64,000 bases of DNA from assembly GCF_001306135.1 (NCBI RefSeq), contig NZ_LGKP01000025.1:62001-126000 (forward strand), given 5' to 3'. The translations under genes were made by a program, and so were the position numbers. Source of the stretch: Herpetosiphon geysericola (GTDB lineage Bacteria > Chloroflexota > Chloroflexia > Chloroflexales > Herpetosiphonaceae). This document shows, in pieces, positions 1-64,000 of the stretch. The notes beneath the pieces were generated by a model. It was not told the DNA's origin and did not search any database. It was given only the letters and a program-made list of their open reading frames with translations. Within the stretch, counting starts at the first letter, position 1; every line of letters starts with the position of its first letter.

Positions 1-640
1 AATAATCCTCATCACCTGGAAATAGCACATCGGTGACGGCAATACTTTCGTTGGTGGTATTGATTGCGGTCAGGCTTTGGTTGGCATCCCAGGTTTGTTG
101 GGCGGCGGCTGGAGTTTTGGGCACGCGCACCTTGCCATCTGCTTGGATATAAAAACCAGTTGTATTGCGCTGCAATGTCCAGCCACAGCAGGGCGTGCTG
201 GCATTCCAAGGCCCCAACTGATAGCCAGGCATGGTCTGATATGGCGCGTATAAACCACCATTGGCTTGCACTAAAGCCCGAATATCGTACTCGCTATTGA
301 TTGCCCAGCCACGGTTTTTGTTGCCTGTCGACCACAATATGCCAGTTGTGATATTGGGCACGTTGGGCAAGCTGTAATCGCTACTGACCAAATAATAGCT
401 ACCCAGATCGCTGTACGAATGGATGGTGCTGGGAATATATTCGTTGGCGACATTGCTTTGGACGGGATAGCTGATGCCTTCAAAACTGACGTTGCCATAG
501 CTGCGAGTGGTGTAGCCCTCGGCGTTGAGCGCAAGTGGCTCGGCGGCGGATACTACTTGGCTCAGCAAGCTCGCCAACAACATGCTTCCAAGGCAACTGA
601 TCAGCAGACCCAAGTGCCAATGCCGATACTTCAGATCCAT
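1..640 (-). CDS. Secreted protein of unknown function, C-terminus cut by window edge
   Basis: An open frame runs from an ATG at 640 to the left edge with no stop, giving about 213 residues. AGGAG lies 8 nt upstream of this ATG; the other ATG at 646 would sit too close to it. The product starts MDLKYRHWHLGLL, followed by a hydrophobic stretch and an AEPLA-like cleavage region near residue 30, a typical Sec signal peptide. The mature part is rich in Tyr, Ser, Asn and Gly, with a Cys-Cys pair (STPCCGW), suggesting an extracellular beta-rich domain. I do not recognise the family. An AT-rich palindrome sits just upstream (657-678). Confidence 0.75.
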   Translation of the reverse strand, partial: MDLKYRHWHLGLLISCLGSMLLASLLSQVVSAAEPLALNAEGYTTRSYGNVSFEGISYPVQSNVANEYIPSTIHSYSDLGSYYLVSSDYSLPNVPNITTGILWSTGNKNRGWAINSEYDIRALVQANGGLYAPYQTMPGYQLGPWNASTPCCGWTLQRNTTGFYIQADGKVRVPKTPAAAQQTWDANQSLTAINTTNESIAVTDVLFPGDEDY

Positions 641-656
641 CAGCATAACTCCTAAA

Positions 657-678
657 TTAATTAAATAATTTTAATTAA
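657..678. promoter_or_regulatory. AT-rich perfect palindrome upstream of secreted-protein gene
   Basis: TTAATTAAA and its exact reverse complement TTTAATTAA are separated by TAAT. The site lies 17 nt upstream of the start at 640, so it could be an operator. A pure A/T palindrome can also arise by composition, so this is weak evidence. Confidence 0.3.
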
Positions 679-1357
679 TCATAGCGATGCTAAGCAACTT
701 ATTTCAATGACTAAAAGAAGCTAGATTTTGCGAAGTTAGCAAAAGAAGTATTGGAATGCTGAAAGTGTGCCAAGCGTTGGCCGAAAGTGGCACTTGCAGA
801 ATTTGCGAGGAATCGCTAGAATTGCGGCGGATAGATTGGAAATTCATCAAGCCTTAGTGGGCAATCACGCCTGATCACTCCTTGCAACGCCCACCAATTA
901 TATCCTTCCTGGTAGCAACATCCGAGTTCAACCAGATTAATGTAGATCCTTGCATATTTGTGGATTTGGTGGCGTAGCTTTTGCTTAACGACCAGCATTC
1001 TACAAGCCTATTAATCTGCTCGATCATTAAGCATTATTACTTATTGTTTGCGATGAATCATCAATAGTTGCTATGATTAAACTACTGTTGATTAATTGTT
1101 GCATACGAGCGTTCTCATTTGTAAAAAGATTCATTTAATCACAAATGTTAACGCTAAATAATTAAACTAGGCTAATGATTAACAAAATTAGAACTTATTT
1201 AATTATTGAAGGCAGCTAAAAAGGTTGTGCAAGCACAAATGGTTTGGATGATCGCTATACGTCAGAATCAATTAGTCTGGATGCATACTGATTATCTTTA
1301 TGACCCATCGCATCCATTGTTTGTTGGATGACGAACATAAGATAAGAAAGGATTTCA
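679..1357. other. AT-rich intergenic region without recognisable gene
   Basis: This stretch separates the divergent secreted-protein and sigma-factor genes. It is clearly more AT-rich than its surroundings and presumably holds both promoters. A 60-codon frame on the minus strand at 816-998 has no ribosome binding site and no family features, so I do not call it. No RNA gene or repeat was recognised. Confidence 0.5.
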
Positions 1358-1978
1358 GTGGCAAATCAACCAGCTTCTCAGACGGCACGGGCCGTGGCAT
1401 CAGGTGATCAGGCTGATTTAGTGTTGGCTGCGCAGCTAGCCGCAGGCAACACGCAAGCCTTAGAAACATTGTATGAGCGTTATGCACGACCAATTTTTTC
1501 GTTGGCACTCCGGATTTTAGGCAATGAAGCCGATGCCGAAGAAGTAATGCAAGATGTTCTCGAACGAGTTTGGCGCTATTCAGGGAGCTTCGACGCACAA
1601 CGAGGCCGTTTTGGCTCATGGGTTTTAGGGATGACCCATCACGTCGCAATTGATGCAGTTCGCAAACGCAGCCGACGGCCTCAAGCTGTCGATGCTGAAG
1701 CCAGCGAACTCATGCTCGGCCTCATTTCCGACCCAAACCAACCTGATATGACCGATCAAGCCATCCAGCATGAACAAGCTGGACAGGTTCGTGATGCCTT
1801 GCGTAGTTTGCCCGAATCCCAACAACAAGCAATTGAATTGGCATTTTTTCGTGGTTTGAGCCACTTGGAGATTGCCGCAACAACAGGTGAACCTTTAGGG
1901 ACGGTCAAAACCCGCATTCGTCGGGGCATGGAGCGGCTACGCGCCGTTCTCTCCAAAACAGGGGTATTCAATGACTGA
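1358..1978 (+). CDS. ECF-family RNA polymerase sigma factor
   Basis: A 206-residue sigma-70 family protein of the extracytoplasmic-function class. Region 2 is seen at about 30-95 (TLYERYARPIFSLALRIL, DAEEVMQDVLERVW, RFGSWVLGMTHHVAIDAVRKR) and region 4 at about 145-200 (LRSLPESQQQAIELAFF, SHLEIAATTGEPLGTVKTRIRRG, the helix-turn-helix). The start is a GTG preceded by AAAGGAT. Its last codons overlap the anti-sigma gene by 8 nt, so the two are translationally coupled. By analogy with SigK/RskA pairs it should be held at the membrane until a signal releases it. The target genes are not known. Confidence 0.92.
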   Translation: MANQPASQTARAVASGDQADLVLAAQLAAGNTQALETLYERYARPIFSLALRILGNEADAEEVMQDVLERVWRYSGSFDAQRGRFGSWVLGMTHHVAIDAVRKRSRRPQAVDAEASELMLGLISDPNQPDMTDQAIQHEQAGQVRDALRSLPESQQQAIELAFFRGLSHLEIAATTGEPLGTVKTRIRRGMERLRAVLSKTGVFND

Positions 1979-2750
1979 CCATCGTGATGAACTTATCGAA
2001 TTGTATGCACTTGGTGCTCTGCCTGCTGATGAAGCAGCAGAGGTTGAGGATTATTTGGCCTCAGATAGCCAAGCGCAACAACGTTATTATGAATATCAAC
2101 AAGTTGCCCAGGCCTTGCGCTGGAGCGTCGAGCAGCACGAGCCGCCTGAAGGGGCGTATGAGCGTTTTCGCGAGCGTTTAGCCAAGCCCTCAAATGTGGT
2201 GGCAAGCAAGCCAACAGCCAAGCCTGTCAAGCGTCAATCGTGGTTGGCTAGCCTCTTTGGCCGCCGCTACTATTTAATTGCAACCGCGCTTACTATTTTT
2301 CTTGTACTGTTAGCCGGGTTGGGTGGGCGCATCTGGCAATTGCAAAATGAAGTTGCCAGCTTGCAGCCATTGATTGCCCAAAATCAACAATTAACTGAGC
2401 TGCTTGCCAAATCGGGCACGCAATTGGTGCCCTTGGCCGATACTGGCACGGGCATGGCTGGCGGCTCAATCAATATTATCGTTAATCCCCAAACTGGCCA
2501 AAGCTATCTCAGCGCCAGCCATCTGCCGCCCTTGGCTGCCAACCAAAGCTACCAACTTTGGCTGATTGCTGATGGCACGCCGCAAAGTATGGAGGTGTTT
2601 GATGTCAATACCAGTGGCGATGCCTTGATTTGGATTGAGCGTTTGCCTTCGACTGGCGCCGAAAACTTGCTGGGGATTACGGTCGAGCCAGCTGGCGGCA
2701 GTCAGCAACCAACCTCAAATCCGCTCGCGGTTGGCACTATCGATGCCTAA
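1971..2750 (+). CDS. Anti-sigma factor, RskA type
   Basis: A 259-residue single-pass membrane protein. The N-terminus (LIELYALGALPADEAAEVEDYL) is the sigma-binding helical part typical of RskA/anti-sigma-K factors. A transmembrane helix lies near 100-122 (YYLIATALTIFLVLLAGLGG), followed by a short coiled coil and an extracytoplasmic RskA domain (NIIVNPQTGQSYLSASHLPPLAANQSYQLWLI). No zinc-binding HxxxCxxC motif is present, as in the RskA group. The ATG overlaps the sigma-factor stop and a strong terminator follows, so the two genes form a closed unit. Confidence 0.9.
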   Translation: MTDHRDELIELYALGALPADEAAEVEDYLASDSQAQQRYYEYQQVAQALRWSVEQHEPPEGAYERFRERLAKPSNVVASKPTAKPVKRQSWLASLFGRRYYLIATALTIFLVLLAGLGGRIWQLQNEVASLQPLIAQNQQLTELLAKSGTQLVPLADTGTGMAGGSINIIVNPQTGQSYLSASHLPPLAANQSYQLWLIADGTPQSMEVFDVNTSGDALIWIERLPSTGAENLLGITVEPAGGSQQPTSNPLAVGTIDA

Positions 2751-2757
2751 AATAGCG

Positions 2758-2795
2758 AGCAGCCAGCCATTAACTATGGCTGGCTGCTTTTGTTT
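2758..2795 (+). terminator. Rho-independent terminator after sigma/anti-sigma pair
   Basis: A perfect 13-bp stem (AGCAGCCAGCCAT, loop TAACT, ATGGCTGGCTGCT) is followed by TTTTGTTT. It lies between convergent genes and can also serve purF on the other strand less efficiently. Confidence 0.9.
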
Positions 2796-2798
2796 AAG

Positions 2799-4205
2799 CT
2801 AAACGCTGGTCAGTTCGAAAATTTCCTTGCCTGCTTCGAGAATTGGGAAGGGATACTTGCCAGTGAAGCATGCACCGCAAAAGCCGTTGGCATCGCGGCT
2901 GGTGGCGCGAATCAAGCCTTCCATTGAAAGGTAGGCCAACGAATCAGCACCGATGCTTTCGCAAATTTCGGCCTCGGTTTTGTTGAAGGCAATCAATTCT
3001 GGCTGAGTCGCCATATCAACGCCCATAAAACATGGGTGGCGAATTGGCGGCGCTGAGACTCGCATATGGACTTCGGTGGCGCCAGCTTTGCGCAACAGCT
3101 TGATAATTGGCCCGCTGGTTGTGCCACGTACAATCGTATCATCAATTAAAATCACGCGCTTGCCCGCCAGTACATTGGGCAATGGATTGAGCTTGAGCGC
3201 AACCCCTTGCTGGCGCAACCGTTGGTCGGGTTGAATAAAGGTGCGGCCAATATAGCGATTTTTGATCAAGCCATCGCCATAGGGAATGCCGCTCGCTTGC
3301 GAAAAGCCTAGCGCAGCGGGTAAGGCCGAGTCGGGCACACCGATAACGACATCTGCATCGGCTGGAGCTTCGCGGGCCAACTCGTGGCCCAAACGCATGC
3401 GCACTTCGTGAATCAATTGGCCTTGCAAAAAGCTATCTGGACGCGAGAAATAAATATATTCAAACAAACAAAACGCTTGTTGCGGCGCAGGATGTTTGGC
3501 AATTGTACGTGGGCCATCGCGATCGATTTGCACAACTTCGCCTGGATCGATCTCGCGGATAAATTCAGCGCCAATCGTATCGAAGGCGCACGACTCAGAG
3601 GCAACGACCCAGCCAGCATCGCCAAAACGGCCAAGGCACAAAGGCCGCAAGCCCCAAGGGTCGCGCACGGCGTAGAGCGCATCGCGGGTTAAGACGGTCA
3701 GACAATACGCACCTTCAACACAATTAGTAAAGGCATCGATGCGTTGCGACCAGGTATTGCCTTCAAGGCCAGCAAGTAGCATCGTTGCAACTTCACTATC
3801 GGAAGATGTCATAAGCCCGACCCCACGTTCCATCAGTTGACGGCGCAGCGAACCGGCATTGGTCAGGTTGCCGTTGTGGCCAACTGCCAGTGGGCCAAGC
3901 AACGTATGCATCGTAAATGGTTGGGCATTAATTACTTGTGATGAACCAGTGGTTGAGTAACGGGTATGGCCAATCGCAATGTGACCTTTGAGGTGGCGCA
4001 GTGAACGCTCATCGAAAATCTGCGATACCAAGCCCATTTCTTTGTGGGTATTGATGGTCTTGCCATCGGAAACCGCAATCCCTGCGCTTTCCTGACCACG
4101 GTGCTGCAAAGCGTATAAACTGAAAAATGTGATACGTGCTACATCTTCGTTGGGAGCGTAAATCCCAAAAACGCCGCATTCCTCGTGGGGCGAATCACTG
4201 AACAT
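2799..4205 (-). CDS. purF: Amidophosphoribosyltransferase (PurF)
   Basis: First step of purine synthesis: PRPP plus glutamine to 5-phosphoribosylamine. The 468 residues match the family. An Ntn-hydrolase glutaminase comes first; MFSDSPHEE looks like the cleaved propeptide and C10 (CGVFGIYAP) the N-terminal nucleophile. The phosphoribosyltransferase domain has the PRPP loop VILIDDTIVRGTT. Four cysteines (QQAFCLFEY, RHPCFMG and CGAC near the end) are placed like the ligands of the 4Fe-4S cluster in the Bacillus-type enzyme. The start has AAGGAAGGG upstream. Other pur genes are not adjacent, although a PurD-like gene starts at 63.65 kb. Confidence 0.97.
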   Translation of the reverse strand: MFSDSPHEECGVFGIYAPNEDVARITFFSLYALQHRGQESAGIAVSDGKTINTHKEMGLVSQIFDERSLRHLKGHIAIGHTRYSTTGSSQVINAQPFTMHTLLGPLAVGHNGNLTNAGSLRRQLMERGVGLMTSSDSEVATMLLAGLEGNTWSQRIDAFTNCVEGAYCLTVLTRDALYAVRDPWGLRPLCLGRFGDAGWVVASESCAFDTIGAEFIREIDPGEVVQIDRDGPRTIAKHPAPQQAFCLFEYIYFSRPDSFLQGQLIHEVRMRLGHELAREAPADADVVIGVPDSALPAALGFSQASGIPYGDGLIKNRYIGRTFIQPDQRLRQQGVALKLNPLPNVLAGKRVILIDDTIVRGTTSGPIIKLLRKAGATEVHMRVSAPPIRHPCFMGVDMATQPELIAFNKTEAEICESIGADSLAYLSMEGLIRATSRDANGFCGACFTGKYPFPILEAGKEIFELTSV

Positions 4206-4268
4206 GGTTAGCCCTTCCTTGATTCCAAGCTACGGTTGTCGCCGCGTCGTGCGACGGATCGTGTAAGC

Positions 4269-4274
4269 ATTATA
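4269..4274 (-). promoter_or_regulatory. Probable -10 element of purF
   Basis: TATAAT on the minus strand, preceded by TG, about 64 nt upstream of the purF start. No convincing -35 hexamer is present, so this would act as an extended -10 type promoter. Confidence 0.4.
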
Positions 4275-4341
4275 CAACTGTTCGGCGCTATTCCTCACAT
4301 GATTTACAATGCCAACGAGCTGAAGCTTCAAAGGATTGAGC

Positions 4342-4968
4342 ATGCGCTATTTGTATTGTCATGGCTTTGCGTCGGGGCCGAATTCGCAAAAAGCCCGTTG
4401 GTTTGCCCAGCAATTTGCCGCCCAAGGCCACGAATTAGTGGTTCCCGATTTGAACCGACCTTCGTTTGAACGCTTAACCATTAGTGCCCAAATTGAGTAT
4501 TTACAGCAAATAATTGGCACTTATACTGAGCCATGGTGCTTGCTTGGCTCAAGTTTAGGTGGCTTGGTAGCTTTGCATTCCGCCGCGCGCATGCCCCAAA
4601 TCGAACGCTTGATATTGCTGGCTCCAGCGCTCTATTTTGCCCAAAATCGGCGTTTGATGCTCGGCGAGGCAACGATCGAACAATGGCAAACGAGTGGCTG
4701 GCTTGAATATTACAATTATCGTGATCAGGCTATGCGCTCTGTGCATTATGGCTTGTTGGAAGATGCTGCGGCCTACAACAGCGATAATTTTGAGCGCAGT
4801 ATGCCGATTTTGATTGTGCATGGTACGCAGGACGAAAGCGTAAGCCACGAACAAAGCCAGCGCTTTGCTCAAGCGCGCAGCTATGTAACCCTCCACACGC
4901 CAGCGTGGGATCACGGCATGCTTGGGCATTTGGCCGAGTTGTGGGCTTTGATAGAACAGAGAGCATAG
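4342..4968 (+). CDS. YqiA-like alpha/beta hydrolase
   Basis: A 208-residue serine hydrolase of the small YqiA/esterase group. It begins MRYLYCHGFASGPNSQKARWF (oxyanion region), has the nucleophile elbow GSSLGG with Ser71, an acid residue in VHGTQDESV and the late histidine in WDHGM. The ATG at 4342 is preferred over the in-frame TTG at 4336 because AAGGA ends 6 nt before it. The substrate is unknown; relatives hydrolyse short-chain esters or thioesters. The stop codon lies inside the first unit of an intergenic repeat patch (GAGCATAGAGCATAG). Confidence 0.88.
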   Translation: MRYLYCHGFASGPNSQKARWFAQQFAAQGHELVVPDLNRPSFERLTISAQIEYLQQIIGTYTEPWCLLGSSLGGLVALHSAARMPQIERLILLAPALYFAQNRRLMLGEATIEQWQTSGWLEYYNYRDQAMRSVHYGLLEDAAAYNSDNFERSMPILIVHGTQDESVSHEQSQRFAQARSYVTLHTPAWDHGMLGHLAELWALIEQRA

Positions 4969-5240
4969 AGCATAGAACATAGAGCTTTTTTAACCACGAA
5001 GCGCACGAAGATAAGGCTATTGGCTATGGGCTGGCAGAACATAATCAAATCAATCTGTGCAATCTGTGGCAAAAAATAATCATCATTCGTGCAATTCGTG
5101 GAATTCGTGGCTAAAAAATAAGCCAAAAGCCTATAGCCATACTTCCCTCTGCGCCTCTGCGTTAAATTCCAATCCTGTTTTACCTTTTACTTTCATCCAT
5201 CATAATTCATCCATCATAATTCATCCCTCATCCTTGCTTA
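4961..5240. repeat. Patchwork of short intergenic repeat motifs
   Basis: This gene-free stretch is almost entirely made of motifs found again elsewhere in the window: AGAGCATAGAACATAGAGC (4970s), ACCACGAAGCGCACGAAG (4990s), GGCTATTGGCTATGGGCT, ATTCGTGGAATTCGTGG (5090s), CTCTGCGCCTCTGCGTTAAA (5140s) and CATAATTCATCCATCATAATTCATCC (5200s, interrupted tandem). Similar patches lie at 12.7, 15.7, 20.45, 26.1, 45.15, 47.5, 56.2 and 58.0 kb. No coding role is seen. Confidence 0.8.
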
Positions 5241-5291
5241 AAACAGGCTACAATAATCTTAATCGACTCTTTTTGTGTGAGGCTTTAGCTG

Positions 5292-5756
5292 ATGACAACC
5301 TTGAACGTTGGTGATCTTGCGCCCGAATTTGAACTGCCCGCCGATAATGGCGAAACCATTCGTTTGAGCGATTTTCGCGGTAAGCGGGTGGTGCTCTATT
5401 TTTATCCCAAAGATGATACTCCAGGCTGCACAACCCAAGCCTGTGGTTTTCGCGATGCCTATCCCCAAATCGAAGAGCGGAATGCGGTGGTGATTGGGGT
5501 CAGCCCTGATTCGGTGGCCTCGCACCAAAAATTCAAAACCAAGTTTGATCTGCCGTTTTTATTGGTTGCCGACGAAAACCATAGCTTGGCCGAAGCCTAT
5601 GGCGTTTGGGGCGAAAAATCGATGTATGGCAAAAAATATATGGGCGTAACGCGTTCGCACTTTATCATCGACGAAAACGGCTATTTACTCGATGTGCAAG
5701 GCAAAATCAGCCCCGCCGATAGCGTCAGCGGCGCGTTAAAGTTGCTCAATAAATAG
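5292..5756 (+). CDS. bcp: Peroxiredoxin, BCP/PrxQ type
   Basis: A 154-residue thioredoxin-fold peroxidase that reduces hydrogen and organic peroxides with thioredoxin. The peroxidatic C46 and resolving C51 sit in the motif [17 protein letters not shown], the atypical two-cysteine arrangement of BCP. The conserved SPDS (residues about 71-74) and the C-terminal [11 protein letters not shown] strand fit the family, as does the length. No partner gene is adjacent; it appears monocistronic. Confidence 0.96.
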
Positions 5757-5830
5757 GTTGTGATGGTGGTTTTTTTGCTCCTAACCACAGCATGGTAGGC
5801 TCATCAAATGCTGTTTGACTGCCACCAAAT

Positions 5831-5896
5831 GTCATTTAGGGGGGGCAGGGGGCTGAAAACCCCCTGCGTTTCCCGCCTTGAGGCGGGACGGAAGGG
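5831..5896 (+). repeat. Double-hairpin intergenic element, copy 1
   Basis: A 66-nt element whose second copy is at 56411-56476. Hairpin 1 has an 8-bp perfect stem GCAGGGGG/CCCCCTGC around CTGAAAA; then GCGTTT; hairpin 2 is CCCGCCT/AGGCGGG with a tiny loop; the end is ACGGAAGGGT. It lies in the 295-nt gap between bcp and a lipoprotein gene. It could be a mobile REP-like repeat or a structured RNA element. Confidence 0.65.
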
Positions 5897-5987
5897 TAGT
5901 GACTACTACTAGATTCCGAGCTTCAACCCATTGTTGAAAACCCACCTTGAGAAGTAATGGGTTCATTGCAGCATCACTTAGTCATCA

Positions 5988-6016
5988 TTGTTAAGGCGCT
6001 TCTGGCCTGCTAGAGT
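5988..6016 (+). promoter_or_regulatory. Probable promoter of the lipoprotein/ATP-grasp/rnhA run
   Basis: TTGTTA and TAGAGT are separated by 17 nt, ending 35 nt before the lipoprotein start. Both hexamers are imperfect matches to the housekeeping consensus. Confidence 0.4.
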
Positions 6017-6051
6017 ACAATCTGAGACCTCAGCAACTACGAGGAGATTGG

Positions 6052-8196
6052 ATGCTACTGATTGTTCGGCTGAGCCTATGTGTATGCTTGATTCTAGGAT
6101 TAACCGCTTGCACTGCAACCAACTCAAACCCAACTCCACCAATTTTAGCCCCTAGTGCCACCCCAACTCCGCTAACAACCGCTGAATTACTGCTGAGCGC
6201 TGAGCCAAGCGATTTTTGTCCTAAGCCAGCAACTCGTGGTTGTGGCAAGCCCTTGGCTGTATTGATCGCCGATTATCTCCAGCGTAATCCAACCGATCCT
6301 CAAGCATTGGCACTTTGGCGCCGCATTATCAGCTTGGGCCAGCCCACCATGGAGCTTGGCGCCGACGATCCGCAGGCTTTCGACGTTACGTGGGCCTTTG
6401 ATGGCTGGGCACAAGCAGAATTTTTGGCCCTCGATCTACCTCATGAGCTTGCACCAACCCCGCCAGCAGCTTTGGAAATTGGCAAACTCATGATTATATC
6501 CACCAATTTGGATGGTGATTCAAACCAAGATTATCTGCTTAGCGGATCAATTTCTGGTTCGCCAAACTCTATCGGTCAACTCCGCTGGGTGCACTGGCAG
6601 CAAGATTCATGGCTCGGCGAACATGTGCTGAGCTACGCCAATGATTACGGCGCGCAAATTCAGCTTGGCGATGTAACTGGCGATGCTGAGCCAGAGTTAT
6701 TCGTTCGCTCAAGCCATTGTGGCTCGGCTTGTTCAGGTCAGTTGTACGGCTGGACATGGCAAGCTGGCAGGCCACAAGCCTTATTTCCAGTTGGGGCCAA
6801 TACCAGTGATCTGAGCATCACGCCCATTGATGGCAAACTAAGCATCAGCAGCGCGGATGTACGCTATGCGTTTGATGGGCAATATTTGGCGCCTACTGAG
6901 CTTGCTGCACCATCCGGCCCTTTTTCAAACACAATTGGCGCCCAGCTACGCTATGCTCACGGCTTGACCTTGCTTGGGCGCTTTGATCAAGCAATCGCGC
7001 AGCTTGAACAGGCAGCAGCCCTATCCGATGGCAGCGCTGAGTATGGTCATAATCAAACCTTGAAGGATGCACGGCCAATTGTGCTATTTCGAATTGGGAT
7101 TATTCAGCTGCTCAAGCACGATCACGTGGCGGCGCAAGCAGCTTGGCATAGACTTTTAGCGCGTTTTCCTCAATCCTTCGCGGCAACGGTGGTGCAGGAT
7201 TTTAAGCTTACGCGCTTCAACGGCTCGATCAGCCAATGGTGCGAATTGCTGGCCGCCGAACGCCCATCGATTATGCAAGGCTATCAACGCGAAATGCTTG
7301 ATCGCTCTCCTTTCAACGAATTCGATTGGCTGCCACTTTGCCACCCACGGACGTTGCTACCGCTCCAAATCTGGAATCATGCCGTGCCGTTGGCCGAGCA
7401 GTTTACGGCGCTCGGCTTACCATGGCAATCACTCAGTGAAAACTACGATTTAAATGGCGATGGCCGCAACGATCCACTGGGAGTTGTTGATTGGCTTGGG
7501 ATCTATACGCCGTGGGTTTTTATGACGACTGAGGCTGGCTATCAGCCGTTGTATGCCAACCAACCGTGGCCCAATGCCAAAGCTCTGTCCAGTTTGAGCG
7601 ATCCTGATTATTTTTTCAGCCGCCCAAATACGGTATCGATCACCGATTTGGATGCTGATGGTGCACCAGAATGGCTGTTTGAGTATCGTGATCATTTTTC
7701 ATTGCTCGCATGGTCTCATGGACGTTTTTGGCAGAACAAAGTTGCACTGTATCAAGGAACGAGCTTCTACACAGCTACATTGAGGTTAGCCCCACAACCT
7801 GATGGAACGCAGCGACTCAGCGCTGAGTATTTGCCGAATGCTGCTGGTCAGCAGCCAGAACTCAACCACGTTGAATATGATTTGCGCGCTGGAACGCTGA
7901 TTCAGCAGGTTCCAGTACCAATCAATCTCAATAATGGTTTTAGTTATGAGCGCTACGATCCATCGATCTCCACATTGTATGCGGCTTTGTTTGGCAACAA
8001 TGATCCAGCACTTGCACTCGAAATAGTGGTGTTGCTTGAGCCACAAAACATCTGGTCACAGCACGAACAACTGGTTTTACACGCGTTGGCGTTGGAGTAC
8101 AATGGTCAAGCTGCCGAAGCCCAGCGCTTGCTGCAGAGCGTTGCCAACGCCAGTGAAACGACTGGCTGGTCGCGCTTTGCTCAGCAACGCCGCTAA
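6052..8196 (+). CDS. Lipoprotein with TPR-like and DxNGDG-type calcium-loop segments
   Basis: A 714-residue protein with GAGGAG 6 nt before its ATG. The signal sequence ends in the lipobox LTAC, with Cys20 the lipidated residue, then a Thr/Pro-rich linker. Several aspartate-rich loops (NLDGDSNQDY, DVTGDAEPELF, DLNGDGRNDP, DLDADGAPEW) resemble the repeats of FG-GAP/VCBS propellers. The middle part (about 300-390; YAHGLTLLGRFDQAIAQLEQAAAL) and the C-terminus (ALALEYNGQAAEAQRLLQ) look like tetratricopeptide helices. It is an outward-facing lipoprotein of unknown role. The ATP-grasp gene begins 20 nt later, so they are probably cotranscribed. Confidence 0.8.
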   Translation: MLLIVRLSLCVCLILGLTACTATNSNPTPPILAPSATPTPLTTAELLLSAEPSDFCPKPATRGCGKPLAVLIADYLQRNPTDPQALALWRRIISLGQPTMELGADDPQAFDVTWAFDGWAQAEFLALDLPHELAPTPPAALEIGKLMIISTNLDGDSNQDYLLSGSISGSPNSIGQLRWVHWQQDSWLGEHVLSYANDYGAQIQLGDVTGDAEPELFVRSSHCGSACSGQLYGWTWQAGRPQALFPVGANTSDLSITPIDGKLSISSADVRYAFDGQYLAPTELAAPSGPFSNTIGAQLRYAHGLTLLGRFDQAIAQLEQAAALSDGSAEYGHNQTLKDARPIVLFRIGIIQLLKHDHVAAQAAWHRLLARFPQSFAATVVQDFKLTRFNGSISQWCELLAAERPSIMQGYQREMLDRSPFNEFDWLPLCHPRTLLPLQIWNHAVPLAEQFTALGLPWQSLSENYDLNGDGRNDPLGVVDWLGIYTPWVFMTTEAGYQPLYANQPWPNAKALSSLSDPDYFFSRPNTVSITDLDADGAPEWLFEYRDHFSLLAWSHGRFWQNKVALYQGTSFYTATLRLAPQPDGTQRLSAEYLPNAAGQQPELNHVEYDLRAGTLIQQVPVPINLNNGFSYERYDPSISTLYAALFGNNDPALALEIVVLLEPQNIWSQHEQLVLHALALEYNGQAAEAQRLLQSVANASETTGWSRFAQQRR

Positions 8197-8216
8197 ACAA
8201 GTTCAGGAGCATTGCT

Positions 8217-9029
8217 GTGTCGATTGTGGTGATTCACGGCGAAAGCGATTGGTCAGATTATTTGACTGGCTACGACGTTGTTCAATGTCGCTTAAACCAA
8301 ACTAAATGGCTAGTTCAGGATAATCAGGTTTGGGCATTTAGCGAAAAGCGGCGAATTCAGGTTGAGGCTGTATTGTGGCGTTTAGGTGCAGTTCGCCCAG
8401 AACCACACCAGCAAAGGCTTTTGGCGCTGCTCGATTTTGCTGCGATTCCATGCGTCAATCCAACCAATGTTCTGCTAGCGTGTTATGATCGTTTGGCGAT
8501 GCTCGCCATGCTCAAACGCTTGGGCTTGCCAGTCTTGCCCCAAACCATTAGCTTAGGCGATGGCTTGATTGAGCGAATTCAGCCAGCTTTGCCTGTTGTC
8601 GCCAAGATTGGCAGTTATCATGCTGGCTACGGCAAAATGCGGATTCAAACTGCTGAACAATGGGCCGAATTTTGTGATTTAAGTTTTGTTAGCCCCGATT
8701 ATTGCAGCACCGAGCCGTATATTGAATATGTGCGTGATATTCGCTGTTTGTTGATTGGTGACCAATATTGGGTTATGCAACGGCGGAGCAGTGGTTGGCG
8801 GGCCAATGTCGCAACCAATGCCTACCAATTGATCGAGCCGCCAGCCGAAATTTTGGAATATAGTCAACGGGTGATGCTGCAACTCAAGGCTGACATTCTT
8901 GGCATTGATTTCATTAAAGATCAACAGGGCAAGTTTTGGGTGTTAGAATGCAATGAAATCCCCGGCTTGGCTGGATTTCCCGAGGCTGCCCGTGCATTGT
9001 TGGCAGCTCGTTTGCTCAATAAATTATGA
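8217..9029 (+). CDS. ATP-grasp ligase-like protein (RimK-like)
   Basis: A 270-residue protein starting at GTG with AGGAG 7 nt upstream. Features of the ATP-grasp fold are visible: an N-terminal Rossmann-like part, the ATP-binding strand LPVVAKIGSYHAGYGKMRI, the YIEYVRDIRCLLIGDQYWVMQR region, and the metal-binding end ILGIDFIKDQQGKFWVLECNEIPGL with the E and N ligands. Relatives join an amino group to a carboxylate (RimK, glutathione synthetase) or modify peptides; the substrate cannot be told here. Unlike RimK it is short at the N-terminus. It sits between a lipoprotein and rnhA, 7 nt upstream of the latter. Confidence 0.8.
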   Translation: MSIVVIHGESDWSDYLTGYDVVQCRLNQTKWLVQDNQVWAFSEKRRIQVEAVLWRLGAVRPEPHQQRLLALLDFAAIPCVNPTNVLLACYDRLAMLAMLKRLGLPVLPQTISLGDGLIERIQPALPVVAKIGSYHAGYGKMRIQTAEQWAEFCDLSFVSPDYCSTEPYIEYVRDIRCLLIGDQYWVMQRRSSGWRANVATNAYQLIEPPAEILEYSQRVMLQLKADILGIDFIKDQQGKFWVLECNEIPGLAGFPEAARALLAARLLNKL

Positions 9030-9036
9030 GGATTGT

Positions 9037-9747
9037 GTGGCAAAACGTAAATTTTATGCAGTCGTAAAGGGTCGCCAACCAGGCATTTATACTGAATGGT
9101 TTGGCAATGCTGGGGCCGAAGCCCAAGTTAAAGGTATCGATCAGGCAGTGTTTAAGGGTTTTGCCAGCTTTGCTGATGCAGAAGCGTGGTATCGTGAGCG
9201 GGCTGGCCGCGCGCCGCAACACATTCCCCAAAACGTCGATCTCACGCCCGTGAGCTTGGCGATCGATCCGCAAACGGCCTTGGCTGATGGCAAGGTTGTG
9301 ATCTTCAGCGATGGCGGCAGCAATGGTAATCCTGGGCCTGGTGGCTATGGCGTGGTGCTGCGTTCTGGCGTGACAGTCCGCGAATTAACAGGCGGTTTTG
9401 CTCGCACAACCAACAATCGCATGGAGTTGATGGGCGTAATTACTGGCTTGCAAGCAGTGCCCAAGCCTAGCAAGATCGTGGTTTTTAGCGATTCGTCGTA
9501 TGTAATAAATGGCATGCAAAAGGGTTGGGCCGAGCGCTGGAGCAAAAATGGCTGGCGCACAACCACTGGCGCGGTCAAAAATCCTGATCTGTGGCAAACC
9601 TTGCTTGAGCTAGCCCAAGGCCATGCAATTGAATGGGTGCAAGTGCCAGGTCACGCAGGCATCAAGGATAACGAGCGCTGCGATCGTTTGGCGGTGCAGG
9701 CTTCGCGCCAGCCCAATTTGCCAATTGATGAAGGCTACAAGGATTAA
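9037..9747 (+). CDS. rnhA: Ribonuclease HI with N-terminal hybrid-binding domain
   Basis: A 236-residue enzyme that cuts RNA in RNA/DNA hybrids. Residues 1-45 (AKRKFYAVVKGRQPGIYTEW, FKGFASFADAEAWY) are the RNase H1 hybrid-binding domain also found in eukaryotic enzymes. The catalytic domain carries all four acidic residues: Asp in FSDGGSNGNPGPGGYG, Glu in NNRMELMG, Asp in FSDSSYVING and Asp in NERCDRLA. I start it at GTG 9037 (GAGGA 4 nt upstream), which begins exactly at the binding domain; an upstream ATG at 8953 would overlap the ATP-grasp gene by 77 nt. Its stop interlocks with the convergent gene by 4 nt. Confidence 0.95.
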   Translation: MAKRKFYAVVKGRQPGIYTEWFGNAGAEAQVKGIDQAVFKGFASFADAEAWYRERAGRAPQHIPQNVDLTPVSLAIDPQTALADGKVVIFSDGGSNGNPGPGGYGVVLRSGVTVRELTGGFARTTNNRMELMGVITGLQAVPKPSKIVVFSDSSYVINGMQKGWAERWSKNGWRTTTGAVKNPDLWQTLLELAQGHAIEWVQVPGHAGIKDNERCDRLAVQASRQPNLPIDEGYKD

Positions 9748-11315
9748 AGCGGCTGATAGGGAATTTCAATTTCGAGGATGAGGCCGCCGCCAGCCCGATT
9801 ATGCACCCGAAACCGCCCTCCAACCAGTGCCACCCGTTCGCTCATGCCCAATAAACCATAGTGCCCTGCATTGGCAAGCGCCGCCAAATTGATTTCTGCT
9901 TGCAAGCCGCGCCCGTTGTCGGCAATTGTCAGCAAAAGGGTGCGGCGAGCGGTTGCGCGCAGGCTAATGCCAACTTTGCTGGCTTGGGCATGCTTGCGTA
10001 CATTGCTCAAGCCCTCTTGAATCATGCGAAAAGCCGAAATTTCGAGCATTTCTGGCAAGCGCTCCAATTCATCGTCAAGGTCAAGCTGTACTTCGATGCC
10101 GCTGCGGCTGCTCCAATCGCGCACAAACGATTGAATCGCGGCGTTCACTCCAAGGCTATCGATGGTTGGTGGGCGCAAGTTGCCACAAATTGCCCGCACT
10201 GTGCTGACCAGTTGGCGAATGTTATCGCGCAAATCATCAAGCCCAAGGCTAGCTTGCTCAGGGTCGTCAATTTGGCTGCGCAAATTATCAATATCATAAT
10301 TCAGGCTCACCAAATCTTGAATCACTTGGTCGTGTAGTTCGCGGGCCAGCACTTTGCGCTCGCCTTCGCGCTCGGAAAGCAAACGCCGTTGGGCTTCTTG
10401 CAAGGCTGCATTGGCGCGGTCGAGGTTGCTCACTTGTTGATCAAGCTGGCCAATCAATTGGCGATTAAGCTGATTCTGGCTGGCTAAATCGTGCTCTAGG
10501 CTGGATTGGCTTTGGCGCAAGGCCTCTGCTTGTTGGCTGGCGCGATGGTAATTTTCTAAAGCCCAAATAATTGGCGTAAGATGCTGCTGATCGCGCGCGC
10601 CAATCTGGGCGCGCACAACTTCCTCGCGGCTGGTTTTTTCGGTTGCGGCCTCAAACACAAAGCGCCCACGCCGCAACACCAAAATGCGATTACTGACCGC
10701 AAACAGATGATCGAGGTTTTGGCTGCTAAACAGCACCGCCACGCCTTGCGCCTGCCATTCGCGAATCAATTCGAGTAATTTTTGTTGATATTCGTAGCGT
10801 AGCAGCGCGGTTGGCTCATCGATAATCACCACTTGCGGTTTGCGAATCAGCACTTGGGCGATTGCCACCATTTGGCGTTGCTCGCTGGATAAATTGCCAA
10901 CATGGGTGCGCAACGATGGCAATTCCATGCCAAGTTGGGCGAGAATTTGGCGCGCCATGTGGGTGTGTTGGCGTTGATTGGGCAATGATAACCAGCCGAG
11001 CCAACTGCGGCCAACCTCGTGGCCCAAAAAAATTGCACTTGCCACATCCAAATGATCAACCAACACCGGCTGTTGATGGATCACAGCAAGGCCAGCGCGA
11101 AAGGCAGTTTGGGTTGAGTTGATTAAGTGACCACGAGTGGAAATCACGCCAGTATCGGGTTTTTCCAAGCCTGCCAACAAGCGTACCAGCACCGATTTGC
11201 CAGCGCCGCTTTGGCCAGTTAGGCCCACCACTTCGCCGGGCGCAAGATCAAAGCTCACCTCATCGATGACGGGCAGCGTACCAAATTGCTTGGAAACATG
11301 GCGACAGGTAAGCAT
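9744..11315 (-). CDS. ABC-type ATPase fused to a NarL-class histidine kinase
   Basis: A 523-residue two-part protein. Residues 1-220 form one ABC ATPase of the sugar-importer type: Walker A GQSGAGKS, degenerate signature LSSEQRQ, Walker B VVIIDEPTALL. A coiled-coil linker (about 240-325, Gln-rich) leads to a HisKA_3 dimerisation helix with phospho-acceptor His328 (ARELHDQVIQDL) and a HATPase domain (MIQEGLSNVRKHA, IADNGRGL, GLLGMSERVALVGG). No membrane segment and no response regulator or transporter subunit is nearby. I place the start at ATG 11315, at the beginning of the ABC fold; the in-frame ATG at 11366 lies inside the mqnC terminator. Confidence 0.85.
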   Translation of the reverse strand: MLTCRHVSKQFGTLPVIDEVSFDLAPGEVVGLTGQSGAGKSVLVRLLAGLEKPDTGVISTRGHLINSTQTAFRAGLAVIHQQPVLVDHLDVASAIFLGHEVGRSWLGWLSLPNQRQHTHMARQILAQLGMELPSLRTHVGNLSSEQRQMVAIAQVLIRKPQVVIIDEPTALLRYEYQQKLLELIREWQAQGVAVLFSSQNLDHLFAVSNRILVLRRGRFVFEAATEKTSREEVVRAQIGARDQQHLTPIIWALENYHRASQQAEALRQSQSSLEHDLASQNQLNRQLIGQLDQQVSNLDRANAALQEAQRRLLSEREGERKVLARELHDQVIQDLVSLNYDIDNLRSQIDDPEQASLGLDDLRDNIRQLVSTVRAICGNLRPPTIDSLGVNAAIQSFVRDWSSRSGIEVQLDLDDELERLPEMLEISAFRMIQEGLSNVRKHAQASKVGISLRATARRTLLLTIADNGRGLQAEINLAALANAGHYGLLGMSERVALVGGRFRVHNRAGGGLILEIEIPYQPL

Positions 11316-11344
11316 ACGATTCAGCCAATCAGTGCTTAAATACA

Positions 11345-11376
11345 AACGCCATGGATGCCCAAGCATCCATGGCGTT
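11345..11376 (-). terminator. Terminator after mqnC
   Basis: A 14-bp near-perfect stem built on CGCCATGGATGC/GCATCCATGGCG with a 4-nt loop, followed on the minus strand by TTTGTATTT. It separates mqnC from the kinase fusion gene. Confidence 0.8.
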
Positions 11377-11386
11377 GGCTTAAAGG

Positions 11387-12586
11387 TTATTTCACCGCTA
11401 AGGGAATTTCGACCTGCTTGGCTTGACGTGGCTGTTTGATGCCCATTGATGGCACGCTTTCGCTATCTTTGGGGTCTTCATAGGCTTTAATCAAGTTGTA
11501 GTGGGTATCGCGTTTGGCAGGAATAAAGCCAGCATCGCGAATAAAGCCATGGATTTCGCGCTCGCCCATACATTGGTAGGTGTCGTGAGCGGCGTTTGAA
11601 ACCACATTTTCTTCGAGCATGGTCGAGCCAAAATCGTCGATGCCAAATTTCAGCGACACTTGGCCAATCTTCGGCCCTTGGGTGACCCACGAAGCCTGAA
11701 TGTGCTTGAAGTTGTCGAGCATAATTCGCGCCATAGCGGTGTGGCGCAAATATTCGGCAGCGGTTGCCCCGTAGTCATCCGAGAACTTCGAGCGACCAAG
11801 CGAGGTCAACTCCGATTTCTGGACAGTCCACGAGATAAAGGCAATAAAGCCATTGTTGTATTCGCGCAACGAAACATCCTGCAAATCGCGCAATTTCATA
11901 AAGTGATTCATGCGTTGTTCGAGGGTTTCGCCAAAGCCAATCACCATCGTGGCGGTTGTGGCCATGCCAAGTGATTGGGCAGTGCCTTCGACCTCGAGCC
12001 AGCCAGCAGCGCTTTGCTTGAGCGGGCTAACCCGTTGGCGCACTTCATCATCGAGAATTTCGGCGCCACCGCCAGGAACCCCGGCCAAACCGGCTTCCTT
12101 GAGCGTAATCAGCACATCGCGAATGCTCATGTTTTCAACTTGGGCCAGATTATCGATCTCTGAAGGCGAGAAACAATCAAGCTCGATGCTGGGATAGTGC
12201 TCGCGCAAATAGCGCAGCAGGCCGGTATACCACGAAAGCCGTAACTCAGGATGGTGGCCACCCTGCATCAAAACCCGTGTACCGCCATATTCGACAAGCT
12301 CGGCTAAGCGAGCACCAATTTGTTCGTAGGTTTGCACATACGCTTCTGGGTGGCCCAATGGGCGATAAAAACCACAGAATTGGCAATTGGTCGTACAAAC
12401 ATTACTATAATTTACGTTGCGATCAACGAGATACGTAACTAAATTGCCGGGCACAAGCCGTTGGCGAATCGCATCAGCAGCCATGCCTAAATCCAGCAGG
12501 TCAGCTTCACGATACAAAAACAGGCCTTCCTCAGCCGAAAGACGCTCACCATTGACTGCTTTTTCAAGAAGCACGTGTACATTCAT
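11387..12586 (-). CDS. mqnC: Cyclic dehypoxanthinyl futalosine synthase (MqnC)
   Basis: A 399-residue radical-SAM enzyme of the futalosine route to menaquinone; it closes the second ring of dehypoxanthine futalosine. The cluster motif is CTTNCQFCGFYRPLG (C-x3-C-x2-C) at about 64-71. MqnC-like blocks follow: MQGGHHPELRLSWY, DCFSPSEI, AGVPGGGAEIL, ATMVIGFGETLEQR, FIAFISWTVQ and SWVTQGPKIGQVSLKFGIDDFGSTM. MqnE and CofH are related, but the FGIDDFGSTMLEENVVS and PGGGAEIL pattern with this length fits MqnC best. It implies menaquinone respiration by the Mqn pathway; no other mqn gene lies in the window. No strong ribosome binding site precedes the ATG. Confidence 0.88.
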   Translation of the reverse strand: MNVHVLLEKAVNGERLSAEEGLFLYREADLLDLGMAADAIRQRLVPGNLVTYLVDRNVNYSNVCTTNCQFCGFYRPLGHPEAYVQTYEQIGARLAELVEYGGTRVLMQGGHHPELRLSWYTGLLRYLREHYPSIELDCFSPSEIDNLAQVENMSIRDVLITLKEAGLAGVPGGGAEILDDEVRQRVSPLKQSAAGWLEVEGTAQSLGMATTATMVIGFGETLEQRMNHFMKLRDLQDVSLREYNNGFIAFISWTVQKSELTSLGRSKFSDDYGATAAEYLRHTAMARIMLDNFKHIQASWVTQGPKIGQVSLKFGIDDFGSTMLEENVVSNAAHDTYQCMGEREIHGFIRDAGFIPAKRDTHYNLIKAYEDPKDSESVPSMGIKQPRQAKQVEIPLAVK

Positions 12587-12704
12587 AATTAAAAAAGCCC
12601 CCCGTTGGTTTTGCTGGCGGGCTGACTCACGCAGTCCGTCACGTCAATTGTATCATATTTCACACGGCGATTTCAGGCCCGTTCGCGATTGTACTTTTTG
12701 AACT

Positions 12705-12752
12705 ATCCCAGCCCTCACTGCGCTTCATCCTTCATCCCTCATCCTTCATCCT
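12705..12752. repeat. ATTCATCC-type repeat patch
   Basis: CGCTTCATCCTTCATCC-like units in tandem. The patch ends 1 nt from the stop codon of the minus-strand methyltransferase at 12754, so it begins directly after that gene. Confidence 0.7.
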
Positions 12753-12753
12753 T

Positions 12754-13458
12754 TCAACGGCGTACCCCAGTAATTGTGCCAGCCCAAAACCACTGCTGCA
12801 CATCATCAAGGCTGAAGCCATGCTGGCGGAGCGCGCTGTTGAGAATCGTTTGGCGCTCAGCTGGTAGCGTGTCGAGCCACATCTCTTCTTTATCGAGCCG
12901 CAGGCGGCTTAAGCCACATTCGCGCAGCAACTCGGTTAAATTGCGTTCGCTATAAAAGCGAATTGAATAGTTGATCCATTGGCGGACGACCTGCTCGACA
13001 AACGAGCGCCCAGGCTCTTCCTCGGGCAACAAAACGCTGCGCAACAGCAATTGGCCATCGAGGGCTAGCGCATCGGCCAAATATTCCACGAAGGCATGTT
13101 CATCGGGCATAAATTGAATAACTTGAGTCGCCAAAATAATATCGATGCCGCTGCGTGGCAAATCGAAATCGCGCCAATTGGCTACGCCAAACTGAATCGA
13201 GTTGATGCCTGCTTGGGCTGCGGCCTGGCGCGCTTTGGCAATTTGCTCAGGCGAAATATCAATCGCAATAATTTCTGCATCAGGCCAGGCTTGGGCTAAG
13301 GCAATAACTAATTGACCTTGGCCACAACCAACGTCAAAAACACGCGGCTTGGCAGCAATCGGCTGGCTTTGCAGCAAGTGTAATACATCAACGGGGCGCA
13401 CAAAACTAGTTCCAACCGGAATCGTGGCATAATGGCGAACGAGATCCTGTTCATGCAT
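12754..13458 (-). CDS. Class I SAM-dependent methyltransferase
   Basis: A 234-residue Rossmann methyltransferase. Motif I is VFDVGCGQGQLVIAL (about 40-54), the ribose-binding acid is in IIAIDISPEQI, motif II/III is around VANWRDFDLP and IDIILATQVIQFM. AAGGAG lies 11 nt before the ATG. The C-terminal part (YSERNLTELLRECG) resembles UbiE/Trans-aconitate-type small-molecule methyltransferases, but no substrate can be assigned. It lies upstream of mqnC on the same strand with a 170-nt repeat-bearing gap; a quinone methylation role would be speculation. Confidence 0.85.
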   Translation of the reverse strand: MHEQDLVRHYATIPVGTSFVRPVDVLHLLQSQPIAAKPRVFDVGCGQGQLVIALAQAWPDAEIIAIDISPEQIAKARQAAAQAGINSIQFGVANWRDFDLPRSGIDIILATQVIQFMPDEHAFVEYLADALALDGQLLLRSVLLPEEEPGRSFVEQVVRQWINYSIRFYSERNLTELLRECGLSRLRLDKEEMWLDTLPAERQTILNSALRQHGFSLDDVQQWFWAGTITGVRR

Positions 13459-13607
13459 TGCTGCTGCTCCTTCTAATGCTTAAGGGCGATGTGCAACGAA
13501 CTGTTATCATATATCGTATTAGCACCTAGAATTATCACATGAAGATGGCGAATGCAATGCCAACTTGCAAAGAGTTGGCTAACTAGGTGTGTGTGGAGCG
13601 ACTGTTT

Positions 13608-14522
13608 ATGACCGCAATTCAGGTTGAGAACCTCGTTAAAATCTATGGCCCGTTACGAGCCGTCGATGGAATTAGCTTCGACGTAGCGAAGGGCGAGGTC
13701 TTTGGGATGCTTGGGCCAAACGGCGCGGGCAAAAGTACAACGACCGAGATGATCGAAGGCCTACGCAAGCCCGATGGTGGCAGCATTCATGTTTTGGGCC
13801 ACGATGTTTTAAAGAATGTCGAGCCAATCAAGCAACGAATTGGGATTCAACTGCAAACAACCTCGTTGTTTCAAAAACTTACAACCCGCGAATTGGTTAA
13901 ATTGTTTGCCTCGTTTTATAAAAATACCTTGCCTGTTGACGAAGTGATTGGCTTGGTGAACTTAGAAGAAAAAGTTAACACCGCCTCGAAAGATCTCTCT
14001 GGTGGTCAACGCCAGCGCTTGGCAGTGGCAATTGCCTTGATCAACGACCCCGATATTATTTTCCTTGATGAGCCAACAACTGGGCTTGACCCGCAGGCGC
14101 GGCGCTCGATGTGGGATGTTGTATCCAACTTACAAAAACGCGGCAAAACCGTCTTTTTGACCACCCACTATATGGAAGAAGCTGAGCGGTTGTGCGATCG
14201 GGTGGCGGTGGTTGATCACGGCAAAATTATCGCCTTGGGCAAACCGCAAGCGCTCATCCACGATAACTTCGATGAAACTGCCTTGGAATTTTCCAATGAC
14301 GAGCAATTGCCCGAAAGCTTGCTGGCAACTTTGCCAGGCGTGGAGCGGGTGCAAAACGAAAATGGCATCACCACGATTTATTCAAAGGGTGTTGCGCGCA
14401 CGACCAACGCCTTGATGGCCTTGGTTGAGCAACAGCAAACCGAGTTGCGCGGCTTTACGATTCGCGCCGCAACCTTAGAAGATGTGTTTTTGAAATTGAC
14501 TGGTCGACGGATTCGCGACTAA
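13608..14522 (+). CDS. ABC-2 exporter, ATP-binding subunit
   Basis: A 304-residue ATPase of the DrrA/antibiotic-export group: Walker A GPNGAGKST, Q-loop, signature LSGGQRQRLAVA, Walker [13 protein letters not shown], switch histidine in FLTTHYMEEAERL. The C-terminal extension (LEDVFLKLTGRRIRD) is typical of this group. I choose ATG 13608 with GGAG 9 nt upstream rather than a GTG at 13587. It is followed after 19 nt by its permease. The cargo, possibly a lipid or drug, is unknown. Confidence 0.94.
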   Translation: MTAIQVENLVKIYGPLRAVDGISFDVAKGEVFGMLGPNGAGKSTTTEMIEGLRKPDGGSIHVLGHDVLKNVEPIKQRIGIQLQTTSLFQKLTTRELVKLFASFYKNTLPVDEVIGLVNLEEKVNTASKDLSGGQRQRLAVAIALINDPDIIFLDEPTTGLDPQARRSMWDVVSNLQKRGKTVFLTTHYMEEAERLCDRVAVVDHGKIIALGKPQALIHDNFDETALEFSNDEQLPESLLATLPGVERVQNENGITTIYSKGVARTTNALMALVEQQQTELRGFTIRAATLEDVFLKLTGRRIRD

Positions 14523-14541
14523 GTGTGGGAGCAACCAACTC

Positions 14542-15669
14542 ATGTTTGTGCAATTATATCTATCACAATGGCGCGAATTTGCCCGCGACCGTATGGCGCT
14601 GTTCTTCACCATCTTGTTTCCGCTGATTTTTATTAGCATTTTCGGCTTGCTCTATGGTGGCGGCAGCAAATTTGACGAAAAAGTCGGGATTGTCTTGGAA
14701 GATCAAGGCCCAATCGGCCCGCAACTTGCCAGCGCAATCGAAGGCTTGACCCAAACCCCAGAAGGCCAAGACGCTGATAAAAACGTCTTTTCGGATATGA
14801 AGTTCAGCCGTGGTAATGCCAGCGATTTGGAAAGCCAATTGCAAAAAGGCGATCTCCAAGCCTTGGTGATTATTCCAGCTGGGCTGAGCGAGAGCATCAC
14901 CAGTGGCCAACCAGCCAGCGTCACGGTGAAGGTTGATCAATCGAGCCAAGTGTTTGCGCCCTTCTTCCAAGGCGTGGTTGATAGTATCGTTCAAAAGGTT
15001 GATCAAGGCATTACCCAATCCAAGCCAATGTTGACGATGCAAGTGCAATCGGTGCTTTCAAGCCAAATCCGTGGGATTGATCTCTTGATTCCTGGGATTT
15101 TGGCCATGTCGATTATGCAACTTGGCTTGTTTGCCACCGCCCAACCAATGATCGCTATGCGTACTCAAGGCGTGTTGAAGCGCTTCAACGCAACGCCATT
15201 GCCACGCTGGATGCTCTTAGTGAGCTATGTGGCCATGCGTTTGACGATTGGTTTGCTGCAAACAATCATCATCATCGCAGTTGGCAAGCTGATGTTTGAT
15301 GTGGCAATTTTGGGTAGTATCGTGGCCTTGCTGGGCTGGCTATTGCTGAGCATTTTGATGTTTATTGCAATTGGCTTCTTCGTGGCGGCGATTGCCAAAA
15401 CCGAAGAAAGCGGCAATGCCATCACCCAATTAATCAACTTCCCAATGCTGTTTCTCTCAGGGGTTTTCTTCCCTGTGACGGGCTTGCCCGATTGGCTGCA
15501 AGTGGTGGTTAAGGCCTTCCCATTGACCTACACGGTCGATTCGCTGAAGCAAGTGATGATCAACGCCCCGCCAATTAATACGCCGATGATTAACTTCGTT
15601 GTGCAACTTGGTTGGCTGGTGGTGATGACCGTGCTCTCAATCCGCTTCTTCAAGTGGGAAGCACGCTAG
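14542..15669 (+). CDS. ABC-2 exporter, permease subunit
   Basis: A 375-residue membrane protein: one N-terminal transmembrane helix (FFTILFPLIFISIFGLLY), a large extracytoplasmic segment to about residue 170, then five helices, ending with the ABC-2 signature (FPMLFLSGVFFPVTGLPDWLQVVVKAFPLTYTVDSLK). It pairs with the ATPase just upstream. The gene ends right at a repeat patch and a bidirectional terminator. Confidence 0.93.
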   Translation: MFVQLYLSQWREFARDRMALFFTILFPLIFISIFGLLYGGGSKFDEKVGIVLEDQGPIGPQLASAIEGLTQTPEGQDADKNVFSDMKFSRGNASDLESQLQKGDLQALVIIPAGLSESITSGQPASVTVKVDQSSQVFAPFFQGVVDSIVQKVDQGITQSKPMLTMQVQSVLSSQIRGIDLLIPGILAMSIMQLGLFATAQPMIAMRTQGVLKRFNATPLPRWMLLVSYVAMRLTIGLLQTIIIIAVGKLMFDVAILGSIVALLGWLLLSILMFIAIGFFVAAIAKTEESGNAITQLINFPMLFLSGVFFPVTGLPDWLQVVVKAFPLTYTVDSLKQVMINAPPINTPMINFVVQLGWLVVMTVLSIRFFKWEAR

Positions 15670-15830
15670 CAAGTCAAAGGGCAGAAGTCAAAAGTCAAAA
15701 TGATTGCTGCTTCGCCCATTTGATGTTTGATAGTCCCAAAAAATAACACCCTGTAGCAAAGGGGAAATCCTTCGCGACAGGGTGTTTTGACCTTTGACCT
15801 TTGACTTTTGACTTCTGACTTGCTAAAACA
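15670..15830. repeat. Inverted pair of AAGTCAAAAGTC repeats flanking a hairpin
   Basis: GCAAGTCAAAGG, AGAAGTCAAAAGTCAAAA at the left end is mirrored by TTTGACCTTTGACTTTTGAC, TTCTGACTTGC at the right end, with the terminator hairpin between. The same motif occurs once, not inverted, near 20440-20460. The patch reaches both flanking genes. Confidence 0.7.
15745..15786. terminator. Bidirectional terminator between convergent genes
   Basis: AACACCCTGT pairs perfectly with ACAGGGTGTT over a 22-nt loop. T-runs or A-runs flank the stem on both strands (CCCAAAAAAT left, TTTTGACC right). Confidence 0.7.
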
Positions 15831-17076
15831 GTCCTCGTGCTGGTTGGAGCACTTGCTCGCCGATATGGATGAAGATTGAGCGACTGCGCCAAGCTTGATA
15901 ATTGATTTCGCGTGATTGGGCGCGATCGTTCAAAAACATAGCTTCCATTTGGCGCGCAAAGGCTGGATGTTTGATCGTGGCGTTGATTTCGTAATTGGCT
16001 GCTAAGCTCCGCGTATCTAAGTTGGCACTGCCGACGGTTGACCACAGGCCATCGACGGTCATGGTTTTGGCGTGAATCATCGTGCCACGATAGAGCAACA
16101 CGCGGGCGCCATGCTCCATCAATTCGCCCAATAAGCCGCGACAAATCCAATCGACCACGATATTATCCGAAATTTCGGGCACCATAATTTGAATGTCGAT
16201 CCCGCGTTTGGCTGCATCAATCAAGGTTGCGCGAATCAGCGGATCGGGCAAGAAATAGGCGTTCGAAATATAAATATGATGCTTAGCATCATTAATCGCA
16301 TCAAGATAGGTTTGGCGAATTGGTAATTGATATTCGATTGGATCGTTCGCACATATCCCAACATGCTCATTGCTAGTAGTTGGATAGCTTAATTTAATTT
16401 TGTGCTTCTTATTATATTTATTCCAAAGTGCGATAAATTCTTCTGCAATGTTGGCGGCCATTGGGCCTTCGATTTTTAAATGGGTATCACGCCAAGTGCG
16501 AGCATAGTTGCGGCCAATATTCATACCGCCCAAATAGCCAATTTTGCCATCGATGACCAAAATCTTGCGATGGGTACGAATCCACATATTGGTATCGACG
16601 AATGAGCGAATCGATTTGAGCCGCCCAAATTCAAAAACCCGAATGTTGCGGCGTTTGCCAAACAGCTTAAAGCGCTCGGGAACGTGCAACGTGCCAATCC
16701 CATCGAAGGTGACGTAAATTTTAACCCCTTCGCGAGCTTTGCGAATTAAGGCCCGTTTGAAGGCAAAACCAACCTCATCGCGCTCGAAAATATAGCTTTC
16801 AAGCAAGATTGATTCTTTGGCTAGGGAAATATCAAATAGCATTTGGCGAAAGACTGAGCCACCATCATCAAACAGTTGCACGGTATGCTCGCCCAAATCA
16901 ATTGGTGGCAAATCAAGCTGTGGAAAGGTATTTTCAACACTTCGATTGCGCAACTTGGCATAGGCCATCAGCGCTCCCATCAAGCCCAATTGAGCCACAA
17001 TGCTGGCAAGCAGCAAGCGTGGCAGCGAAACTACCCACTCGGTCAGAAACCACAACCCAGCCTTAAGCCAACGCAT
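15823..17076 (-). CDS. Phospholipase-D superfamily cardiolipin-synthase-like protein
   Basis: A 417-residue enzyme with two HKD motifs: THRKILVIDGKIGYLGG and IHAKTMTVDGLWSTVGSAN. One N-terminal transmembrane region (about 12-40) anchors it. This is the layout of bacterial cardiolipin synthase (ClsA/B-type), which joins two phosphatidylglycerols or PG with PE, though some relatives are other phosphatidyltransferases. ATG 17076 has AAAGGA 5 nt upstream; the longer frame to 17172 has no ribosome site. Confidence 0.87.
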   Translation of the reverse strand: MRWLKAGLWFLTEWVVSLPRLLLASIVAQLGLMGALMAYAKLRNRSVENTFPQLDLPPIDLGEHTVQLFDDGGSVFRQMLFDISLAKESILLESYIFERDEVGFAFKRALIRKAREGVKIYVTFDGIGTLHVPERFKLFGKRRNIRVFEFGRLKSIRSFVDTNMWIRTHRKILVIDGKIGYLGGMNIGRNYARTWRDTHLKIEGPMAANIAEEFIALWNKYNKKHKIKLSYPTTSNEHVGICANDPIEYQLPIRQTYLDAINDAKHHIYISNAYFLPDPLIRATLIDAAKRGIDIQIMVPEISDNIVVDWICRGLLGELMEHGARVLLYRGTMIHAKTMTVDGLWSTVGSANLDTRSLAANYEINATIKHPAFARQMEAMFLNDRAQSREINYQAWRSRSIFIHIGEQVLQPARGLF

Positions 17077-17246
17077 AGCGATCCTTTCGCAGCTTCGACC
17101 TCGTATCGATGAGGCCAAGCCTGCTTGTCGCAATTCCAATGCCACCACTATAGCACGGCCACGCTTAACCAAAACAGGCCATCACTTACTGATAGCCTGT
17201 GATTGCTGTTTTCTAGACCCCGATCCCCAACAACCAAGCCCCAGCT

Positions 17247-18728
17247 TTAGTATGCGCCGCGCCCGAAGAGCACCGCCGGAATTGTCATGATCATAATGCG
17301 CACATCGAGCCAAAGCGACCAGTGCTCGGTGTAGTAAATATCCAAGCGCACCATATCGTCGAAGGTGGTGTTAGAGCGGCCAGAGGCTTGCCACAAACCA
17401 GTCAAACCGGGCGTAACTTCTAAGCGCCGGTAGTGCCACTCTTGATATTGGGCTACTTCATCGGGCACTTGTGGGCGTGGGCCGACCAAGCTCATCTCGC
17501 CACGCAGCACATTATAGAGTTGCGGCAATTCATCGATGCTCAGTTTGCGCAAGACACGGCCAATTTTGGTAACGCGTGGATCGTCTTTGATTTTGAAGAG
17601 CGCGCCTTCGGCCTCGTTTTGCGCCATCAAGGTCTTTTTGAGCGCTTCTGCATTGGGAACCATCGTGCGCAGCTTGTAGACCATAAACGGCTTGCCATGC
17701 TTGCCGATGCGTGGTTGGCGAAACACAACTGGCGCTTGGGGCGCAGAAAGCTTAATCATCAAGGCGGCTATGCCCCAAATTGTGGCCCAAATTGGCGCGG
17801 TTAGGCCGATGAGCAACAGATCAGTAGTACGCTTGAACACATAATTCCAGCCGCGAATAACATTTTTCTTCAAGCGCAACAAGGGAATTGTGCTCAAACG
17901 CTGAATGCTGACCCGATCAAAACTGAGTTCATATAAATCGGGAGCAACCCGAAATTCAACATTGAACTTGCGACAGATGCGCACAACTTCGGGCAGGCTG
18001 GTATGCGCCCAAAATGGTAGGGCAATAATCACCTGATCAACGTGGCGCTGACGCATAATTTGTTCAAATTGGCTGAGTGCACCAAGCCAACGAAATTGCT
18101 CACCTGGGGCAGCGACATCATCGCGATCATCGGGCGGGCCTTCGACGTAGCCCAACAAATGATGGCCATGATCGAGCGTATATTGCAGCTCTTCCATCAC
18201 CTGTTTGGCGAGGCCGCGATTGCCAACGACCACCACTTGCTCTAAACCAACGCCGCGGCGCCAAGCCCAACGCCGCAGCATGCGCAAGCCAATTCGGCCA
18301 ATCGTCAGGGCTACAATCACACAAAACCACACAAAGACCATAATCAAGCGCGACCATAAATCGGCACGATTGATAAATAGCCACATGACGGTGAGGGCGA
18401 GCGCAATCGTAGTGCTGGTAACGATAATGCTGAATGAATCGAAGGCCGAAGCAGAGCGGGGTAAGCGATAGAACCCGCGCCAGTGAAGGGTTGTGCTGAG
18501 GGTCAGCATAAACACCAGCATCATCGGGTAGAAGGCCGATAACTGGCGATACGAAGCAGGGTCGTAAATATCGCGGCCTAAGCGGACATCATAGCGCAGC
18601 CAGTGCGCAAGGGCAAAGGCTGCGAGAATCAAACATCCATCGAGCATGGTCAGAGCCAGCCGCGATGTGGTTTGACGCACATCGCGACGCGAAAAGATCG
18701 GTTGGCTGGTAGACCAATCGCTCATCAT
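17247..18728 (-). CDS. Polyprenyl-phosphate sugar-1-phosphate transferase
   Basis: A 493-residue membrane enzyme that starts repeat-unit assembly by moving a sugar phosphate to undecaprenyl phosphate (WbaP/EpsE/CpsE group). The N-terminal half has four to five transmembrane helices and a CoA-binding-like Rossmann region ([18 protein letters not shown]). The catalytic C-terminal domain has [62 protein letters not shown] and the end [10 protein letters not shown]. Its start overlaps the obgE stop (ATGATGA), so it is translated by coupling. Surface polysaccharide synthesis is the likely pathway. Confidence 0.92.
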
Positions 18729-20038
18729 CCAATCGACTCGTCTTGCCATAACAACTCAGCTTTTTCAATCCGCACAGGATCGCCATGGCGTACACCAGCG
18801 GCAAACAAGGCTGCTGAAACGCCCATCGCTTCCAACACTCGTTGGAGCCGATCAAGCGATTCGCTTTGGGCAAAGTTCGTCATTGAAACAAGCCGTTCAA
18901 TTTTCTCGCCGTGGACACGCAACACGCCATCTTCTTCAGTTTCGAGCCAGAAGTCATTCGGGTCGATATTGCTGAAGCGGAAGGTCAGAATTTCCTCACT
19001 GTACGGGAGGCGGGTGATCCGTTCGGGCATTTCGAGCAGAATATCGACAATTCGGCGTTGCAACGGCTGAAGGCCTTGATTGGTTGCTGCCGAAATCGGG
19101 AAGATATTCTCAGGCTCAATGCCCCAAGCGATAATTTGTGGACGCATCAATTCGTCAAAAGCTTGGGCATCGGGTAAGTCGGTTTTGTTCAAGGCCACAA
19201 TTTGTGGGCGCTGGGCCAATTCGCTCGAATAGGCTTTGAGTTCGGCGTTGATCGTTTGAAAATCTTCAAATGGATCACGGCCTTCGGTGCCAGCTGCATC
19301 GACCACGTGCACCAGAATGCGCGTGCGCTCGATGTGGCGCAAGAAATCGTGACCCAAGCCAACCCCACGGCTCGCACCTTCGATCAAGCCAGGAATATCG
19401 GCGACAACGAAGGTGAAATCGTTGTATTCGGCTACGCCTAAGTTTGGCGAAAGGGTCGTAAACGGATAGTTAGCAATTTTCGGGCGCGCAGCACTGACCA
19501 TTGAAAGCAACGTCGATTTGCCAGCATTTGGAAACCCAACCAAGCCAACGTCAGCAATTACTTTTAATTCAAGCTGAAGCTCGCGCTCTTCGCCTGGCTG
19601 GCCAAGCTCGGCAATCCGCGGCACTTGATTCGAGGCGGTGGCAAAGTGGGTATTGCCCAAGCCGCCCTTGCCGCCTCGGGCCACCAACAACTTTTGGCCA
19701 GGAAACAACAAATCGACCGTTTGCAGCTCGCCTTCGATTTCGGCGCTGACGGTTGTGCCCGGGGGAACTCGAATAAACATATCTTCGCCAGTGCGACCCC
19801 GTTTGCGTTGCCGCCCAGCATTCAAGCCCTTATCGGCTTCATAATGGGTTTCAAAGCGAAATGGCAATAACGTATTTAAGTGAGGGCTTACTTCAAGATA
19901 AATACTGCCGCCACGGCCACCATCGCCACCATCGGGGCCGCCACGCGGAACATATTTTTCACGGCGAAAGGTAGCCATCCCATCGCCACCATCACCAGCT
20001 TTTACTGTAATTAGCGCACGATCTATAAAATCTGACAT
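18725..20038 (-). CDS. obgE: Obg/CgtA GTPase
   Basis: A 437-residue ribosome-associated GTPase. Residues 1-158 form the glycine-rich Obg fold ([30 protein letters not shown]). The G domain has P-loop GFPNAGKST, switch [15 protein letters not shown] and the SAATNQGL motif. The last about 90 residues are the OCT domain ([35 protein letters not shown]). ATG 20038 is preferred over 20044 because GGTGA is better spaced. Pairing with a glycosyl-phosphate transferase is unusual; the gene normally follows ribosomal protein genes. Confidence 0.97.
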
Positions 20039-20130
20039 ATACATTCACCCATTTCGTGTGGTTAATTATTCAATTGCTATCGTCACGCAGGATACATGAA
20101 GAATCGCATGCTGTCCAATGCGTTTAGACA

Positions 20131-20157
20131 CAAAAACGACGCTCTTGCGAGCGCCGA
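20131..20157 (-). terminator. Terminator after acidic mini-protein gene
   Basis: On the minus strand a short GC stem (GCGCTC/GAGCG with GCAA loop) is followed by GTTTTTGTG. It stands 28 nt after the small gene's stop. Confidence 0.6.
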
Positions 20158-20184
20158 ATAGCTATAACTATACCATAATTTGGC

Positions 20185-20370
20185 CTAGCCTGGGGTGATT
20201 TCGTCTGCTGGTTCGATCCCCATCTCATCAGTTCCATCGCTTGAATTCGGGTCTGACATTGGGCCATCGACTGGCACATATTGCTCTTCGGTTGCGCCAT
20301 GGGTGCTATCAACAGCATTTTCATCTGGGCGAATCGTGTTATCTTCACCAGTAACTTGTGGGTCGGTCAT
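20185..20370 (-). CDS. Small acidic, probably disordered protein
   Basis: A 61-residue frame from an ATG with GGAG 7 nt upstream and a terminator after it, which argues for a real gene. The product is rich in Asp, Glu, Pro and Thr (TDPQVTGEDNTIRPDENAV, EEQYVPVDGPMSDPNSSDG) with no Cys, Trp or Lys. It resembles no family I know. Low-complexity acid peptides of this size are common near chromosomally housekept genes in this phylum, but function is unknown. Confidence 0.6.
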   Translation of the reverse strand: MTDPQVTGEDNTIRPDENAVDSTHGATEEQYVPVDGPMSDPNSSDGTDEMGIEPADEITPG

Positions 20371-20437
20371 TGCAATCACTCCAACTAATCAAAAGAATAT
20401 CTGCCTAAGCTTAATTGCAACCTCTATGCCACGAAAG

Positions 20438-20530
20438 CAAAAGTCAGAAGTCAGAAGTCAAGAATCAAAAGCCCATAGCCCATAGCCAAGTTTGTGCTCT
20501 TCGTGTCCTTCGTGGATCAAAAACGTATTC
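20438..20530. repeat. Repeat patch: AAGTCAGAAGTC, CCCATAGCCCATAGCC and TTCGTGTCCTTCGTGG units
   Basis: Three of the window-wide motif families stand side by side in the gap between the acidic mini-protein and the FG-GAP gene. The text GCTCTTCGTGTCCTTCGTGG matches the 58.0 kb patch in inverse orientation. Confidence 0.7.
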
Positions 20531-20538
20531 TAAAACAC

Positions 20539-20581
20539 CAACAGCAGCGACACCGGAGAACCAGTGATGCCGCTGCTGTTG
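20539..20581 (-). terminator. Terminator after FG-GAP gene
   Basis: An 11-bp perfect outer stem CAACAGCAGCG/CGCTGCTGTTG continues into an inner CACCGG/CCAGTG pairing with one mismatch; GTGTTTTAG follows on the minus strand. Confidence 0.75.
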
Positions 20582-20597
20582 CTGAAACAACCGCCGA

Positions 20598-22109
20598 CTA
20601 CTTCGTGATCATCGGCAGATAAACTGTTGTTGGCAGGCGACCAACGATATAGGCTTGGCCTTCGGTCTGGCTGCCAGCAAGGTCGGCCCCCAGAAGCAAA
20701 TCGCCATGCCCATCGCCAGTAGCATCGCCTAAGCCCGCTACCGCCCGCCCAAGGCGGCCACCGCCAACAACGCCATCAAGGCTATAGCCCTGTTCAGCTG
20801 TCAATTGAGCCAAGTTAATCGTGTTGCTGACTGGTGGTGTATTGATCACATACACTCGACCAGTATCGTTGCCAAGGCTGCTATCAACCCCATAGGCCCC
20901 GATAATCAGCTGTTGATCTCTGTAGCCCACCGAGAACCCTGCCTCGTCAGCTGGTTGCTCTCCCACAAAGCGCACCGTGTTGCTCAATGGCTGAGCCAAA
21001 TCGAGCGTGCCGCTCAAGGCTGCACCATAAACCAAATCGACGCGGCCAGCACCACCAGCAGGAAATTGGTCGCTGCCAACTGCCAAATCGCCACGTTGGT
21101 CGCCGTTGACATCGTCAGTGCCAACCACGCTAATCCCAGCGCGATTGCTTGCGCCAGCGCCTGCAATGACAAATCCATTGTGGGCTAATGCGCCAATGTG
21201 GAATGCGCTATTGGTATTTGCGCCCCAAACTACGGCCACGCTGCCAGCAGCGCTACGACCCAAGGGATCGGCAACATACGAGCCAACCAAAATCTCAGGC
21301 TTGCCATCGCCATTCATGTCGCTGGTACTACCCACGGCGCTACCAGCGCGATCGGCAGCGGTTGCGCCGTCGATGCGATAGCCATAGTTCGTGGCGGTTG
21401 CCAAATCGATGGTGCTGGTGGTGGCTTTGCCCCAAACCACATAGGCCGCGCCAGCATTATCGGCGCTGCCATCAACGCCAATCGCGCCGATTACAACTTC
21501 GTTCAAGCCATCGCCGTTGAGATCGTCCACCCCAGCCAGCGAGTAGCCTACGCGATCGCCGCCAACTGCGCCATCGATGCGATAGCCATGATTGCCAAGC
21601 GCCGCCAAGTCGAGAGTTGTGGTTAGCGAGCCGCCCCAAACCACAAATACGCTGCCAGCGGTCGAGCGATCATTGGGCGATTCGCCCCACGCTCCAATTG
21701 CAAAGTCGTCGATTTGGTCGCCGTTGACATCGCCAAGGCCAGTCACGCTCCAGCCAGATGAAGCACCCTGACTGGCCCCATAAATTGCTACGCCCCGCTC
21801 TGCCAGATCAGGAGCTTGCAAGGTTGCAGTCATAGCCTGACCCCAAATTAAGTAGGTGGTGCCAGCACTTGGTCGGCCTAAAGGTGCAGCGACCCACGCG
21901 CCGACCAAGCTATCGCTCAGGCCATCATTATTAATATCCCCAGCGTCGGCAACCGCATAGCCAGCATGCTCGCTTGCGCCGCCAGTAAACGCCATAATCG
22001 TTTCTTGATTCAGATTTGCAGTGATGTGCTGGGATTCAGCATATGCCCAGCCACTAAAACCTAGGGCAATGCCACAGCCGCATAACCCCACCATTTGGCG
22101 TAATTTCAA
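20598..22109 (-). CDS. Secreted FG-GAP (integrin-like) repeat protein
   Basis: A 503-residue exported protein of about seven FG-GAP repeats, each of the form GxxDxNGDxxxDxxxGA (for example GDINNDGLSDSLVGAW, GDVNGDQIDDFAIGAW, DDLNGDGLNEVVIGAI, SDMNGDGKPEILVGSY), a calcium-binding beta-propeller. I choose TTG 22109 as start: GGAGGG precedes it by 6 nt and the product MKLRQMVGLCGCGIALGF then begins with a good signal peptide (cleaved after AYA). The C-terminus ends TTVYLPMITK after the last repeat, a short hydrophobic tail that may be a sorting or anchoring end. Confidence 0.87.
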   Translation of the reverse strand: MKLRQMVGLCGCGIALGFSGWAYAESQHITANLNQETIMAFTGGASEHAGYAVADAGDINNDGLSDSLVGAWVAAPLGRPSAGTTYLIWGQAMTATLQAPDLAERGVAIYGASQGASSGWSVTGLGDVNGDQIDDFAIGAWGESPNDRSTAGSVFVVWGGSLTTTLDLAALGNHGYRIDGAVGGDRVGYSLAGVDDLNGDGLNEVVIGAIGVDGSADNAGAAYVVWGKATTSTIDLATATNYGYRIDGATAADRAGSAVGSTSDMNGDGKPEILVGSYVADPLGRSAAGSVAVVWGANTNSAFHIGALAHNGFVIAGAGASNRAGISVVGTDDVNGDQRGDLAVGSDQFPAGGAGRVDLVYGAALSGTLDLAQPLSNTVRFVGEQPADEAGFSVGYRDQQLIIGAYGVDSSLGNDTGRVYVINTPPVSNTINLAQLTAEQGYSLDGVVGGGRLGRAVAGLGDATGDGHGDLLLGADLAGSQTEGQAYIVGRLPTTVYLPMITK

Positions 22110-22273
22110 AACCAGACCCTCCAAGAATGTGTGCTACGATGTTTACTTTAGACAGTTATTTCCGACTAAATTGTTTTTATCTCGCGAGACTATACTCGAT
22201 CTTCAAATTCACGTCAAACTGGTATACTAGAGGCTGTTTTTGGCTTGCTTAGCGGTATTTTGAAGGAGTGCGC

Positions 22274-22744
22274 ATGGTTAGGGTCTTATTCGTTTGTTTA
22301 GGCAATATCTGTCGTTCGCCGATGGCCGAGGGGATTATGCGTCACTTGGTCGAGCAACGAAAGCTAAGTCATGCGATTGAAGTCGATTCGGCTGGTACCA
22401 GTCACTATCATATTGGCGATGAGCCACATCATGGCACTATGCGCATTCTGCGCCACAATGGGATTAGCCTTAGCCACCGTGGCCGCCAATTTGGCAAAAT
22501 CGATCAACAGAACTTTGATTATTTAATTGCCATGGATAGCCAAAATCGCCGCGATATGCAAGCGGTTTTGGGTGCAAACGAGGCCGAAGTGCGCTTAATG
22601 CTCGATTATATTCCCAACGGATTTAAAGGCCGCGACGTGCCCGACCCCTGGTACACTGGCAATTTCGAAGAGGTCTATGCAATGTTGTATGCTGCTTGCA
22701 ATGCCTTGCTCGATGAAATTGTGGCAACCAAACTTTCTGCTTAA
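22274..22744 (+). CDS. Low-molecular-weight protein-tyrosine phosphatase
   Basis: A 156-residue phosphatase. The signature C8-x5-R14-S (VCLGNICRSPMAEG) opens the protein and the general acid lies in DVPDPWYTG. Such enzymes dephosphorylate capsule-type tyrosine kinases (Wzb/PtpA) or arsenate (ArsC type); the DPW motif and context favour the phosphatase. ATG 22274 has AAGGAG 5 nt upstream; a GTG at 22268 is inside that site. Together with the PHP phosphatase at 40.15 kb it gives two unrelated candidate tyrosine phosphatases, with no kinase in the window. Confidence 0.93.
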   Translation: MVRVLFVCLGNICRSPMAEGIMRHLVEQRKLSHAIEVDSAGTSHYHIGDEPHHGTMRILRHNGISLSHRGRQFGKIDQQNFDYLIAMDSQNRRDMQAVLGANEAEVRLMLDYIPNGFKGRDVPDPWYTGNFEEVYAMLYAACNALLDEIVATKLSA

Positions 22745-22748
22745 AGCC

Positions 22749-22795
22749 AAATGCCCGCTAGCTATTCGGTTTGAACAGCTAGCGGGCATTTTTTA
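22749..22795. terminator. Strong bidirectional terminator
   Basis: A stem AAATGCCCGCTAGCT/AGCTAGCGGGCATTT with a 13-nt loop is followed by TTTTAG on the plus strand; the minus strand has the mirror run. It serves both the phosphatase and uvrA. Confidence 0.9.
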
Positions 22796-22802
22796 GTTAA
22801 TT

Positions 22803-25800
22803 TTAGCCAACGTTCAGCAAATCGCGCAAGAAGACCGCAGTATGCGAGGTTGGGTGCTGGGCAACCTCTTCGGGCGTGCCTTGGGCAATAATATAGCCGC
22901 CGCCAGTGCCACCCTCAGGTCCAAGGTCGATGATCCAGTCGGCAGTTTTGATCACATCAAGACTATGTTCAATCACCAACACGGTGTTACCAGCATTGAC
23001 CAAGCGCTGAATCACCCGCAAGAGATTTTGCACGTCGGCAAAGTGCAAGCCAGTGGTCGGCTCATCGAGAATATAGATCGTGCGGCCTGTGGCCACCCGC
23101 GCTAATTCTTTGGCCAATTTGACCCGTTGAGCCTCGCCACCAGAGAGCGTCGTCGCCGATTGACCAAGCTTGATGTAATCCAAGCCGACATCGTGCAAGG
23201 TTTGCAGCACCCGCTTGAGCTTGGGATGGTTCTCGAAGAACTCAAGCGCGGTATGCACATCCATATCTAGCACATCCGAGATCGTTTTGCCTTTGTAGCG
23301 CACTTGCAAGGTTTCGCGATTGTAGCGCTTGCCTTTACACTCGTCGCAGCGCACCCAAACATCGGCCAAGAAGTGCATTTCGATCTTTTGCTCGCCGTTG
23401 CCTTGGCAGGCTTCACAGCGCCCACCTTTGACATTGAACGAGAAACGACCTGGCTCATAGCCACGCAACTTGGCATCAGGGGTGTTCGAAAACACCTCAC
23501 GAATTTGATCAAACAACTTAACATAGGTTGCTGGATTCGAGCGTGGTGTGCGGCCAATCGGCTGCTGATCGATGTCGATCACTTTATCAAGTTGCTCTAA
23601 ACCCTCGAGCGTATCGTATTTGCCAACCCGCAGTTGAGCGCGATTGAGCAAATTGGCCAGCGCTGGATAGAGCGTTTCAGTGATGAGCGATGACTTGCCT
23701 GATCCAGAAACCCCAGTTACCGCAATCAACGTGCCCAACGGAATCGTGATGTCGAGGTTGTTGAGGTTATTGTGGGTCGCGCCGCGCAAGCTGATGTGGC
23801 CTTTGGCTGGGCGACGGGTTGGCGGCACTTCAATTTTCAAACGCCCAGACAAATAGCTGCCAGTCAACGAACCATTGCTGCTGATATATTCTGGCTTACC
23901 TTCGGCTACGACTTTACCACCATTGACCCCAGCCCCAGGCCCGAAGTCAACCAGCCAATCGGCGGCTTTCATGGTATCTTCGTCGTGCTCAACCACAATC
24001 ACGGTGTTGCCTAGGTCACGCAGTTTGGTCAAGGTGTCGATCAACTTGCGATTATCACGTTGGTGCAAGCCAATCGATGGCTCGTCGAGAATATACATCA
24101 CGCCCATCAAACCTGCGCCAATTTGTGAAGCCAAGCGAATGCGTTGGGCCTCGCCACCAGAGAGCGATGGCGCCGAGCGATCAAGGGTCAGATAGTGCAA
24201 GCCTACGTTGAGCAAAAAGCCCAAGCGCTCGCGAATTTCTTTGAGCACTTCGCCAGCAATTTCCAGCTGTCGACCATCAAGCTTGGTTGGGGTTGGCGCT
24301 GAAGCCAGCAATGGCAGCACCGTGGTATCGAGGCCATCGCGGCTGACCCAGTGAGCATCGCTGCCAGTTAGGCCACAAGCCCATGCATAGCCTTGAGCCA
24401 CGGTTTTGGCACAAATTTGCTGAATATTTTCATCGCCAACCGTCACTGCCAAACTTTCTGGCCGTAACTTCGCGCCATGACAAGCATGACATGGCTGATC
24501 GCTCATCCATTGTTGATAATGCTCGCGCATATTTTCCACGCCAGTTTGCTGGAAGCGGCGCATAATCTCGGCCCCCAAGCCCTCCCAGCGGCGATAATAT
24601 TCGCCCTTGGATTGACCTTCGCTCCAAACATGCTTAACTTTTTCGCTGCCTGAGCCTTGAGTCAAAACCTCGCGCACCCGTGGCGAGAGATCTTTCCACG
24701 GTGTATCAAGGTCAAATTTATAGTGAGCGGCGATTGCTTGCAGAGCGCGATAGCCCCAGCTGCCAACTTTTTTGCGCAACTCGCCCCAATAAGTCACCGC
24801 ACCATCGTGCAATGATAAATTAGAATTTGGCACTAGCAGTTCTGGGTCAACTTCCAAGCGCGTGCCTAAACCAGCGCAGGAAGGGCAAGCACCTTGGGGC
24901 GCATTGAAGGAGAACATTTGCGGGTTGAGTTCAAGGAACGAAATGCCACAATCAACACAGGCATAATCTTCGCTCATCACAATATCGCCAGCGGCGTTCA
25001 AGCCAGTAATGCTAGTTTCTTCTTCTGGCAACAGTTCTTCTTCAACCTCGGCTACCGCTTTGGCCTTGGCTTTTTTGGTTTTTGATTTTTCAGTTTGTTG
25101 CGCAAACTCTGGTAGGGCAATGATGATCGTGCCATTGGCGGTACGCAGCGCGGTTTCAACGCTATCGTTGAGTCGCGAACTGAAGGTTTCATCATCTTCG
25201 GTGGGCACAACCAAGCGATCAACCACAATATCAATGGTATGTTTAACTTTTTTGTTGAGTTTAATGTCGTCTTGCAGATCGCGAATTTCGCCATCGACCC
25301 GTACCCGCGAAAACCCTTGAGCGCGAGCATCGTCGAAAATATCTTTGTATTCGCCTTTGCGAGCGGCAACCATCGGCGCTAAAATCATAAAGCGCGTACC
25401 TTTGGGCAACTCGTTGACCCGATTGACCATCTGTTCGGCAGTTTGTGAGCCGATTGGTTTGCCACAATTATGGCAATGCGGCACGCCAATCCGCGCAAAC
25501 AATACCCGCAGATAATCATAAACTTCGGTGACTGTGCCCACGGTTGAGCGCGGGTTTTTCGAGGCAGATTTTTGTTCGATTGCGATTGCTGGCGATAGCC
25601 CGCCGATAAAATCGACCTTGGGCTTTTCGAGTTGGCCCAAAAACTGGCGCGCATACGATGAGAGCGATTCAACATAGCGGCGCTGGCCTTCAGCATACAA
25701 CGTATCAAAGGCTAACGATGATTTGCCAGAACCAGAAACACCGGTCAACACAACCAATTGATCGCGTGGAAGTTCGATGTCGATGTTTTTAAGATTGTGC

Positions 25801-25838
25801 TCACGAGCGCCCTTGATGACAATTTTATCCTGCGCCAT
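22803..25838 (-). CDS. uvrA: Excinuclease ABC subunit A (UvrA)
   Basis: A 1011-residue damage-recognition ATPase of nucleotide-excision repair. Two ABC modules are seen, each with Walker [10 protein letters not shown], signature [24 protein letters not shown] and Walker [21 protein letters not shown]. Zinc modules are CVDC...CPSC and CEAC...CDEC. It is about 50 residues longer than common UvrA because of a charged insert ([23 protein letters not shown]) before the first zinc module. A TATAAT box and a LexA-like site lie upstream, so it is probably SOS-regulated. The downstream gene is convergent. Confidence 0.98.
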
Positions 25839-25946
25839 ACACCCGCCTTTATCGTAAAATCTATGTGTTTAAGCACTTTTTTGGTGCTTGAACAGGAAAA
25901 AGCCCCTCGCGTTACTCCTGCGGCAGCGCTTGGGGAGCTGAATAAT

Positions 25947-25967
25947 CGAACAGACGTGTTCATTATA
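25947..25967 (-). promoter_or_regulatory. uvrA -10 box with LexA-like operator
   Basis: The minus strand has a perfect TATAAT (25962-25967). Just downstream, on the plus strand, 25947-25960 reads CGAACAGACGTGTT, near the gram-positive SOS box CGAAC-N4-GTTYG, and also contains the palindrome GAACA-N4-TGTTC. The site would cover the transcription start, as expected of a repressor operator. A similar site lies in the recA promoter. Confidence 0.55.
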
Positions 25968-26061
25968 ACAGAGTTTGCCCGCCACGATCCGCGACTTTTG
26001 AATGAAATTCGTTAATGGTAAGGATGAAGTTTTAGTTGAATGCAATAAGGCTCTCTGCTGA

Positions 26062-26212
26062 AGGCTATGAGCTATGGAAATCCACAGTGAAGGGTCAAAA
26101 ACCATATTTCGTGGTCTTCGCGTTCTTTGTGGTTAAATTTCATAATTCATCCCTCATAATTCATCCTTTCTGAAACAGTGCTTCATAATTCATCCCTCAT
26201 AATTCATCCTTC
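26062..26212. repeat. Repeat patch: TTCGTGG and ATTCATCC units
   Basis: GGCTATGAGCTATGG, TTCGTGGTCTTCGCGTTC and two exact tandem copies of CATAATTCATCCCTCATAAT, each followed by TCATCC. The copies are 40 nt apart. Confidence 0.75.
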
Positions 26213-26269
26213 TATTTATGGTATGCTTCAAACGATGATTTGTTGTGACAACCTCATGATGGCGCTTGC

Positions 26270-28756
26270 ATGATATTTTTGGGCTTATTCCTGATTATAG
26301 TTTTGGTTGGCTGGTGGATTGCGCGGCGATCAACGCTCGATTGGCGCATAATTGGGCTGCGCTTGGCGATCCTCTGCTGTATTGTGCTAGCACTGGCCTT
26401 GCCCCGCAGTCAAGCCAATCAACAAGCTAGCCCATTAATTTTGCTTGTCGATCAATCGGCCAATTTGCCAAACGATGTGCGTGATGCCGCTTGGAACGAG
26501 GCCATTGCTTTTTACGAGCAACAAATTGAGCAACGCCCAGTGCGCTTGTTGGCCTTTGGGGCCGATGTGCAGGTGAGCCAAACCAACCAACGCCCAGCAA
26601 TTGACCCAAATGGCAGCGATTTGGCTGGAGCATTGCAATTTGCTAGTGGTTTGTTGCCGCAAGGTGGCGATATTATTTTGCTTAGCGATGGAGCCAGCAC
26701 AACAAGCAGCGGGCAGAATCAAGTTAGCAGTTTTGTCCAGCGCTCAATTCGTTTGCATAGCGTGCCAATGAGCTATCCAGAAACCGATATTCGAGTTGAA
26801 TCGCTGATTGTGCCGCCTGCCTTGCGTGAAGGCGAACGATTTAGCGCCGATGTTGTGCTCTATTCGAGCGTTAGCGGCCAAGTGCGACTTGAATTAAGTA
26901 GCGATGGCGTTGGGCTGGCTGCTCGAACGATCGACATTAGCGAAGGTCGTAATCTGGTTTCGTTTCAATCAACTGCTGGCGCACGTGGCTTTCATCGTTT
27001 TCAAGCCAGCTTGCTTGCCACCAACGATCAACAACCAGCTAACAATCAACTTGCCGCATGGACAGTCGTTGGCCCGCCGCCACGGGTGCTGATTATTGAG
27101 CGTTCGCCAGATAGCTCGGCCAATTTGCGCGATGCCTTAGAAGATGCCAATTTGGTGACTGAAGCCTTACGGCCAGCGGCCTTGCCCACTAACTTAAGCC
27201 AACTGCGGGTGTATGATTCAATTGTGTTGCAAGATATTTCGGCCAATGATTTAAGCCTTGATCAGCAATTGTCGTTGCGCGAATTTGTGCGCAGCCTTGG
27301 CCATGGTGTGGTCGTGCTTGGCGGGACAAATAGCTACAACTTGGGCAGCTACGCGGGAACCCCGCTCGAAGAATTATTGCCAGTTTCGATGGAGCCGCCG
27401 CCACGCCGTGAGCGCCCAACCGTCACGTTGCTGCTAATTCTCGATCGCTCGGCCAGTATGCTCGGCGAGTATGGTAAAGATAAATTTAGCCTTGCCAAGG
27501 CCGCCGCGATTGCTGCCACCGATTCTTTGGGCGCCGATGATACGATTGGCGTGTTGGCCTTTGACGATACCAATGATTGGACAGTCAATTTCACCAAGGT
27601 TGGCCAAGGCTTGCAGCTCAGCGAAATTCAAAATAGCATTGCTGGCTTGAGTGCTGGTGGTGGCACCAATATTTATGCAGCCCTAGATGTTGGTTTAGGC
27701 GGTTTAGCCCAGCAAACTGGCAAAGTTCGTCATGCTGTGCTGTTGACCGACGGTCGTTCTGGCGGCGAAAGCTCGTATGAATCGTTAATTGCGCCATTGC
27801 GCGCGCAAGGCATCACGCTTTCGACGATTGCGATTGGTGGCGATGCAGATACCGTTTTGCTCGAATCATTGGCTAAGCTTGGCGCTGGGCGGTATCACTT
27901 TGCCTCAAGGCCCGATGATATTCCACGCTTAACCTTGCAAGAAGCAGAAATTGCCCGCGAAAATCCCTTGACTGAAGGTCAGTTTCAGCCAAATCTGGTT
28001 ACGCCGCACCCAGCAATTCGCGGCCTTAACCTTGGCGAAATTCCACCATTTGGCGGCTATGTGGCGGTTACGCCGAAACCAGAGGCTGAGCAATTGCTCA
28101 CCACCAGCGAGGGCGATATTCTGCTCGCAACGTGGCAATATGGGCTTGGGCGAGCGAGCGCCTTTACCTCCGATGGCGGCGAACGCTGGACTTCACCATG
28201 GCGGCTGTGGCCAAATTGGGGCAATACGATGGCCCAAATTATTGCTGCTACCTACCCCAATCCCGCCCGTGGCGATTTGCGCATCAGCAGCGAGCTACAA
28301 CAAAACCAAGCAATTATTAGCCTCGATGCTCAAGCAGAAACTGGCGAACTCTACGATTTAGCCGATGTGGGCTTACGCGTGTTGGCTCCCGATGGCAGCG
28401 AACAAGTTTTGCGTGCTCCGCAGATTGCTCCAGGCCGCTATCAAGCTGTGGCCGAGGTTCCTCAAACGGGGGCATACCATATTTTGGCGGCCTTAGAGCA
28501 AAGCCAAAATCGGCTTGAAAGCCAAGCAGGCGTGATTCAGCCCTACAATCGCGAATGGGCGGTTTCGGCCAATCCAGCATTGTTGCAACAATTGACGAGC
28601 CTTGGTCGCGGTCAGCTTGGCACGTTGCAGCAAATTGCCCCAAGTATTCAAGTAGCCAGCCAAGCAAGCAGCATTCAATGGTGGCCGTGGCTCATCGTGT
28701 TGGCTTTAGGCTTGTGGTTGGTTGAAATTGCAATCCGGCGCGGTGTGATTCGTTAA
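26270..28756 (+). CDS. Membrane VWA-domain protein, BatA-like
   Basis: An 828-residue protein with two N-terminal transmembrane helices (about 2-17 and 30-46), a large extracytoplasmic part and one C-terminal helix (WWPWLIVLALGLWLVEIAIRR). A first VWA-like fold lies at about 55-165 (ILLVDQSANL). A glutamine-amidotransferase-like stretch covers about 265-375 (GHGVVVLGGTNSYNLG). The second VWA at about 385-560 keeps the metal site LDRSASM, T and D (GGTNIYA, LLTDGRSGG). Such proteins occur in aerotolerance and MoxR-linked clusters, but no MoxR ATPase is adjacent. There is no clear ribosome binding site before the ATG. Confidence 0.85.
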   Translation: MIFLGLFLIIVLVGWWIARRSTLDWRIIGLRLAILCCIVLALALPRSQANQQASPLILLVDQSANLPNDVRDAAWNEAIAFYEQQIEQRPVRLLAFGADVQVSQTNQRPAIDPNGSDLAGALQFASGLLPQGGDIILLSDGASTTSSGQNQVSSFVQRSIRLHSVPMSYPETDIRVESLIVPPALREGERFSADVVLYSSVSGQVRLELSSDGVGLAARTIDISEGRNLVSFQSTAGARGFHRFQASLLATNDQQPANNQLAAWTVVGPPPRVLIIERSPDSSANLRDALEDANLVTEALRPAALPTNLSQLRVYDSIVLQDISANDLSLDQQLSLREFVRSLGHGVVVLGGTNSYNLGSYAGTPLEELLPVSMEPPPRRERPTVTLLLILDRSASMLGEYGKDKFSLAKAAAIAATDSLGADDTIGVLAFDDTNDWTVNFTKVGQGLQLSEIQNSIAGLSAGGGTNIYAALDVGLGGLAQQTGKVRHAVLLTDGRSGGESSYESLIAPLRAQGITLSTIAIGGDADTVLLESLAKLGAGRYHFASRPDDIPRLTLQEAEIARENPLTEGQFQPNLVTPHPAIRGLNLGEIPPFGGYVAVTPKPEAEQLLTTSEGDILLATWQYGLGRASAFTSDGGERWTSPWRLWPNWGNTMAQIIAATYPNPARGDLRISSELQQNQAIISLDAQAETGELYDLADVGLRVLAPDGSEQVLRAPQIAPGRYQAVAEVPQTGAYHILAALEQSQNRLESQAGVIQPYNREWAVSANPALLQQLTSLGRGQLGTLQQIAPSIQVASQASSIQWWPWLIVLALGLWLVEIAIRRGVIR

Positions 28757-28818
28757 TTATTTAAACCGTGGTACTCTTGGACAAGCTTTTGGCTTGATTG
28801 AATATCCAAGGAGTGACC

Positions 28819-29826
28819 ATGGCGCAGCCCATCGCTACTGCTCGCCCGCGCAACCATAGCATCGATGTGATGAAGGGCTTGCTCGTTTGGGGCATGATTC
28901 TGGCCCATGTGATTAAATTTAGTGCTGATCGCCAATGGAAACAAGTTCAATTAGGCGAATTTATTGGCGATGCTAGCTCGTTTGCTGGCTTTGTCTTTTG
29001 TTTTGGCTACGCTGCACGCTTTGCCTACCTCAACGATCAACCACGGTATCGCCAAATGATCAGCACGATTATTAAGTTAGTCGTTGCCTATTATGTTTCT
29101 GGTTTGATGTCGATGTTGTTGATTGAAAACCAACCGCTTACTTGGCCCCGCCTCGTTGATCTGATTACATTTCAAAAATTGCCAATGTATTGCGAGTTTT
29201 TGATTAGCTTTGCGATTTTGCTTAGCGTGGCAATGCTGGCGCGCACGCCATTACGTTGGCTGCTTCAACGCCCATGGCTGATGTTGGGCTTGATTGGGCT
29301 TTTAGTTGGTACAACGTTTTTTCCCTATGCCAAGGTCACTTCGGTGCCATTAAGTTTATTGGTTGGCACAAATCCACCGCTAGCTTATCCTTTTCCAGCC
29401 TTGCAATATAGCCCAATTTTCTTCTTAGGCATGCTCTTCGCTCAGCAACAATGGCGTGGCTCATGGCCAACGTGGCTCTTAGGCGGGCTTGGCTTTGCTT
29501 GGCTGGTGTGGCGTTCGCTTGAGCAACAACCGTTTACGCGCTTTCCGCCAAGTTGGCATTGGATTGTTGGCGGGTTGGCGGCGGCCTTGCTCTGGTTTAG
29601 CCTTGCTAGTTTGCTAGCGCGTAGCTCATGGTTTGTGCGTTTTTTGCAACCAATTGGGGCCAATACCTTAGTCTATTTACTGCTCAGCAATTTAATTATT
29701 TTCAAATCGATTCCCTTTGCTGAACCGTTGGGCTTGGTCTATTCAATTGCCTACACCGCAATTATTATTGGCGTGATTTGGTTTGTACTGAGCATAAGTC
29801 GGCCAACGCCCTCAGCTCAACGCTAG
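28819..29826 (+). CDS. Acyltransferase-3-like membrane protein
   Basis: A 335-residue polytopic membrane protein of about ten helices. The N-terminal IDVMKGLLVWGMILAHV pattern matches the start of acyltransferase-3/DUF1624-type proteins (an R/K-G-hydrophobic-H motif), which O-acylate cell-envelope sugars. AAGGAG lies 5 nt before ATG 28819; a TTG at 28798 has none. No other polysaccharide gene is close, so the substrate is unknown. Its stop interlocks with the convergent mini-gene (CTAG, 4 nt). Confidence 0.72.
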   Translation: MAQPIATARPRNHSIDVMKGLLVWGMILAHVIKFSADRQWKQVQLGEFIGDASSFAGFVFCFGYAARFAYLNDQPRYRQMISTIIKLVVAYYVSGLMSMLLIENQPLTWPRLVDLITFQKLPMYCEFLISFAILLSVAMLARTPLRWLLQRPWLMLGLIGLLVGTTFFPYAKVTSVPLSLLVGTNPPLAYPFPALQYSPIFFLGMLFAQQQWRGSWPTWLLGGLGFAWLVWRSLEQQPFTRFPPSWHWIVGGLAAALLWFSLASLLARSSWFVRFLQPIGANTLVYLLLSNLIIFKSIPFAEPLGLVYSIAYTAIIIGVIWFVLSISRPTPSAQR

Positions 29827-30089
29827 AGCGGCAGAATCTCATCATCACGAATTTGGGTCAAAATTCCGTTGATATAAGTGGGATCAAGCCCAAAGCGATG
29901 GCCGCAGAGAATGCCAAGCCCTTTGCTGCCGCGCCGATACTCGCAGCCTAAACATTGCTCGAATTTGGCGGGAGCATCATACAAACTACATTGATCGCTT
30001 TGGGTGCTACCAAAACGAATCAACTTGGGTGGGCTTGCTGGCTCATCCTGCTGATCGTTGAATAATGCACGGGCAACTTTTTTGCGCAT
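29823..30089 (-). CDS. Small four-cysteine protein, probable metal binder
   Basis: An 88-residue protein with an excellent ribosome site (AAGGAGG 5 nt before ATG). Four cysteines, C34, C46, C49 and C62 (C-x11-C-x2-C-x12-C), plus His64 suggest a zinc or iron-sulfur site. I do not recognise the family. It lies tail-to-tail with the acyltransferase-like gene and upstream of nothing on its strand. Confidence 0.7.
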   Translation of the reverse strand: MRKKVARALFNDQQDEPASPPKLIRFGSTQSDQCSLYDAPAKFEQCLGCEYRRGSKGLGILCGHRFGLDPTYINGILTQIRDDEILPL

Positions 30090-30130
30090 ACTGCCTCCTT
30101 GGGTGTGGCGATGGGACTTATTTTAGCATG

Positions 30131-30967
30131 TTAAGGTTGGGCATGGGTTTGCAACCACATCCGTTGGCCATCGCTGCGAATGTGAACTGAGCCATCGAGT
30201 TTTTCATGCAGCAAGCGCCGCTCTTGGCTGCCACGAGCAAAATAGCTGCGAGGATCTTGTTGTTCTGGCTGGCCTTGGCTATAAATCAGGGCTTGCGCGC
30301 CACAGCTATTGGCCAGCGAACGATCATCACCCCGCGACCATGGCCAGATCAATAATTGACATTGAAGCTGGGCGACAGGCAATTGCTTGGCAACCCGATC
30401 ACTTGGATTGAGGCCAATGAGACTGTGCCATGAGCCAAAACTGAGTTTGATAATTGCCTGCGATTGGGCTTGGGGCGCAGCCAAAACTGTTACCTGCACA
30501 TGGTCGATCGTTAATGTTTGGCCCGATTCGATAAAGATCACACGACTCCGTTGTTGCTTCAAGGCTTGGGCCAGCTCAGCAGCCACAGGATCGTGCTCAA
30601 ACGCTGGGGCCAGCAAGATGCCAATTTGATAACTGCGCGCTAGGGCCAAAGCACCACTTAATTGCTCTGGCTCGCTGCTGGTCAAAACTAAAAGATCGAT
30701 CTGGCGTTGCCAAAAAGGCAAGCGTTCGCCCATAAGCGCCATAATTACAACAGGATCGGTGCTACCATCGATCACAATTTGCTTGGCGTTGGGCGTTTGA
30801 ACCAACACGCTATTGCCTGCAATGGCGGGCACAAACAGGTGCAAATTGCCATCGCCACGATAGAGCCATGCTTGCCAAGCCACGACGATGCCACTAAGGC
30901 CAATGATTCGCGCCAACCAGTGCTGCCAGCTTGCCAATTGCTGCCAACGTTGCCACAACTGTTTCAT
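30131..30967 (-). CDS. ComEC C-terminal-like metallo-beta-lactamase fold lacking metal ligands
   Basis: A 278-residue protein with one N-terminal transmembrane helix (HWLARIIGLSGIVVAWQAW) and a fold like the C-terminal part of ComEC/Rec2: NSVLVQTPNAKQIVIDGS, then IDLLVLTSSEPEQLSGALALA where active relatives have a HxDxDH motif, and QALIYS where they have HHGS. All histidines of the metal site are missing, so the hydrolase is probably inactive. AAGGAG lies 7 nt before ATG 30967. A DNA-uptake link is only inferred from the fold. Confidence 0.68.
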   Translation of the reverse strand: MKQLWQRWQQLASWQHWLARIIGLSGIVVAWQAWLYRGDGNLHLFVPAIAGNSVLVQTPNAKQIVIDGSTDPVVIMALMGERLPFWQRQIDLLVLTSSEPEQLSGALALARSYQIGILLAPAFEHDPVAAELAQALKQQRSRVIFIESGQTLTIDHVQVTVLAAPQAQSQAIIKLSFGSWHSLIGLNPSDRVAKQLPVAQLQCQLLIWPWSRGDDRSLANSCGAQALIYSQGQPEQQDPRSYFARGSQERRLLHEKLDGSVHIRSDGQRMWLQTHAQP

Positions 30968-31086
30968 AGATTGCTCCTTGGAACATTGAACAGCTAGAGC
31001 CACAAAAATCCAAAAATTGGCATGGTTGCTCGTATTTTGCGTAGCAATTTGCTAAAATGCTGCCAACATCGCGCTTGGAGGCTGGG

Positions 31087-34000
31087 ATGACGACAGTCTG
31101 GTTGAACGAATGGCTGGCAAAACAACGCTTAACCGCCCAATACCAACAAGGCGAAGCTCTGTATCAAGCGTTGCAACTGGTGGTATTCGATTGGATTCCG
31201 GCGGTATTTGCTGGGCTGCAGCAGCAAGCTGAGGTCAATTGTTGGCCTGATCAAGGGTTTAACCAACACATTAATGTCAGCGCCAAACAGCTCGCGTTGT
31301 GGCATGGCAATGTTCAGCTGTATTGCGAATTGAATCAGCAGCAAACCAACCTGCCCCTTCAATTGCCCAGCCTTTGGCAAGCCAACCACCCAATCCTCAG
31401 CGCCAAACAAATCCAAGCAATTCGCTCGTTTTGTAGCAGCGTTAGCAACGATTCGCGCTCTGCAAGCTGGACGATTTGCGTGGCTGATGAGGCCGAATTG
31501 TATAGTTGCGAGCTGCATGCGCACGCGCTTTTTGGTGCTATCGCAGCGCTCTGGCAGCCGATTATCCAAGCCTTAGCAAGCAATAACGAGCTTGAAGCGG
31601 CTATTAGCTTAATCTTGCTGCAACGCCAATTAGCCGATTACGCTGGGATAATTGAAACCTTCAATCGGGCGCGGGCAGCCCATCCTCAAGCTGGTCACGA
31701 GCTTGTGCCATGGCTCGACAATCAATTAAAACCAGCATTAATTGATGATTTACGTGCAATGCTTGAAGCTGTTTTGCTAGCCTACCAACTGCAAAACACT
31801 CCTGATCGTGCCTTACTCCAAGCGCTGCAACAGGCAATTATGGCTCTAACTCCTGCCGAATTTGAGCCTGATGATAGCGACATAGCGCCCAGCCCGCAGC
31901 GCGGCCTGCCCTTGCCAGCAGTCAATTTGCCAATGCCGAATATCTTGCGCTTTGCTACCTCCCCAACTCAGACCCTGAATGAACTTAAACTGGTTTGGCA
32001 AGCCTTGTTGGCAGGCCTTGTGGTTGATGCCGAGGTTGGTAAGCGCCAGCAAGCGGTGCTGCAATATTGGCTGGCCTGGACAGAACAGCAATTATTTCTG
32101 CCAACTCAAGCCCAACAGCTCTTGAGCCAAATTCCCGATTGCCCTGCCCCGTTGGGCTTGTTGCTTGAAGCGTTGCGCGGCGAATTAGCCTTTGGGCTGG
32201 GCCAGCCAGAATTTGCCCAACACTGCTTTAGTTCAAGCATTGCCGCTAGCCAAGCCTTGCTCGACAAGCAATTCTTTGCCAGCCATATGAGCCAAAATCG
32301 GGCTTTTGTTGGTTTGTTGGCGCAATGGCAAGGTAATAGTTTGATGATGCTTGGCGATTATGCTGCTGCCGAGCGTTGCTATGCGAGCATTGCCAATCTT
32401 TTGGCAGCCGACGACCACGAAGGCCAATGTTTGGCGGCAATCAATCGCGGCAATATTGCTTTTGTGCGTAATAATTTGCTCGATCATCGCGGCTACATCA
32501 GCTACGATAAAACTGAGCAAGTGCTGTTGCGCGGCGATCAACCGCCAGAAGCATGGTTGGGGCTGAAATATAGCAAGCATCGCCACGCCTTGGCCCAAGC
32601 AGAACAAGCCTATGCAGAAGCCTTGGCCTTGGCTGAGCAAGCACCAAATTTGGCTTCCTATCGCAGTTTGATTCTTGCCAATCAGGCTAATATCGCGTGG
32701 TTGCAAGCCAATTTAGTGCGTGAGGCTGGCTGGTTCTCGCCAGATTTAGCGGGAAGTTTGCACGATTTGGGCACAGCAGATCAGCTTTATCAACAAGCTC
32801 TGCAATTATTTCAAAAGGCGCTGGCGACGCTCAACCAAACAACTGCTGATCGGATGTTGCAAGCAGTATTATTTGCGAACATTAGCGAGGTGCAATTGTT
32901 GCTGGGCCAGCCCGCCGTTGCCTTGAGCACAGCCCAAAACTGCTTGCAAGCGCTCGGCCTTAGCGAGCTTAAGCCGCAAGCAGCGCTCAAACAAGCCCAA
33001 ATGCGCGGGATCTTGATTCCTGAGGCTGGTTGGCGAGTTTGGTTGACGCTTGCCCGTGCTCACGAAGCGCTCAAAGACCTGCCCAAAGCCCAGCAAGCCT
33101 ATGCCAATGCTTGCGAATTGGTGCAACTGCTGCGCGACAATGTGCAGCAAAGCGATTGGCAAATGGCAGCATTGCAAGATAAATTTCAGGTCTTCGAATG
33201 TGCTATGCATTTTCACTTCAAGCATTCAACCGACCGCAGCCTATTGCTGCACTTGAGCGAAAGCTTGCGCGCCCATGGTTTTGAACAATTGCTTGAGGCA
33301 AACCAGATTGAGCGTGAGCGTGAACTTAGCTCCGAGTTGAAACAACAACGAGCTGCCCTCGCCGCAGCGATTGCCGCCCGTAGCATGGCAATTCGCTTAG
33401 CGCTGCAACAGCCAGCCAACGCTGATCTTGTGGCATTATTGGCCGACCAACAAGCTGCTTTTGGCGCTTGGCAAGCCTTGCAAAGCAGCATTGCTCAAGC
33501 CTTGCATAACCAAGATAAATCACTTAATCCCCAATTGGTAACTTGGTCAAGTTTGCAATTCGCCTTGGCCCAACGCCCAAACACGGTCATTCTGAGCTTT
33601 ACGATTGGCAGCGAATGGAGCTATCTGTTGTATGCAGATAGTCAGCAATTGCAGGCGTTTGAGCTAGCCTGCCGCGCCAAAATTGAATATGCTGTAGCCC
33701 GATTAATCTGGTATGTGCAGCGTGGCGCGGCTCGTTGGCCGGAGTTTGTGCGCGCCAATCGTGAGGTGGTTCAATTGTTGTTTGCGCCACTGTGGGCAGC
33801 GGGGTTGAAGGAGCAATTGCGGGGCAAGCAGTTAATTATCATTCCCGATGGGATTTTATATTACTTGCCCTTTGATCTGCTGTTTTTCGACGATCCACTT
33901 GATGCCAATCAGCAACCACTTGAGCCTGCGACCTATCGCCAAACTGCGCCTGATCAGGCCACGCCAGAGCAAATTTGCCACGATTTGCTGCCATTTTATT

Positions 34001-34815
34001 GGCTGAATCATGCCAGCATCTCCAGCGCTCAATCGATCAGCCTTTGGCTACAACTTCAGCAACAAACAACGCAGCAGGCGGAACATGTAGCCTTGGGAAT
34101 TTACAACATCAACTATCAAACCAACGTGCCAAGCGTCTATCCTGGCCATGTGTATGCCCAAGAATTGATGCTGAGTTATAGCGATTTGAGCCAAACCAGC
34201 GTACTAAGCAATGTTTTGGCAGAATTAGCGCAGCATGGCCCCATCATGTACCTTACTGCGTGGCAAGCAGATCACACTCCAGCACAGGCCGAATTTCAAT
34301 CAAACGAAGCTAATTTCAAACGTATTTTAAATGAGCAGGCCATCCGCTACATTATTTTTGCTGGCCATGGCGTCTTCAACGATAAATATCCGCAATTTTC
34401 GGGCTTGGTCTTTAATTTGGCTGCCCCTGATGGCAGCAGCGATCACAGCGGCCAAGACGGCTTTTTGGCGATTCATGATCTGTTTGAGTTAGAGTTGCCA
34501 CAGACCGAATTGATTTTTTTGGCGGCATGCCAAGCTGGCTTGGGCTTAATTTCGCGTGGCGAGGGCATCAATAGCCTAACTCGGGCGCTAATGTATCGTG
34601 GCAGTCCCACGATTATCGCGAGCTTGTGGTCAGTCGATGTTTTGGCAACGATGGATTTGGTTACAGCCTATTTTGGCTTGCTCAGCCAGCAACCAAACGC
34701 TGATAAAGCCGCAATTTTGACTAAGGCTAAGCAACAAGTGATTGCCCAACCGAAGAAGCCGCATTTGGCCCATCCATTTTATTGGGCAGCTTTTATTCCA
34801 ATTGGAAAACGTTGA
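31087..34815 (+). CDS. TPR-CHAT protein (caspase-like protease domain)
   Basis: A 1242-residue protein, GGAGG 6 nt before ATG 31087. The middle (about 330-760) is made of helical tetratricopeptide-like repeats (for example GDYAAAERCYASIANLL, AEQAYAEALALAEQAP, DQLYQQALQLFQKALATL). The C-terminal 390 residues are a CHAT domain with the caspase-type dyad His1094 (IIFAGHGVF) and Cys1148 (IFLAACQAG) and the family end HPFYWAAFIPIG. CHAT proteases are relatives of separase and of the TPR-CHAT proteases that cut gasdermins or sit in type III-E CRISPR. Here a metacaspase gene follows 11 nt later; no gasdermin or CRISPR was seen. Confidence 0.88.
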   Translation: MTTVWLNEWLAKQRLTAQYQQGEALYQALQLVVFDWIPAVFAGLQQQAEVNCWPDQGFNQHINVSAKQLALWHGNVQLYCELNQQQTNLPLQLPSLWQANHPILSAKQIQAIRSFCSSVSNDSRSASWTICVADEAELYSCELHAHALFGAIAALWQPIIQALASNNELEAAISLILLQRQLADYAGIIETFNRARAAHPQAGHELVPWLDNQLKPALIDDLRAMLEAVLLAYQLQNTPDRALLQALQQAIMALTPAEFEPDDSDIAPSPQRGLPLPAVNLPMPNILRFATSPTQTLNELKLVWQALLAGLVVDAEVGKRQQAVLQYWLAWTEQQLFLPTQAQQLLSQIPDCPAPLGLLLEALRGELAFGLGQPEFAQHCFSSSIAASQALLDKQFFASHMSQNRAFVGLLAQWQGNSLMMLGDYAAAERCYASIANLLAADDHEGQCLAAINRGNIAFVRNNLLDHRGYISYDKTEQVLLRGDQPPEAWLGLKYSKHRHALAQAEQAYAEALALAEQAPNLASYRSLILANQANIAWLQANLVREAGWFSPDLAGSLHDLGTADQLYQQALQLFQKALATLNQTTADRMLQAVLFANISEVQLLLGQPAVALSTAQNCLQALGLSELKPQAALKQAQMRGILIPEAGWRVWLTLARAHEALKDLPKAQQAYANACELVQLLRDNVQQSDWQMAALQDKFQVFECAMHFHFKHSTDRSLLLHLSESLRAHGFEQLLEANQIERERELSSELKQQRAALAAAIAARSMAIRLALQQPANADLVALLADQQAAFGAWQALQSSIAQALHNQDKSLNPQLVTWSSLQFALAQRPNTVILSFTIGSEWSYLLYADSQQLQAFELACRAKIEYAVARLIWYVQRGAARWPEFVRANREVVQLLFAPLWAAGLKEQLRGKQLIIIPDGILYYLPFDLLFFDDPLDANQQPLEPATYRQTAPDQATPEQICHDLLPFYWLNHASISSAQSISLWLQLQQQTTQQAEHVALGIYNINYQTNVPSVYPGHVYAQELMLSYSDLSQTSVLSNVLAELAQHGPIMYLTAWQADHTPAQAEFQSNEANFKRILNEQAIRYIIFAGHGVFNDKYPQFSGLVFNLAAPDGSSDHSGQDGFLAIHDLFELELPQTELIFLAACQAGLGLISRGEGINSLTRALMYRGSPTIIASLWSVDVLATMDLVTAYFGLLSQQPNADKAAILTKAKQQVIAQPKKPHLAHPFYWAAFIPIGKR

Positions 34816-34826
34816 AGGAGCAAATT

Positions 34827-35624
34827 ATGCCAAAGCGTTTGCTAGTGGTGGCGGTTGGGATCAGTGTCTATGCCAATCCGGCGATTCCACCCTTGCCAAC
34901 CTGTCGTGATGATGCCCAAGCGTTTTTGAATGCGCTGCGTCCCTTGAGCAATCAGCCGCTGCTTGAGCGAGTGCTGTTTGATCAGCAGGCAACCAAAGTC
35001 CAGCTTCAGACTGCGTTGGAATGGTTAGCAGCAACAGTAACAGCTGATGATCTGGCGATTTTTTATTATTCAGGCCATGGTGCGAGCTTCGACGACGATA
35101 GTGGTGATGAGCATGATGGCAAAGAAGAATTTTTGTGCCCCTATGAATGTGGCTTGGAGCAAGGCCGAAGCAGCTTCGTGCGCGATGATGAGTTGCGGGC
35201 ATGGCTCACGCCAATTCGCGAAAAAGCCCCCTTGCTGGTGGTGCTTGATGCTTGTCATAGCGGCTCGGCGGCAATGGCTCCTGCTGGCTTGATCGCCAAA
35301 GAGTTGCCAAATGGCTTGGTGAAGCAGATTATTGGCGCGGCTGCGCTTCCGGTTCGCACTGCTCACGATCCAATTCCCAGCAATCAAATGCTTTTGGCTG
35401 GCTGTCATGATAGCGAGCAATCCTACATTTTGCCTGGCGAAGCCAATTCGTTGTTCACTGCCAAATTGGTCGAACAGCTTGCTGCTGGCCAAAGCGATGA
35501 TGTTCAAACTATGTTTGAAGCTACCTATCGGGCGGTGCTTGATGCCTGCGATCTAGCTGGAATTCAGCAAAGCCCCAAGCTGACGAATGGCATGAATTCC
35601 TCACTACTGTTGCGAGTTGATTAA
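34827..35624 (+). CDS. Metacaspase-like (C14 family) protein
   Basis: A 265-residue caspase p20-like domain with no added modules. The dyad is His84 (FYYSGHGAS) and Cys143 (VLDACHSGS), with an acidic stretch DDDSGDEHDGKEE between, like calcium loops of metacaspases, and LLAGCHDSEQSY near the C-terminus. AAGGAG lies 7 nt before ATG 34827 inside the end of the CHAT gene region (11 nt gap), so they are an operon. Bacterial C14 proteins cut after Arg/Lys and act in stress death or signalling. The substrate is unknown. Confidence 0.9.
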   Translation: MPKRLLVVAVGISVYANPAIPPLPTCRDDAQAFLNALRPLSNQPLLERVLFDQQATKVQLQTALEWLAATVTADDLAIFYYSGHGASFDDDSGDEHDGKEEFLCPYECGLEQGRSSFVRDDELRAWLTPIREKAPLLVVLDACHSGSAAMAPAGLIAKELPNGLVKQIIGAAALPVRTAHDPIPSNQMLLAGCHDSEQSYILPGEANSLFTAKLVEQLAAGQSDDVQTMFEATYRAVLDACDLAGIQQSPKLTNGMNSSLLLRVD

Positions 35625-35732
35625 CCAGAATATCCCCTCAACGGGGTAGGTTAAAACAGGACGATCAACAAGGCAAATAGTTGACATTGGGGGGATAATA
35701 AAGCGAATCTAGATAGCTAAGGAATCCCCCTT

Positions 35733-36851
35733 ATGGTTATGCGATTGCGGGCATGGCTTGAGCGCTTGCCACAACAGCATGTGGTCGAACGTCGCCAAGC
35801 GCTGTTGCTTCAACATATGGTGCTGACGCTCATCCTCGTTTCAGCGATTGGGGTTGTGACTGCACCGCTGACCAGTGGCTCCACAAACCAATTGCTGTTA
35901 GCAGTTGTTTGTTATAGCGTGTTAGGCTTGAGTTCATTGTTGGTACTTTGGCGCATTCGTTGCGATGCCTTGCAACAAGCTATTTTGATTTTATTAAGCA
36001 ATTTCCTCATTCAATTATTGATTTCGTTTTGGGCAATTGGGGTCTATACCCAAGCGGTGGGCTTTACGCTGGTTTCATTTTCGATGCCGATCGTTTTAGC
36101 TGGCCTGTTGAGTACTCGGCGGGTGGTTTTTGCCATGACTGGCCTCGTGCTGGCGATTTTTGGCCTGATTGGCTGGGCAGAATCACAGGGCTGGGCTGGC
36201 AAATTGCTGTTGCCAATCAATCTGCAAGCAATTATTGGGACATTTACCTTGCTCACGATTTTGCAATCAGTGATTGTTGATCGCTTTGGCAGCAACCTCC
36301 GCACGACCTTGCACGAAGCCTTAGATCGCGAAGCCAGCCTCAGTCAATTGCGCGATTCGCTTGAAACAACGGTCAACGAGCGCACCACCAGCCTGCGCCT
36401 AGCTTTGAGCGAGCTTGAACAGCGCGAACTCGCTTTACAGCATACCCTCGATACACTTCAGCATAGCAAACAGATTTTTACCCAACTTAGTGCACCAGCC
36501 TTGCCAATCTTGCCACGCATTTTGGTTATACCCTTAGTTGGCGAGGTTTCTGGCGAACGGGCTGAGGCCTTTGCCGAGAACATTTTTAATGCAATTGAAG
36601 CCAACAAAGCCCACACGATTATTCTTGATGTTACGGGCGTGACAACGATTGATACCTTTATAGGCAAAGCGCTGTTGCATATTGCTAGCACTGTGCGCTT
36701 TCTTGAGGTGCGGACAATTTTGGTTGGTTTGCGGCCTGAGGTGGCCGAAACCCTGATTGCATTGCACATTAAATTCCCATCAATTCAGACCTTCGCCAAC
36801 CTCGAACAAGCAGTTTTATCGTTAATTAATCAACGACTTGTATTGAATTAG
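35733..36851 (+). CDS. Six-helix membrane protein with RsbR-like STAS domain (paralogue 1)
   Basis: A 372-residue protein: about six transmembrane helices (30-190), a coiled coil (195-250; LRDSLETTVNERTTSLRLAL) and a C-terminal STAS domain (LPRILVIPLVGEVSGERA, IILDVTGVTTIDT, ILVGLRPEVAETL). The pattern D-(I/V)-T-G-V and LVGLRPEVA are hallmarks of RsbR stressosome proteins, in which the threonines of this strand are phosphorylated by RsbT. Here the sensor half is a membrane domain. AAGGA 9 nt upstream supports ATG 35733. It starts 108 nt after the metacaspase, so a shared promoter is possible but not shown. Confidence 0.85.
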   Translation: MVMRLRAWLERLPQQHVVERRQALLLQHMVLTLILVSAIGVVTAPLTSGSTNQLLLAVVCYSVLGLSSLLVLWRIRCDALQQAILILLSNFLIQLLISFWAIGVYTQAVGFTLVSFSMPIVLAGLLSTRRVVFAMTGLVLAIFGLIGWAESQGWAGKLLLPINLQAIIGTFTLLTILQSVIVDRFGSNLRTTLHEALDREASLSQLRDSLETTVNERTTSLRLALSELEQRELALQHTLDTLQHSKQIFTQLSAPALPILPRILVIPLVGEVSGERAEAFAENIFNAIEANKAHTIILDVTGVTTIDTFIGKALLHIASTVRFLEVRTILVGLRPEVAETLIALHIKFPSIQTFANLEQAVLSLINQRLVLN

Positions 36852-36866
36852 CAGAGGGGATGGCTT

Positions 36867-38009
36867 ATGCTCAAGCGTTGGCGTGTATGGCTTGATCAAT
36901 TACCGCAACAGAACCTGATAGAACGTCGTCAAGCCCGCGCGTTCCAAGCGATTGTGCTTGGCTTGTTTGTGATTGCGGTCTTTGGTGTGATCAGTTCAGC
37001 GCTTATTTTCGTTATTTTTCCTGCAACCGCTGATACTTTCAAGCAACTGTTAATGGCGATGGGTGCCTATTCAATTATGGGCATTGGCTCGGCGATTGCC
37101 CTGCACCAAGTGCGCCATGATGCGTTGCAACGGGCAGCAATTATTGTGAGTGGCAGCATTCAATTAATGTTGTTGCTTGGCTATGCAGTGGTTGGGATTT
37201 TACGTGAAAATAGCACCTATGGCTTTGTTTTCTTTACAATTCCGTTAATTATCAGTGCCTTATTGAATAATCGTAGAGTTTTGATTATTAATGCAGCAAT
37301 TTCAATTGTAATTGTTATGTTAGTTGGCATACTTGAATATACTGATATATTAAAACCAATTGATATGCTGGAAAGTTTCTGGGTTGTTTTTGTAACGATT
37401 ATTATTGGAATTAGCAGTCAAGCCTTATTAGTTGAGCGTTTTGGTAGCAGCTTGCATATGGAGATTTATACATTATTGCAACGCGAGGATGAAGCGCAAC
37501 AACTGCATAATTTATTAGAACAAAAGGTTGCCAAGCGCAATCAGAGCTTACAAACAGCCCTCGATGAGCTTGCTCAACGTGAACATGGATTGCAACAAGC
37601 CCTCGAAGAATTACAAATTAGCCAAACAATTGTCGCTCAACTCAATATTCCGGTTATTCCCGTGCTACCACGAGTATTAATTGCTCCATTAATTGGCGAA
37701 ATGGCTGCTGATCATGCCCAAAGCTTAAAAAACGATATTTTTGCTGCGATTGAGCGTGTGCATGCCCATACCATTATTTTGGATATTACTGGAGTTTCAT
37801 TAATTGATCAGGTTGTTGCTGAAACAATTATCCAAATTGCTCAAGCTTCGCGTTTGCTAGGTACACAAACCATTTTGGTTGGTTTGCGCCCAGAAGTCGC
37901 AACTGCATTGGTCAACTTGAATCTGCAAGTCAACATGGTTAAGAATTATCTGACCCTCGAAAAAGCCATGCAACCGCTGCTCCAACCGCATATTCGGCGC
38001 GCAGCTTAA
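36867..38009 (+). CDS. Six-helix membrane protein with RsbR-like STAS domain (paralogue 2)
   Basis: A 380-residue tandem paralogue of the preceding gene, 15 nt after it and with the same plan: N-terminal WLDQLPQQNLIERRQAR, six transmembrane helices, coiled coil (LHNLLEQKVAKRNQSLQTAL), STAS domain (LPRVLIAPLIGEMAADHAQ, IILDITGVSLIDQVV, ILVGLRPEVATAL). The Thr of DITGV is kept. The membrane half is much more AT-rich (37250-37440) and more diverged than the STAS half. It ends with stop codons interlocking with recX (TTAA). Confidence 0.85.
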   Translation: MLKRWRVWLDQLPQQNLIERRQARAFQAIVLGLFVIAVFGVISSALIFVIFPATADTFKQLLMAMGAYSIMGIGSAIALHQVRHDALQRAAIIVSGSIQLMLLLGYAVVGILRENSTYGFVFFTIPLIISALLNNRRVLIINAAISIVIVMLVGILEYTDILKPIDMLESFWVVFVTIIIGISSQALLVERFGSSLHMEIYTLLQREDEAQQLHNLLEQKVAKRNQSLQTALDELAQREHGLQQALEELQISQTIVAQLNIPVIPVLPRVLIAPLIGEMAADHAQSLKNDIFAAIERVHAHTIILDITGVSLIDQVVAETIIQIAQASRLLGTQTILVGLRPEVATALVNLNLQVNMVKNYLTLEKAMQPLLQPHIRRAA

Positions 38010-38677
38010 TCAAATTCATCTGGTTCAGCATTGGTTTGAAGCTCTTGCCACAGCTGGTCTAGCACTGGCTTGATTGTATCGAAGCCAAAGCCACGGCGTT
38101 GCAACATGCCTGCCATTTTGCGGCTAAACGCCATTTTGCTTGGTTCGTTGGCATAGCGGCGTAATGCAGCGCGGGCGACGCTAAACGCTCGTTCTTGCTC
38201 TTCATCTTGGTCGGTTAGCTCGTTCAGCACTTCGCTAATTAAATCGCGCTTGACGCCTTTTTGGCTTAGCTCAGCTTGAATTGCCCGCGCGCCGCGAGGC
38301 CGATGTTGTTGGCGATTTTCAACCCAAAAACGTGCAAATGCCTCATCATTGACGAGGCCAATTTGGGCCAGTTTTTCAATTGCCAGCTCAATATGTTCAT
38401 CGGGAAACTCGCGTTTACGCAAGCGAGTACGAATTTCTTGGCTTGAGCGTGGGCGTGCCGCAAGAAACACCAAGGCTGCATTATAGGCTTTATCGACCTC
38501 TTCTGCTTGGGCAATTGCTTGCCAATCGCTCTCGCTCAGCACTTTGCCTTTGTATAGCCCTTGTTGTTCGAGCGTGCGCAGGCTAATGCCCAAGGCAAAA
38601 ACCGAATCAATATAGAGATTAATCCGTTCGCGATCGTGCTGTTGCAGTTCTAGTTGGGTAATTGTTCCGGTTGGCAT
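38006..38677 (-). CDS. recX: RecX family regulator of RecA
   Basis: A 223-residue helical protein that binds and limits RecA filaments. Family blocks: ALVFLAARPRSSQEIRTRLRKREF, IEKLAQIGLVNDEAFARFWVENR, RGARAIQAELSQKGVKRDLISEVL and a C-terminal KMAGMLQRRGFGFDTIKPVL. GAGGAATTGCC precedes the ATG. It lies 70 nt downstream of recA behind a hairpin terminator, so it is made by read-through, giving less RecX than RecA. Confidence 0.95.
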   Translation of the reverse strand: MPTGTITQLELQQHDRERINLYIDSVFALGISLRTLEQQGLYKGKVLSESDWQAIAQAEEVDKAYNAALVFLAARPRSSQEIRTRLRKREFPDEHIELAIEKLAQIGLVNDEAFARFWVENRQQHRPRGARAIQAELSQKGVKRDLISEVLNELTDQDEEQERAFSVARAALRRYANEPSKMAFSRKMAGMLQRRGFGFDTIKPVLDQLWQELQTNAEPDEFD

Positions 38678-38692
38678 GGCAATTCCTCAAAT

Positions 38693-38721
38693 AAAAAGGC
38701 GTAGCAAACCAATGCTACGCC
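38693..38721 (-). terminator. Partial terminator between recA and recX
   Basis: On the minus strand GGCGTAGCA, loop TTGGTT, TGCTACGCC, then TTTTTAT. recX begins 16 nt later without another promoter that I can see, so the hairpin probably attenuates rather than ends transcription. Confidence 0.75.
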
Positions 38722-38747
38722 CCCTTAGTATTAATTGGCTAAGCCGA

Positions 38748-39827
38748 TTATTCGTCGTCGAAAATGCCATCGCCATCGTCGGCTGGGGCAGCACCGCCAT
38801 TGGCAGCAGCAGCACCGACAATTACTTTCGCGGTTGGCGCGCCTGGAGAGGCGGCCCGAATCATCTTTTCAACTTCATCGGCTAAGGCTGGATTATCTTT
38901 GAGAAACTGTTTGGCATTTTCGCGGCCTTGGCCCAAGCGATCGTCGCCAAGGTAGAACCAAGCCCCGCTTTTGCGCAGAATTTCCATAGTTACGCCAACG
39001 TCGACAATATTGCCTTCGCGCGAGATGCCTTCGTTGTACATAATATCGAATTCAGCTTGGCGGAATGGTGGAGCAACTTTATTTTTGACCACTTTGACCC
39101 GCGCGCGCGCGCCAATCACATCCTGGCCTTGCTTGATGCTCTCAATTTTACGAATATCTAAACGCACTGAGGCATAGAATTTCAAGGCATTCCCGCCAGT
39201 TGTCGTTTCGGGATTGCCAAACATCACCCCAATTTTCATCCGCAATTGGTTGATAAAGATCAAGGCTGTGCGTGATTTGGCAACTGCGCCAGAGAGCTTA
39301 CGCAACGCTTGCGACATCAAACGGGCTTGCAAACCAACGTGTGAATCGCCCATATCGCCTTCAATTTCGGCGCGTGGCACGAGCGCTGCTACTGAGTCAA
39401 CCACAATCACGTCGATCGCGCCTGAGCGCACCAAGGTTTCACAAATTTCGAGTGCTTGTTCGCCAGTGTCAGGTTGTGAGACCAACAGATCTTCAACATT
39501 GACACCACAATTGGCTGCATAAACGGGGTCAAAGGCGTGTTCTGCATCGATAAAGGCTGCAACGCCACCCATTTTTTGGGTTTCGGCAACAATATGTTGG
39601 GTCAGGGTTGTTTTACCTGAGCTTTCTGGGCCATAAATTTCAATCACCCGACCCCGTGGAATCCCGCCAACCCCAAGTGCTAAGTCGAGGGCGATCGACC
39701 CAGTTGGAATGGCTTCGATCGACAAGCGTTGATCGCTCATGCGCATAATTGCGCCTTTACCAAATTGACGGTCGATCTGACTGAGGGCGGCGGCGAGGGC
39801 CTTTTCTTTTTCGGGTGAAATTGCCAT
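38748..39827 (-). CDS. recA: Recombinase RecA
   Basis: A 359-residue strand-exchange protein: Walker [41 protein letters not shown], Walker [13 protein letters not shown], loop L2 around [30 protein letters not shown]. The C-terminal tail is Gly/Ala/Asp-rich ([10 protein letters not shown]). AAGGAG lies 9 nt before ATG 39827; a longer frame to 39926 covers the promoter and is not used. The promoter carries a LexA-like site (39903-39916). Confidence 0.98.
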
Positions 39828-39897
39828 TACTCTGACTCCTTGTAGATACTCTTGCTTACGAAAAAGTGCGGCAGACTTCGCGTCGCCACTGCAAGGC

Positions 39898-39926
39898 AGT
39901 ATAGCACACTTGTTCGTCATGTACAA
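39898..39926 (-). promoter_or_regulatory. recA promoter with LexA-like operator
   Basis: On the minus strand TTGTAC (39926-39921), 17-nt spacer, TATACT (39903-39898). The spacer contains CGAACAAGTGTGCT (39916-39903), matching CGAAC-RNRY with a GTGYT right half instead of the Bacillus GTTYG. RNA polymerase would be blocked by a repressor here. Its -10 is 71 nt before the recA start. Confidence 0.65.
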
Positions 39927-39991
39927 GGCTTTTTTTCCTGGCTTGGCTAGTACTTTGTGTTAATCTGGGCGTAGGAAGCACGCATAATCCG

Positions 39992-40019
39992 TTGACTTTT
40001 AGGTCTATGGCGGTATAAT
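39992..40019 (+). promoter_or_regulatory. Strong promoter of the PHP phosphatase gene
   Basis: TTGACT, 16-nt spacer, perfect TATAAT. The first transcribed base is expected near 40026, about 126 nt before the ATG. Confidence 0.7.
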
Positions 40020-40151
40020 CCATCACCTATAGAGATTAGTTAAATTTGTTAATTACTACTCCGTATCGTCCCCCCTAATTCACTCGTATGGGGCGATGGC
40101 ATAGTGGTATACTTGCTTGGTCTAGTTTGAAACTAAAACAAGGCGCACTCT

Positions 40152-40934
40152 ATGTACGATTTACACTGTCATATTCTGCCTGGAATTGATGATGGCCCTA
40201 CCGATTGGAGTGGTTCGTTAGCAATTGCCCGCGCCTTAGTTGCCGAAGGTGTGACATGTGTGGCTGCTACGCCACACGGCCCTGGCTCGACCCAATCGCG
40301 GCTCTATTTGCCTTCGCGCTTACGCGATTTGGTGGTGCAGTTGCGCGAATATTTGCAACGCGCAAAATTAGGCTTGCAAGTTGTTTTAGGCACGGAAATT
40401 GTGGTTGCTAGCGATTTGAGCGAGCGTTTGCGCCAAGGCGATTTATTGGGCTATGGCACCAGTCGCGCTGTTTTGTTGGAAACGCCAGCCCATATTGTGA
40501 TTGAACATTTGCAGCGCTCAATTTTTGATTTACAACTGGCAGGCCATCGGGTGATTTTAGCCCACCCTGAGCGCACCCGTGTCTTCCAAGATAATCCTAA
40601 TCTCTTGATTCCATTAATTGAGCGTGGTGTTGTGGTGCAAATTACCGCTGCCAGCTTGGTTGGTTGGCATGGCCAACGCTTGCAAGATATTACAACCCAA
40701 ATGGTTTATCATAATTTGGCCCAAATTATTGCCAGCGATGCCCATGCTCCAACTGGTGCACGCGCTCCCGCAATGCACGAGGCATTTACCGTTGCCAGCA
40801 AGTTAATTGGCGAGCAACGTGCCCGCCGCATGGTCGAAGAATTACCGCATTTGTTGCTTTCTGATGCGCAAATTCCCCAAGCTGAGCCATATTTTATTCA
40901 GCCGCAAAAGCAAAGTTGGTGGCGCCGACGTTAA
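40152..40934 (+). CDS. PHP-type tyrosine phosphatase (CpsB/CapC-like)
   Basis: A 260-residue metal-dependent phosphatase of the PHP fold. Metal-binding motifs run in order: DLHCHILPGIDDG, AATPHGPG, GTEIVV, LAHPERTR and IIASDAHAP. CpsB-group enzymes dephosphorylate the tyrosine kinase of capsule systems. Here no kinase gene adjoins, but surface-sugar genes occur in the window (17.2 and 56.5 kb). The gene has its own strong promoter and a UACG-loop terminator, so is a single-gene unit. Confidence 0.9.
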   Translation: MYDLHCHILPGIDDGPTDWSGSLAIARALVAEGVTCVAATPHGPGSTQSRLYLPSRLRDLVVQLREYLQRAKLGLQVVLGTEIVVASDLSERLRQGDLLGYGTSRAVLLETPAHIVIEHLQRSIFDLQLAGHRVILAHPERTRVFQDNPNLLIPLIERGVVVQITAASLVGWHGQRLQDITTQMVYHNLAQIIASDAHAPTGARAPAMHEAFTVASKLIGEQRARRMVEELPHLLLSDAQIPQAEPYFIQPQKQSWWRRR

Positions 40935-40962
40935 CTTAATCGCTAAACGGTTCTTGCTGGTT

Positions 40963-40987
40963 AAGGTCACCTACGGGTGGCTTTTTT
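40963..40987 (+). terminator. Terminator with UACG tetraloop
   Basis: GTCACC, loop TACG closed by C-G, GGTGGC, then TTTTTT. The cUACGg tetraloop is unusually stable. Confidence 0.85.
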
Positions 40988-41184
40988 GTATTTTAGGCTC
41001 TTGGAACACATGCTGCTAGGCTGCTATCCTAAGTAAGCTGTAGCCATGGTACTAGCGGCTTGATGACTAATGAGCTATAGATATTAATCAAATTCTTATC
41101 TTTTTAGCCTAAATACGTCAATGATTAACCAAGCTTGATATGATACGATACAGCTAGATATCCAGTTTTATGAGGGGTGTGTTG

Positions 41185-41385
41185 ATGGTTCTCTTTGCAC
41201 TGTTATTAATGCTCTTTGGTGGGATTTTATTGGTTTCGCGCCAATTTCGCGAGCAATGGTTTTATAGCGATGCGCGGCGTGGCACCGATCTGGTATTTAC
41301 CCAGCGGTTACACCAGACTTTTCGCTCCGTTGGGGGCGTATTTATGCTGATTGGGCTGATCATTGTGGTGATCAATACTATTTAA
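41185..41385 (+). CDS. Small two-helix membrane protein
   Basis: A 66-residue protein with transmembrane helices at 2-19 (VLFALLLMLFGGILLV) and 46-65 (VGGVFMLIGLIIVVINTI) and a basic loop (RQFREQWFYSDARRGTD) between. GAGGGG 7 nt before ATG 41185 supports that start over 41170. I do not recognise the family. It is followed by a bidirectional terminator. Confidence 0.7.
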   Translation: MVLFALLLMLFGGILLVSRQFREQWFYSDARRGTDLVFTQRLHQTFRSVGGVFMLIGLIIVVINTI

Positions 41386-41392
41386 TTAAATC

Positions 41393-41430
41393 GCGCCCAG
41401 CATCGCTCACCTTCGATGCTGGGCGCGGTT
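41393..41430. terminator. Bidirectional terminator
   Basis: Perfect 13-bp stem GCGCCCAGCATCG/CGATGCTGGGCGC with an 8-nt loop, between convergent genes. Confidence 0.88.
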
Positions 41431-41434
41431 TATT

Positions 41435-42490
41435 TTAGGCTTTGATTAGGCCTTTGGCGACCATTAATTCTGCATTCAGCAACGAACCCCCAGCGGCTCC
41501 GCGCAAGGTGTTGTGCCCCAACAAAACTAATTTATAATCGAGAATTGGGCAGCGGCGAACGCGGCCAACGGTTGTCGCCATGCCTCGTTCTGCATCGCGA
41601 TCGCGGCGAGGTTGTGGGCCATCGGCCAATTCGGTGACCAAAATGGGGTGGGTGGGAGCACTCGGCAAATTGAGGGTTTGTGGCTCGGCCTTGAATTCAC
41701 GCAAGGCAGCAATCAATTCTGCTTCGTCTGCTGGTGGGCGTTCGAAGGCCAATGATAAACATTCGGTATGGCCATCGATAACGGCCACCCGATTACAGTG
41801 GGCGCTGATGGTGATTTGGGCTTCTTCGATGCCCTGAGCGCCAAGCGTGCCCAGCAATTTGCGTGGCTCCCACTCGACTTTCTCTTCTTCACCTTTGATC
41901 AGCGGCACAACATTATCAATAATATCGAGGCTTGGTACGCCTGGGTAGCCAGCGCCTGAGATTGCTTGCATACTAACCAACAAGACTTTGGTTAGGCCAA
42001 AGGCATCGTGCAAAGCCCGCATTGGCAACACAGCGTGAGTGGTTGTGCAATTGGGGTTGGTCAAAATGCCGCCACTCCAGCCATAGTGTTGGCGTTGCAG
42101 CTCCAACAAATTAACATGGTCGGGGTTGACTTCGGGGACTAACAGCGGCACCAGCGGATCGCGGCGATGAGCGCCAGCGTTTGAGAAGACCAACGCCCCA
42201 GCCTTGGCCCAAGCAATTTCGGTCGGGCCAGCAGCATCACTAGGCAAGGCACTGAACACTAAGCCAACATCACCAACCTGATCAACTGGCTGGACGGTCA
42301 TCTTGGCAAATTGGCTAGGCATTTCGCCACCGATCATCCAGCGGCCAGCTTCGGCCAAGGTCTTACCAGCCGAACGCTCCGAAGCTGCAACGACCGTTAC
42401 TTCAAAATAGGGGTGATCGATCAACAAGCTCAAAAAGCGTTGTCCAACCATCCCTGTTGCGCCTAGCACACCAACAGGAATCTTCTTCAT
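41435..42490 (-). CDS. asd: Aspartate-semialdehyde dehydrogenase, archaeal/fungal subtype
   Basis: A 351-residue NADPH enzyme that makes aspartate semialdehyde for lysine, threonine and methionine. N-terminal Rossmann GVLGATGMVGQRF, catalytic Cys in GGILTNPNCTTTH, and the substrate region GYPGVPSLDIIDNVVPLIKGEEEKVEWE mark the second family subtype, common in archaea and fungi rather than that of E. coli. A histidine in SAHCNRVAVIDGHTE completes the site. GGAGG lies 8 nt before ATG 42490. No other lysine gene is adjacent. Confidence 0.95.
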   Translation of the reverse strand: MKKIPVGVLGATGMVGQRFLSLLIDHPYFEVTVVAASERSAGKTLAEAGRWMIGGEMPSQFAKMTVQPVDQVGDVGLVFSALPSDAAGPTEIAWAKAGALVFSNAGAHRRDPLVPLLVPEVNPDHVNLLELQRQHYGWSGGILTNPNCTTTHAVLPMRALHDAFGLTKVLLVSMQAISGAGYPGVPSLDIIDNVVPLIKGEEEKVEWEPRKLLGTLGAQGIEEAQITISAHCNRVAVIDGHTECLSLAFERPPADEAELIAALREFKAEPQTLNLPSAPTHPILVTELADGPQPRRDRDAERGMATTVGRVRRCPILDYKLVLLGHNTLRGAAGGSLLNAELMVAKGLIKA

Positions 42491-42624
42491 ACCAAAAGCC
42501 TCCGCAGTGGGAATGTTAAATAGCATCATTGCTCATCAGCTTCGTTGCTGCGCGCATTATAGCAACTCCACGCCGCCATGCAACGTACCGTGGTCTGATG
42601 GTATTAGATAGAAAGGTTTTTTGT

Positions 42625-43062
42625 ATGTTAGATGTTGAAGCCCGTAATCAAATTGTCCGTCTAGAAAAAGAAGTTCAGGCTTTACGCAGTGAAATTCGTT
42701 CGTTGCGCGCTGATTTGCATCCAATGATTAATCCACGCTCAAAGCCCACCCGTCACCCAACATTTGAGCGCAATTTAGCGCCTGAGCGTGAGCCAGAAGC
42801 GTTGGCCGATGTCGCCCAACAGCTTTCTGAGCAGGTTTCGATGGATGAAATCGGAGCCTATTTGAACCGTGATCGGATCAAGGCCAGCGATATTCAATTA
42901 ACCGAGCAAGATATTAAACGCAATCGGCCTCGCAACCACTTGGCCCATGAGGGCTATCCCAACAGGGAGGCTAGGCTAGAGTTTTTATGGAACAACAGCT
43001 CATTATTTATTCTTTTATTTTTTTTGATTGGCATGTTGATCTTCTTTTTGGTTATTCTTTAG
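42625..43062 (+). CDS. Coiled-coil protein with C-terminal membrane anchor
   Basis: A 145-residue protein: heptads near the N-terminus (ARNQIVRLEKEVQALRSEIRSLRADL), a polar middle, and one hydrophobic helix at the very C-terminus (LFILLFFLIGMLIFFLVIL), a tail-anchor layout. GAAAGG 8 nt upstream supports ATG 42625. The family is unknown. The stop interlocks with the TetR gene (TTAG). Confidence 0.7.
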   Translation: MLDVEARNQIVRLEKEVQALRSEIRSLRADLHPMINPRSKPTRHPTFERNLAPEREPEALADVAQQLSEQVSMDEIGAYLNRDRIKASDIQLTEQDIKRNRPRNHLAHEGYPNREARLEFLWNNSSLFILLFFLIGMLIFFLVIL

Positions 43063-43634
43063 GAGCTTGCCACCGTGGCTACACCAGCCAAATAGCTGCG
43101 CACTGCCAAATCAAAGGCTGTGCTTAAATCGCCACCACGCTGGAGTTGTTGATTGAGTTCGAGCAAGACAAAGCCATGAATCAGCCCCAGCATGCCACGC
43201 AAAGCGGCCAACGAATGTTCTTGGCCACTAATTTGGGCCATGATCGCCTGTACTGGCAGTACCATTTCGACCAAGCTTGCCGAATCAGCTCGTTGTTCGG
43301 CGCTGGCAGCGGTAAAGGCCAAGGCATAATTTTTGGGCTGATCATGTGCAAATTGGCGATGGGCATGACAAATTGCTAGCATTTGGTTTTGTGGATCGCC
43401 TGCACTTGTATTCAAGGCCTCGCTATAGGTCGCAAACAATTGCTGAATTGTGATCGTCACAACACCTTTGAGCAACGCAGTTTTATTGGCAACATAGCGA
43501 TATAACGATGGGGCTTTGATGCCCAACTCGCTTGCCAAGCTGGCTAATGCCAATTGCTCAACCCCATCGCGTTCAATCAACTGCTGCGCAATGCGAATAA
43601 TTGTTGGATAATCGGTTTGGGCAGGATAGGCCAT
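43059..43634 (-). CDS. TetR-family repressor
   Basis: A 191-residue regulator. The helix-turn-helix is at about 29-52 (LALASLASELGIKAPSLYRYVANKTALLKGV). The ligand-binding C-terminal half resembles the TetR_C_33/WHG subgroup (HRQFAHDQPKNYALAF). It lies 11 nt downstream of the DUF4260 gene, with which it is cotranscribed. Two near-identical palindromes upstream of that gene are the likely autoregulatory operators. Effector unknown. Confidence 0.9.
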   Translation of the reverse strand: MAYPAQTDYPTIIRIAQQLIERDGVEQLALASLASELGIKAPSLYRYVANKTALLKGVVTITIQQLFATYSEALNTSAGDPQNQMLAICHAHRQFAHDQPKNYALAFTAASAEQRADSASLVEMVLPVQAIMAQISGQEHSLAALRGMLGLIHGFVLLELNQQLQRGGDLSTAFDLAVRSYLAGVATVASS

Positions 43635-43645
43635 ACAATTTCCTC

Positions 43646-44008
43646 TTAAACGCGCCCCAAATGGGTATCTTTAAACTGAGTTGGGTATTTTAGCCCATAG
43701 CCGAGCATACGATCAAGCCCAATATGCGCGAGCCAGATTAAGCCAATTTGCAGCCCCACGCGCCAATTGTTGACCACCCCAAGCGCCAAAAAGCTCAATG
43801 GCACAAGCGTAACATGAGCAAGATTGTAGCAAATGCTGCCGACCTTTGGCCCCCACAGATAGCCCAGCATCGCCAGATCGGGCGCAAATAAGGCTAAGGC
43901 AAATTGCCACCAAGCAAAGCCCTGCCACGCATAGCCCAATACCGCAATCAATAATAAACCCAAGCCTTCAGCATGTAATAATTGCTTTGCCAAACTTGCT
44001 GTTTTCAT
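43646..44008 (-). CDS. DUF4260 membrane protein
   Basis: A 120-residue protein with four hydrophobic helices and the DUF4260 pattern LLHAEGLGLLLIAVLGYAW, LFAPDLAMLGYLWGPKVG, GLIWLAHIGLDRMLGYGLKYPTQFKDTHLG. GAGGTGGG lies just before ATG 44008. The role of the family is unknown; it often sits beside TetR genes, as here. Confidence 0.85.
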   Translation of the reverse strand: MKTASLAKQLLHAEGLGLLLIAVLGYAWQGFAWWQFALALFAPDLAMLGYLWGPKVGSICYNLAHVTLVPLSFLALGVVNNWRVGLQIGLIWLAHIGLDRMLGYGLKYPTQFKDTHLGRV

Positions 44009-44021
44009 AACCCACCTCAAG

Positions 44022-44092
44022 ACTAATTCAATTAGTTTATAAGCCTAATATTATTAGTTTTTGGTGCGATTGTCAAGACTAAATTGATTAGT
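44022..44092. promoter_or_regulatory. Two palindromic operator candidates for the TetR protein
   Basis: ACTAATTCAATTAGT (44022-44036) is a 15-nt near-perfect palindrome; ACTAAATTGATTAGT (44078-44092) is a close relative, 56 nt away centre to centre. A third partly symmetric CTAATATTATTAG lies between. They span the promoter of the DUF4260/TetR pair. Confidence 0.55.
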
Positions 44093-44098
44093 TTTGAA

Positions 44099-45115
44099 TT
44101 ATTGGTTTTGATATTTGCGTCGCCATTCGGCCACAGTCAAAATTTCTTCGCGCAGTTCGTGGGTGGGCTGAGCCAAACAGGCATCGAATTGGGCGGTTAA
44201 TTGAGCTGGATCAAAGCTCTGGCTGCGGCCAATAACCACAATTTTGCTGTGCGGCGGAGTTGCGCCCCATGGCTCGCCGAGCTGCAAACTAGCGCGTTTA
44301 CCTGCTAATTGGACAATCGCTTGGCGCTCAGGTGCTTCGGCCAAATAGACGATGCCTTTGGCACGAAAAATTGAGTTTGGCAGCTGTTGAAAGGCATGTT
44401 GTAGGCTGCTCATGGTAAAGGGTTTGGCGGTTTGGTAATGCCAGGTTTGCCAATCTTCGTCGTGCTGCTGCGGGGCAAATTCATGGCGATCAACGAGTAA
44501 ATCAATCTGATATTGGCCAATGCCAAGCAGCAGATCGATTGGCACACCGCCATATTCAGCAGTCAAGATGCGGGCGCGCGGTACGATTGCTTGAATCCAA
44601 TTGATTACTCGTTGCTGTTGAGTAGGATCAACCAAATCGATTTTATTGACTACCACAATATCAGCGGCGGCAATTTGATCGCCGACTTGGACGATTTGCT
44701 GGCGCTGTTCCTGAATGCGTTCAGCATCGACAACCGCCACAATTGCAGCAAGGTTAATTAATGAGCGCAAGGCTGGCAAGCGGAAGGTTAAGGCAACTGA
44801 AACTGGGTCGGAAACCCCGCTCGCCTCGACGATAATATACTCTGGGCGATCTGGGCGTTCGAGCAATTCGAGGGTAGTGCTCAGCAAGTCCTCGCGAATT
44901 GTGCAACAAATACAGCCATTGGCCAAATTGACAATTTCGTTAGCTTCAACTCCAACGACCAACTGGGCATCGATGTTGATTGCGCCAAAATCGTTGACCA
45001 GCACCGCGATTTTGAGACCATGCTGGGCAGTGAGCAAACGGTTGAGCACGGTCGTTTTACCTGCGCCCAAAAAGCCAGTCAAAATCATCATCGGAATAGG
45101 TGTTGCTTCACTCAT
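44099..45115 (-). CDS. CobW/COG0523-family GTPase (metallochaperone)
   Basis: A 338-residue metal-handling GTPase: P-loop GFLGAGKTT, metal motif CICC (GCICCTIREDLL), VVNKIDLVD, then a C-terminal CobW_C domain. Family members deliver zinc or cobalt to target enzymes. No Zur box or zinc-linked gene is adjacent, so the metal is not assigned. TTAGGAGTGCCTG precedes the ATG. Confidence 0.94.
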   Translation of the reverse strand: MSEATPIPMMILTGFLGAGKTTVLNRLLTAQHGLKIAVLVNDFGAINIDAQLVVGVEANEIVNLANGCICCTIREDLLSTTLELLERPDRPEYIIVEASGVSDPVSVALTFRLPALRSLINLAAIVAVVDAERIQEQRQQIVQVGDQIAAADIVVVNKIDLVDPTQQQRVINWIQAIVPRARILTAEYGGVPIDLLLGIGQYQIDLLVDRHEFAPQQHDEDWQTWHYQTAKPFTMSSLQHAFQQLPNSIFRAKGIVYLAEAPERQAIVQLAGKRASLQLGEPWGATPPHSKIVVIGRSQSFDPAQLTAQFDACLAQPTHELREEILTVAEWRRKYQNQ

Positions 45116-45137
45116 CAGGCACTCCTAATTGCTTGTT

Positions 45138-45208
45138 AACCGCGAAGATCGCAAAGAATCGCTAAATTGATCTTCGTGGTGCTTCGTGTTATTCGTGGTT
45201 AAAAAACA
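45138..45208. repeat. ACCGCGAAG/CTTCGTGG repeat patch
   Basis: ACCGCGAAGATCGCAAAGAA is followed after 8 nt by CTTCGTGGTGCTTCGTGTTATTCGTGG in inverted orientation, so the patch can fold back on itself. It stands between the CobW gene's promoter side and the cyclophilin terminator. Confidence 0.7.
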
Positions 45209-45238
45209 AAAACCCCTCGTTCTGCTGAGAACAAGGGG
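45207..45238 (-). terminator. Terminator after cyclophilin gene
   Basis: CCCCTTGTTCT, loop CAGC, AGAACGAGGGG (one mismatch-type wobble) then TTTTTG on the minus strand. Confidence 0.85.
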
Positions 45239-45255
45239 CTGAGCTAAAACGCATT

Positions 45256-45735
45256 TTAGCTGACAGTTACTTTGGTCATGCTATCGCCTTGGCGAATGGC
45301 GTTGACCACATCTTGACCTTCGGTGACCTTGCCAAACACGGTATGGCGTCCATCGAGGTGAGGTTGTGGGCCATGGGTGATGAAGAATTGTGAGCCATTG
45401 GTGCCTGGGCCTGCATTGGCCATTGAAAGCACGCCGGTTTCGTGCTTGAGCGGGTTGCCTTTGAACTCATCTTCGAAGCGATAGCCTGGGCCACCGGTGC
45501 CGGTGCCAGTTGGATCGCCACCTTGAACCATAAAGTTTGAGATCACGCGGTGAAAGACCACGCCATCATAGAACCCTTCGTTGATCAAAAACACAAAGTT
45601 ATTGACCGTTTTGGGTGCATATTCTGGATACAACTCGATAGTGATAGTACCTTTGGTTGTTTCCATAGTGACGACATAGTGTTTCGTGGTGTCAATCGAC
45701 ATCGCTGGCGCTGACTTCCATTGTTTTGCGGCCAC
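45256..45735 (-). CDS. Cyclophilin-type peptidyl-prolyl isomerase
   Basis: A 159-residue cyclophilin. Catalytic-site motifs: [65 protein letters not shown] 45735 is chosen because AAAGGGG lies 6 nt upstream; the in-frame upstream ATGs would add an N-terminus rich in Arg and Phe without such a site. No signal peptide is seen in this form, so it would be cytoplasmic. Confidence 0.92.
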
Positions 45736-45794
45736 GTGAGACCCCTTTCGACTAAAGAATCGTGAAAACATTATCACCCTAGGGTTATAACACA

Positions 45795-45825
45795 AGAAAG
45801 CGACCGCAAGCAATTGGCGGTCGCT
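45795..45825 (-). terminator. Terminator after HU gene
   Basis: AGCGACCGC, loop CAATTGCTT, GCGGTCGCT and then TTCTTGTG on the minus strand. Confidence 0.8.
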
Positions 45826-45851
45826 CAAAGCAACATCGGCTACGCTGTGAG

Positions 45852-46139
45852 CTACTCAGACTTGCCTTGGCGAACCAATAGTTTCAAGCTATTACTGGCC
45901 GAGAAACCAGGGGTTTTCGTAGCTTCGATTGTCATCCGTTCGCGCGTTTTTGGGTTGACCCCTTGGCGAGCTTGGCGCTCGCGAACTTCAAAGGTACCAA
46001 ACCCAGTCAGGACAACTTTTTCGCCAGCTTGCAAGCGCTCGCTGACCACATCCAACATAGCATCGACAACGCGGCGTGCCTCTTTTTTAGAAATGCCGGT
46101 GCGTTCAGCGACCTCAGCAATGAACTCGATTTTTTGCAT
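45852..46139 (-). CDS. HU-family DNA-binding protein
   Basis: A 95-residue histone-like protein that bends DNA as a dimer. Family motif [20 protein letters not shown] and the N-terminal helices ([26 protein letters not shown]) are present. AAGGAG lies 8 nt before the ATG. The gene is followed by its own terminator, then the cyclophilin gene. A stand-alone nucleoid protein. Confidence 0.97.
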
Positions 46140-46255
46140 TGCACGCTCCTTAATCCTAGCGAAGCTACAATCGTTACCCCCGATTATACCATAAGCAGTA
46201 TGCGCTGTGGAACATTTTAGCCCATTAGATAGGCCAATTTACTCATTATGGTTGC

Positions 46256-46284
46256 TTGCCCTGAATACCGCAGCATGCTATACT
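46256..46284 (+). promoter_or_regulatory. Promoter of the ANTAR response-regulator gene
   Basis: TTGCCC, 17-nt spacer, TATACT, ending 54 nt before the start at 46338. Confidence 0.6.
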
Positions 46285-46337
46285 TGCGTACATTCATCGA
46301 CGCTACGATGACCGATTATGCACCCGGAGGAAACCGT

Positions 46338-46925
46338 ATGCCACAGACACGCATTGTCATCGCCGATGACGAATCGCTGATTCGCATGAATCTGCGTGAA
46401 ACGTTAGTTGGCCTCGGCTATCTTGTCGTTGGGGAAGCTGGTGATGGCGTGAGCGTTATCAACCTTGCCCGCGAACTACGCCCAGACGTAGTGGTGATGG
46501 ACATCAAAATGCCCAAACTGGATGGTATCCAGGCAGCCAAAGTGCTGACTGAAGAGAAAATTGCCCCGGTCTTGCTCTTGACCGCCCACAGCGACAAAGA
46601 GTTGGTCGAGCGCGCCCGCGACGCTGGTGTTGTGGGGTATCTCAGCAAGCCCTTTCGCGATAGCGATTTGATGCCAGCACTCGAAATTGCCCGCGCCCGT
46701 TTTGAAGAGTTCCTGACCCTCGAACAACAAGTCGGCGACCTGAAGGAAACGCTCGAAACTCGCAAGATTATCGAACGTGCCAAGGGCATGTTGATGGATT
46801 CTCAAGGGCTGAAAGAATCTGAGGCTTTCCGCAAGATTCAGCAATTGAGCATGAATACCCGCAAGTCGATGCGCGAAGTTGCCTCGGCCTTGCTGTTGGC
46901 CAACCAGATGGAGCAACAAAAGTAA
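46338..46925 (+). CDS. Response regulator with ANTAR RNA-binding output
   Basis: A 195-residue protein: receiver domain 1-120 with phospho-acceptor Asp55 (VVMDIKMPKLDG) and acidic pocket ADDE, then an ANTAR domain (about 135-190; LETRKIIERAKGMLMDSQGLKESEAFRKIQQLSMNTRKSMREVA) that binds paired-hairpin RNA to stop termination. No histidine kinase is adjacent. GGAGG lies 8 nt upstream of ATG 46338; a longer frame to 46248 would cross the promoter. RNA targets are not evident in the window. Confidence 0.95.
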   Translation: MPQTRIVIADDESLIRMNLRETLVGLGYLVVGEAGDGVSVINLARELRPDVVVMDIKMPKLDGIQAAKVLTEEKIAPVLLLTAHSDKELVERARDAGVVGYLSKPFRDSDLMPALEIARARFEEFLTLEQQVGDLKETLETRKIIERAKGMLMDSQGLKESEAFRKIQQLSMNTRKSMREVASALLLANQMEQQK

Positions 46926-46928
46926 GTT

Positions 46929-47507
46929 ATGCTACGTCGCCCCTCTCAGCAACAACTTGTCGCTGTGTTGCGGGCGACGTTGCCTTTGCTACTGGCCGCC
47001 TTCCTAGGTGGTTTAGTTGCCCTCGCCCTGCAACCAGACCCTCCTGCCCAACAACCTGTCATCCAAGTTGTTACTCCAACGGTGCTCAAGGCCGCTGCTA
47101 CCGAGGTGCTGCCCGCCCCCGCGCCTACTCCCATGCCTGCCACGCCAACGATTATCATTTTTCCCGAGGATACGATTTCTTTGGAGTTGGTAACGCTGCG
47201 CCGCGATTTGGAGTTTACTGCTGGGAGTTTGCATTTGCTGCGTGCCACTATCCGCATTCAAAATGCCCGCATCGCTCATAGCAACCTGCAAACTGGCAAT
47301 GTCGAAGCGCAACTCGATTTGGCCCAAGCCGATTTGGATGCAGCCTTTCCGCTGGTTAGCGATGAAGTTCGCGCCGCCATCCAAGGCCTCAACGATCAAA
47401 TTAATTATCTGCGCGACGATCTCAGCATTCGCCCAGAAACGATCGACTCGCGCCTTGCAGATTTGACCGAGCAGGTGTTGGTGTTGGCGAATCGCGATTT
47501 ACCCTGA
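46929..47507 (+). CDS. Membrane-anchored coiled-coil protein
   Basis: A 192-residue protein with one N-terminal transmembrane helix (LRATLPLLLAAFLGGLVALAL), a Pro/Ala-rich outer linker (PAPAPTPMPATPT) and a helical C-terminal half (LRRDLEFTAGSLHLLRATIRIQN, LAQADLDAAFPLV). It begins 3 nt after the response regulator, so the two are cotranscribed. No family is recognised; a sensory link is only suggested by the position. The stop codon is the first base of a repeat patch. Confidence 0.72.
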   Translation: MLRRPSQQQLVAVLRATLPLLLAAFLGGLVALALQPDPPAQQPVIQVVTPTVLKAAATEVLPAPAPTPMPATPTIIIFPEDTISLELVTLRRDLEFTAGSLHLLRATIRIQNARIAHSNLQTGNVEAQLDLAQADLDAAFPLVSDEVRAAIQGLNDQINYLRDDLSIRPETIDSRLADLTEQVLVLANRDLP

Positions 47508-47530
47508 ACATAGAACATAGAGCATTGGGG
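47506..47530. repeat. AACATAGAACATAGAGC repeat at a stop codon
   Basis: The unit also seen at 4965-4985 starts exactly at the stop of the preceding gene. A separate CCCCAACAACC, CCCCGATCCC text at about 47575-47600 matches 17217-17243 and its complement at 56196-56220. Confidence 0.6.
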
Positions 47531-47668
47531 CTTTGCTTTTACTCAGCAACATACGAAGAACCACAAGCTTACCAGCCCCAACAACCAACCCCCGATCCCA
47601 GCGACCGCAGTTGCACCCCAATCATTCCACATCTGCTATACTGACAAGGCGAATGCTTGGTGAGGATT

Positions 47669-49561
47669 ATGCAACGCTTTAACCCCAAACGCTATTTTGA
47701 TTTACGCAATCGCCTGCAAAGCGATCAGCAACGCCTCTGGGCTTTGTTTAGCACATTAATTGTCAGTTTGTGCCTAACCACGCTGGTGCTGCGGATTGCT
47801 CCGTCGCCCACGAAAACCGGCCAGCTGATTTTTCGGCCTGTTGATTCGGTCTCCGAGGACGACCTAAACCAAGCAGAACAACCGCCACCAACCTTGCCTC
47901 CAGCGGTCGAGCCGCAAAATGCAGTCGAAGCTAGCTCGATTTTGCCGCGCGCCGCCGAGCCGCCAACATTAATCGATGATATTCGCTTTACATCCGAGCA
48001 AAATCTGACGGTTGAGAATATTCAGACCCTCTTAGATGCGCAGCCAGGCACGCTCAAAGCGGCCCTGCTGACGGTTGGCGATCGCAATTTATCCTTGGCT
48101 GAGGTTGTAGTTGGCCAAGCGTATCTGTACAGTTTGAATCCTAAATTGTTGTTGGCACTGCTCGAGTTTCAACAAGGCTTGTTGACCAACCCGACGCCCA
48201 ATCCCGATCAACTCGATTGGGCCATGAAATATCAGGGCGAAGAAGAAAAGTGGCGTGGCTTGCATGGCCAAATTCGCTGGGCTGCGCGTGAGTTACGCCG
48301 TGGGGTGCGCGATTTTGCTTATGTGACCGAGTTGCAATATCGCGATAAAGATGTCAAAGGCCCAATTCCCGCTGGCTTAAACCCTAGTTCGTATGCAGTT
48401 GTGCGCTTGCTTGCCCAAACCATGACTCCTGAAGAATTGGCTAAAGTGCTTAGTGATGGCAGTTTTGTTGCAACCTACAGCAAGTTTTTTGAAGATCCAC
48501 GCCAAACTTTAGGCCAAGTGCCTGCTCCAGCCACGCCATTTTTGCGCTGGCCATTGCGCAACGTCACCTACATCACCTCGTTTTTCGATCACGAGTATCC
48601 CTTTTTAACACCCAACCAATCGTTGGTTAGTTGGTGGGGTCGGCGTGAAACCCAAATTTCCTACGATGGTCATGATGGCTGGGATTATGGCGCTCGACCG
48701 CCAGAGGCTGTGGTTGCTGCCGCCGATGGCACAATTGTCTGGGCCAGCAACTCCGATGATGGCTGTGGCGTGCCCGCCAAAGGCGTGGTCATCGATCATG
48801 GCAATGGCTATCGCACGCTCTACTGGCATCTAAGCGAAATTTCGGTCGAAGTTGGGCAAGCAATTAAAAGTGGCGAACAATTGGGCATCGTTGGCTCAAC
48901 AGGCTGTGCAATTGGCCCGCACTTGCACTTTCAAACCCAATATCTTGGCCGCAATACCGACCCGTATGGTTGGTGCTCAAACGAACCTGACCCATGGAGC
49001 AGCTATCCAGTTGGCACAGCTTCGCGCTGGCTGTGGGCCGATCGCCCGAATCCCTGCGATTTGGGCCAAACGATTGCGGTCAGGCCAACCGACCAAGGTT
49101 TTAGCCGCACTGAAGGCAATTGGCAAACTGCGCCAATTGGTGCTGGCGCTGAAACACTCTGGATTACCTCGCAGATTCCGGTGATCGAGACCGACACTTT
49201 GACCGACACGATTTCGGATTTAACTGGCGTTGCAACCCCGCAGCCCACGCCGAACCAGCCACCAAGCACCGCAACTTGGCAAACCAGCCTGCCGAGCGCT
49301 GGCCGCTACCGCGTGCTAACCTACATTCCCTACTACTACAACGGTCACGACGATGCAGTCACTGCGCGTTATGTGGTCGAGCATGCAGAGGGCCGCAGCG
49401 ATGTGGTGATCAATCAGTATGTTTTTGCCAACGAATGGGCTGATCTTGGCACCTATACATTTGACCCAAGCAAGCCAGCCAAAGTCGAGCTGAGCAACGA
49501 AACCACTATGGCCGACCAAGGCATCTGGGTTGGCACGACGGTTTGGTTGCCAGCTGATTGA
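47669..49561 (+). CDS. Secreted M23 (LytM) peptidase with golvesin-like C-terminal domain
   Basis: A 630-residue envelope protein with one N-terminal transmembrane segment (WALFSTLIVSLCLTTLVL). A helical region (about 110-290) is followed by the M23 fold: GHDGWDYG (zinc His and Asp), VIDHGNGYRTLYWHLS and GPHLHFQTQ (zinc His-x-His). The last about 110 residues (TWQTSLPSAGRYRVLTYIPYYY, VVINQYVFANEWADLGTYTF, GIWVGTTVWLP) resemble the golvesin/Xly carbohydrate-binding-like domain. TGAGGA precedes ATG 47669. Its job is probably murein cleavage in the wall. Confidence 0.88.
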   Translation: MQRFNPKRYFDLRNRLQSDQQRLWALFSTLIVSLCLTTLVLRIAPSPTKTGQLIFRPVDSVSEDDLNQAEQPPPTLPPAVEPQNAVEASSILPRAAEPPTLIDDIRFTSEQNLTVENIQTLLDAQPGTLKAALLTVGDRNLSLAEVVVGQAYLYSLNPKLLLALLEFQQGLLTNPTPNPDQLDWAMKYQGEEEKWRGLHGQIRWAARELRRGVRDFAYVTELQYRDKDVKGPIPAGLNPSSYAVVRLLAQTMTPEELAKVLSDGSFVATYSKFFEDPRQTLGQVPAPATPFLRWPLRNVTYITSFFDHEYPFLTPNQSLVSWWGRRETQISYDGHDGWDYGARPPEAVVAAADGTIVWASNSDDGCGVPAKGVVIDHGNGYRTLYWHLSEISVEVGQAIKSGEQLGIVGSTGCAIGPHLHFQTQYLGRNTDPYGWCSNEPDPWSSYPVGTASRWLWADRPNPCDLGQTIAVRPTDQGFSRTEGNWQTAPIGAGAETLWITSQIPVIETDTLTDTISDLTGVATPQPTPNQPPSTATWQTSLPSAGRYRVLTYIPYYYNGHDDAVTARYVVEHAEGRSDVVINQYVFANEWADLGTYTFDPSKPAKVELSNETTMADQGIWVGTTVWLPAD

Positions 49562-49597
49562 CATTGCAATCAATTAATGATACTGTATATCAATAAA

Positions 49598-49627
49598 TGG
49601 TCGTGCCTAGCGCGACCACTTTTTTGC
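49598..49627 (+). terminator. Terminator after M23 peptidase gene
   Basis: TGGTCGTG, loop CCTAG, CGCGACCA (8 bp with one wobble), then CTTTTTTG. Confidence 0.8.
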
Positions 49628-49637
49628 TCATTTTATA

Positions 49638-50249
49638 ATGATATATAGTATCAATATGCAAACAATAATGCCAAATTATGCTTTACCAAAGGCTGTTCAG
49701 CAGGCAGGCCGACCATTATTCGAGCAACAATGTTGGTGTTGGGGCCACGATGTGCGGCGCGGTGCAGGTAATTTGCTGCTGGAATATGGCGCTGAGCGCA
49801 GCCGCGTGCCTGCTGAGCAACGAGGGAGCAGCAATTATCGCTTTCAGCTTGGTAATGGGGCGACGCTCGATTTGTGGGGTTGGGGCTTGTGGTATGGCGA
49901 TGGCTATCCCGCAAGTTTGTTTTTGCGCCGCGACAAGCTGCAAATTGGCTTGATCGATCGGGCTGCGCCGCTGTGCAATGTTTGGTCGCTGAGTGCGGTG
50001 CCGCCAGTCCGCATGCCTGGCAATTTGAACGAATGGTTGCGCATGACCAGTCTACTTTGTCATTGTTGTACGTGGATTGCAAGCTACGAGCAATGGGTTT
50101 TGAGCCATGCTGGATTAACGTATCGCCAAAATTGCCTTGCAGATTGGAACAAACGCGCCCTGCCAGCCCACGAGATGGCTGAGCGCTGGCAACAACTCCA
50201 CGAGTTAATTGTTGCCAGCCAATTAACCTCAAACCTTGTGCTTGCTTAG
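49638..50249 (+). CDS. Hypothetical protein rich in Trp and Cys
   Basis: A 203-residue open frame without a recognisable family. It is rich in Trp and Cys (CWCWGHDVRRGAGNLL, LWGWGLWYGDGYP, LCHCCTWIASYEQWV). Three in-frame ATGs (49638, 49656, 49668) precede the conserved-looking part and none has a ribosome site, so the start is uncertain. A 193-codon frame on the other strand overlaps it; I prefer the plus strand because its 4-nt stop overlap with folD matches four other convergent pairs here. Confidence 0.55.
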   Translation: MIYSINMQTIMPNYALPKAVQQAGRPLFEQQCWCWGHDVRRGAGNLLLEYGAERSRVPAEQRGSSNYRFQLGNGATLDLWGWGLWYGDGYPASLFLRRDKLQIGLIDRAAPLCNVWSLSAVPPVRMPGNLNEWLRMTSLLCHCCTWIASYEQWVLSHAGLTYRQNCLADWNKRALPAHEMAERWQQLHELIVASQLTSNLVLA

Positions 50250-51106
50250 GCTTGTTCGGCCAACCATTGGGCTGCTTGTAAGGTATTTTGCAGCAGCATC
50301 ATATTGGTGACTGGGCCAGTACCGCCTGGCACTGGGGTGATTGCGCTGGCAACCTTGCTGGCGCTTTCCCAATCGACATCGCCAACCACTTGACCTTCAG
50401 CTACTTCGTTGATACCAAAATCGAGCACGACCGCACCTGGCTTGAGCATTGCGCCAGTTACCAAGCCAGCCTTGCCAACTGCTGCCGCCACAATATCGCC
50501 TTGGCCAATCACTTCGGCCAAATTGGCAGTGCGCGAGTGGCAAATTGTTAAGGTGGCATGGCGGGCCAGCAACAATTGGGCGAGCGGTTTGCCCACCACA
50601 TTCGAGCGCCCCACCACGACGGCATGCTTGCCAGCCAAACTAATTTGATAGCGATCGAGCAAGGCCATGCCGCCAGCAGGTGTATTTGGTACCAAAGCAG
50701 GCAAGCCTTGGGCTAAGCGGCCAGCGTTGGTTGGGTGCAAGCCATCAACATCCTTTTGCGGATTCAGCGCGGCAACCGCTCCATCAGCAGAGAGCTGGCT
50801 GGGCAAGGGCATTTGAATAATGATGCCATGGATGCTGGGATCGTTGCTGGCTTGCTGAATTGCCGCTTCTAAGGTCGTTTGATCGCAGGTTTCGGGCAGA
50901 AGGTGTAGCGCAAAACCAAAGCCAACTCCTTCACACGAGCGGCGAATTGAACGCACATACCAATCGGAGGCAGCATTACCCGCCACTTGAACCACGACCA
51001 ATTGGGGAACATAGCCAGTGCGAGCCTTGAATTCAGCTGCTTGTTGGCTGATCTGAGCCTTCAATTCCTTCGCTAATACGCGACCATCAAGCAAAAGCGC
51101 TGTCAT
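50246..51106 (-). CDS. folD: FolD-like methylenetetrahydrofolate dehydrogenase, cyclohydrolase lysine lost
   Basis: A 286-residue FolD. NADP site (GRSNVVGKPLAQLL), C-terminal PVPGGTGPVTN and the IIIQMPLPS and KDVDGLHP motifs align well with E. coli FolD. However, the catalytic Lys54 of the motif YVxxK is Ile54 here (WYVRSIRRSC). That lysine is essential for the cyclohydrolase half-reaction, so this enzyme should be only a dehydrogenase. The gene lies 57 nt downstream of fchA, whose product can supply the missing step. AAAGGATGTT precedes ATG 51106. Confidence 0.93.
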   Translation of the reverse strand: MTALLLDGRVLAKELKAQISQQAAEFKARTGYVPQLVVVQVAGNAASDWYVRSIRRSCEGVGFGFALHLLPETCDQTTLEAAIQQASNDPSIHGIIIQMPLPSQLSADGAVAALNPQKDVDGLHPTNAGRLAQGLPALVPNTPAGGMALLDRYQISLAGKHAVVVGRSNVVGKPLAQLLLARHATLTICHSRTANLAEVIGQGDIVAAAVGKAGLVTGAMLKPGAVVLDFGINEVAEGQVVGDVDWESASKVASAITPVPGGTGPVTNMMLLQNTLQAAQWLAEQA

Positions 51107-51120
51107 AACATCCTTTACAT

Positions 51121-51145
51121 AAAAAAGCGGAGCTTGTGCTCCGCC
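51121..51145 (-). terminator. Hairpin between fchA and folD
   Basis: GGCGGAGC, loop ACAA, GCTCCGCT, then TTTTTT on the minus strand. folD starts 15 nt later, so it is probably partial and sets a lower folD dose. Confidence 0.7.
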
Positions 51146-51163
51146 AGCGTTGGAAACCAATTT

Positions 51164-51796
51164 TTAGGCTTGTAGTTGTTGATTGACCAAGGCCATTATT
51201 GCCTCGGTATCGTCGTGCAGAGTAGCGGTGAGTTTAGCAACCTCGGCCCGCGTTTCGCGCACATAAAACTGATCTTCAAGCGAATTCAGGTTGATTTCGA
51301 CATTGAGCAAGGCGCTACGTACAGCAGCTTGCGCTAAAAGTACTGCCACGCCAACATCGCTGACCGCAGCCGAATTACCTTTTTGGGCAGCTGGGCTACA
51401 GAGCGGCAAAATCGCAGCGGCAGCTTGGGCCGTGCGCAATGGCACATCGGTGGCAATTCTGGTTGCTGCTTGAATTGCATCGCGGCGAATTGCAATATCG
51501 GCGCTGGTTTCGCGCGGCAATTTATAGGCCACACTCAAGCGCCGAAATGCCTCAACATCAGCCTCGGCCAGCTCTTGCAACTCGCGACGCAACGATTCTG
51601 AGCGATCCATCAAGGCCCGTATTTCATCCTCGACCTCGGCGTATTTCTTCTTGCCAAGCGTCAGTGAACAAACCATTGAAATCAAGCCTGCGGCCATTGC
51701 CCCAGACACGGCTGCAACGCTCCCGCCGCCTGGTACTGGCTCTTTAGTTGCAAGCTGATCCAAAAATTCGGTGATTGGCACCTGTAATAGGGTCAT
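51164..51796 (-). CDS. fchA: Methenyltetrahydrofolate cyclohydrolase (FchA) / formiminotransferase-cyclodeaminase family
   Basis: A 210-residue protein of the cyclodeaminase family. The N-terminal PVPGGGSVAAVSGAMAAGLISMVCSLTLG block and the helix-rich remainder (IAIRRDAIQAATRIATDVPLRTAQAAAAIL, GNSAAVSDVGVAVLLAQAAVRSALLNVEINL) match FchA of methylotrophs and acetogens, which opens methenyl-THF to 10-formyl-THF. Cyclodeaminase is the alternative, but no histidine-degradation gene is near, and folD follows. AAGGAGG precedes the ATG. Confidence 0.88.
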   Translation of the reverse strand: MTLLQVPITEFLDQLATKEPVPGGGSVAAVSGAMAAGLISMVCSLTLGKKKYAEVEDEIRALMDRSESLRRELQELAEADVEAFRRLSVAYKLPRETSADIAIRRDAIQAATRIATDVPLRTAQAAAAILPLCSPAAQKGNSAAVSDVGVAVLLAQAAVRSALLNVEINLNSLEDQFYVRETRAEVAKLTATLHDDTEAIMALVNQQLQA

Positions 51797-51885
51797 AACG
51801 ACCTCCTTGGTGTTGAATCAAGTTCATGCTGATCGTACCACATCTCGGCAGCTGTGCGGTTGTTTGCTAGGCCATGCGTAGCCGC

Positions 51886-52557
51886 CTAAAGTGGGCCAGA
51901 CTTGATCATATACAACAAGACACCAAGGCATAAATAGGTGCCATAGGCGATATAGAGCGTGCCTTCGCCTCGAATTTGGCGAACCACTAAAATTCCAAGT
52001 GAGGCGATTCCTGCCAAGCCCATGCCATACATAAGCACAGCGCCAAGATGGCCCCAACCAACCGTTGCGCCCATCAAAAAGGCCAAATATACATCACCCA
52101 AACCAAACGGCGCATCGGTATCGGGGTAAAGCAGAATTGAACCAGCAAAAAAGAGCAAAAACAAAAGCCCTGCAATCAAGGCCCCAATCAGCGAAGCTTT
52201 GAAACTAATGGTTAAAAAAGCCGAGCCAATTAATGCGACAATCGTTGCAATCAGCACCAACAGCACATCAATCAGGCGCACTTTCCAATCGACGGCGCCA
52301 ATCACAATAAAAACCAAGCTCATTGCATACCAATAAATGCCCCGCAGCGAAAGCCCATAATCGCGATAACAAATCCATGCCATCAACCCACTCGTGGCTG
52401 CAATCAGTAACCCAACCCATGTTGGCCCGCCAAGCAATGGGTGACGTGGCGTTGGCAAAGGGTTCGCAGCTTTCGGATCGGTGGCGATTTGGGTAATCCA
52501 CGGGTTTAACCCAAAGCCAATCGCGATCCCAACTACAATCACAAGTGCTGACAACAT
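51886..52557 (-). CDS. A24 prepilin-peptidase-like membrane protease
   Basis: A 223-residue membrane protein with about seven helices. The two aspartates of the aspartic protease are in IVIGAVDWKVRLID and FGLGDVYLAFLMGA (GxGD). It lacks the N-terminal methylase and cysteine zinc site of full-length PilD, so it is the short FlaK/TadV-like form. It lies 7 nt downstream of aroE and is part of the mltG run. No pilin gene is near. Confidence 0.85.
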   Translation of the reverse strand: MLSALVIVVGIAIGFGLNPWITQIATDPKAANPLPTPRHPLLGGPTWVGLLIAATSGLMAWICYRDYGLSLRGIYWYAMSLVFIVIGAVDWKVRLIDVLLVLIATIVALIGSAFLTISFKASLIGALIAGLLFLLFFAGSILLYPDTDAPFGLGDVYLAFLMGATVGWGHLGAVLMYGMGLAGIASLGILVVRQIRGEGTLYIAYGTYLCLGVLLYMIKSGPL

Positions 52558-52564
52558 AGGCTGA

Positions 52565-53386
52565 TTATCCTTGTAGGGCCGCTAAAGCAGCGGTACGCAT
52601 GACTGATAGCGGTGCAGGCTGATCAAACCAGAGGCTAAATGCTAAGCCAGCTTGGCGGACTAACATATCAAGCCCATCGGAATAGGCTGCGCCACAGGCC
52701 GCCGCCGCTTTAAGCAATGGCGTTTGGCGATAGACTGTATCGTACACCATAAGCTTGGCATGGAGTAGGCCTAAATCAAGCGGCGCAGGATCAGTATCCT
52801 TCCAACCAAGCGAGGTTACATTGATCAACAGGCTTGCATTGGCTAAACAATCAGCAACGTGAGAATCGGTGGCTACTAGCGCTTGTTCGTGGGGCAAAAC
52901 CAAAGCTTGAGCACTGCTGAGCGTGCGGTTGATTAGGCTAATCTGCTGGCAACCAGCGTTGCGCAAGGCCCAAAGTGCTGCCCGTGCTGCGCCACCAGCT
53001 CCCAAAATCACCGCTCGTTGGCTGGCTAAATCGATTCCAGCTGCTTGGAGCGAGGCTTGGAGCGCGGGTGCATCGGTGTTGTGGCCAGTCAAACTACCAT
53101 CGATTTCGCGCACGATGGTATTGACAGCTCCAAGCTCTTGGGCGATAGCTACCGTGCGATCAAGCAAGGGCGCGATTGCAACTTTATGCGGCAAGGTTAC
53201 ATTTGCGCCTAACACGCCCGCGGTGCGCAGACTTTGCACGCGGGCGGGCAACTCGGCGGCTAGTGTATGCCAACGTGCATAGTGCTGATTAATAGCAAGC
53301 GCCTGCAATGCAGCATTGTGCATTGCAGGCGAAAGGCTATGAGCGACCGGATCGCCAATGATGCCAAGGGCAGCTATTTGGGACAC
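52565..53386 (-). CDS. aroE: Shikimate dehydrogenase
   Basis: A 273-residue enzyme of aromatic amino acid synthesis. SLSPAMHNAAL binds shikimate; catalytic Lys in NVTLPHKVAI and Asp in GHNTDAPAL; NADP site LGAGGAARAALWAL; C-terminal LDMLVRQAGLAF. It begins at GTG and overlaps the mltG end by 13 nt, so both are cotranscribed. The pairing of mltG and aroE is frequent in many phyla. Confidence 0.95.
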   Translation of the reverse strand: MSQIAALGIIGDPVAHSLSPAMHNAALQALAINQHYARWHTLAAELPARVQSLRTAGVLGANVTLPHKVAIAPLLDRTVAIAQELGAVNTIVREIDGSLTGHNTDAPALQASLQAAGIDLASQRAVILGAGGAARAALWALRNAGCQQISLINRTLSSAQALVLPHEQALVATDSHVADCLANASLLINVTSLGWKDTDPAPLDLGLLHAKLMVYDTVYRQTPLLKAAAACGAAYSDGLDMLVRQAGLAFSLWFDQPAPLSVMRTAALAALQG

Positions 53387-54453
53387 GCCAAAAACTCTTC
53401 TTGAAATTGCAAAAATTCGCTATAGTCATTAGTGAAATTGTGGGTTGGCCGTTCGCCAGCAGGCACACATTTGGTCACAAAATAGGTCACATCCTCATCT
53501 GCTGGCGCTGCGGCTGCTTGCAAAGCAAACAAGCCAGGCGTGCTGATTGGGCCTGGTGGTAGGCCAGGATTGACCCGCGTATTGTAAGGGCCTTCTGCGC
53601 TATTAATTTGCTGCACTGTTAGTTCGTCGAGCTTTGGCCACCAGTTGCCTGGCTCTCCCAAGATATATTGAACCGTTGGATCTGCGCCAAGTTGGTTGCC
53701 TGCAAACTCTGGCTTTAGGCGATTCCAGAAGGCAGCGGCAATGCGTGGCATTTCTTCGTTATTGCTTGCTTCGCGCTGTATAATTGAAGCCATTGTGACC
53801 ACTTCGTGGACAGAGCGTCCGCTGGTGGCACTGCTCAACGGCGAATCGGCCCAGCGAAGTGCGAAGGTATCGAGCATTTTGCGCACAATATCTTCGCTAC
53901 TAGCATCGGAGAAAATGTCATAGGTATCGGGGAAGAGATAGCCTTCTAAGCTGGCGCTATCGGGCAAACTGGCCAAAAAGCTATAGTCGGCCTTGAACTG
54001 CGAGCCATTGCGTGCAACGCTCAAGAAATCATCGGCGCTGACCACGCCAGTCGATTCAATAACGTTGGCAATTTCTTCGATTCGCAAGCCTTCGGGCACG
54101 GTAAAGCGCACAGCGGTGCGCACTTCAGGCGCAACCCGAAACATTTCCAAAATTTGATTGATGGTCATGTTGGGGCTGATTTTGTAGGTGCCCGGGTACA
54201 ATTCTGTTTCAGCGTTGCGTATATCGGCAAAAACGCGGAAGACAATTGCACGGCGAACCAAGCCTTCAGATTCTAGATTGCTGCTAATGACAGCCAAACT
54301 TTCGTTTTGGGCAATCGTAAAATTTTTGGCGACATCGCTATCGCCAGCAGGCGTGGTTAACTCACGCAGAAACAATGTTGCAACACAAGCGACCACGAGT
54401 GCGCCAATGGTGGCAACAATCAACAAAGCTCGAATTAAACGTCTCACAAGCAT
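53374..54453 (-). CDS. mltG: Endolytic murein transglycosylase MltG
   Basis: A 359-residue membrane-anchored enzyme that cuts nascent glycan to end chain growth. N-terminal helix (ALLIVATIGALVVACVATLFL), a LysM-like segment, then YceG domain with catalytic Glu in MASIIQREA and motifs LEGYLFPDTYDI, AEGPYNTRVNPGLPPGPISTPG. First gene of a five-gene minus-strand run with aroE, A24 peptidase, fchA and folD. A promoter TTGTCA-17-TATAAT lies upstream. Confidence 0.96.
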   Translation of the reverse strand: MLVRRLIRALLIVATIGALVVACVATLFLRELTTPAGDSDVAKNFTIAQNESLAVISSNLESEGLVRRAIVFRVFADIRNAETELYPGTYKISPNMTINQILEMFRVAPEVRTAVRFTVPEGLRIEEIANVIESTGVVSADDFLSVARNGSQFKADYSFLASLPDSASLEGYLFPDTYDIFSDASSEDIVRKMLDTFALRWADSPLSSATSGRSVHEVVTMASIIQREASNNEEMPRIAAAFWNRLKPEFAGNQLGADPTVQYILGEPGNWWPKLDELTVQQINSAEGPYNTRVNPGLPPGPISTPGLFALQAAAAPADEDVTYFVTKCVPAGERPTHNFTNDYSEFLQFQEEFLACPK

Positions 54454-54522
54454 CCCTTATTATCTATGGTAGCGTTGGCATATACCAACAATCGGTCGAT
54501 CGCAAACGGCAAAACCTTGGCT

Positions 54523-54551
54523 ATTATAGCCTTGCGTTATCTATTTGACAA
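54523..54551 (-). promoter_or_regulatory. Promoter of mltG
   Basis: On the minus strand TTGTCA, 17-nt spacer, perfect TATAAT; 70 nt before the mltG start. Confidence 0.7.
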
Positions 54552-54882
54552 CAACTCCTCCTTTCTTAACAATTGTTTATCCTATCCTCATGAGCTAAAA
54601 CCCTAGGCAAGCAATCTGCAATAATCTCACCTCTAGGGGTGAGATAGAAGTCGTCTTAACGAACGGGACTGACGCTCGTTTATAAGACTGCACAACAACT
54701 CTAAGTGTTGCTATACTAGCTAGTATTCTTTTTGGATTCGTTGCTGGCTTGTTGCCAGTTAGGTTGCGTTTGGCTGGTTGGTATGCCTTATCAAGATATA
54801 TTCCATGATTGAGTTTAGGCTCAGATTAATGCTTGCTAGTGATTCGATCAGCTTGTGAGTTGCTTAAATAGCTAGCTACACA

Positions 54883-54911
54883 TTGACATGACTTAAGGCC
54901 TGAGTCATAAT
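54883..54911 (+). promoter_or_regulatory. Promoter of secreted DUF11-like protein
   Basis: TTGACA, 17-nt spacer, CATAAT; 43 nt before the ATG at 54955. Near-consensus -35. Confidence 0.75.
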
Positions 54912-54954
54912 AGTTCTACCGACATACCAACCAATCATCGCAGGATGGTGTTTT

Positions 54955-56193
54955 ATGCAATGGAGCATGCGGCTACGTTCGCTCTGCATTCCTGCTCTAT
55001 TGACGTTCATGATCGCTGGTTTATTTGCGCTCATGGCTCGTCAACCGCACGCTAGCTTCGCTCAGGATAGCGAAGGTTCGCCCCCCGATTGCCCTGGCTT
55101 GGGCGATCTTGGTGCTTGGTTCAGCGCCGACAACGAAGTTGTTATTATTAATCGTTCGAGTGTTTGTACCTATGAAGTTGGCACGGCTGTGTATCAAAAA
55201 TTCGATGCCGTTACCGATCATCAGGTGCTATTTGCCTCGCAAAGCGATCAATTGCCCCCCAATACCCAACGCACGTATCGCCAAACTTTAACCACATGTG
55301 CTGGCCAAATGAGCGCCTTCTTCGGCCCAGTTTTGCCAAACTTGATGAACCAGCGTTACCAAGAGCGTTTGTTGGCGGCCAATCATTATGGCGGCACCAA
55401 TTATTGTTTGCGCAACTGCGATTCGGGCCATTTGCTTGGTTGGGTTGGCGTGAGCCAAAACGCAGTCTTACAACATTCAGCCAGAATCGGCATGAAAATC
55501 ACTGGCGCTCCACCATGGCAAATTGAATTTCGCCTGACTGGCCCCATGACCAAAACCCATATCGAGCAGATCGATCCGTATCTGTTTACTGGCAATACTT
55601 GGAATTTAAGCACGGTGCCTGCTGGCGATTACACGCTTAAAGCCTCGTATATTGCCAACCAAGGTATCCGCTGCGATAGCAAAACAATTCAATTTAAGGT
55701 CGCGAGCGCGCCGCTGCCAACGCCTACGCCATCACCAACACCTACGCCAGTGCCAGTCTATCGGGCGCGAATTGTGTTGAATTCATTGGTTATTTGGGAT
55801 GTTAATCGTGGCGATCAGCTGAATAATTTTGATGGTTTTGTGCGGCCTGGTGATACAATTTCGTATACCCTCGCCATCCAAAATACTGGCAACATGCCCT
55901 TGAGCAATGTTCAAATCGTCGATCCCTTCTCAGCTGCGACGAGTTTTAATGGACTAAGTTGGCCAGCGCCACAAATTCAGCCAAGCCCCAATGGCTCTGG
56001 CCCGATTGGCTGGCAAATTCCGCTCTTGCAACCAAATCAACGGATTAATGTGACCTTCCAAGTGATCGTCAAAGAATCAATTCGCGGAACCTATACCCAA
56101 ATTATCAATAATGCTAGCTTCTCAAGCAACGAAACTGGCCAGCAGTGGAGCAATACGACTGAACATATTTACAATCCAGATTTTGATCGATAA
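54955..56193 (+). CDS. Secreted protein with C-terminal DUF11-like domain
   Basis: A 412-residue exported protein. Signal peptide with cleavage near HASFA-QDS (about residue 36). The N-terminal half (40-250) has paired cysteines (CLRNCDSG, TTCAGQM) and may be an extracellular beta domain. A Pro/Thr linker (PTPTPSPTPTPVP) leads to a DUF11-like bacterial surface repeat (FDGFVRPGDTISYTLAIQNTGNMPLSNVQIVDPF). It has no sortase motif. GGATGG is the likely ribosome site. The stop abuts a GGGATTGGGG repeat patch. Confidence 0.8.
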   Translation: MQWSMRLRSLCIPALLTFMIAGLFALMARQPHASFAQDSEGSPPDCPGLGDLGAWFSADNEVVIINRSSVCTYEVGTAVYQKFDAVTDHQVLFASQSDQLPPNTQRTYRQTLTTCAGQMSAFFGPVLPNLMNQRYQERLLAANHYGGTNYCLRNCDSGHLLGWVGVSQNAVLQHSARIGMKITGAPPWQIEFRLTGPMTKTHIEQIDPYLFTGNTWNLSTVPAGDYTLKASYIANQGIRCDSKTIQFKVASAPLPTPTPSPTPTPVPVYRARIVLNSLVIWDVNRGDQLNNFDGFVRPGDTISYTLAIQNTGNMPLSNVQIVDPFSAATSFNGLSWPAPQIQPSPNGSGPIGWQIPLLQPNQRINVTFQVIVKESIRGTYTQIINNASFSSNETGQQWSNTTEHIYNPDFDR

Positions 56194-56258
56194 GTTGGGG
56201 ATTGGGGATCGGAGATCGGAAACTGTAACCATGAAGGACGCAACACGAAGGTTGAAAT
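56194..56258. repeat. GGGGATTGGGGATCGG and ACGAAGG repeat patch
   Basis: TTGGGGATTGGGGATCGGAGATCGG is directly after the stop codon. The complement CCCCGATCCC, CCCAACAACC occurs near 17220 and 47580. A GAAGGACGCAACACGAAGG unit follows. Confidence 0.6.
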
Positions 56259-56271
56259 AGCAGCATAACAA

Positions 56272-56308
56272 CCCCTCTCCCATACTCAAGGTGGGAGAGG
56301 GGCTTTTT
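56272..56308 (+). terminator. Terminator after DUF11-like gene
   Basis: CCCCTCTCCCA, loop TACTCAAGG, TGGGAGAGGGG, then CTTTTT. Confidence 0.9.
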
Positions 56309-56410
56309 AATCGTGCGTTTTGCTTGTCAACGAACGCGGAAAGGTGATAGTTTGGCTATGATGAGGGCAAGCTTTGGGTCTGAGGAAATACAACAATCCA
56401 CAAAATAAAT

Positions 56411-56476
56411 ATTTGGGGGTGCTGGGGGCTGAAAACCCCCGGCGTTTCCCGCCTGGGGAGGGACGGAAGGGTGGCG
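56411..56476 (+). repeat. Double-hairpin intergenic element, copy 2
   Basis: It matches copy 1 (5831-5896) in order and text: TTTGGGGG, GCTGGGGG/CCCCCGGC around CTGAAAA, GCGTTT, then CCCGCCTGGGGAGGG and ACGGAAGGGT. The stem of hairpin 1 changes in a compensating way (A to T opposite a C-G change to wobble). The second hairpin is less perfect here. Lies between the secreted protein and the O-antigen ligase gene. Confidence 0.65.
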
Positions 56477-56542
56477 ATCTCTGTATATAGTGTGATTCAA
56501 GCGCAAGCCAAAAAGCAAATCATTGATTCTTGCTGCTTTATA

Positions 56543-57976
56543 TTAACGATCAAATGCCGGATCAGCTTTTGCCTCGCGCATAAAGACCATTGCCAAGCCT
56601 ACCACACCCCAAAACAGCGTGCCCATATGTGGAAACTCGATATTGAAGAAATAGTGATCGAGCACGCCAACTGCGAGGGCTGCCAAAATTGCTGCCTGCA
56701 AGCCAATAATTGCATCGCCAACCGAGCGCTCGCTGCGGCGGATAGCTTGGGTTGTGAGCACCATAAAGGCGATTGCGGTCAAAATGTATAAGCCTAAACC
56801 AACCAAGCCCATGCGCGAGCCAAGCGCCAAATACACGCTGCTCACGCCAGTCGTCAGGTCGATATTCGGGGCACGGCCAAAGCCCACCCCAAACACCGGA
56901 TACTCACGCATAATCGCGATTGCATTGCGAAACTCGGCCAAGCGCATTTGGTTGGCTTGATCTTTGAATTGAATGCCTTCAACAATTCGCTCGACAAAAT
57001 CACCGCCTTTACCCAAGCCCAAAATCGCGATTGCCCCAGCGATGCCGCCAGCGCCAATCAGCCACCATAATTGGCGATAGCGCACAGTTGCCAGAAACAG
57101 CCCAGCAATGGCAAAACCGCCGAGTGCTGCTCGTGACGAGGTCAAAAAGACTGCCAAAGCAAAGCTTGCGGTGATGAGCCATAACCATTTGCGACCCAAA
57201 ACAGGGCGCTGAGCCAAAGCTTGGCCCAAGGCAATCGCCCCCAGCAAGGCCATCATGCCGCCAAAACCGTTAGGGTCAATCGAGGTGCTAATCGCGCGCT
57301 CAAACCCATTCGGATCGTCTTCGACATAGCGCAAAACGCGGCCACTTGCAGGATAGCCAATTGGTGCGAGCGCGGTCAAAAAGCGCAGTGCTAGGCCATC
57401 GGGGGCGAAGCGCAGGCCAATCCCGAGCAGTGCCGCCGCCCAACCAGTCAGAATTAGCAAGCGCAGCCACCAACGAGCTTGTTCTAATGAATCGAGGGCA
57501 TTTTGCACCCCCCAGAACAAACAAATGCCGAGCAGCAATTTGAAATAATTATGCAGCAGCAGGCTATCGGGCGCAGCATTCGAGCCAATGATAAACGAGA
57601 AAAACGAGCTTCCAAGGAGCAGAATAACCCATGGGGCGAGGCTACCCCAGCGCCAGCTACGTTCGGGATCAACTAAATTGCGCACGACCAGCATTGCATA
57701 GAGCGCCAATAAACCTAGCTCAAGCAAGGCTGGAGTTAGGCCAACTTTGAAGGGCAAGGTACCAAAGGGCAAAAGCGTGGCAACCAAAACAGTGGCCGTC
57801 AGAATCGAATGCACTGAACGGGCAAACCATGCGCCGACCAGCAAGCCCAGCACGCCTGCGACTACCAAAAAGCCTGGCACAAACGCGGCAATCGCGCCTA
57901 AGCCAACGCCAAGCAGCGTGCCGCCAAAAATCAAACCAAGCTCACGTCGTCGATGCTGATCGAATGCTGCAAACAT
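56543..57976 (-). CDS. O-antigen ligase-like polymerase (Wzy/WaaL family)
   Basis: A 477-residue polytopic membrane protein with about twelve helices. The Wzy_C domain is shown by FLTSSRAALGGFAIAGLF, the extracytoplasmic loop with RMAEFR-type EFRNAIAIMREYPVFGVGFGRAP, and later AIIGLQAAILAALAVGVLDHYFF. Such enzymes polymerise or attach lipid-linked glycans; with no lipopolysaccharide in this phylum a capsule or S-layer glycan is likelier. The start has weak Shine-Dalgarno (TGGCATG). Confidence 0.85.
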   Translation of the reverse strand: MFAAFDQHRRRELGLIFGGTLLGVGLGAIAAFVPGFLVVAGVLGLLVGAWFARSVHSILTATVLVATLLPFGTLPFKVGLTPALLELGLLALYAMLVVRNLVDPERSWRWGSLAPWVILLLGSSFFSFIIGSNAAPDSLLLHNYFKLLLGICLFWGVQNALDSLEQARWWLRLLILTGWAAALLGIGLRFAPDGLALRFLTALAPIGYPASGRVLRYVEDDPNGFERAISTSIDPNGFGGMMALLGAIALGQALAQRPVLGRKWLWLITASFALAVFLTSSRAALGGFAIAGLFLATVRYRQLWWLIGAGGIAGAIAILGLGKGGDFVERIVEGIQFKDQANQMRLAEFRNAIAIMREYPVFGVGFGRAPNIDLTTGVSSVYLALGSRMGLVGLGLYILTAIAFMVLTTQAIRRSERSVGDAIIGLQAAILAALAVGVLDHYFFNIEFPHMGTLFWGVVGLAMVFMREAKADPAFDR

Positions 57977-57984
57977 GCCAATCT

Positions 57985-58232
57985 ACCTTTTATAACTGGG
58001 GTACGTTTTGATCCACGAAGGACACGAAGAGCACGAAGGACGGAAACCGCAAAGAACATGAAGAACACAAAGAGCGCGAAGAACGAAAACCGCGAAGGAC
58101 GCGAAGAGCACGAATGCTCACTATTCATCCCTCATAATTCATCCTTCATCCTTTCTTTCTCTGTGCCTCTGCGTTAATAGTTGCCCTTTGCCTTCATCCC
58201 TCATAATTCATCCTTCATCCTTTTCTATGCTC
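57985..58232. repeat. Largest repeat patch: ACGAAGGACACGAAGAGC and ATTCATCC arrays
   Basis: About 100 nt of degenerate tandem ACGAAG, CGCGAAGGACGCGAAGAGC units (58012-58115) is followed by TTCATCCCTCATAATTCATCC-type units (58126-58158, 58194-58222) and CTCTGTGCCTCTGCGTTAATAG (58159-58180). Short open frames within it (for example 57953-58177) are repeat text, not genes. The region up to 58370 holds nothing else I recognise. Confidence 0.8.
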
Positions 58233-58372
58233 TTCTAGCCTAGCATAAACTGGCCTAGCCAGACAAGCCTCATGGCCAATTATTGCACAATTGTAACAGA
58301 GCGACAGGTGGCTAAAATAAAAAAAGCGCCAGCAGGCCATCTGGATATGGCACACTAGCGTTACCCAAGAGC

Positions 58373-58403
58373 AAAAAAAGGGGGCCAGAACCGATTCTGG
58401 CCC
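58373..58403 (-). terminator. Terminator after roadblock gene
   Basis: GGGCCAGAA, loop TCGG, TTCTGGCCC and then CCTTTTTTTG on the minus strand. Confidence 0.9.
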
Positions 58404-58431
58404 GCGAACGGTCGTTCGGAGGTCGGCAGCC

Positions 58432-58800
58432 TTATACGAAATGGGCCAACTCGTTAGCGGTACGCTTCATGTCTAAGAAGATCAGGCCAAGCTTTGCCCG
58501 GCTTTGCGCCAAGGCGGTTAGCACTGCATCTTCACCGATTGAAATCAGAATAACGTAGCCTTCTTCACCTTGTACGAAGACGAGGTTAAGTGCGCCACGC
58601 CGAAGCTCGCCAGCGATTCGTTCGCCCAGAGACAACATCGCGGCACTCATAGCAGACACACGATCTTCTTCCACATCGTTCGGAAGATTCGAGGCCATGA
58701 TGAGACCATCAACGCTGACGACCGCCGAGGCTTCGATGTCAGGCGTATTCATCTGCAGTGCCTTGAGATGCCGCACCATCTCTTCGGTTCTGGTTGCCAT
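58432..58800 (-). CDS. Roadblock/LC7-domain protein
   Basis: A 122-residue single-domain protein of the roadblock/MglB type (MVRHLKALQMNTPDIEASAVVSVDGLIMASNLP, LSLGERIAGELRRGALNLVFVQGEEGYVILISIG). These act with small Ras-like GTPases as activating or regulatory partners, for example MglA in motility and polarity. No MglA-like GTPase is seen in the window. AAGGAGGAG lies 6 nt before the ATG. Confidence 0.93.
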   Translation of the reverse strand: MATRTEEMVRHLKALQMNTPDIEASAVVSVDGLIMASNLPNDVEEDRVSAMSAAMLSLGERIAGELRRGALNLVFVQGEEGYVILISIGEDAVLTALAQSRAKLGLIFLDMKRTANELAHFV

Positions 58801-58993
58801 GCAACTCCTCCTTAGGCCGTAGGCCGGCGTGGAATCTATAATGAATGACTTGCTTGGAACGATCAGCCTTCAGCGGGTTGGCCGTCTGCGCCATTCTACT
58901 ACATCTTTTGCCAAATATCAACTACAGATCCCACTATAACGGGCTAATTTAGCCCTTGCTTGTCAAGCGGTTCGCTGTAATATGCTGGGTTGG

Positions 58994-60226
58994 CTACTCG
59001 CTCCGTAGCAGGCGATCGGCGTTCGCGATACTTTCTTCCAAGGGTGCGCCATTTAAGCTATTACGCACCAAAGCGATCAGGATGTCCCATCCGTTGTTGA
59101 AGCGGAGGGTGGTGGGCCAAGCGCTCGCCCGACTAACTGCCAGCTGAAGTTGTGGGTAGAGTGGGTCGCTACTGGCTAAGTCGTTACGCACACTTGGTAT
59201 ATCAGCGGCTTGAAAAGCCGTTTGCGCTTTCATCTCCACAAGAAACCGCATCACGTCAAGCGCGGCGTTTTGCTGTTGCTCGGTGCTGCGTGGGCTGATC
59301 ACAAGCACACTGCTCCGAACAAAGGGTTGCGGTTCTTGGCCGGTTTGGCTCAGGCGTGGCAATGGTTGCACGCCAACGTTCTCCCCCCACAATTGACGAT
59401 AGGTGCTGATTTGATCGGCCCAGTCAATCGTCATAATCGCACTGTTTTGGCTCACACTGCGAGCTATCAGTCGATGATCATCACGGGCTAACAAGCTTGG
59501 ATCTTGGGCTAATGCGTCGACCCAGGTTAGCCACTGTAATGTTGGGGTATAGCTTTGAGTCCCCAGAACCACCGCACCAGTTTCATCGAAGATTGTGCCT
59601 CCGAAGGCTGGTAGGTAGGGTTGGGTAAAGTATAGCGATAAATTATACGCTAATCCGTACTGTCCTTGATCATCGCTAAACCCGCGAGCGATTTCAAGCC
59701 ATTCAGCAGTGCTTTGTGGCGGTGTGCTTACAAAGTTTGCCCGATTATAGTACAGCACAGGTAGATTAAGCGTCAATGGCAAGCCATATAATTTGTCGCC
59801 ATAACGGGCACCATCAAGCGCCGCTGGCACGATTGGCTCAAGGTTAACCTTACGCAGCCGTTCCGTCAGATCAATAATCAGTTGTTGATCTGCTAGCTCG
59901 CCTACCCAACGATTTTCATTAAGCCAGATTAGGTCTGGTGGTGTGCCTTCAAGCAGTGCCGCCCGATAATCGTGCAGCAGGTTTGGCCCACGATTGACAA
60001 TTTGAATTACAACGTTTGGATGTGCACGTTGGTATTCTAACAGCAATCGCGTGAAAAGTTCACTGCGTTGGGCATCGGCTCCATGCCAAATTACCAGTTG
60101 CGTGCGGGTCAGAGGATTAGCGGTAGCCCCTGGGGTTAACAACGTGTTATCATAGCTTGTTGCGCTACAACCAACAATGAAAATCCCAATCATCAAAAGG
60201 CTAAAATACCGCCATACTGCCCTCAT
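58994..60226 (-). CDS. Extracellular solute-binding lipoprotein, sugar ABC type
   Basis: A 410-residue substrate-binding protein. Signal with lipobox FIVGC (Cys20). The family 1 SBP fold is seen (LVIWHGADAQRSELFTRLLLEYQRAHPNVVIQIV, PPDLIWLNENRWVGELADQQLIIDLTERL, YGLPLTLNLPVLYYNRANF). No permease or ATPase gene is adjacent, so it is an orphan; it may feed a transporter elsewhere or act as a sensor. The sugar is unknown. Confidence 0.9.
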   Translation of the reverse strand: MRAVWRYFSLLMIGIFIVGCSATSYDNTLLTPGATANPLTRTQLVIWHGADAQRSELFTRLLLEYQRAHPNVVIQIVNRGPNLLHDYRAALLEGTPPDLIWLNENRWVGELADQQLIIDLTERLRKVNLEPIVPAALDGARYGDKLYGLPLTLNLPVLYYNRANFVSTPPQSTAEWLEIARGFSDDQGQYGLAYNLSLYFTQPYLPAFGGTIFDETGAVVLGTQSYTPTLQWLTWVDALAQDPSLLARDDHRLIARSVSQNSAIMTIDWADQISTYRQLWGENVGVQPLPRLSQTGQEPQPFVRSSVLVISPRSTEQQQNAALDVMRFLVEMKAQTAFQAADIPSVRNDLASSDPLYPQLQLAVSRASAWPTTLRFNNGWDILIALVRNSLNGAPLEESIANADRLLRSE

Positions 60227-60366
60227 GGGTGTATCCCGTTCTTTCGTTAACTGCGTTTTATCTGATTATAAAGGCATAAAACGCCAACGAATCATCAAAA
60301 GTATACCATGCTCAGGCGTTACTGACAAGCTGAGGTAGCTGGCTAGGTTTGAGCACATTCCGCCAC

Positions 60367-60397
60367 TTGACTTTGAGTGCACTCAAAGGTGTAGACT
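60367..60397 (+). promoter_or_regulatory. MerR-type promoter with operator
   Basis: TTGACT (60367-60372), an unusually long 19-nt spacer, TAGACT (60392-60397). The perfect 18-nt palindrome CTTTGAGTGCACTCAAAG (60371-60388) fills the spacer. This is the pattern of MerR-family activators, which untwist an overlong spacer to switch the promoter on. The aldo/keto reductase starts 37 nt later. Similar operators control AKR genes in other bacteria. Confidence 0.8.
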
Positions 60398-60434
60398 GCC
60401 TACATTGGTTTATGATCCATTGCTGGAGGCAGGA

Positions 60435-61388
60435 ATGAAACAACGGTCATTAGGCAGCCAAGGGCTGACAGTTAATCCAATTGGCTTAGGCTGTATGGGC
60501 ATGTCGGAGTTTTATGGCCCAACCGATGAGGCCGAATCGCTGGCAACCATCGATCGGGCCTTGGAATTAGGCGTCAATTTCTTCGATACCGCCGATATGT
60601 ATGGGCCTTTTACCAATGAGCAATTGGTTGGCAAAGCGTTCAAAGGCCGCCGCGATCAGGTTATGCTCGCAACCAAATTTGGCATTCAACGCGGCCCCAA
60701 TAATCAACGCTCAATCAATGGCCGCCCTGAATACGTTAAAGCTGCCTGCGATGCCTCGCTGCAACGCTTAGGCGTTGATCATATCGATCTGTATTATCAG
60801 CATCGGGTTGATGCGAATGTGCCAATTGAGGAAACAGTTGGGGCAATGGCCGAGTTGGTGCAGGCTGGCAAAGTGCGCTACCTCGGTCTATCCGAAGCCG
60901 ATGCCCCAACAATTCGGCGCGCGCATCAAGTTCACCCCATTAGCGCCTTGCAAACCGAATATTCGCTCTGGTCGCGCGAGCCAGAAATTGAAATTTTGGC
61001 GACAACGCGCGAGTTGGGCATTGGCTTTGTGGCCTATAGCCCGCTTGGGCGTGGCTTTTTGACTGGCCAATTTCGCAGCGTCGATGATTTTGCCGCCGAT
61101 GATTATCGTCGCTACTCACCACGCTTCCAAGGCGAAAATTTCCAGCACAACTTGACGTTGGTCAAGCATATTGAGCAACTGGCCAGCCAAAAAGGCATCA
61201 CGCCAGCTCAATTGGCCTTGGCTTGGGTCTTGGCCAAAGGCGATGATATTGTGCCGATTCCAGGCACCAAGCGTCGCCGCTACCTCGAAGAAAACATGGC
61301 TGCCTTGAGTGTTGAACTTAGCGCCGCCGAGCTGGCCGCAATTGATGCAGTCTTGCCAATTGATGCTGCGGTTGGCACGCGCTACTAG
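60435..61388 (+). CDS. Aldo/keto reductase
   Basis: A 317-residue NADPH-dependent reductase of the AKR superfamily. Active-site Asp, Tyr, Lys and His are in [17 protein letters not shown] and DLYYQHRVD, with NADPH-binding end [18 protein letters not shown]. It is closest in pattern to the AKR13/YajO-type proteins that reduce aldehydes such as methylglyoxal. GGAGG lies 5 nt upstream of ATG 60435; the longer frame from 60405 starts inside the promoter region. It is probably induced through the MerR-type promoter. Confidence 0.93.
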
Positions 61389-61575
61389 GCCGCAAGATGT
61401 TCTCGCTCCCTCGCCCGCGTTCAGTGGCCGAGGGAGCATCCTCGTGGAATACGCGCCTATCCTTCAAAACCGCTCCAAACAAGCCTCGCGGCACACTTCT
61501 GGCTTGCGAACACCTGCTATAATGGGAACCGACCTCTGCAACATGTCCCGCATGTTCCGCTCAGAAGGAGCATCT

Positions 61576-63546
61576 ATGCCAAAACAAGGTGCATTTACGT
61601 TTGTCTTACATAGCCACTTGCCCTATTGTCGCAAAGCTGGCCGCTGGCCTCACGGTGAAGAATGGCTTCACGAGGCCGCTTCCGAGACGTATATTCCACT
61701 GCTCAATGCGCTGACTGATCTGATCAACGATGGGGTTACTCCTCGCTTAACGATTGGGATTACGCCAATTCTGACCGAACAATTGGCCGACCCAACGATT
61801 TTGCACAATTTCGAAGAGTATCTCGACGAAAAGATTGTTGCAGCTCAAGCTGATATTGATCGGCTGGCTGATGTACAGGCTGTTTGGGAAGCCGCCCAAC
61901 GTGCTGAAGCAGAGCCAGAGCCAGAGCCAACACCACTGCTTTCGAGTGAAGAGCTTGAAAGCTTAATTACCAAAAACGATGCCCTGCTTTCTTCAACTGC
62001 TGGTGATTCGCCAGCCCCGCTCCATGCAGGCTTGTTGAGCGCCACCACTGTTGCTAGCGCCGACGTTGCGGAAATTGATGAAGTTGTTGATGCTGCTGCC
62101 GAAGAAGAACTTGAGGTTGAGCCAGAGCTGGAAGAACCTGCTCCCCTAGAGCAACCAGATCCCCACAAAGCTTATTTGGCTCAGTGGTATCGCGATTGGT
62201 ATAGCATGATCAAGCGCTCGTTTATCGAACGCTATAACCGCGATATTATCGGAGCTTTCCGCCAATTGCAGGATGCTGGCTATATCGAAATTATCACTTG
62301 TGGCGCAACCCATGGCTACTTGCCGTTGGTGAGCCGCGATTCAACGATTTATGCCCAAATTGCGGTGGCAGTGCAAAGCTACGAACGGCACTATGGCCGC
62401 AAGCCCAAAGCAATTTGGCTGCCAGAGTGCGCCTATCGCCCAGCCTACTACCCAGAAGATCGCAGCGAAACCGAGCGTAAACCAGGGGTCGAAGAATTTC
62501 TCGAAGCCCAAGGCATCGAGTGTTTCTTTGTCGAAACAACCACCATCGAAGGTGGTGCACCCTTGGATAAAGCCGAAGGCAAGATTCTTGGCCCCTATGG
62601 CGATACGCTGCGCAAATATGTTGTGCCAGTTACCCGCGAAGTTCCGCCAACTGGCAATAGCACGCTTCAGCCCTATTTGGTTGGCTTGAGCGATAAAGTT
62701 GCCGCAATTGGCCGCCACCACAAAACTGGCTTGCAGGTCTGGTCGGCAGAATGGGGCTACCCAGGCGATGCCAACTATCGCGAGTTCCATCGTAAAGATA
62801 GCGAAAGCGGCATGCAATATTGGCGCATCACTGGGCCAAAAGTCGATCTTGGCTTTAAAGATTACTATCATCCCGATTGGATTAACGACAAAATTCATGC
62901 CCACGCCGATCACTTCACCAATTTGGTGCATCAAGTCATCAGCGAATATCGCGGCCAAACTGGGCGCTATGGCCTGATTTCATCAAACTACGACACCGAA
63001 TTGTTCGGCCACTGGTGGTTTGAAGGGGTCGATTGGATGCGCGAAGTGCTCCGGCGCTTGGCTGCCAATCCCGATATTGACCTGACGACGGCTTCAGAAT
63101 ATATTGCCAATAATCCACCGCGTGAATCGTTGAACCTGCCCGAAAGCTCGTGGGGTTCGAATGGCACGCACCAAACCTGGCTCAACCCTGAAACCGAGTG
63201 GATGTGGCCAATTATTCATGGGGCAGAAAAACGCATGGAGGGTTTAGTCGCAGCCTATCCCCAAACTGATGGCGATTTGGCTGAGGCTTTGGCCCAAACA
63301 GCCCGCGAATTGCTGCTGTTGCAATCGAGCGATTGGCCCTTCTTGGTAACGACAGGTCAAGCCCAAGATTATGCCACCAAGCGCTTTAATGAGCATGTCG
63401 AGCGGTTTAGCCAGTTGGCTGATGCAATCGAGGCCAATGACCTTGGCTTGATGCGCGAACTAACCGCCAGCTTCAACGACCTTGATAATCCATTCCCAAC
63501 GATTGATTATCATGTGTTTGCTGCTCGCGAGGGTTTGGTCGCCTAA
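61576..63546 (+). CDS. GH57-family 1,4-alpha-glucan branching enzyme with acidic insert
   Basis: A 656-residue glycogen-branching enzyme. The N-terminal FTFVLHSHLPYCRKAGRWPHGEEW opens the barrel; the nucleophile is Glu284 (WLPECAYRP) and the acid Asp473 (YDTELFGHWWFEG). GH57 BEs are usually about 520-570 residues; here about 88 additional residues (about 109-197) rich in Glu, Ala and Pro split the barrel near a loop (EAEPEPEPTPLLSSEEL, EEELEVEPELEEP). AAGGAG lies 5 nt before ATG 61576; upstream ATGs in the same frame would overlap the reductase gene. Confidence 0.9.
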   Translation: MPKQGAFTFVLHSHLPYCRKAGRWPHGEEWLHEAASETYIPLLNALTDLINDGVTPRLTIGITPILTEQLADPTILHNFEEYLDEKIVAAQADIDRLADVQAVWEAAQRAEAEPEPEPTPLLSSEELESLITKNDALLSSTAGDSPAPLHAGLLSATTVASADVAEIDEVVDAAAEEELEVEPELEEPAPLEQPDPHKAYLAQWYRDWYSMIKRSFIERYNRDIIGAFRQLQDAGYIEIITCGATHGYLPLVSRDSTIYAQIAVAVQSYERHYGRKPKAIWLPECAYRPAYYPEDRSETERKPGVEEFLEAQGIECFFVETTTIEGGAPLDKAEGKILGPYGDTLRKYVVPVTREVPPTGNSTLQPYLVGLSDKVAAIGRHHKTGLQVWSAEWGYPGDANYREFHRKDSESGMQYWRITGPKVDLGFKDYYHPDWINDKIHAHADHFTNLVHQVISEYRGQTGRYGLISSNYDTELFGHWWFEGVDWMREVLRRLAANPDIDLTTASEYIANNPPRESLNLPESSWGSNGTHQTWLNPETEWMWPIIHGAEKRMEGLVAAYPQTDGDLAEALAQTARELLLLQSSDWPFLVTTGQAQDYATKRFNEHVERFSQLADAIEANDLGLMRELTASFNDLDNPFPTIDYHVFAAREGLVA

Positions 63547-63553
63547 ATACGCG

Positions 63554-63594
63554 AACCCATGGCGGGGTTTAATCGCTACGCCATGGGTTTTTCA
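63554..63594 (+). terminator. Terminator after branching-enzyme gene
   Basis: AACCCATGGCG, a 14-nt loop, CGCCATGGGTT, then TTTTC. Confidence 0.85.
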
Positions 63595-63653
63595 ACTCTT
63601 TAAGAATCGCTGAATCAACATTGATTTGGCGATTCTATTAGTAACTAATGCTT

Positions 63654-64000
63654 ATGAAAGTACTTGTGCTTGGCAACAATGGCGCAGCCCATGCCTACGT
63701 TTGGAAGTTGTTTAATAGCCAGCGAATTGATAGCTTAGCCACCGTGCCTGGCAATGGTGGCACAAGTTTGCTTGTGCCAAATGCAGAGCCATTTGAAAGC
63801 ATGGCCGAGCTAGCGAAGTGGGCCTACGATGAGCATTTTCAGGTGATTGTGCCAGCAGAGGGCAGTTATCTGAGCAATGGCTTGGCCGATGCTGCGCTCA
63901 TGTATAAAATTCCGGTCTGTGGGCCGCCCAAACAAGCGGCAGTGCTTGAACGCTCGCGTTTGTGGCTCAAAGAATTTCTCAATCGGCACCAAATTCCAAC
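63654..64000 (+). CDS. PurD-like (GARS N-domain) protein, cut by window edge
   Basis: An open frame of 115 codons runs from the ATG to the right edge. The product begins MKVLVLGNNGAAHAYVWKL and continues VCGPPKQAAVLERSRLWLKEFLNRHQIPT, which follows phosphoribosylamine-glycine ligase (N domain, then the start of the ATP-grasp). Yet the PurD hallmark GGREHA is NGAAHA and GPEAPLxxG is PAEGSYLSNG, so it may be a diverged paralogue. A second ATG at 63648 is in frame; neither has a clear ribosome site. The rest of the gene lies outside. Confidence 0.6.
   Translation, partial: MKVLVLGNNGAAHAYVWKLFNSQRIDSLATVPGNGGTSLLVPNAEPFESMAELAKWAYDEHFQVIVPAEGSYLSNGLADAALMYKIPVCGPPKQAAVLERSRLWLKEFLNRHQIP

Follow-up and report, generated by a model that had tools for sequence, protein, structure and literature searches.

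Dehydrogenase-only FolD proteins paired with FchA are already known in kind from a few other bacteria. A FolD/FchA/Fhs system has reportedly been described in Clostridium perfringens by Aluri and colleagues in 2016. The enzyme of Peptostreptococcus productus was reported to be monofunctional (PMC6443876), and in Acetobacterium woodii the genes are ordered fhs1-fchA-folD (PMC10472528). In Methylobacterium/Methylorubrum, dehydrogenase and cyclohydrolase are divided between two enzymes (PMC12645577). A 1990 paper by Barlowe and Appling, cited in PMC6443876, calls yeast MTD1 (PDB 1edz) a monofunctional dehydrogenase in its title.

The FolD of E. coli and human MTHFD1 and MTHFD2 are bifunctional and have a catalytic lysine, Lys54 in E. 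coli and Lys56 in human. Gln98 acts jointly with Lys54. In E. coli FolD, cyclohydrolase is undetectable both in the K54N mutant and after deletion of K54-R55, while Q98H leaves about 8% of the dehydrogenase and about 1% of the cyclohydrolase activity (PMC5688156). The K54N strain grows very slowly, spontaneous hydrolysis is held responsible for the survival of K54 mutants, and both K54N and Q98H confer resistance to carolacton (PMC5688156). In the preliminary description of the locus reported here, the lysine was taken to be required for cyclohydrolase and dispensable for dehydrogenase activity. The first part stands, the second holds only in part, as K54N keeps only about 19% of the dehydrogenase activity (PMC5688156); natural FolDs with isoleucine at this position must therefore have adapted.

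The locus lies in a window of 64,000 nucleotides of Herpetosiphon geysericola (contig NZ_LGKP01000025.1), the whole stretch of DNA that was analysed. Its folD gene (50246–51106, minus strand) encodes a protein of 286 aa, a predicted methylene-THF dehydrogenase without cyclohydrolase activity. The start was placed at a TTG (51160) in the list of open reading frames, but homology starts only at the ATG at 51106, which has AAAGGATG ahead of it; the stop is at 50246. Membership of the FolD/MTHFD family was clear from both Pfam domains, PF00763 with 109.3 bits (curated cut-off 32.8) and PF02882 with 206.4 bits (cut-off 27), and the closest solved relatives were FolD structures. Through position 54 no gap is needed to align the protein with E. 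coli FolD (PDB 1b0a), whose YVASKRK reads YVRSIRR here. The catalytic lysine of the YxxxK motif, the mark of a bifunctional FolD, is thereby replaced by isoleucine (ATT, 50945–50947, minus strand), so that the substitution described earlier is exact to the base. Tyr50, Gln98 (CAA, 50813–50815, minus strand) and the substrate-binding Asp121 (GAT, 50744–50746, minus strand) are all retained, the last two as had been noted before. The Herpetosiphon protein is thus like the E. coli and human enzymes in family, fold, both Pfam domains and these three residues, and unlike them in the lysine. Yeast MTD1 is likewise a FolD-family protein with dehydrogenase activity only, as predicted for Herpetosiphon, but is very distant (42 bits) and NAD-dependent. 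The GRSN and CHSRT stretches of the window FolD resemble the NADP-binding residues of human MTHFD1 (Arg173, Ser174, His196 and Ser197; PMC3368264), which makes NADP the likelier cofactor, and the protein is predicted to be probably NADP-dependent.

Ile54 is common to all sampled Herpetosiphon species and to two more genera of the Herpetosiphonaceae and is therefore not a sequencing slip. With a dN/dS of 0.04–0.05 within the genus, folD is under strong purifying selection. Sequencing error and pseudogene were rejected on these two grounds. A second folD, K54-bearing or other, was sought in the Herpetosiphon genome and none was found, making this the sole FolD. Purifying selection and the retained active-site residues together indicate that some function of the Ile54 protein persists.

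The fchA gene (51164–51796, minus strand; 210 aa) lies upstream, with a gap of exactly 57 nt between its stop and the folD ATG, as reported in the preliminary description. Its assignment to the methenyl-THF cyclohydrolase family also held: an FTCD_C domain (223 bits) covers residues 8–187 of a standalone protein, from which the N-terminal formiminotransferase domains of FTCD are absent. The only NCBIfam family matched was the FchA model NF045657, on which the protein reached 234.8 bits where the cut-off is 275; the full FTCD encoded elsewhere in the genome reached just 112. Among solved structures FchA is closest to the methenyl-THF cyclohydrolase 7vg4, with 160 bits; FTCD follows with 90 and the cyclodeaminase of Thermotoga with 77. 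In having an FchA-type cyclohydrolase as a separate protein, the locus is like Methylobacterium/Methylorubrum, the source of the Fch compared (7vg4); unlike in Herpetosiphon, the partner of Fch is MtdA, and one Methylobacterium FolD checked keeps Lys54. The Herpetosiphon genome has one FolD, one standalone FTCD_C protein (FchA), one full FTCD in a separate frame of 532 aa and one formate-THF ligase, whose gene is located away from fchA-folD, unlike in A. woodii. A role of FchA in the histidine pathway was rejected in view of the separate full FTCD. The genes fchA and folD are closely linked; the stop of fchA even overlaps the start of folD in two relatives (G007 and G009). FolD-FchA fusions were looked for among the fetched loci and none was found.

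The explanation preferred here, to which a probability of roughly 85% is given, is that FolD is a predicted dehydrogenase only and that FchA upstream supplies the methenyl-THF cyclohydrolase. FolD would oxidise methylene-THF to 5,10-methenyl-THF, probably with NADP, and very probably performs this first reaction only, because the lysine needed for the second is replaced by isoleucine. The methenyl-THF would be left unhydrolysed by FolD, and FchA would convert it to the 10-formyl-THF that is needed to make purines and formyl-Met-tRNA; alternatively, FchA could run in reverse together with formate-THF ligase. This ligase counts against the explanation, being another source of 10-formyl-THF in Herpetosiphon. 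So do the FchA score under the curated NCBI cut-off, the Gln98 that the acetogen type mostly lacks, the few class genomes with non-K54 FolD but no FTCD_C match and the small number of changes at residue 54 on the gene tree.

Residue 54 was read in 146 FolD genes of 135 genomes of the class. Lysine was absent from 144 of these, the residue being mostly isoleucine, then leucine, and 71 of the 146 adjoin an FchA gene, all without K54. Among class genomes at least 90% complete, 93 have non-K54 FolD only, and an FTCD_C match was found in 89 of them. Of these 89, 37 have no formate-THF ligase, which leaves FolD and FchA as their evident route to 10-formyl-THF. No FTCD_C match was found in four genomes of this completeness with non-K54 FolD only, three of which also gave no formate-THF ligase; assembly gaps or an overlooked divergent gene may account for the missing match. 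The two K54 FolDs of the class (L032 of G099 and L191 of G063) are on very short contigs (3.7 and 5.3 kb), belong to the K54 clade and were treated as second copies or contamination. Extra FolD paralogues (L230, L241, L242 and L245, from G085 and G086) have a strongly altered YxxxK motif, e.g. RTLDRADQVA and ATIDLMGIMG, which suggests a different function.

The comparison was extended to 138 further Chloroflexota genomes, picked across score ranks and families and not at random. K54 FolD only was found in 79, non-K54 FolD only in 58 and both in one. FTCD_C was present in 57 of the 58 non-K54 genomes and fchA adjoined folD in at least 40, adjacency being detectable only within about 1.7 kb, so that such counts are lower bounds. 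The 79 K54-only genomes had no FTCD_C (45), a long FTCD-sized frame (20), weaker or unlisted matches (13) or, in one case (G306), a standalone FchA-like protein distant from folD. In the genome with both types (G201), a tandem pair of folD genes was seen at locus L361, the first (750–1652) with Ile54 and Leu98, the second (1677–2567) with Lys54 and Gln98, and no FTCD_C match was found in the genome; it is possible that the activities are split between the paralogues or that a mixed dimer is formed. No report on the Chloroflexota-wide extent was found in the titles and abstracts of papers that mention FchA, the cyclohydrolase and Chloroflexi together, and the extent of non-K54 FolD with FchA in this phylum seems to be new.

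Counted as genes and not as independent events, Gln98 is retained in 82 of 83 K54 FolDs versus 122 of 213 non-K54 FolDs; the remaining 91 have Leu, His, Phe and others. This loss fits a release from selection for cyclohydrolase. One Chloroflexia family (f4) combines Ile54 with His98 (L051, L053, L142, L147, L156, L157, L160, L192 and L200), and these changes fall at the same two positions as the E. coli carolacton-resistance mutations. The residue counts also bear on the possibility that FolD is still bifunctional, with another residue or an ordered water in place of Lys54 and FchA only adding capacity. In its favour, Gln98 and Asp121 are retained in the window, and a computational study of MTHFD2 left undecided whether the lysine acts as catalytic base (PMC9173628). 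This is nevertheless unlikely, given the undetectable cyclohydrolase of E. coli K54N, the 91 non-K54 FolDs in which Gln98 is gone and the FchA-family genes that almost always accompany non-K54 FolDs in general.

Outside the phylum, 19 FolDs adjoining fchA in Bacillota, Spirochaetes and Coriobacteria were compared, none with K54. Those of Blautia, Sporomusa, Dethiosulfatibacter, Treponema and a Coriobacterium have Ala54 and nearly always Phe98. The window folD is like this acetogen type of the Bacillota (Blautia, Sporomusa) in adjoining fchA and in the absence of Lys54, and unlike it in having Ile54 and Gln98. Peptostreptococcus productus is a synonym of Blautia productus, so that its reportedly monofunctional enzyme, together with the Ala54 FolD beside fchA in Blautia relatives, calibrates the rule on residue 54. 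K54 FolD does occur with a standalone FTCD_C protein in other contexts (Bacteroidota, Methylobacterium and Ignavibacteria), and Alkaliphilus has one K54 and one non-K54 FolD. The statement that any genome with FTCD_C lacks K54 was rejected as too strong on account of the former three; since K54 is kept in genomes where FTCD_C is unlinked, non-K54 FolD is partnered specifically by the FchA linked to it and not by any FTCD_C protein. In proteobacterial and archaeal metagenome-assembled genomes (G423–G426 and G429; L106, L109, L111, L115 and L119), an FchA relative was seen with no FolD match; another dehydrogenase such as MtdA may be its partner, or the assemblies may be incomplete.

The comparison of residue 54 across genomes that had been suggested beforehand thus gave a uniform answer, with K54 absent from the FolDs beside fchA in the class (71), in the 40 Chloroflexota genomes and in the 19 others. 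A K54 FolD next to fchA, named in the preliminary description as the finding that would speak against a divided FolD, was sought among the two class genes, the 79 Chloroflexota genomes and ten named genomes of other phyla, and was found in none. The genome comparison thereby supports, at the level of sequence, the proposed split of the bifunctional enzyme into a putative FolD dehydrogenase and an FchA cyclohydrolase.

In an unrooted FastTree phylogeny of 211 FolDs, the K54 proteins, including that of E. coli, form one clade with a single exception, and about three changes of state were counted on the tree. The division between K54 and non-K54 FolDs is therefore ancient; with so few independent events, the association of residue 54 with fchA has little phylogenetic independence. 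Adjacency of fchA changed about 19 times on the FolD tree and was present in no K54 row, and an independent-pairs test on the gene tree, with just two to three pairs, had no power. Judged from this tree, the window FolD is a member of an ancient FolD subfamily and not the product of a recent loss in Herpetosiphon. Of the earlier wording that FolD "has lost" its lysine, the absence is confirmed, but not a local loss in this genome, as the state is class-wide and old. On an unrooted tree gain and loss of K54 look alike, and the term loss refers only to K54 being the standard in the E. coli and human enzymes.

A formimino-THF cyclodeaminase as the neighbour of folD, with methenyl-THF hydrolysed spontaneously and the pairing having some other reason, is very unlikely. 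The family PF04961 does include cyclodeaminases, and the survival of E. coli K54 mutants is attributed to spontaneous hydrolysis (PMC5688156), but the K54N strain grows very slowly, FchA is nearer to a cyclohydrolase structure than to FTCD or to the cyclodeaminase of Thermotoga, and the genome has its separate full FTCD. Another suggestion deals with the cause and leaves room for a dehydrogenase-only FolD served by FchA: natural products binding FolD through Lys54, e.g. carolacton, would have selected for loss of the lysine, which FchA made bearable. Resistance of E. coli K54N and Q98H (PMC5688156) and the family with Ile54 and His98 agree with it. It is quite improbable all the same, because the split is ancient, spans anaerobes and aerobes and is shared by anaerobic acetogens, and no link exists between these lineages and a producer. 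A FolD that has left folate catalysis for another role, as absence of the catalytic lysine might indicate, is hardly credible for the sole FolD of the genome, with its dN/dS of 0.04–0.05 and its other active-site residues retained.

The best-scoring NCBI models for the window FolD are every one named bifunctional, so that metabolic models of much of Chloroflexota are likely to credit the wrong gene with cyclohydrolase. Residue 54 combined with an adjoining fchA offers a rule for annotation. The Chloroflexota lineage would provide natural FolDs, predicted to be dehydrogenase-only, in which to study the separation of two activities that shared one active site, and its non-K54 FolDs are predicted to be intrinsically insensitive to carolacton-type inhibitors. 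Rather unlikely is a wider proposal, in which a whole FolD subfamily spread over Chloroflexota would be an obligate partner of FchA, with direct transfer of methenyl-THF between the two proteins replacing the single bifunctional active site, and with natural insensitivity to Lys54-dependent inhibitors such as carolacton.

In the gap between fchA and folD a terminator-like hairpin was located (51126–51145, minus strand; GGCGGAGC-ACAA-GCTCCGCT followed by a T run), immediately ahead of the ribosome-binding site of folD. The position of the hairpin is kept in three genera of the Herpetosiphonaceae with a different sequence, and it was also seen in loci L061, L062, L063, L064 and L003. The whole region has as many terminator-like matches as shuffled sequences (seven versus a mean of 7.5), so the case for the hairpin rests on its positional conservation in the three genera. 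Since there is little space for a promoter between hairpin and folD, it may be a partial terminator, which could set the level of FchA above that of FolD. Convergent with folD, a 203-aa ORF with no Pfam match (49638–50249, plus strand) overlaps the folD stop by 4 nt. The genes mltG (YceG), aroE, a weak prepilin-peptidase-like gene, fchA and folD follow each other in the same direction with small gaps (50246–54551, minus strand) and may form one transcription unit; a promoter-like site with an 11-of-12 match (54551–54523) lies ahead of mltG.
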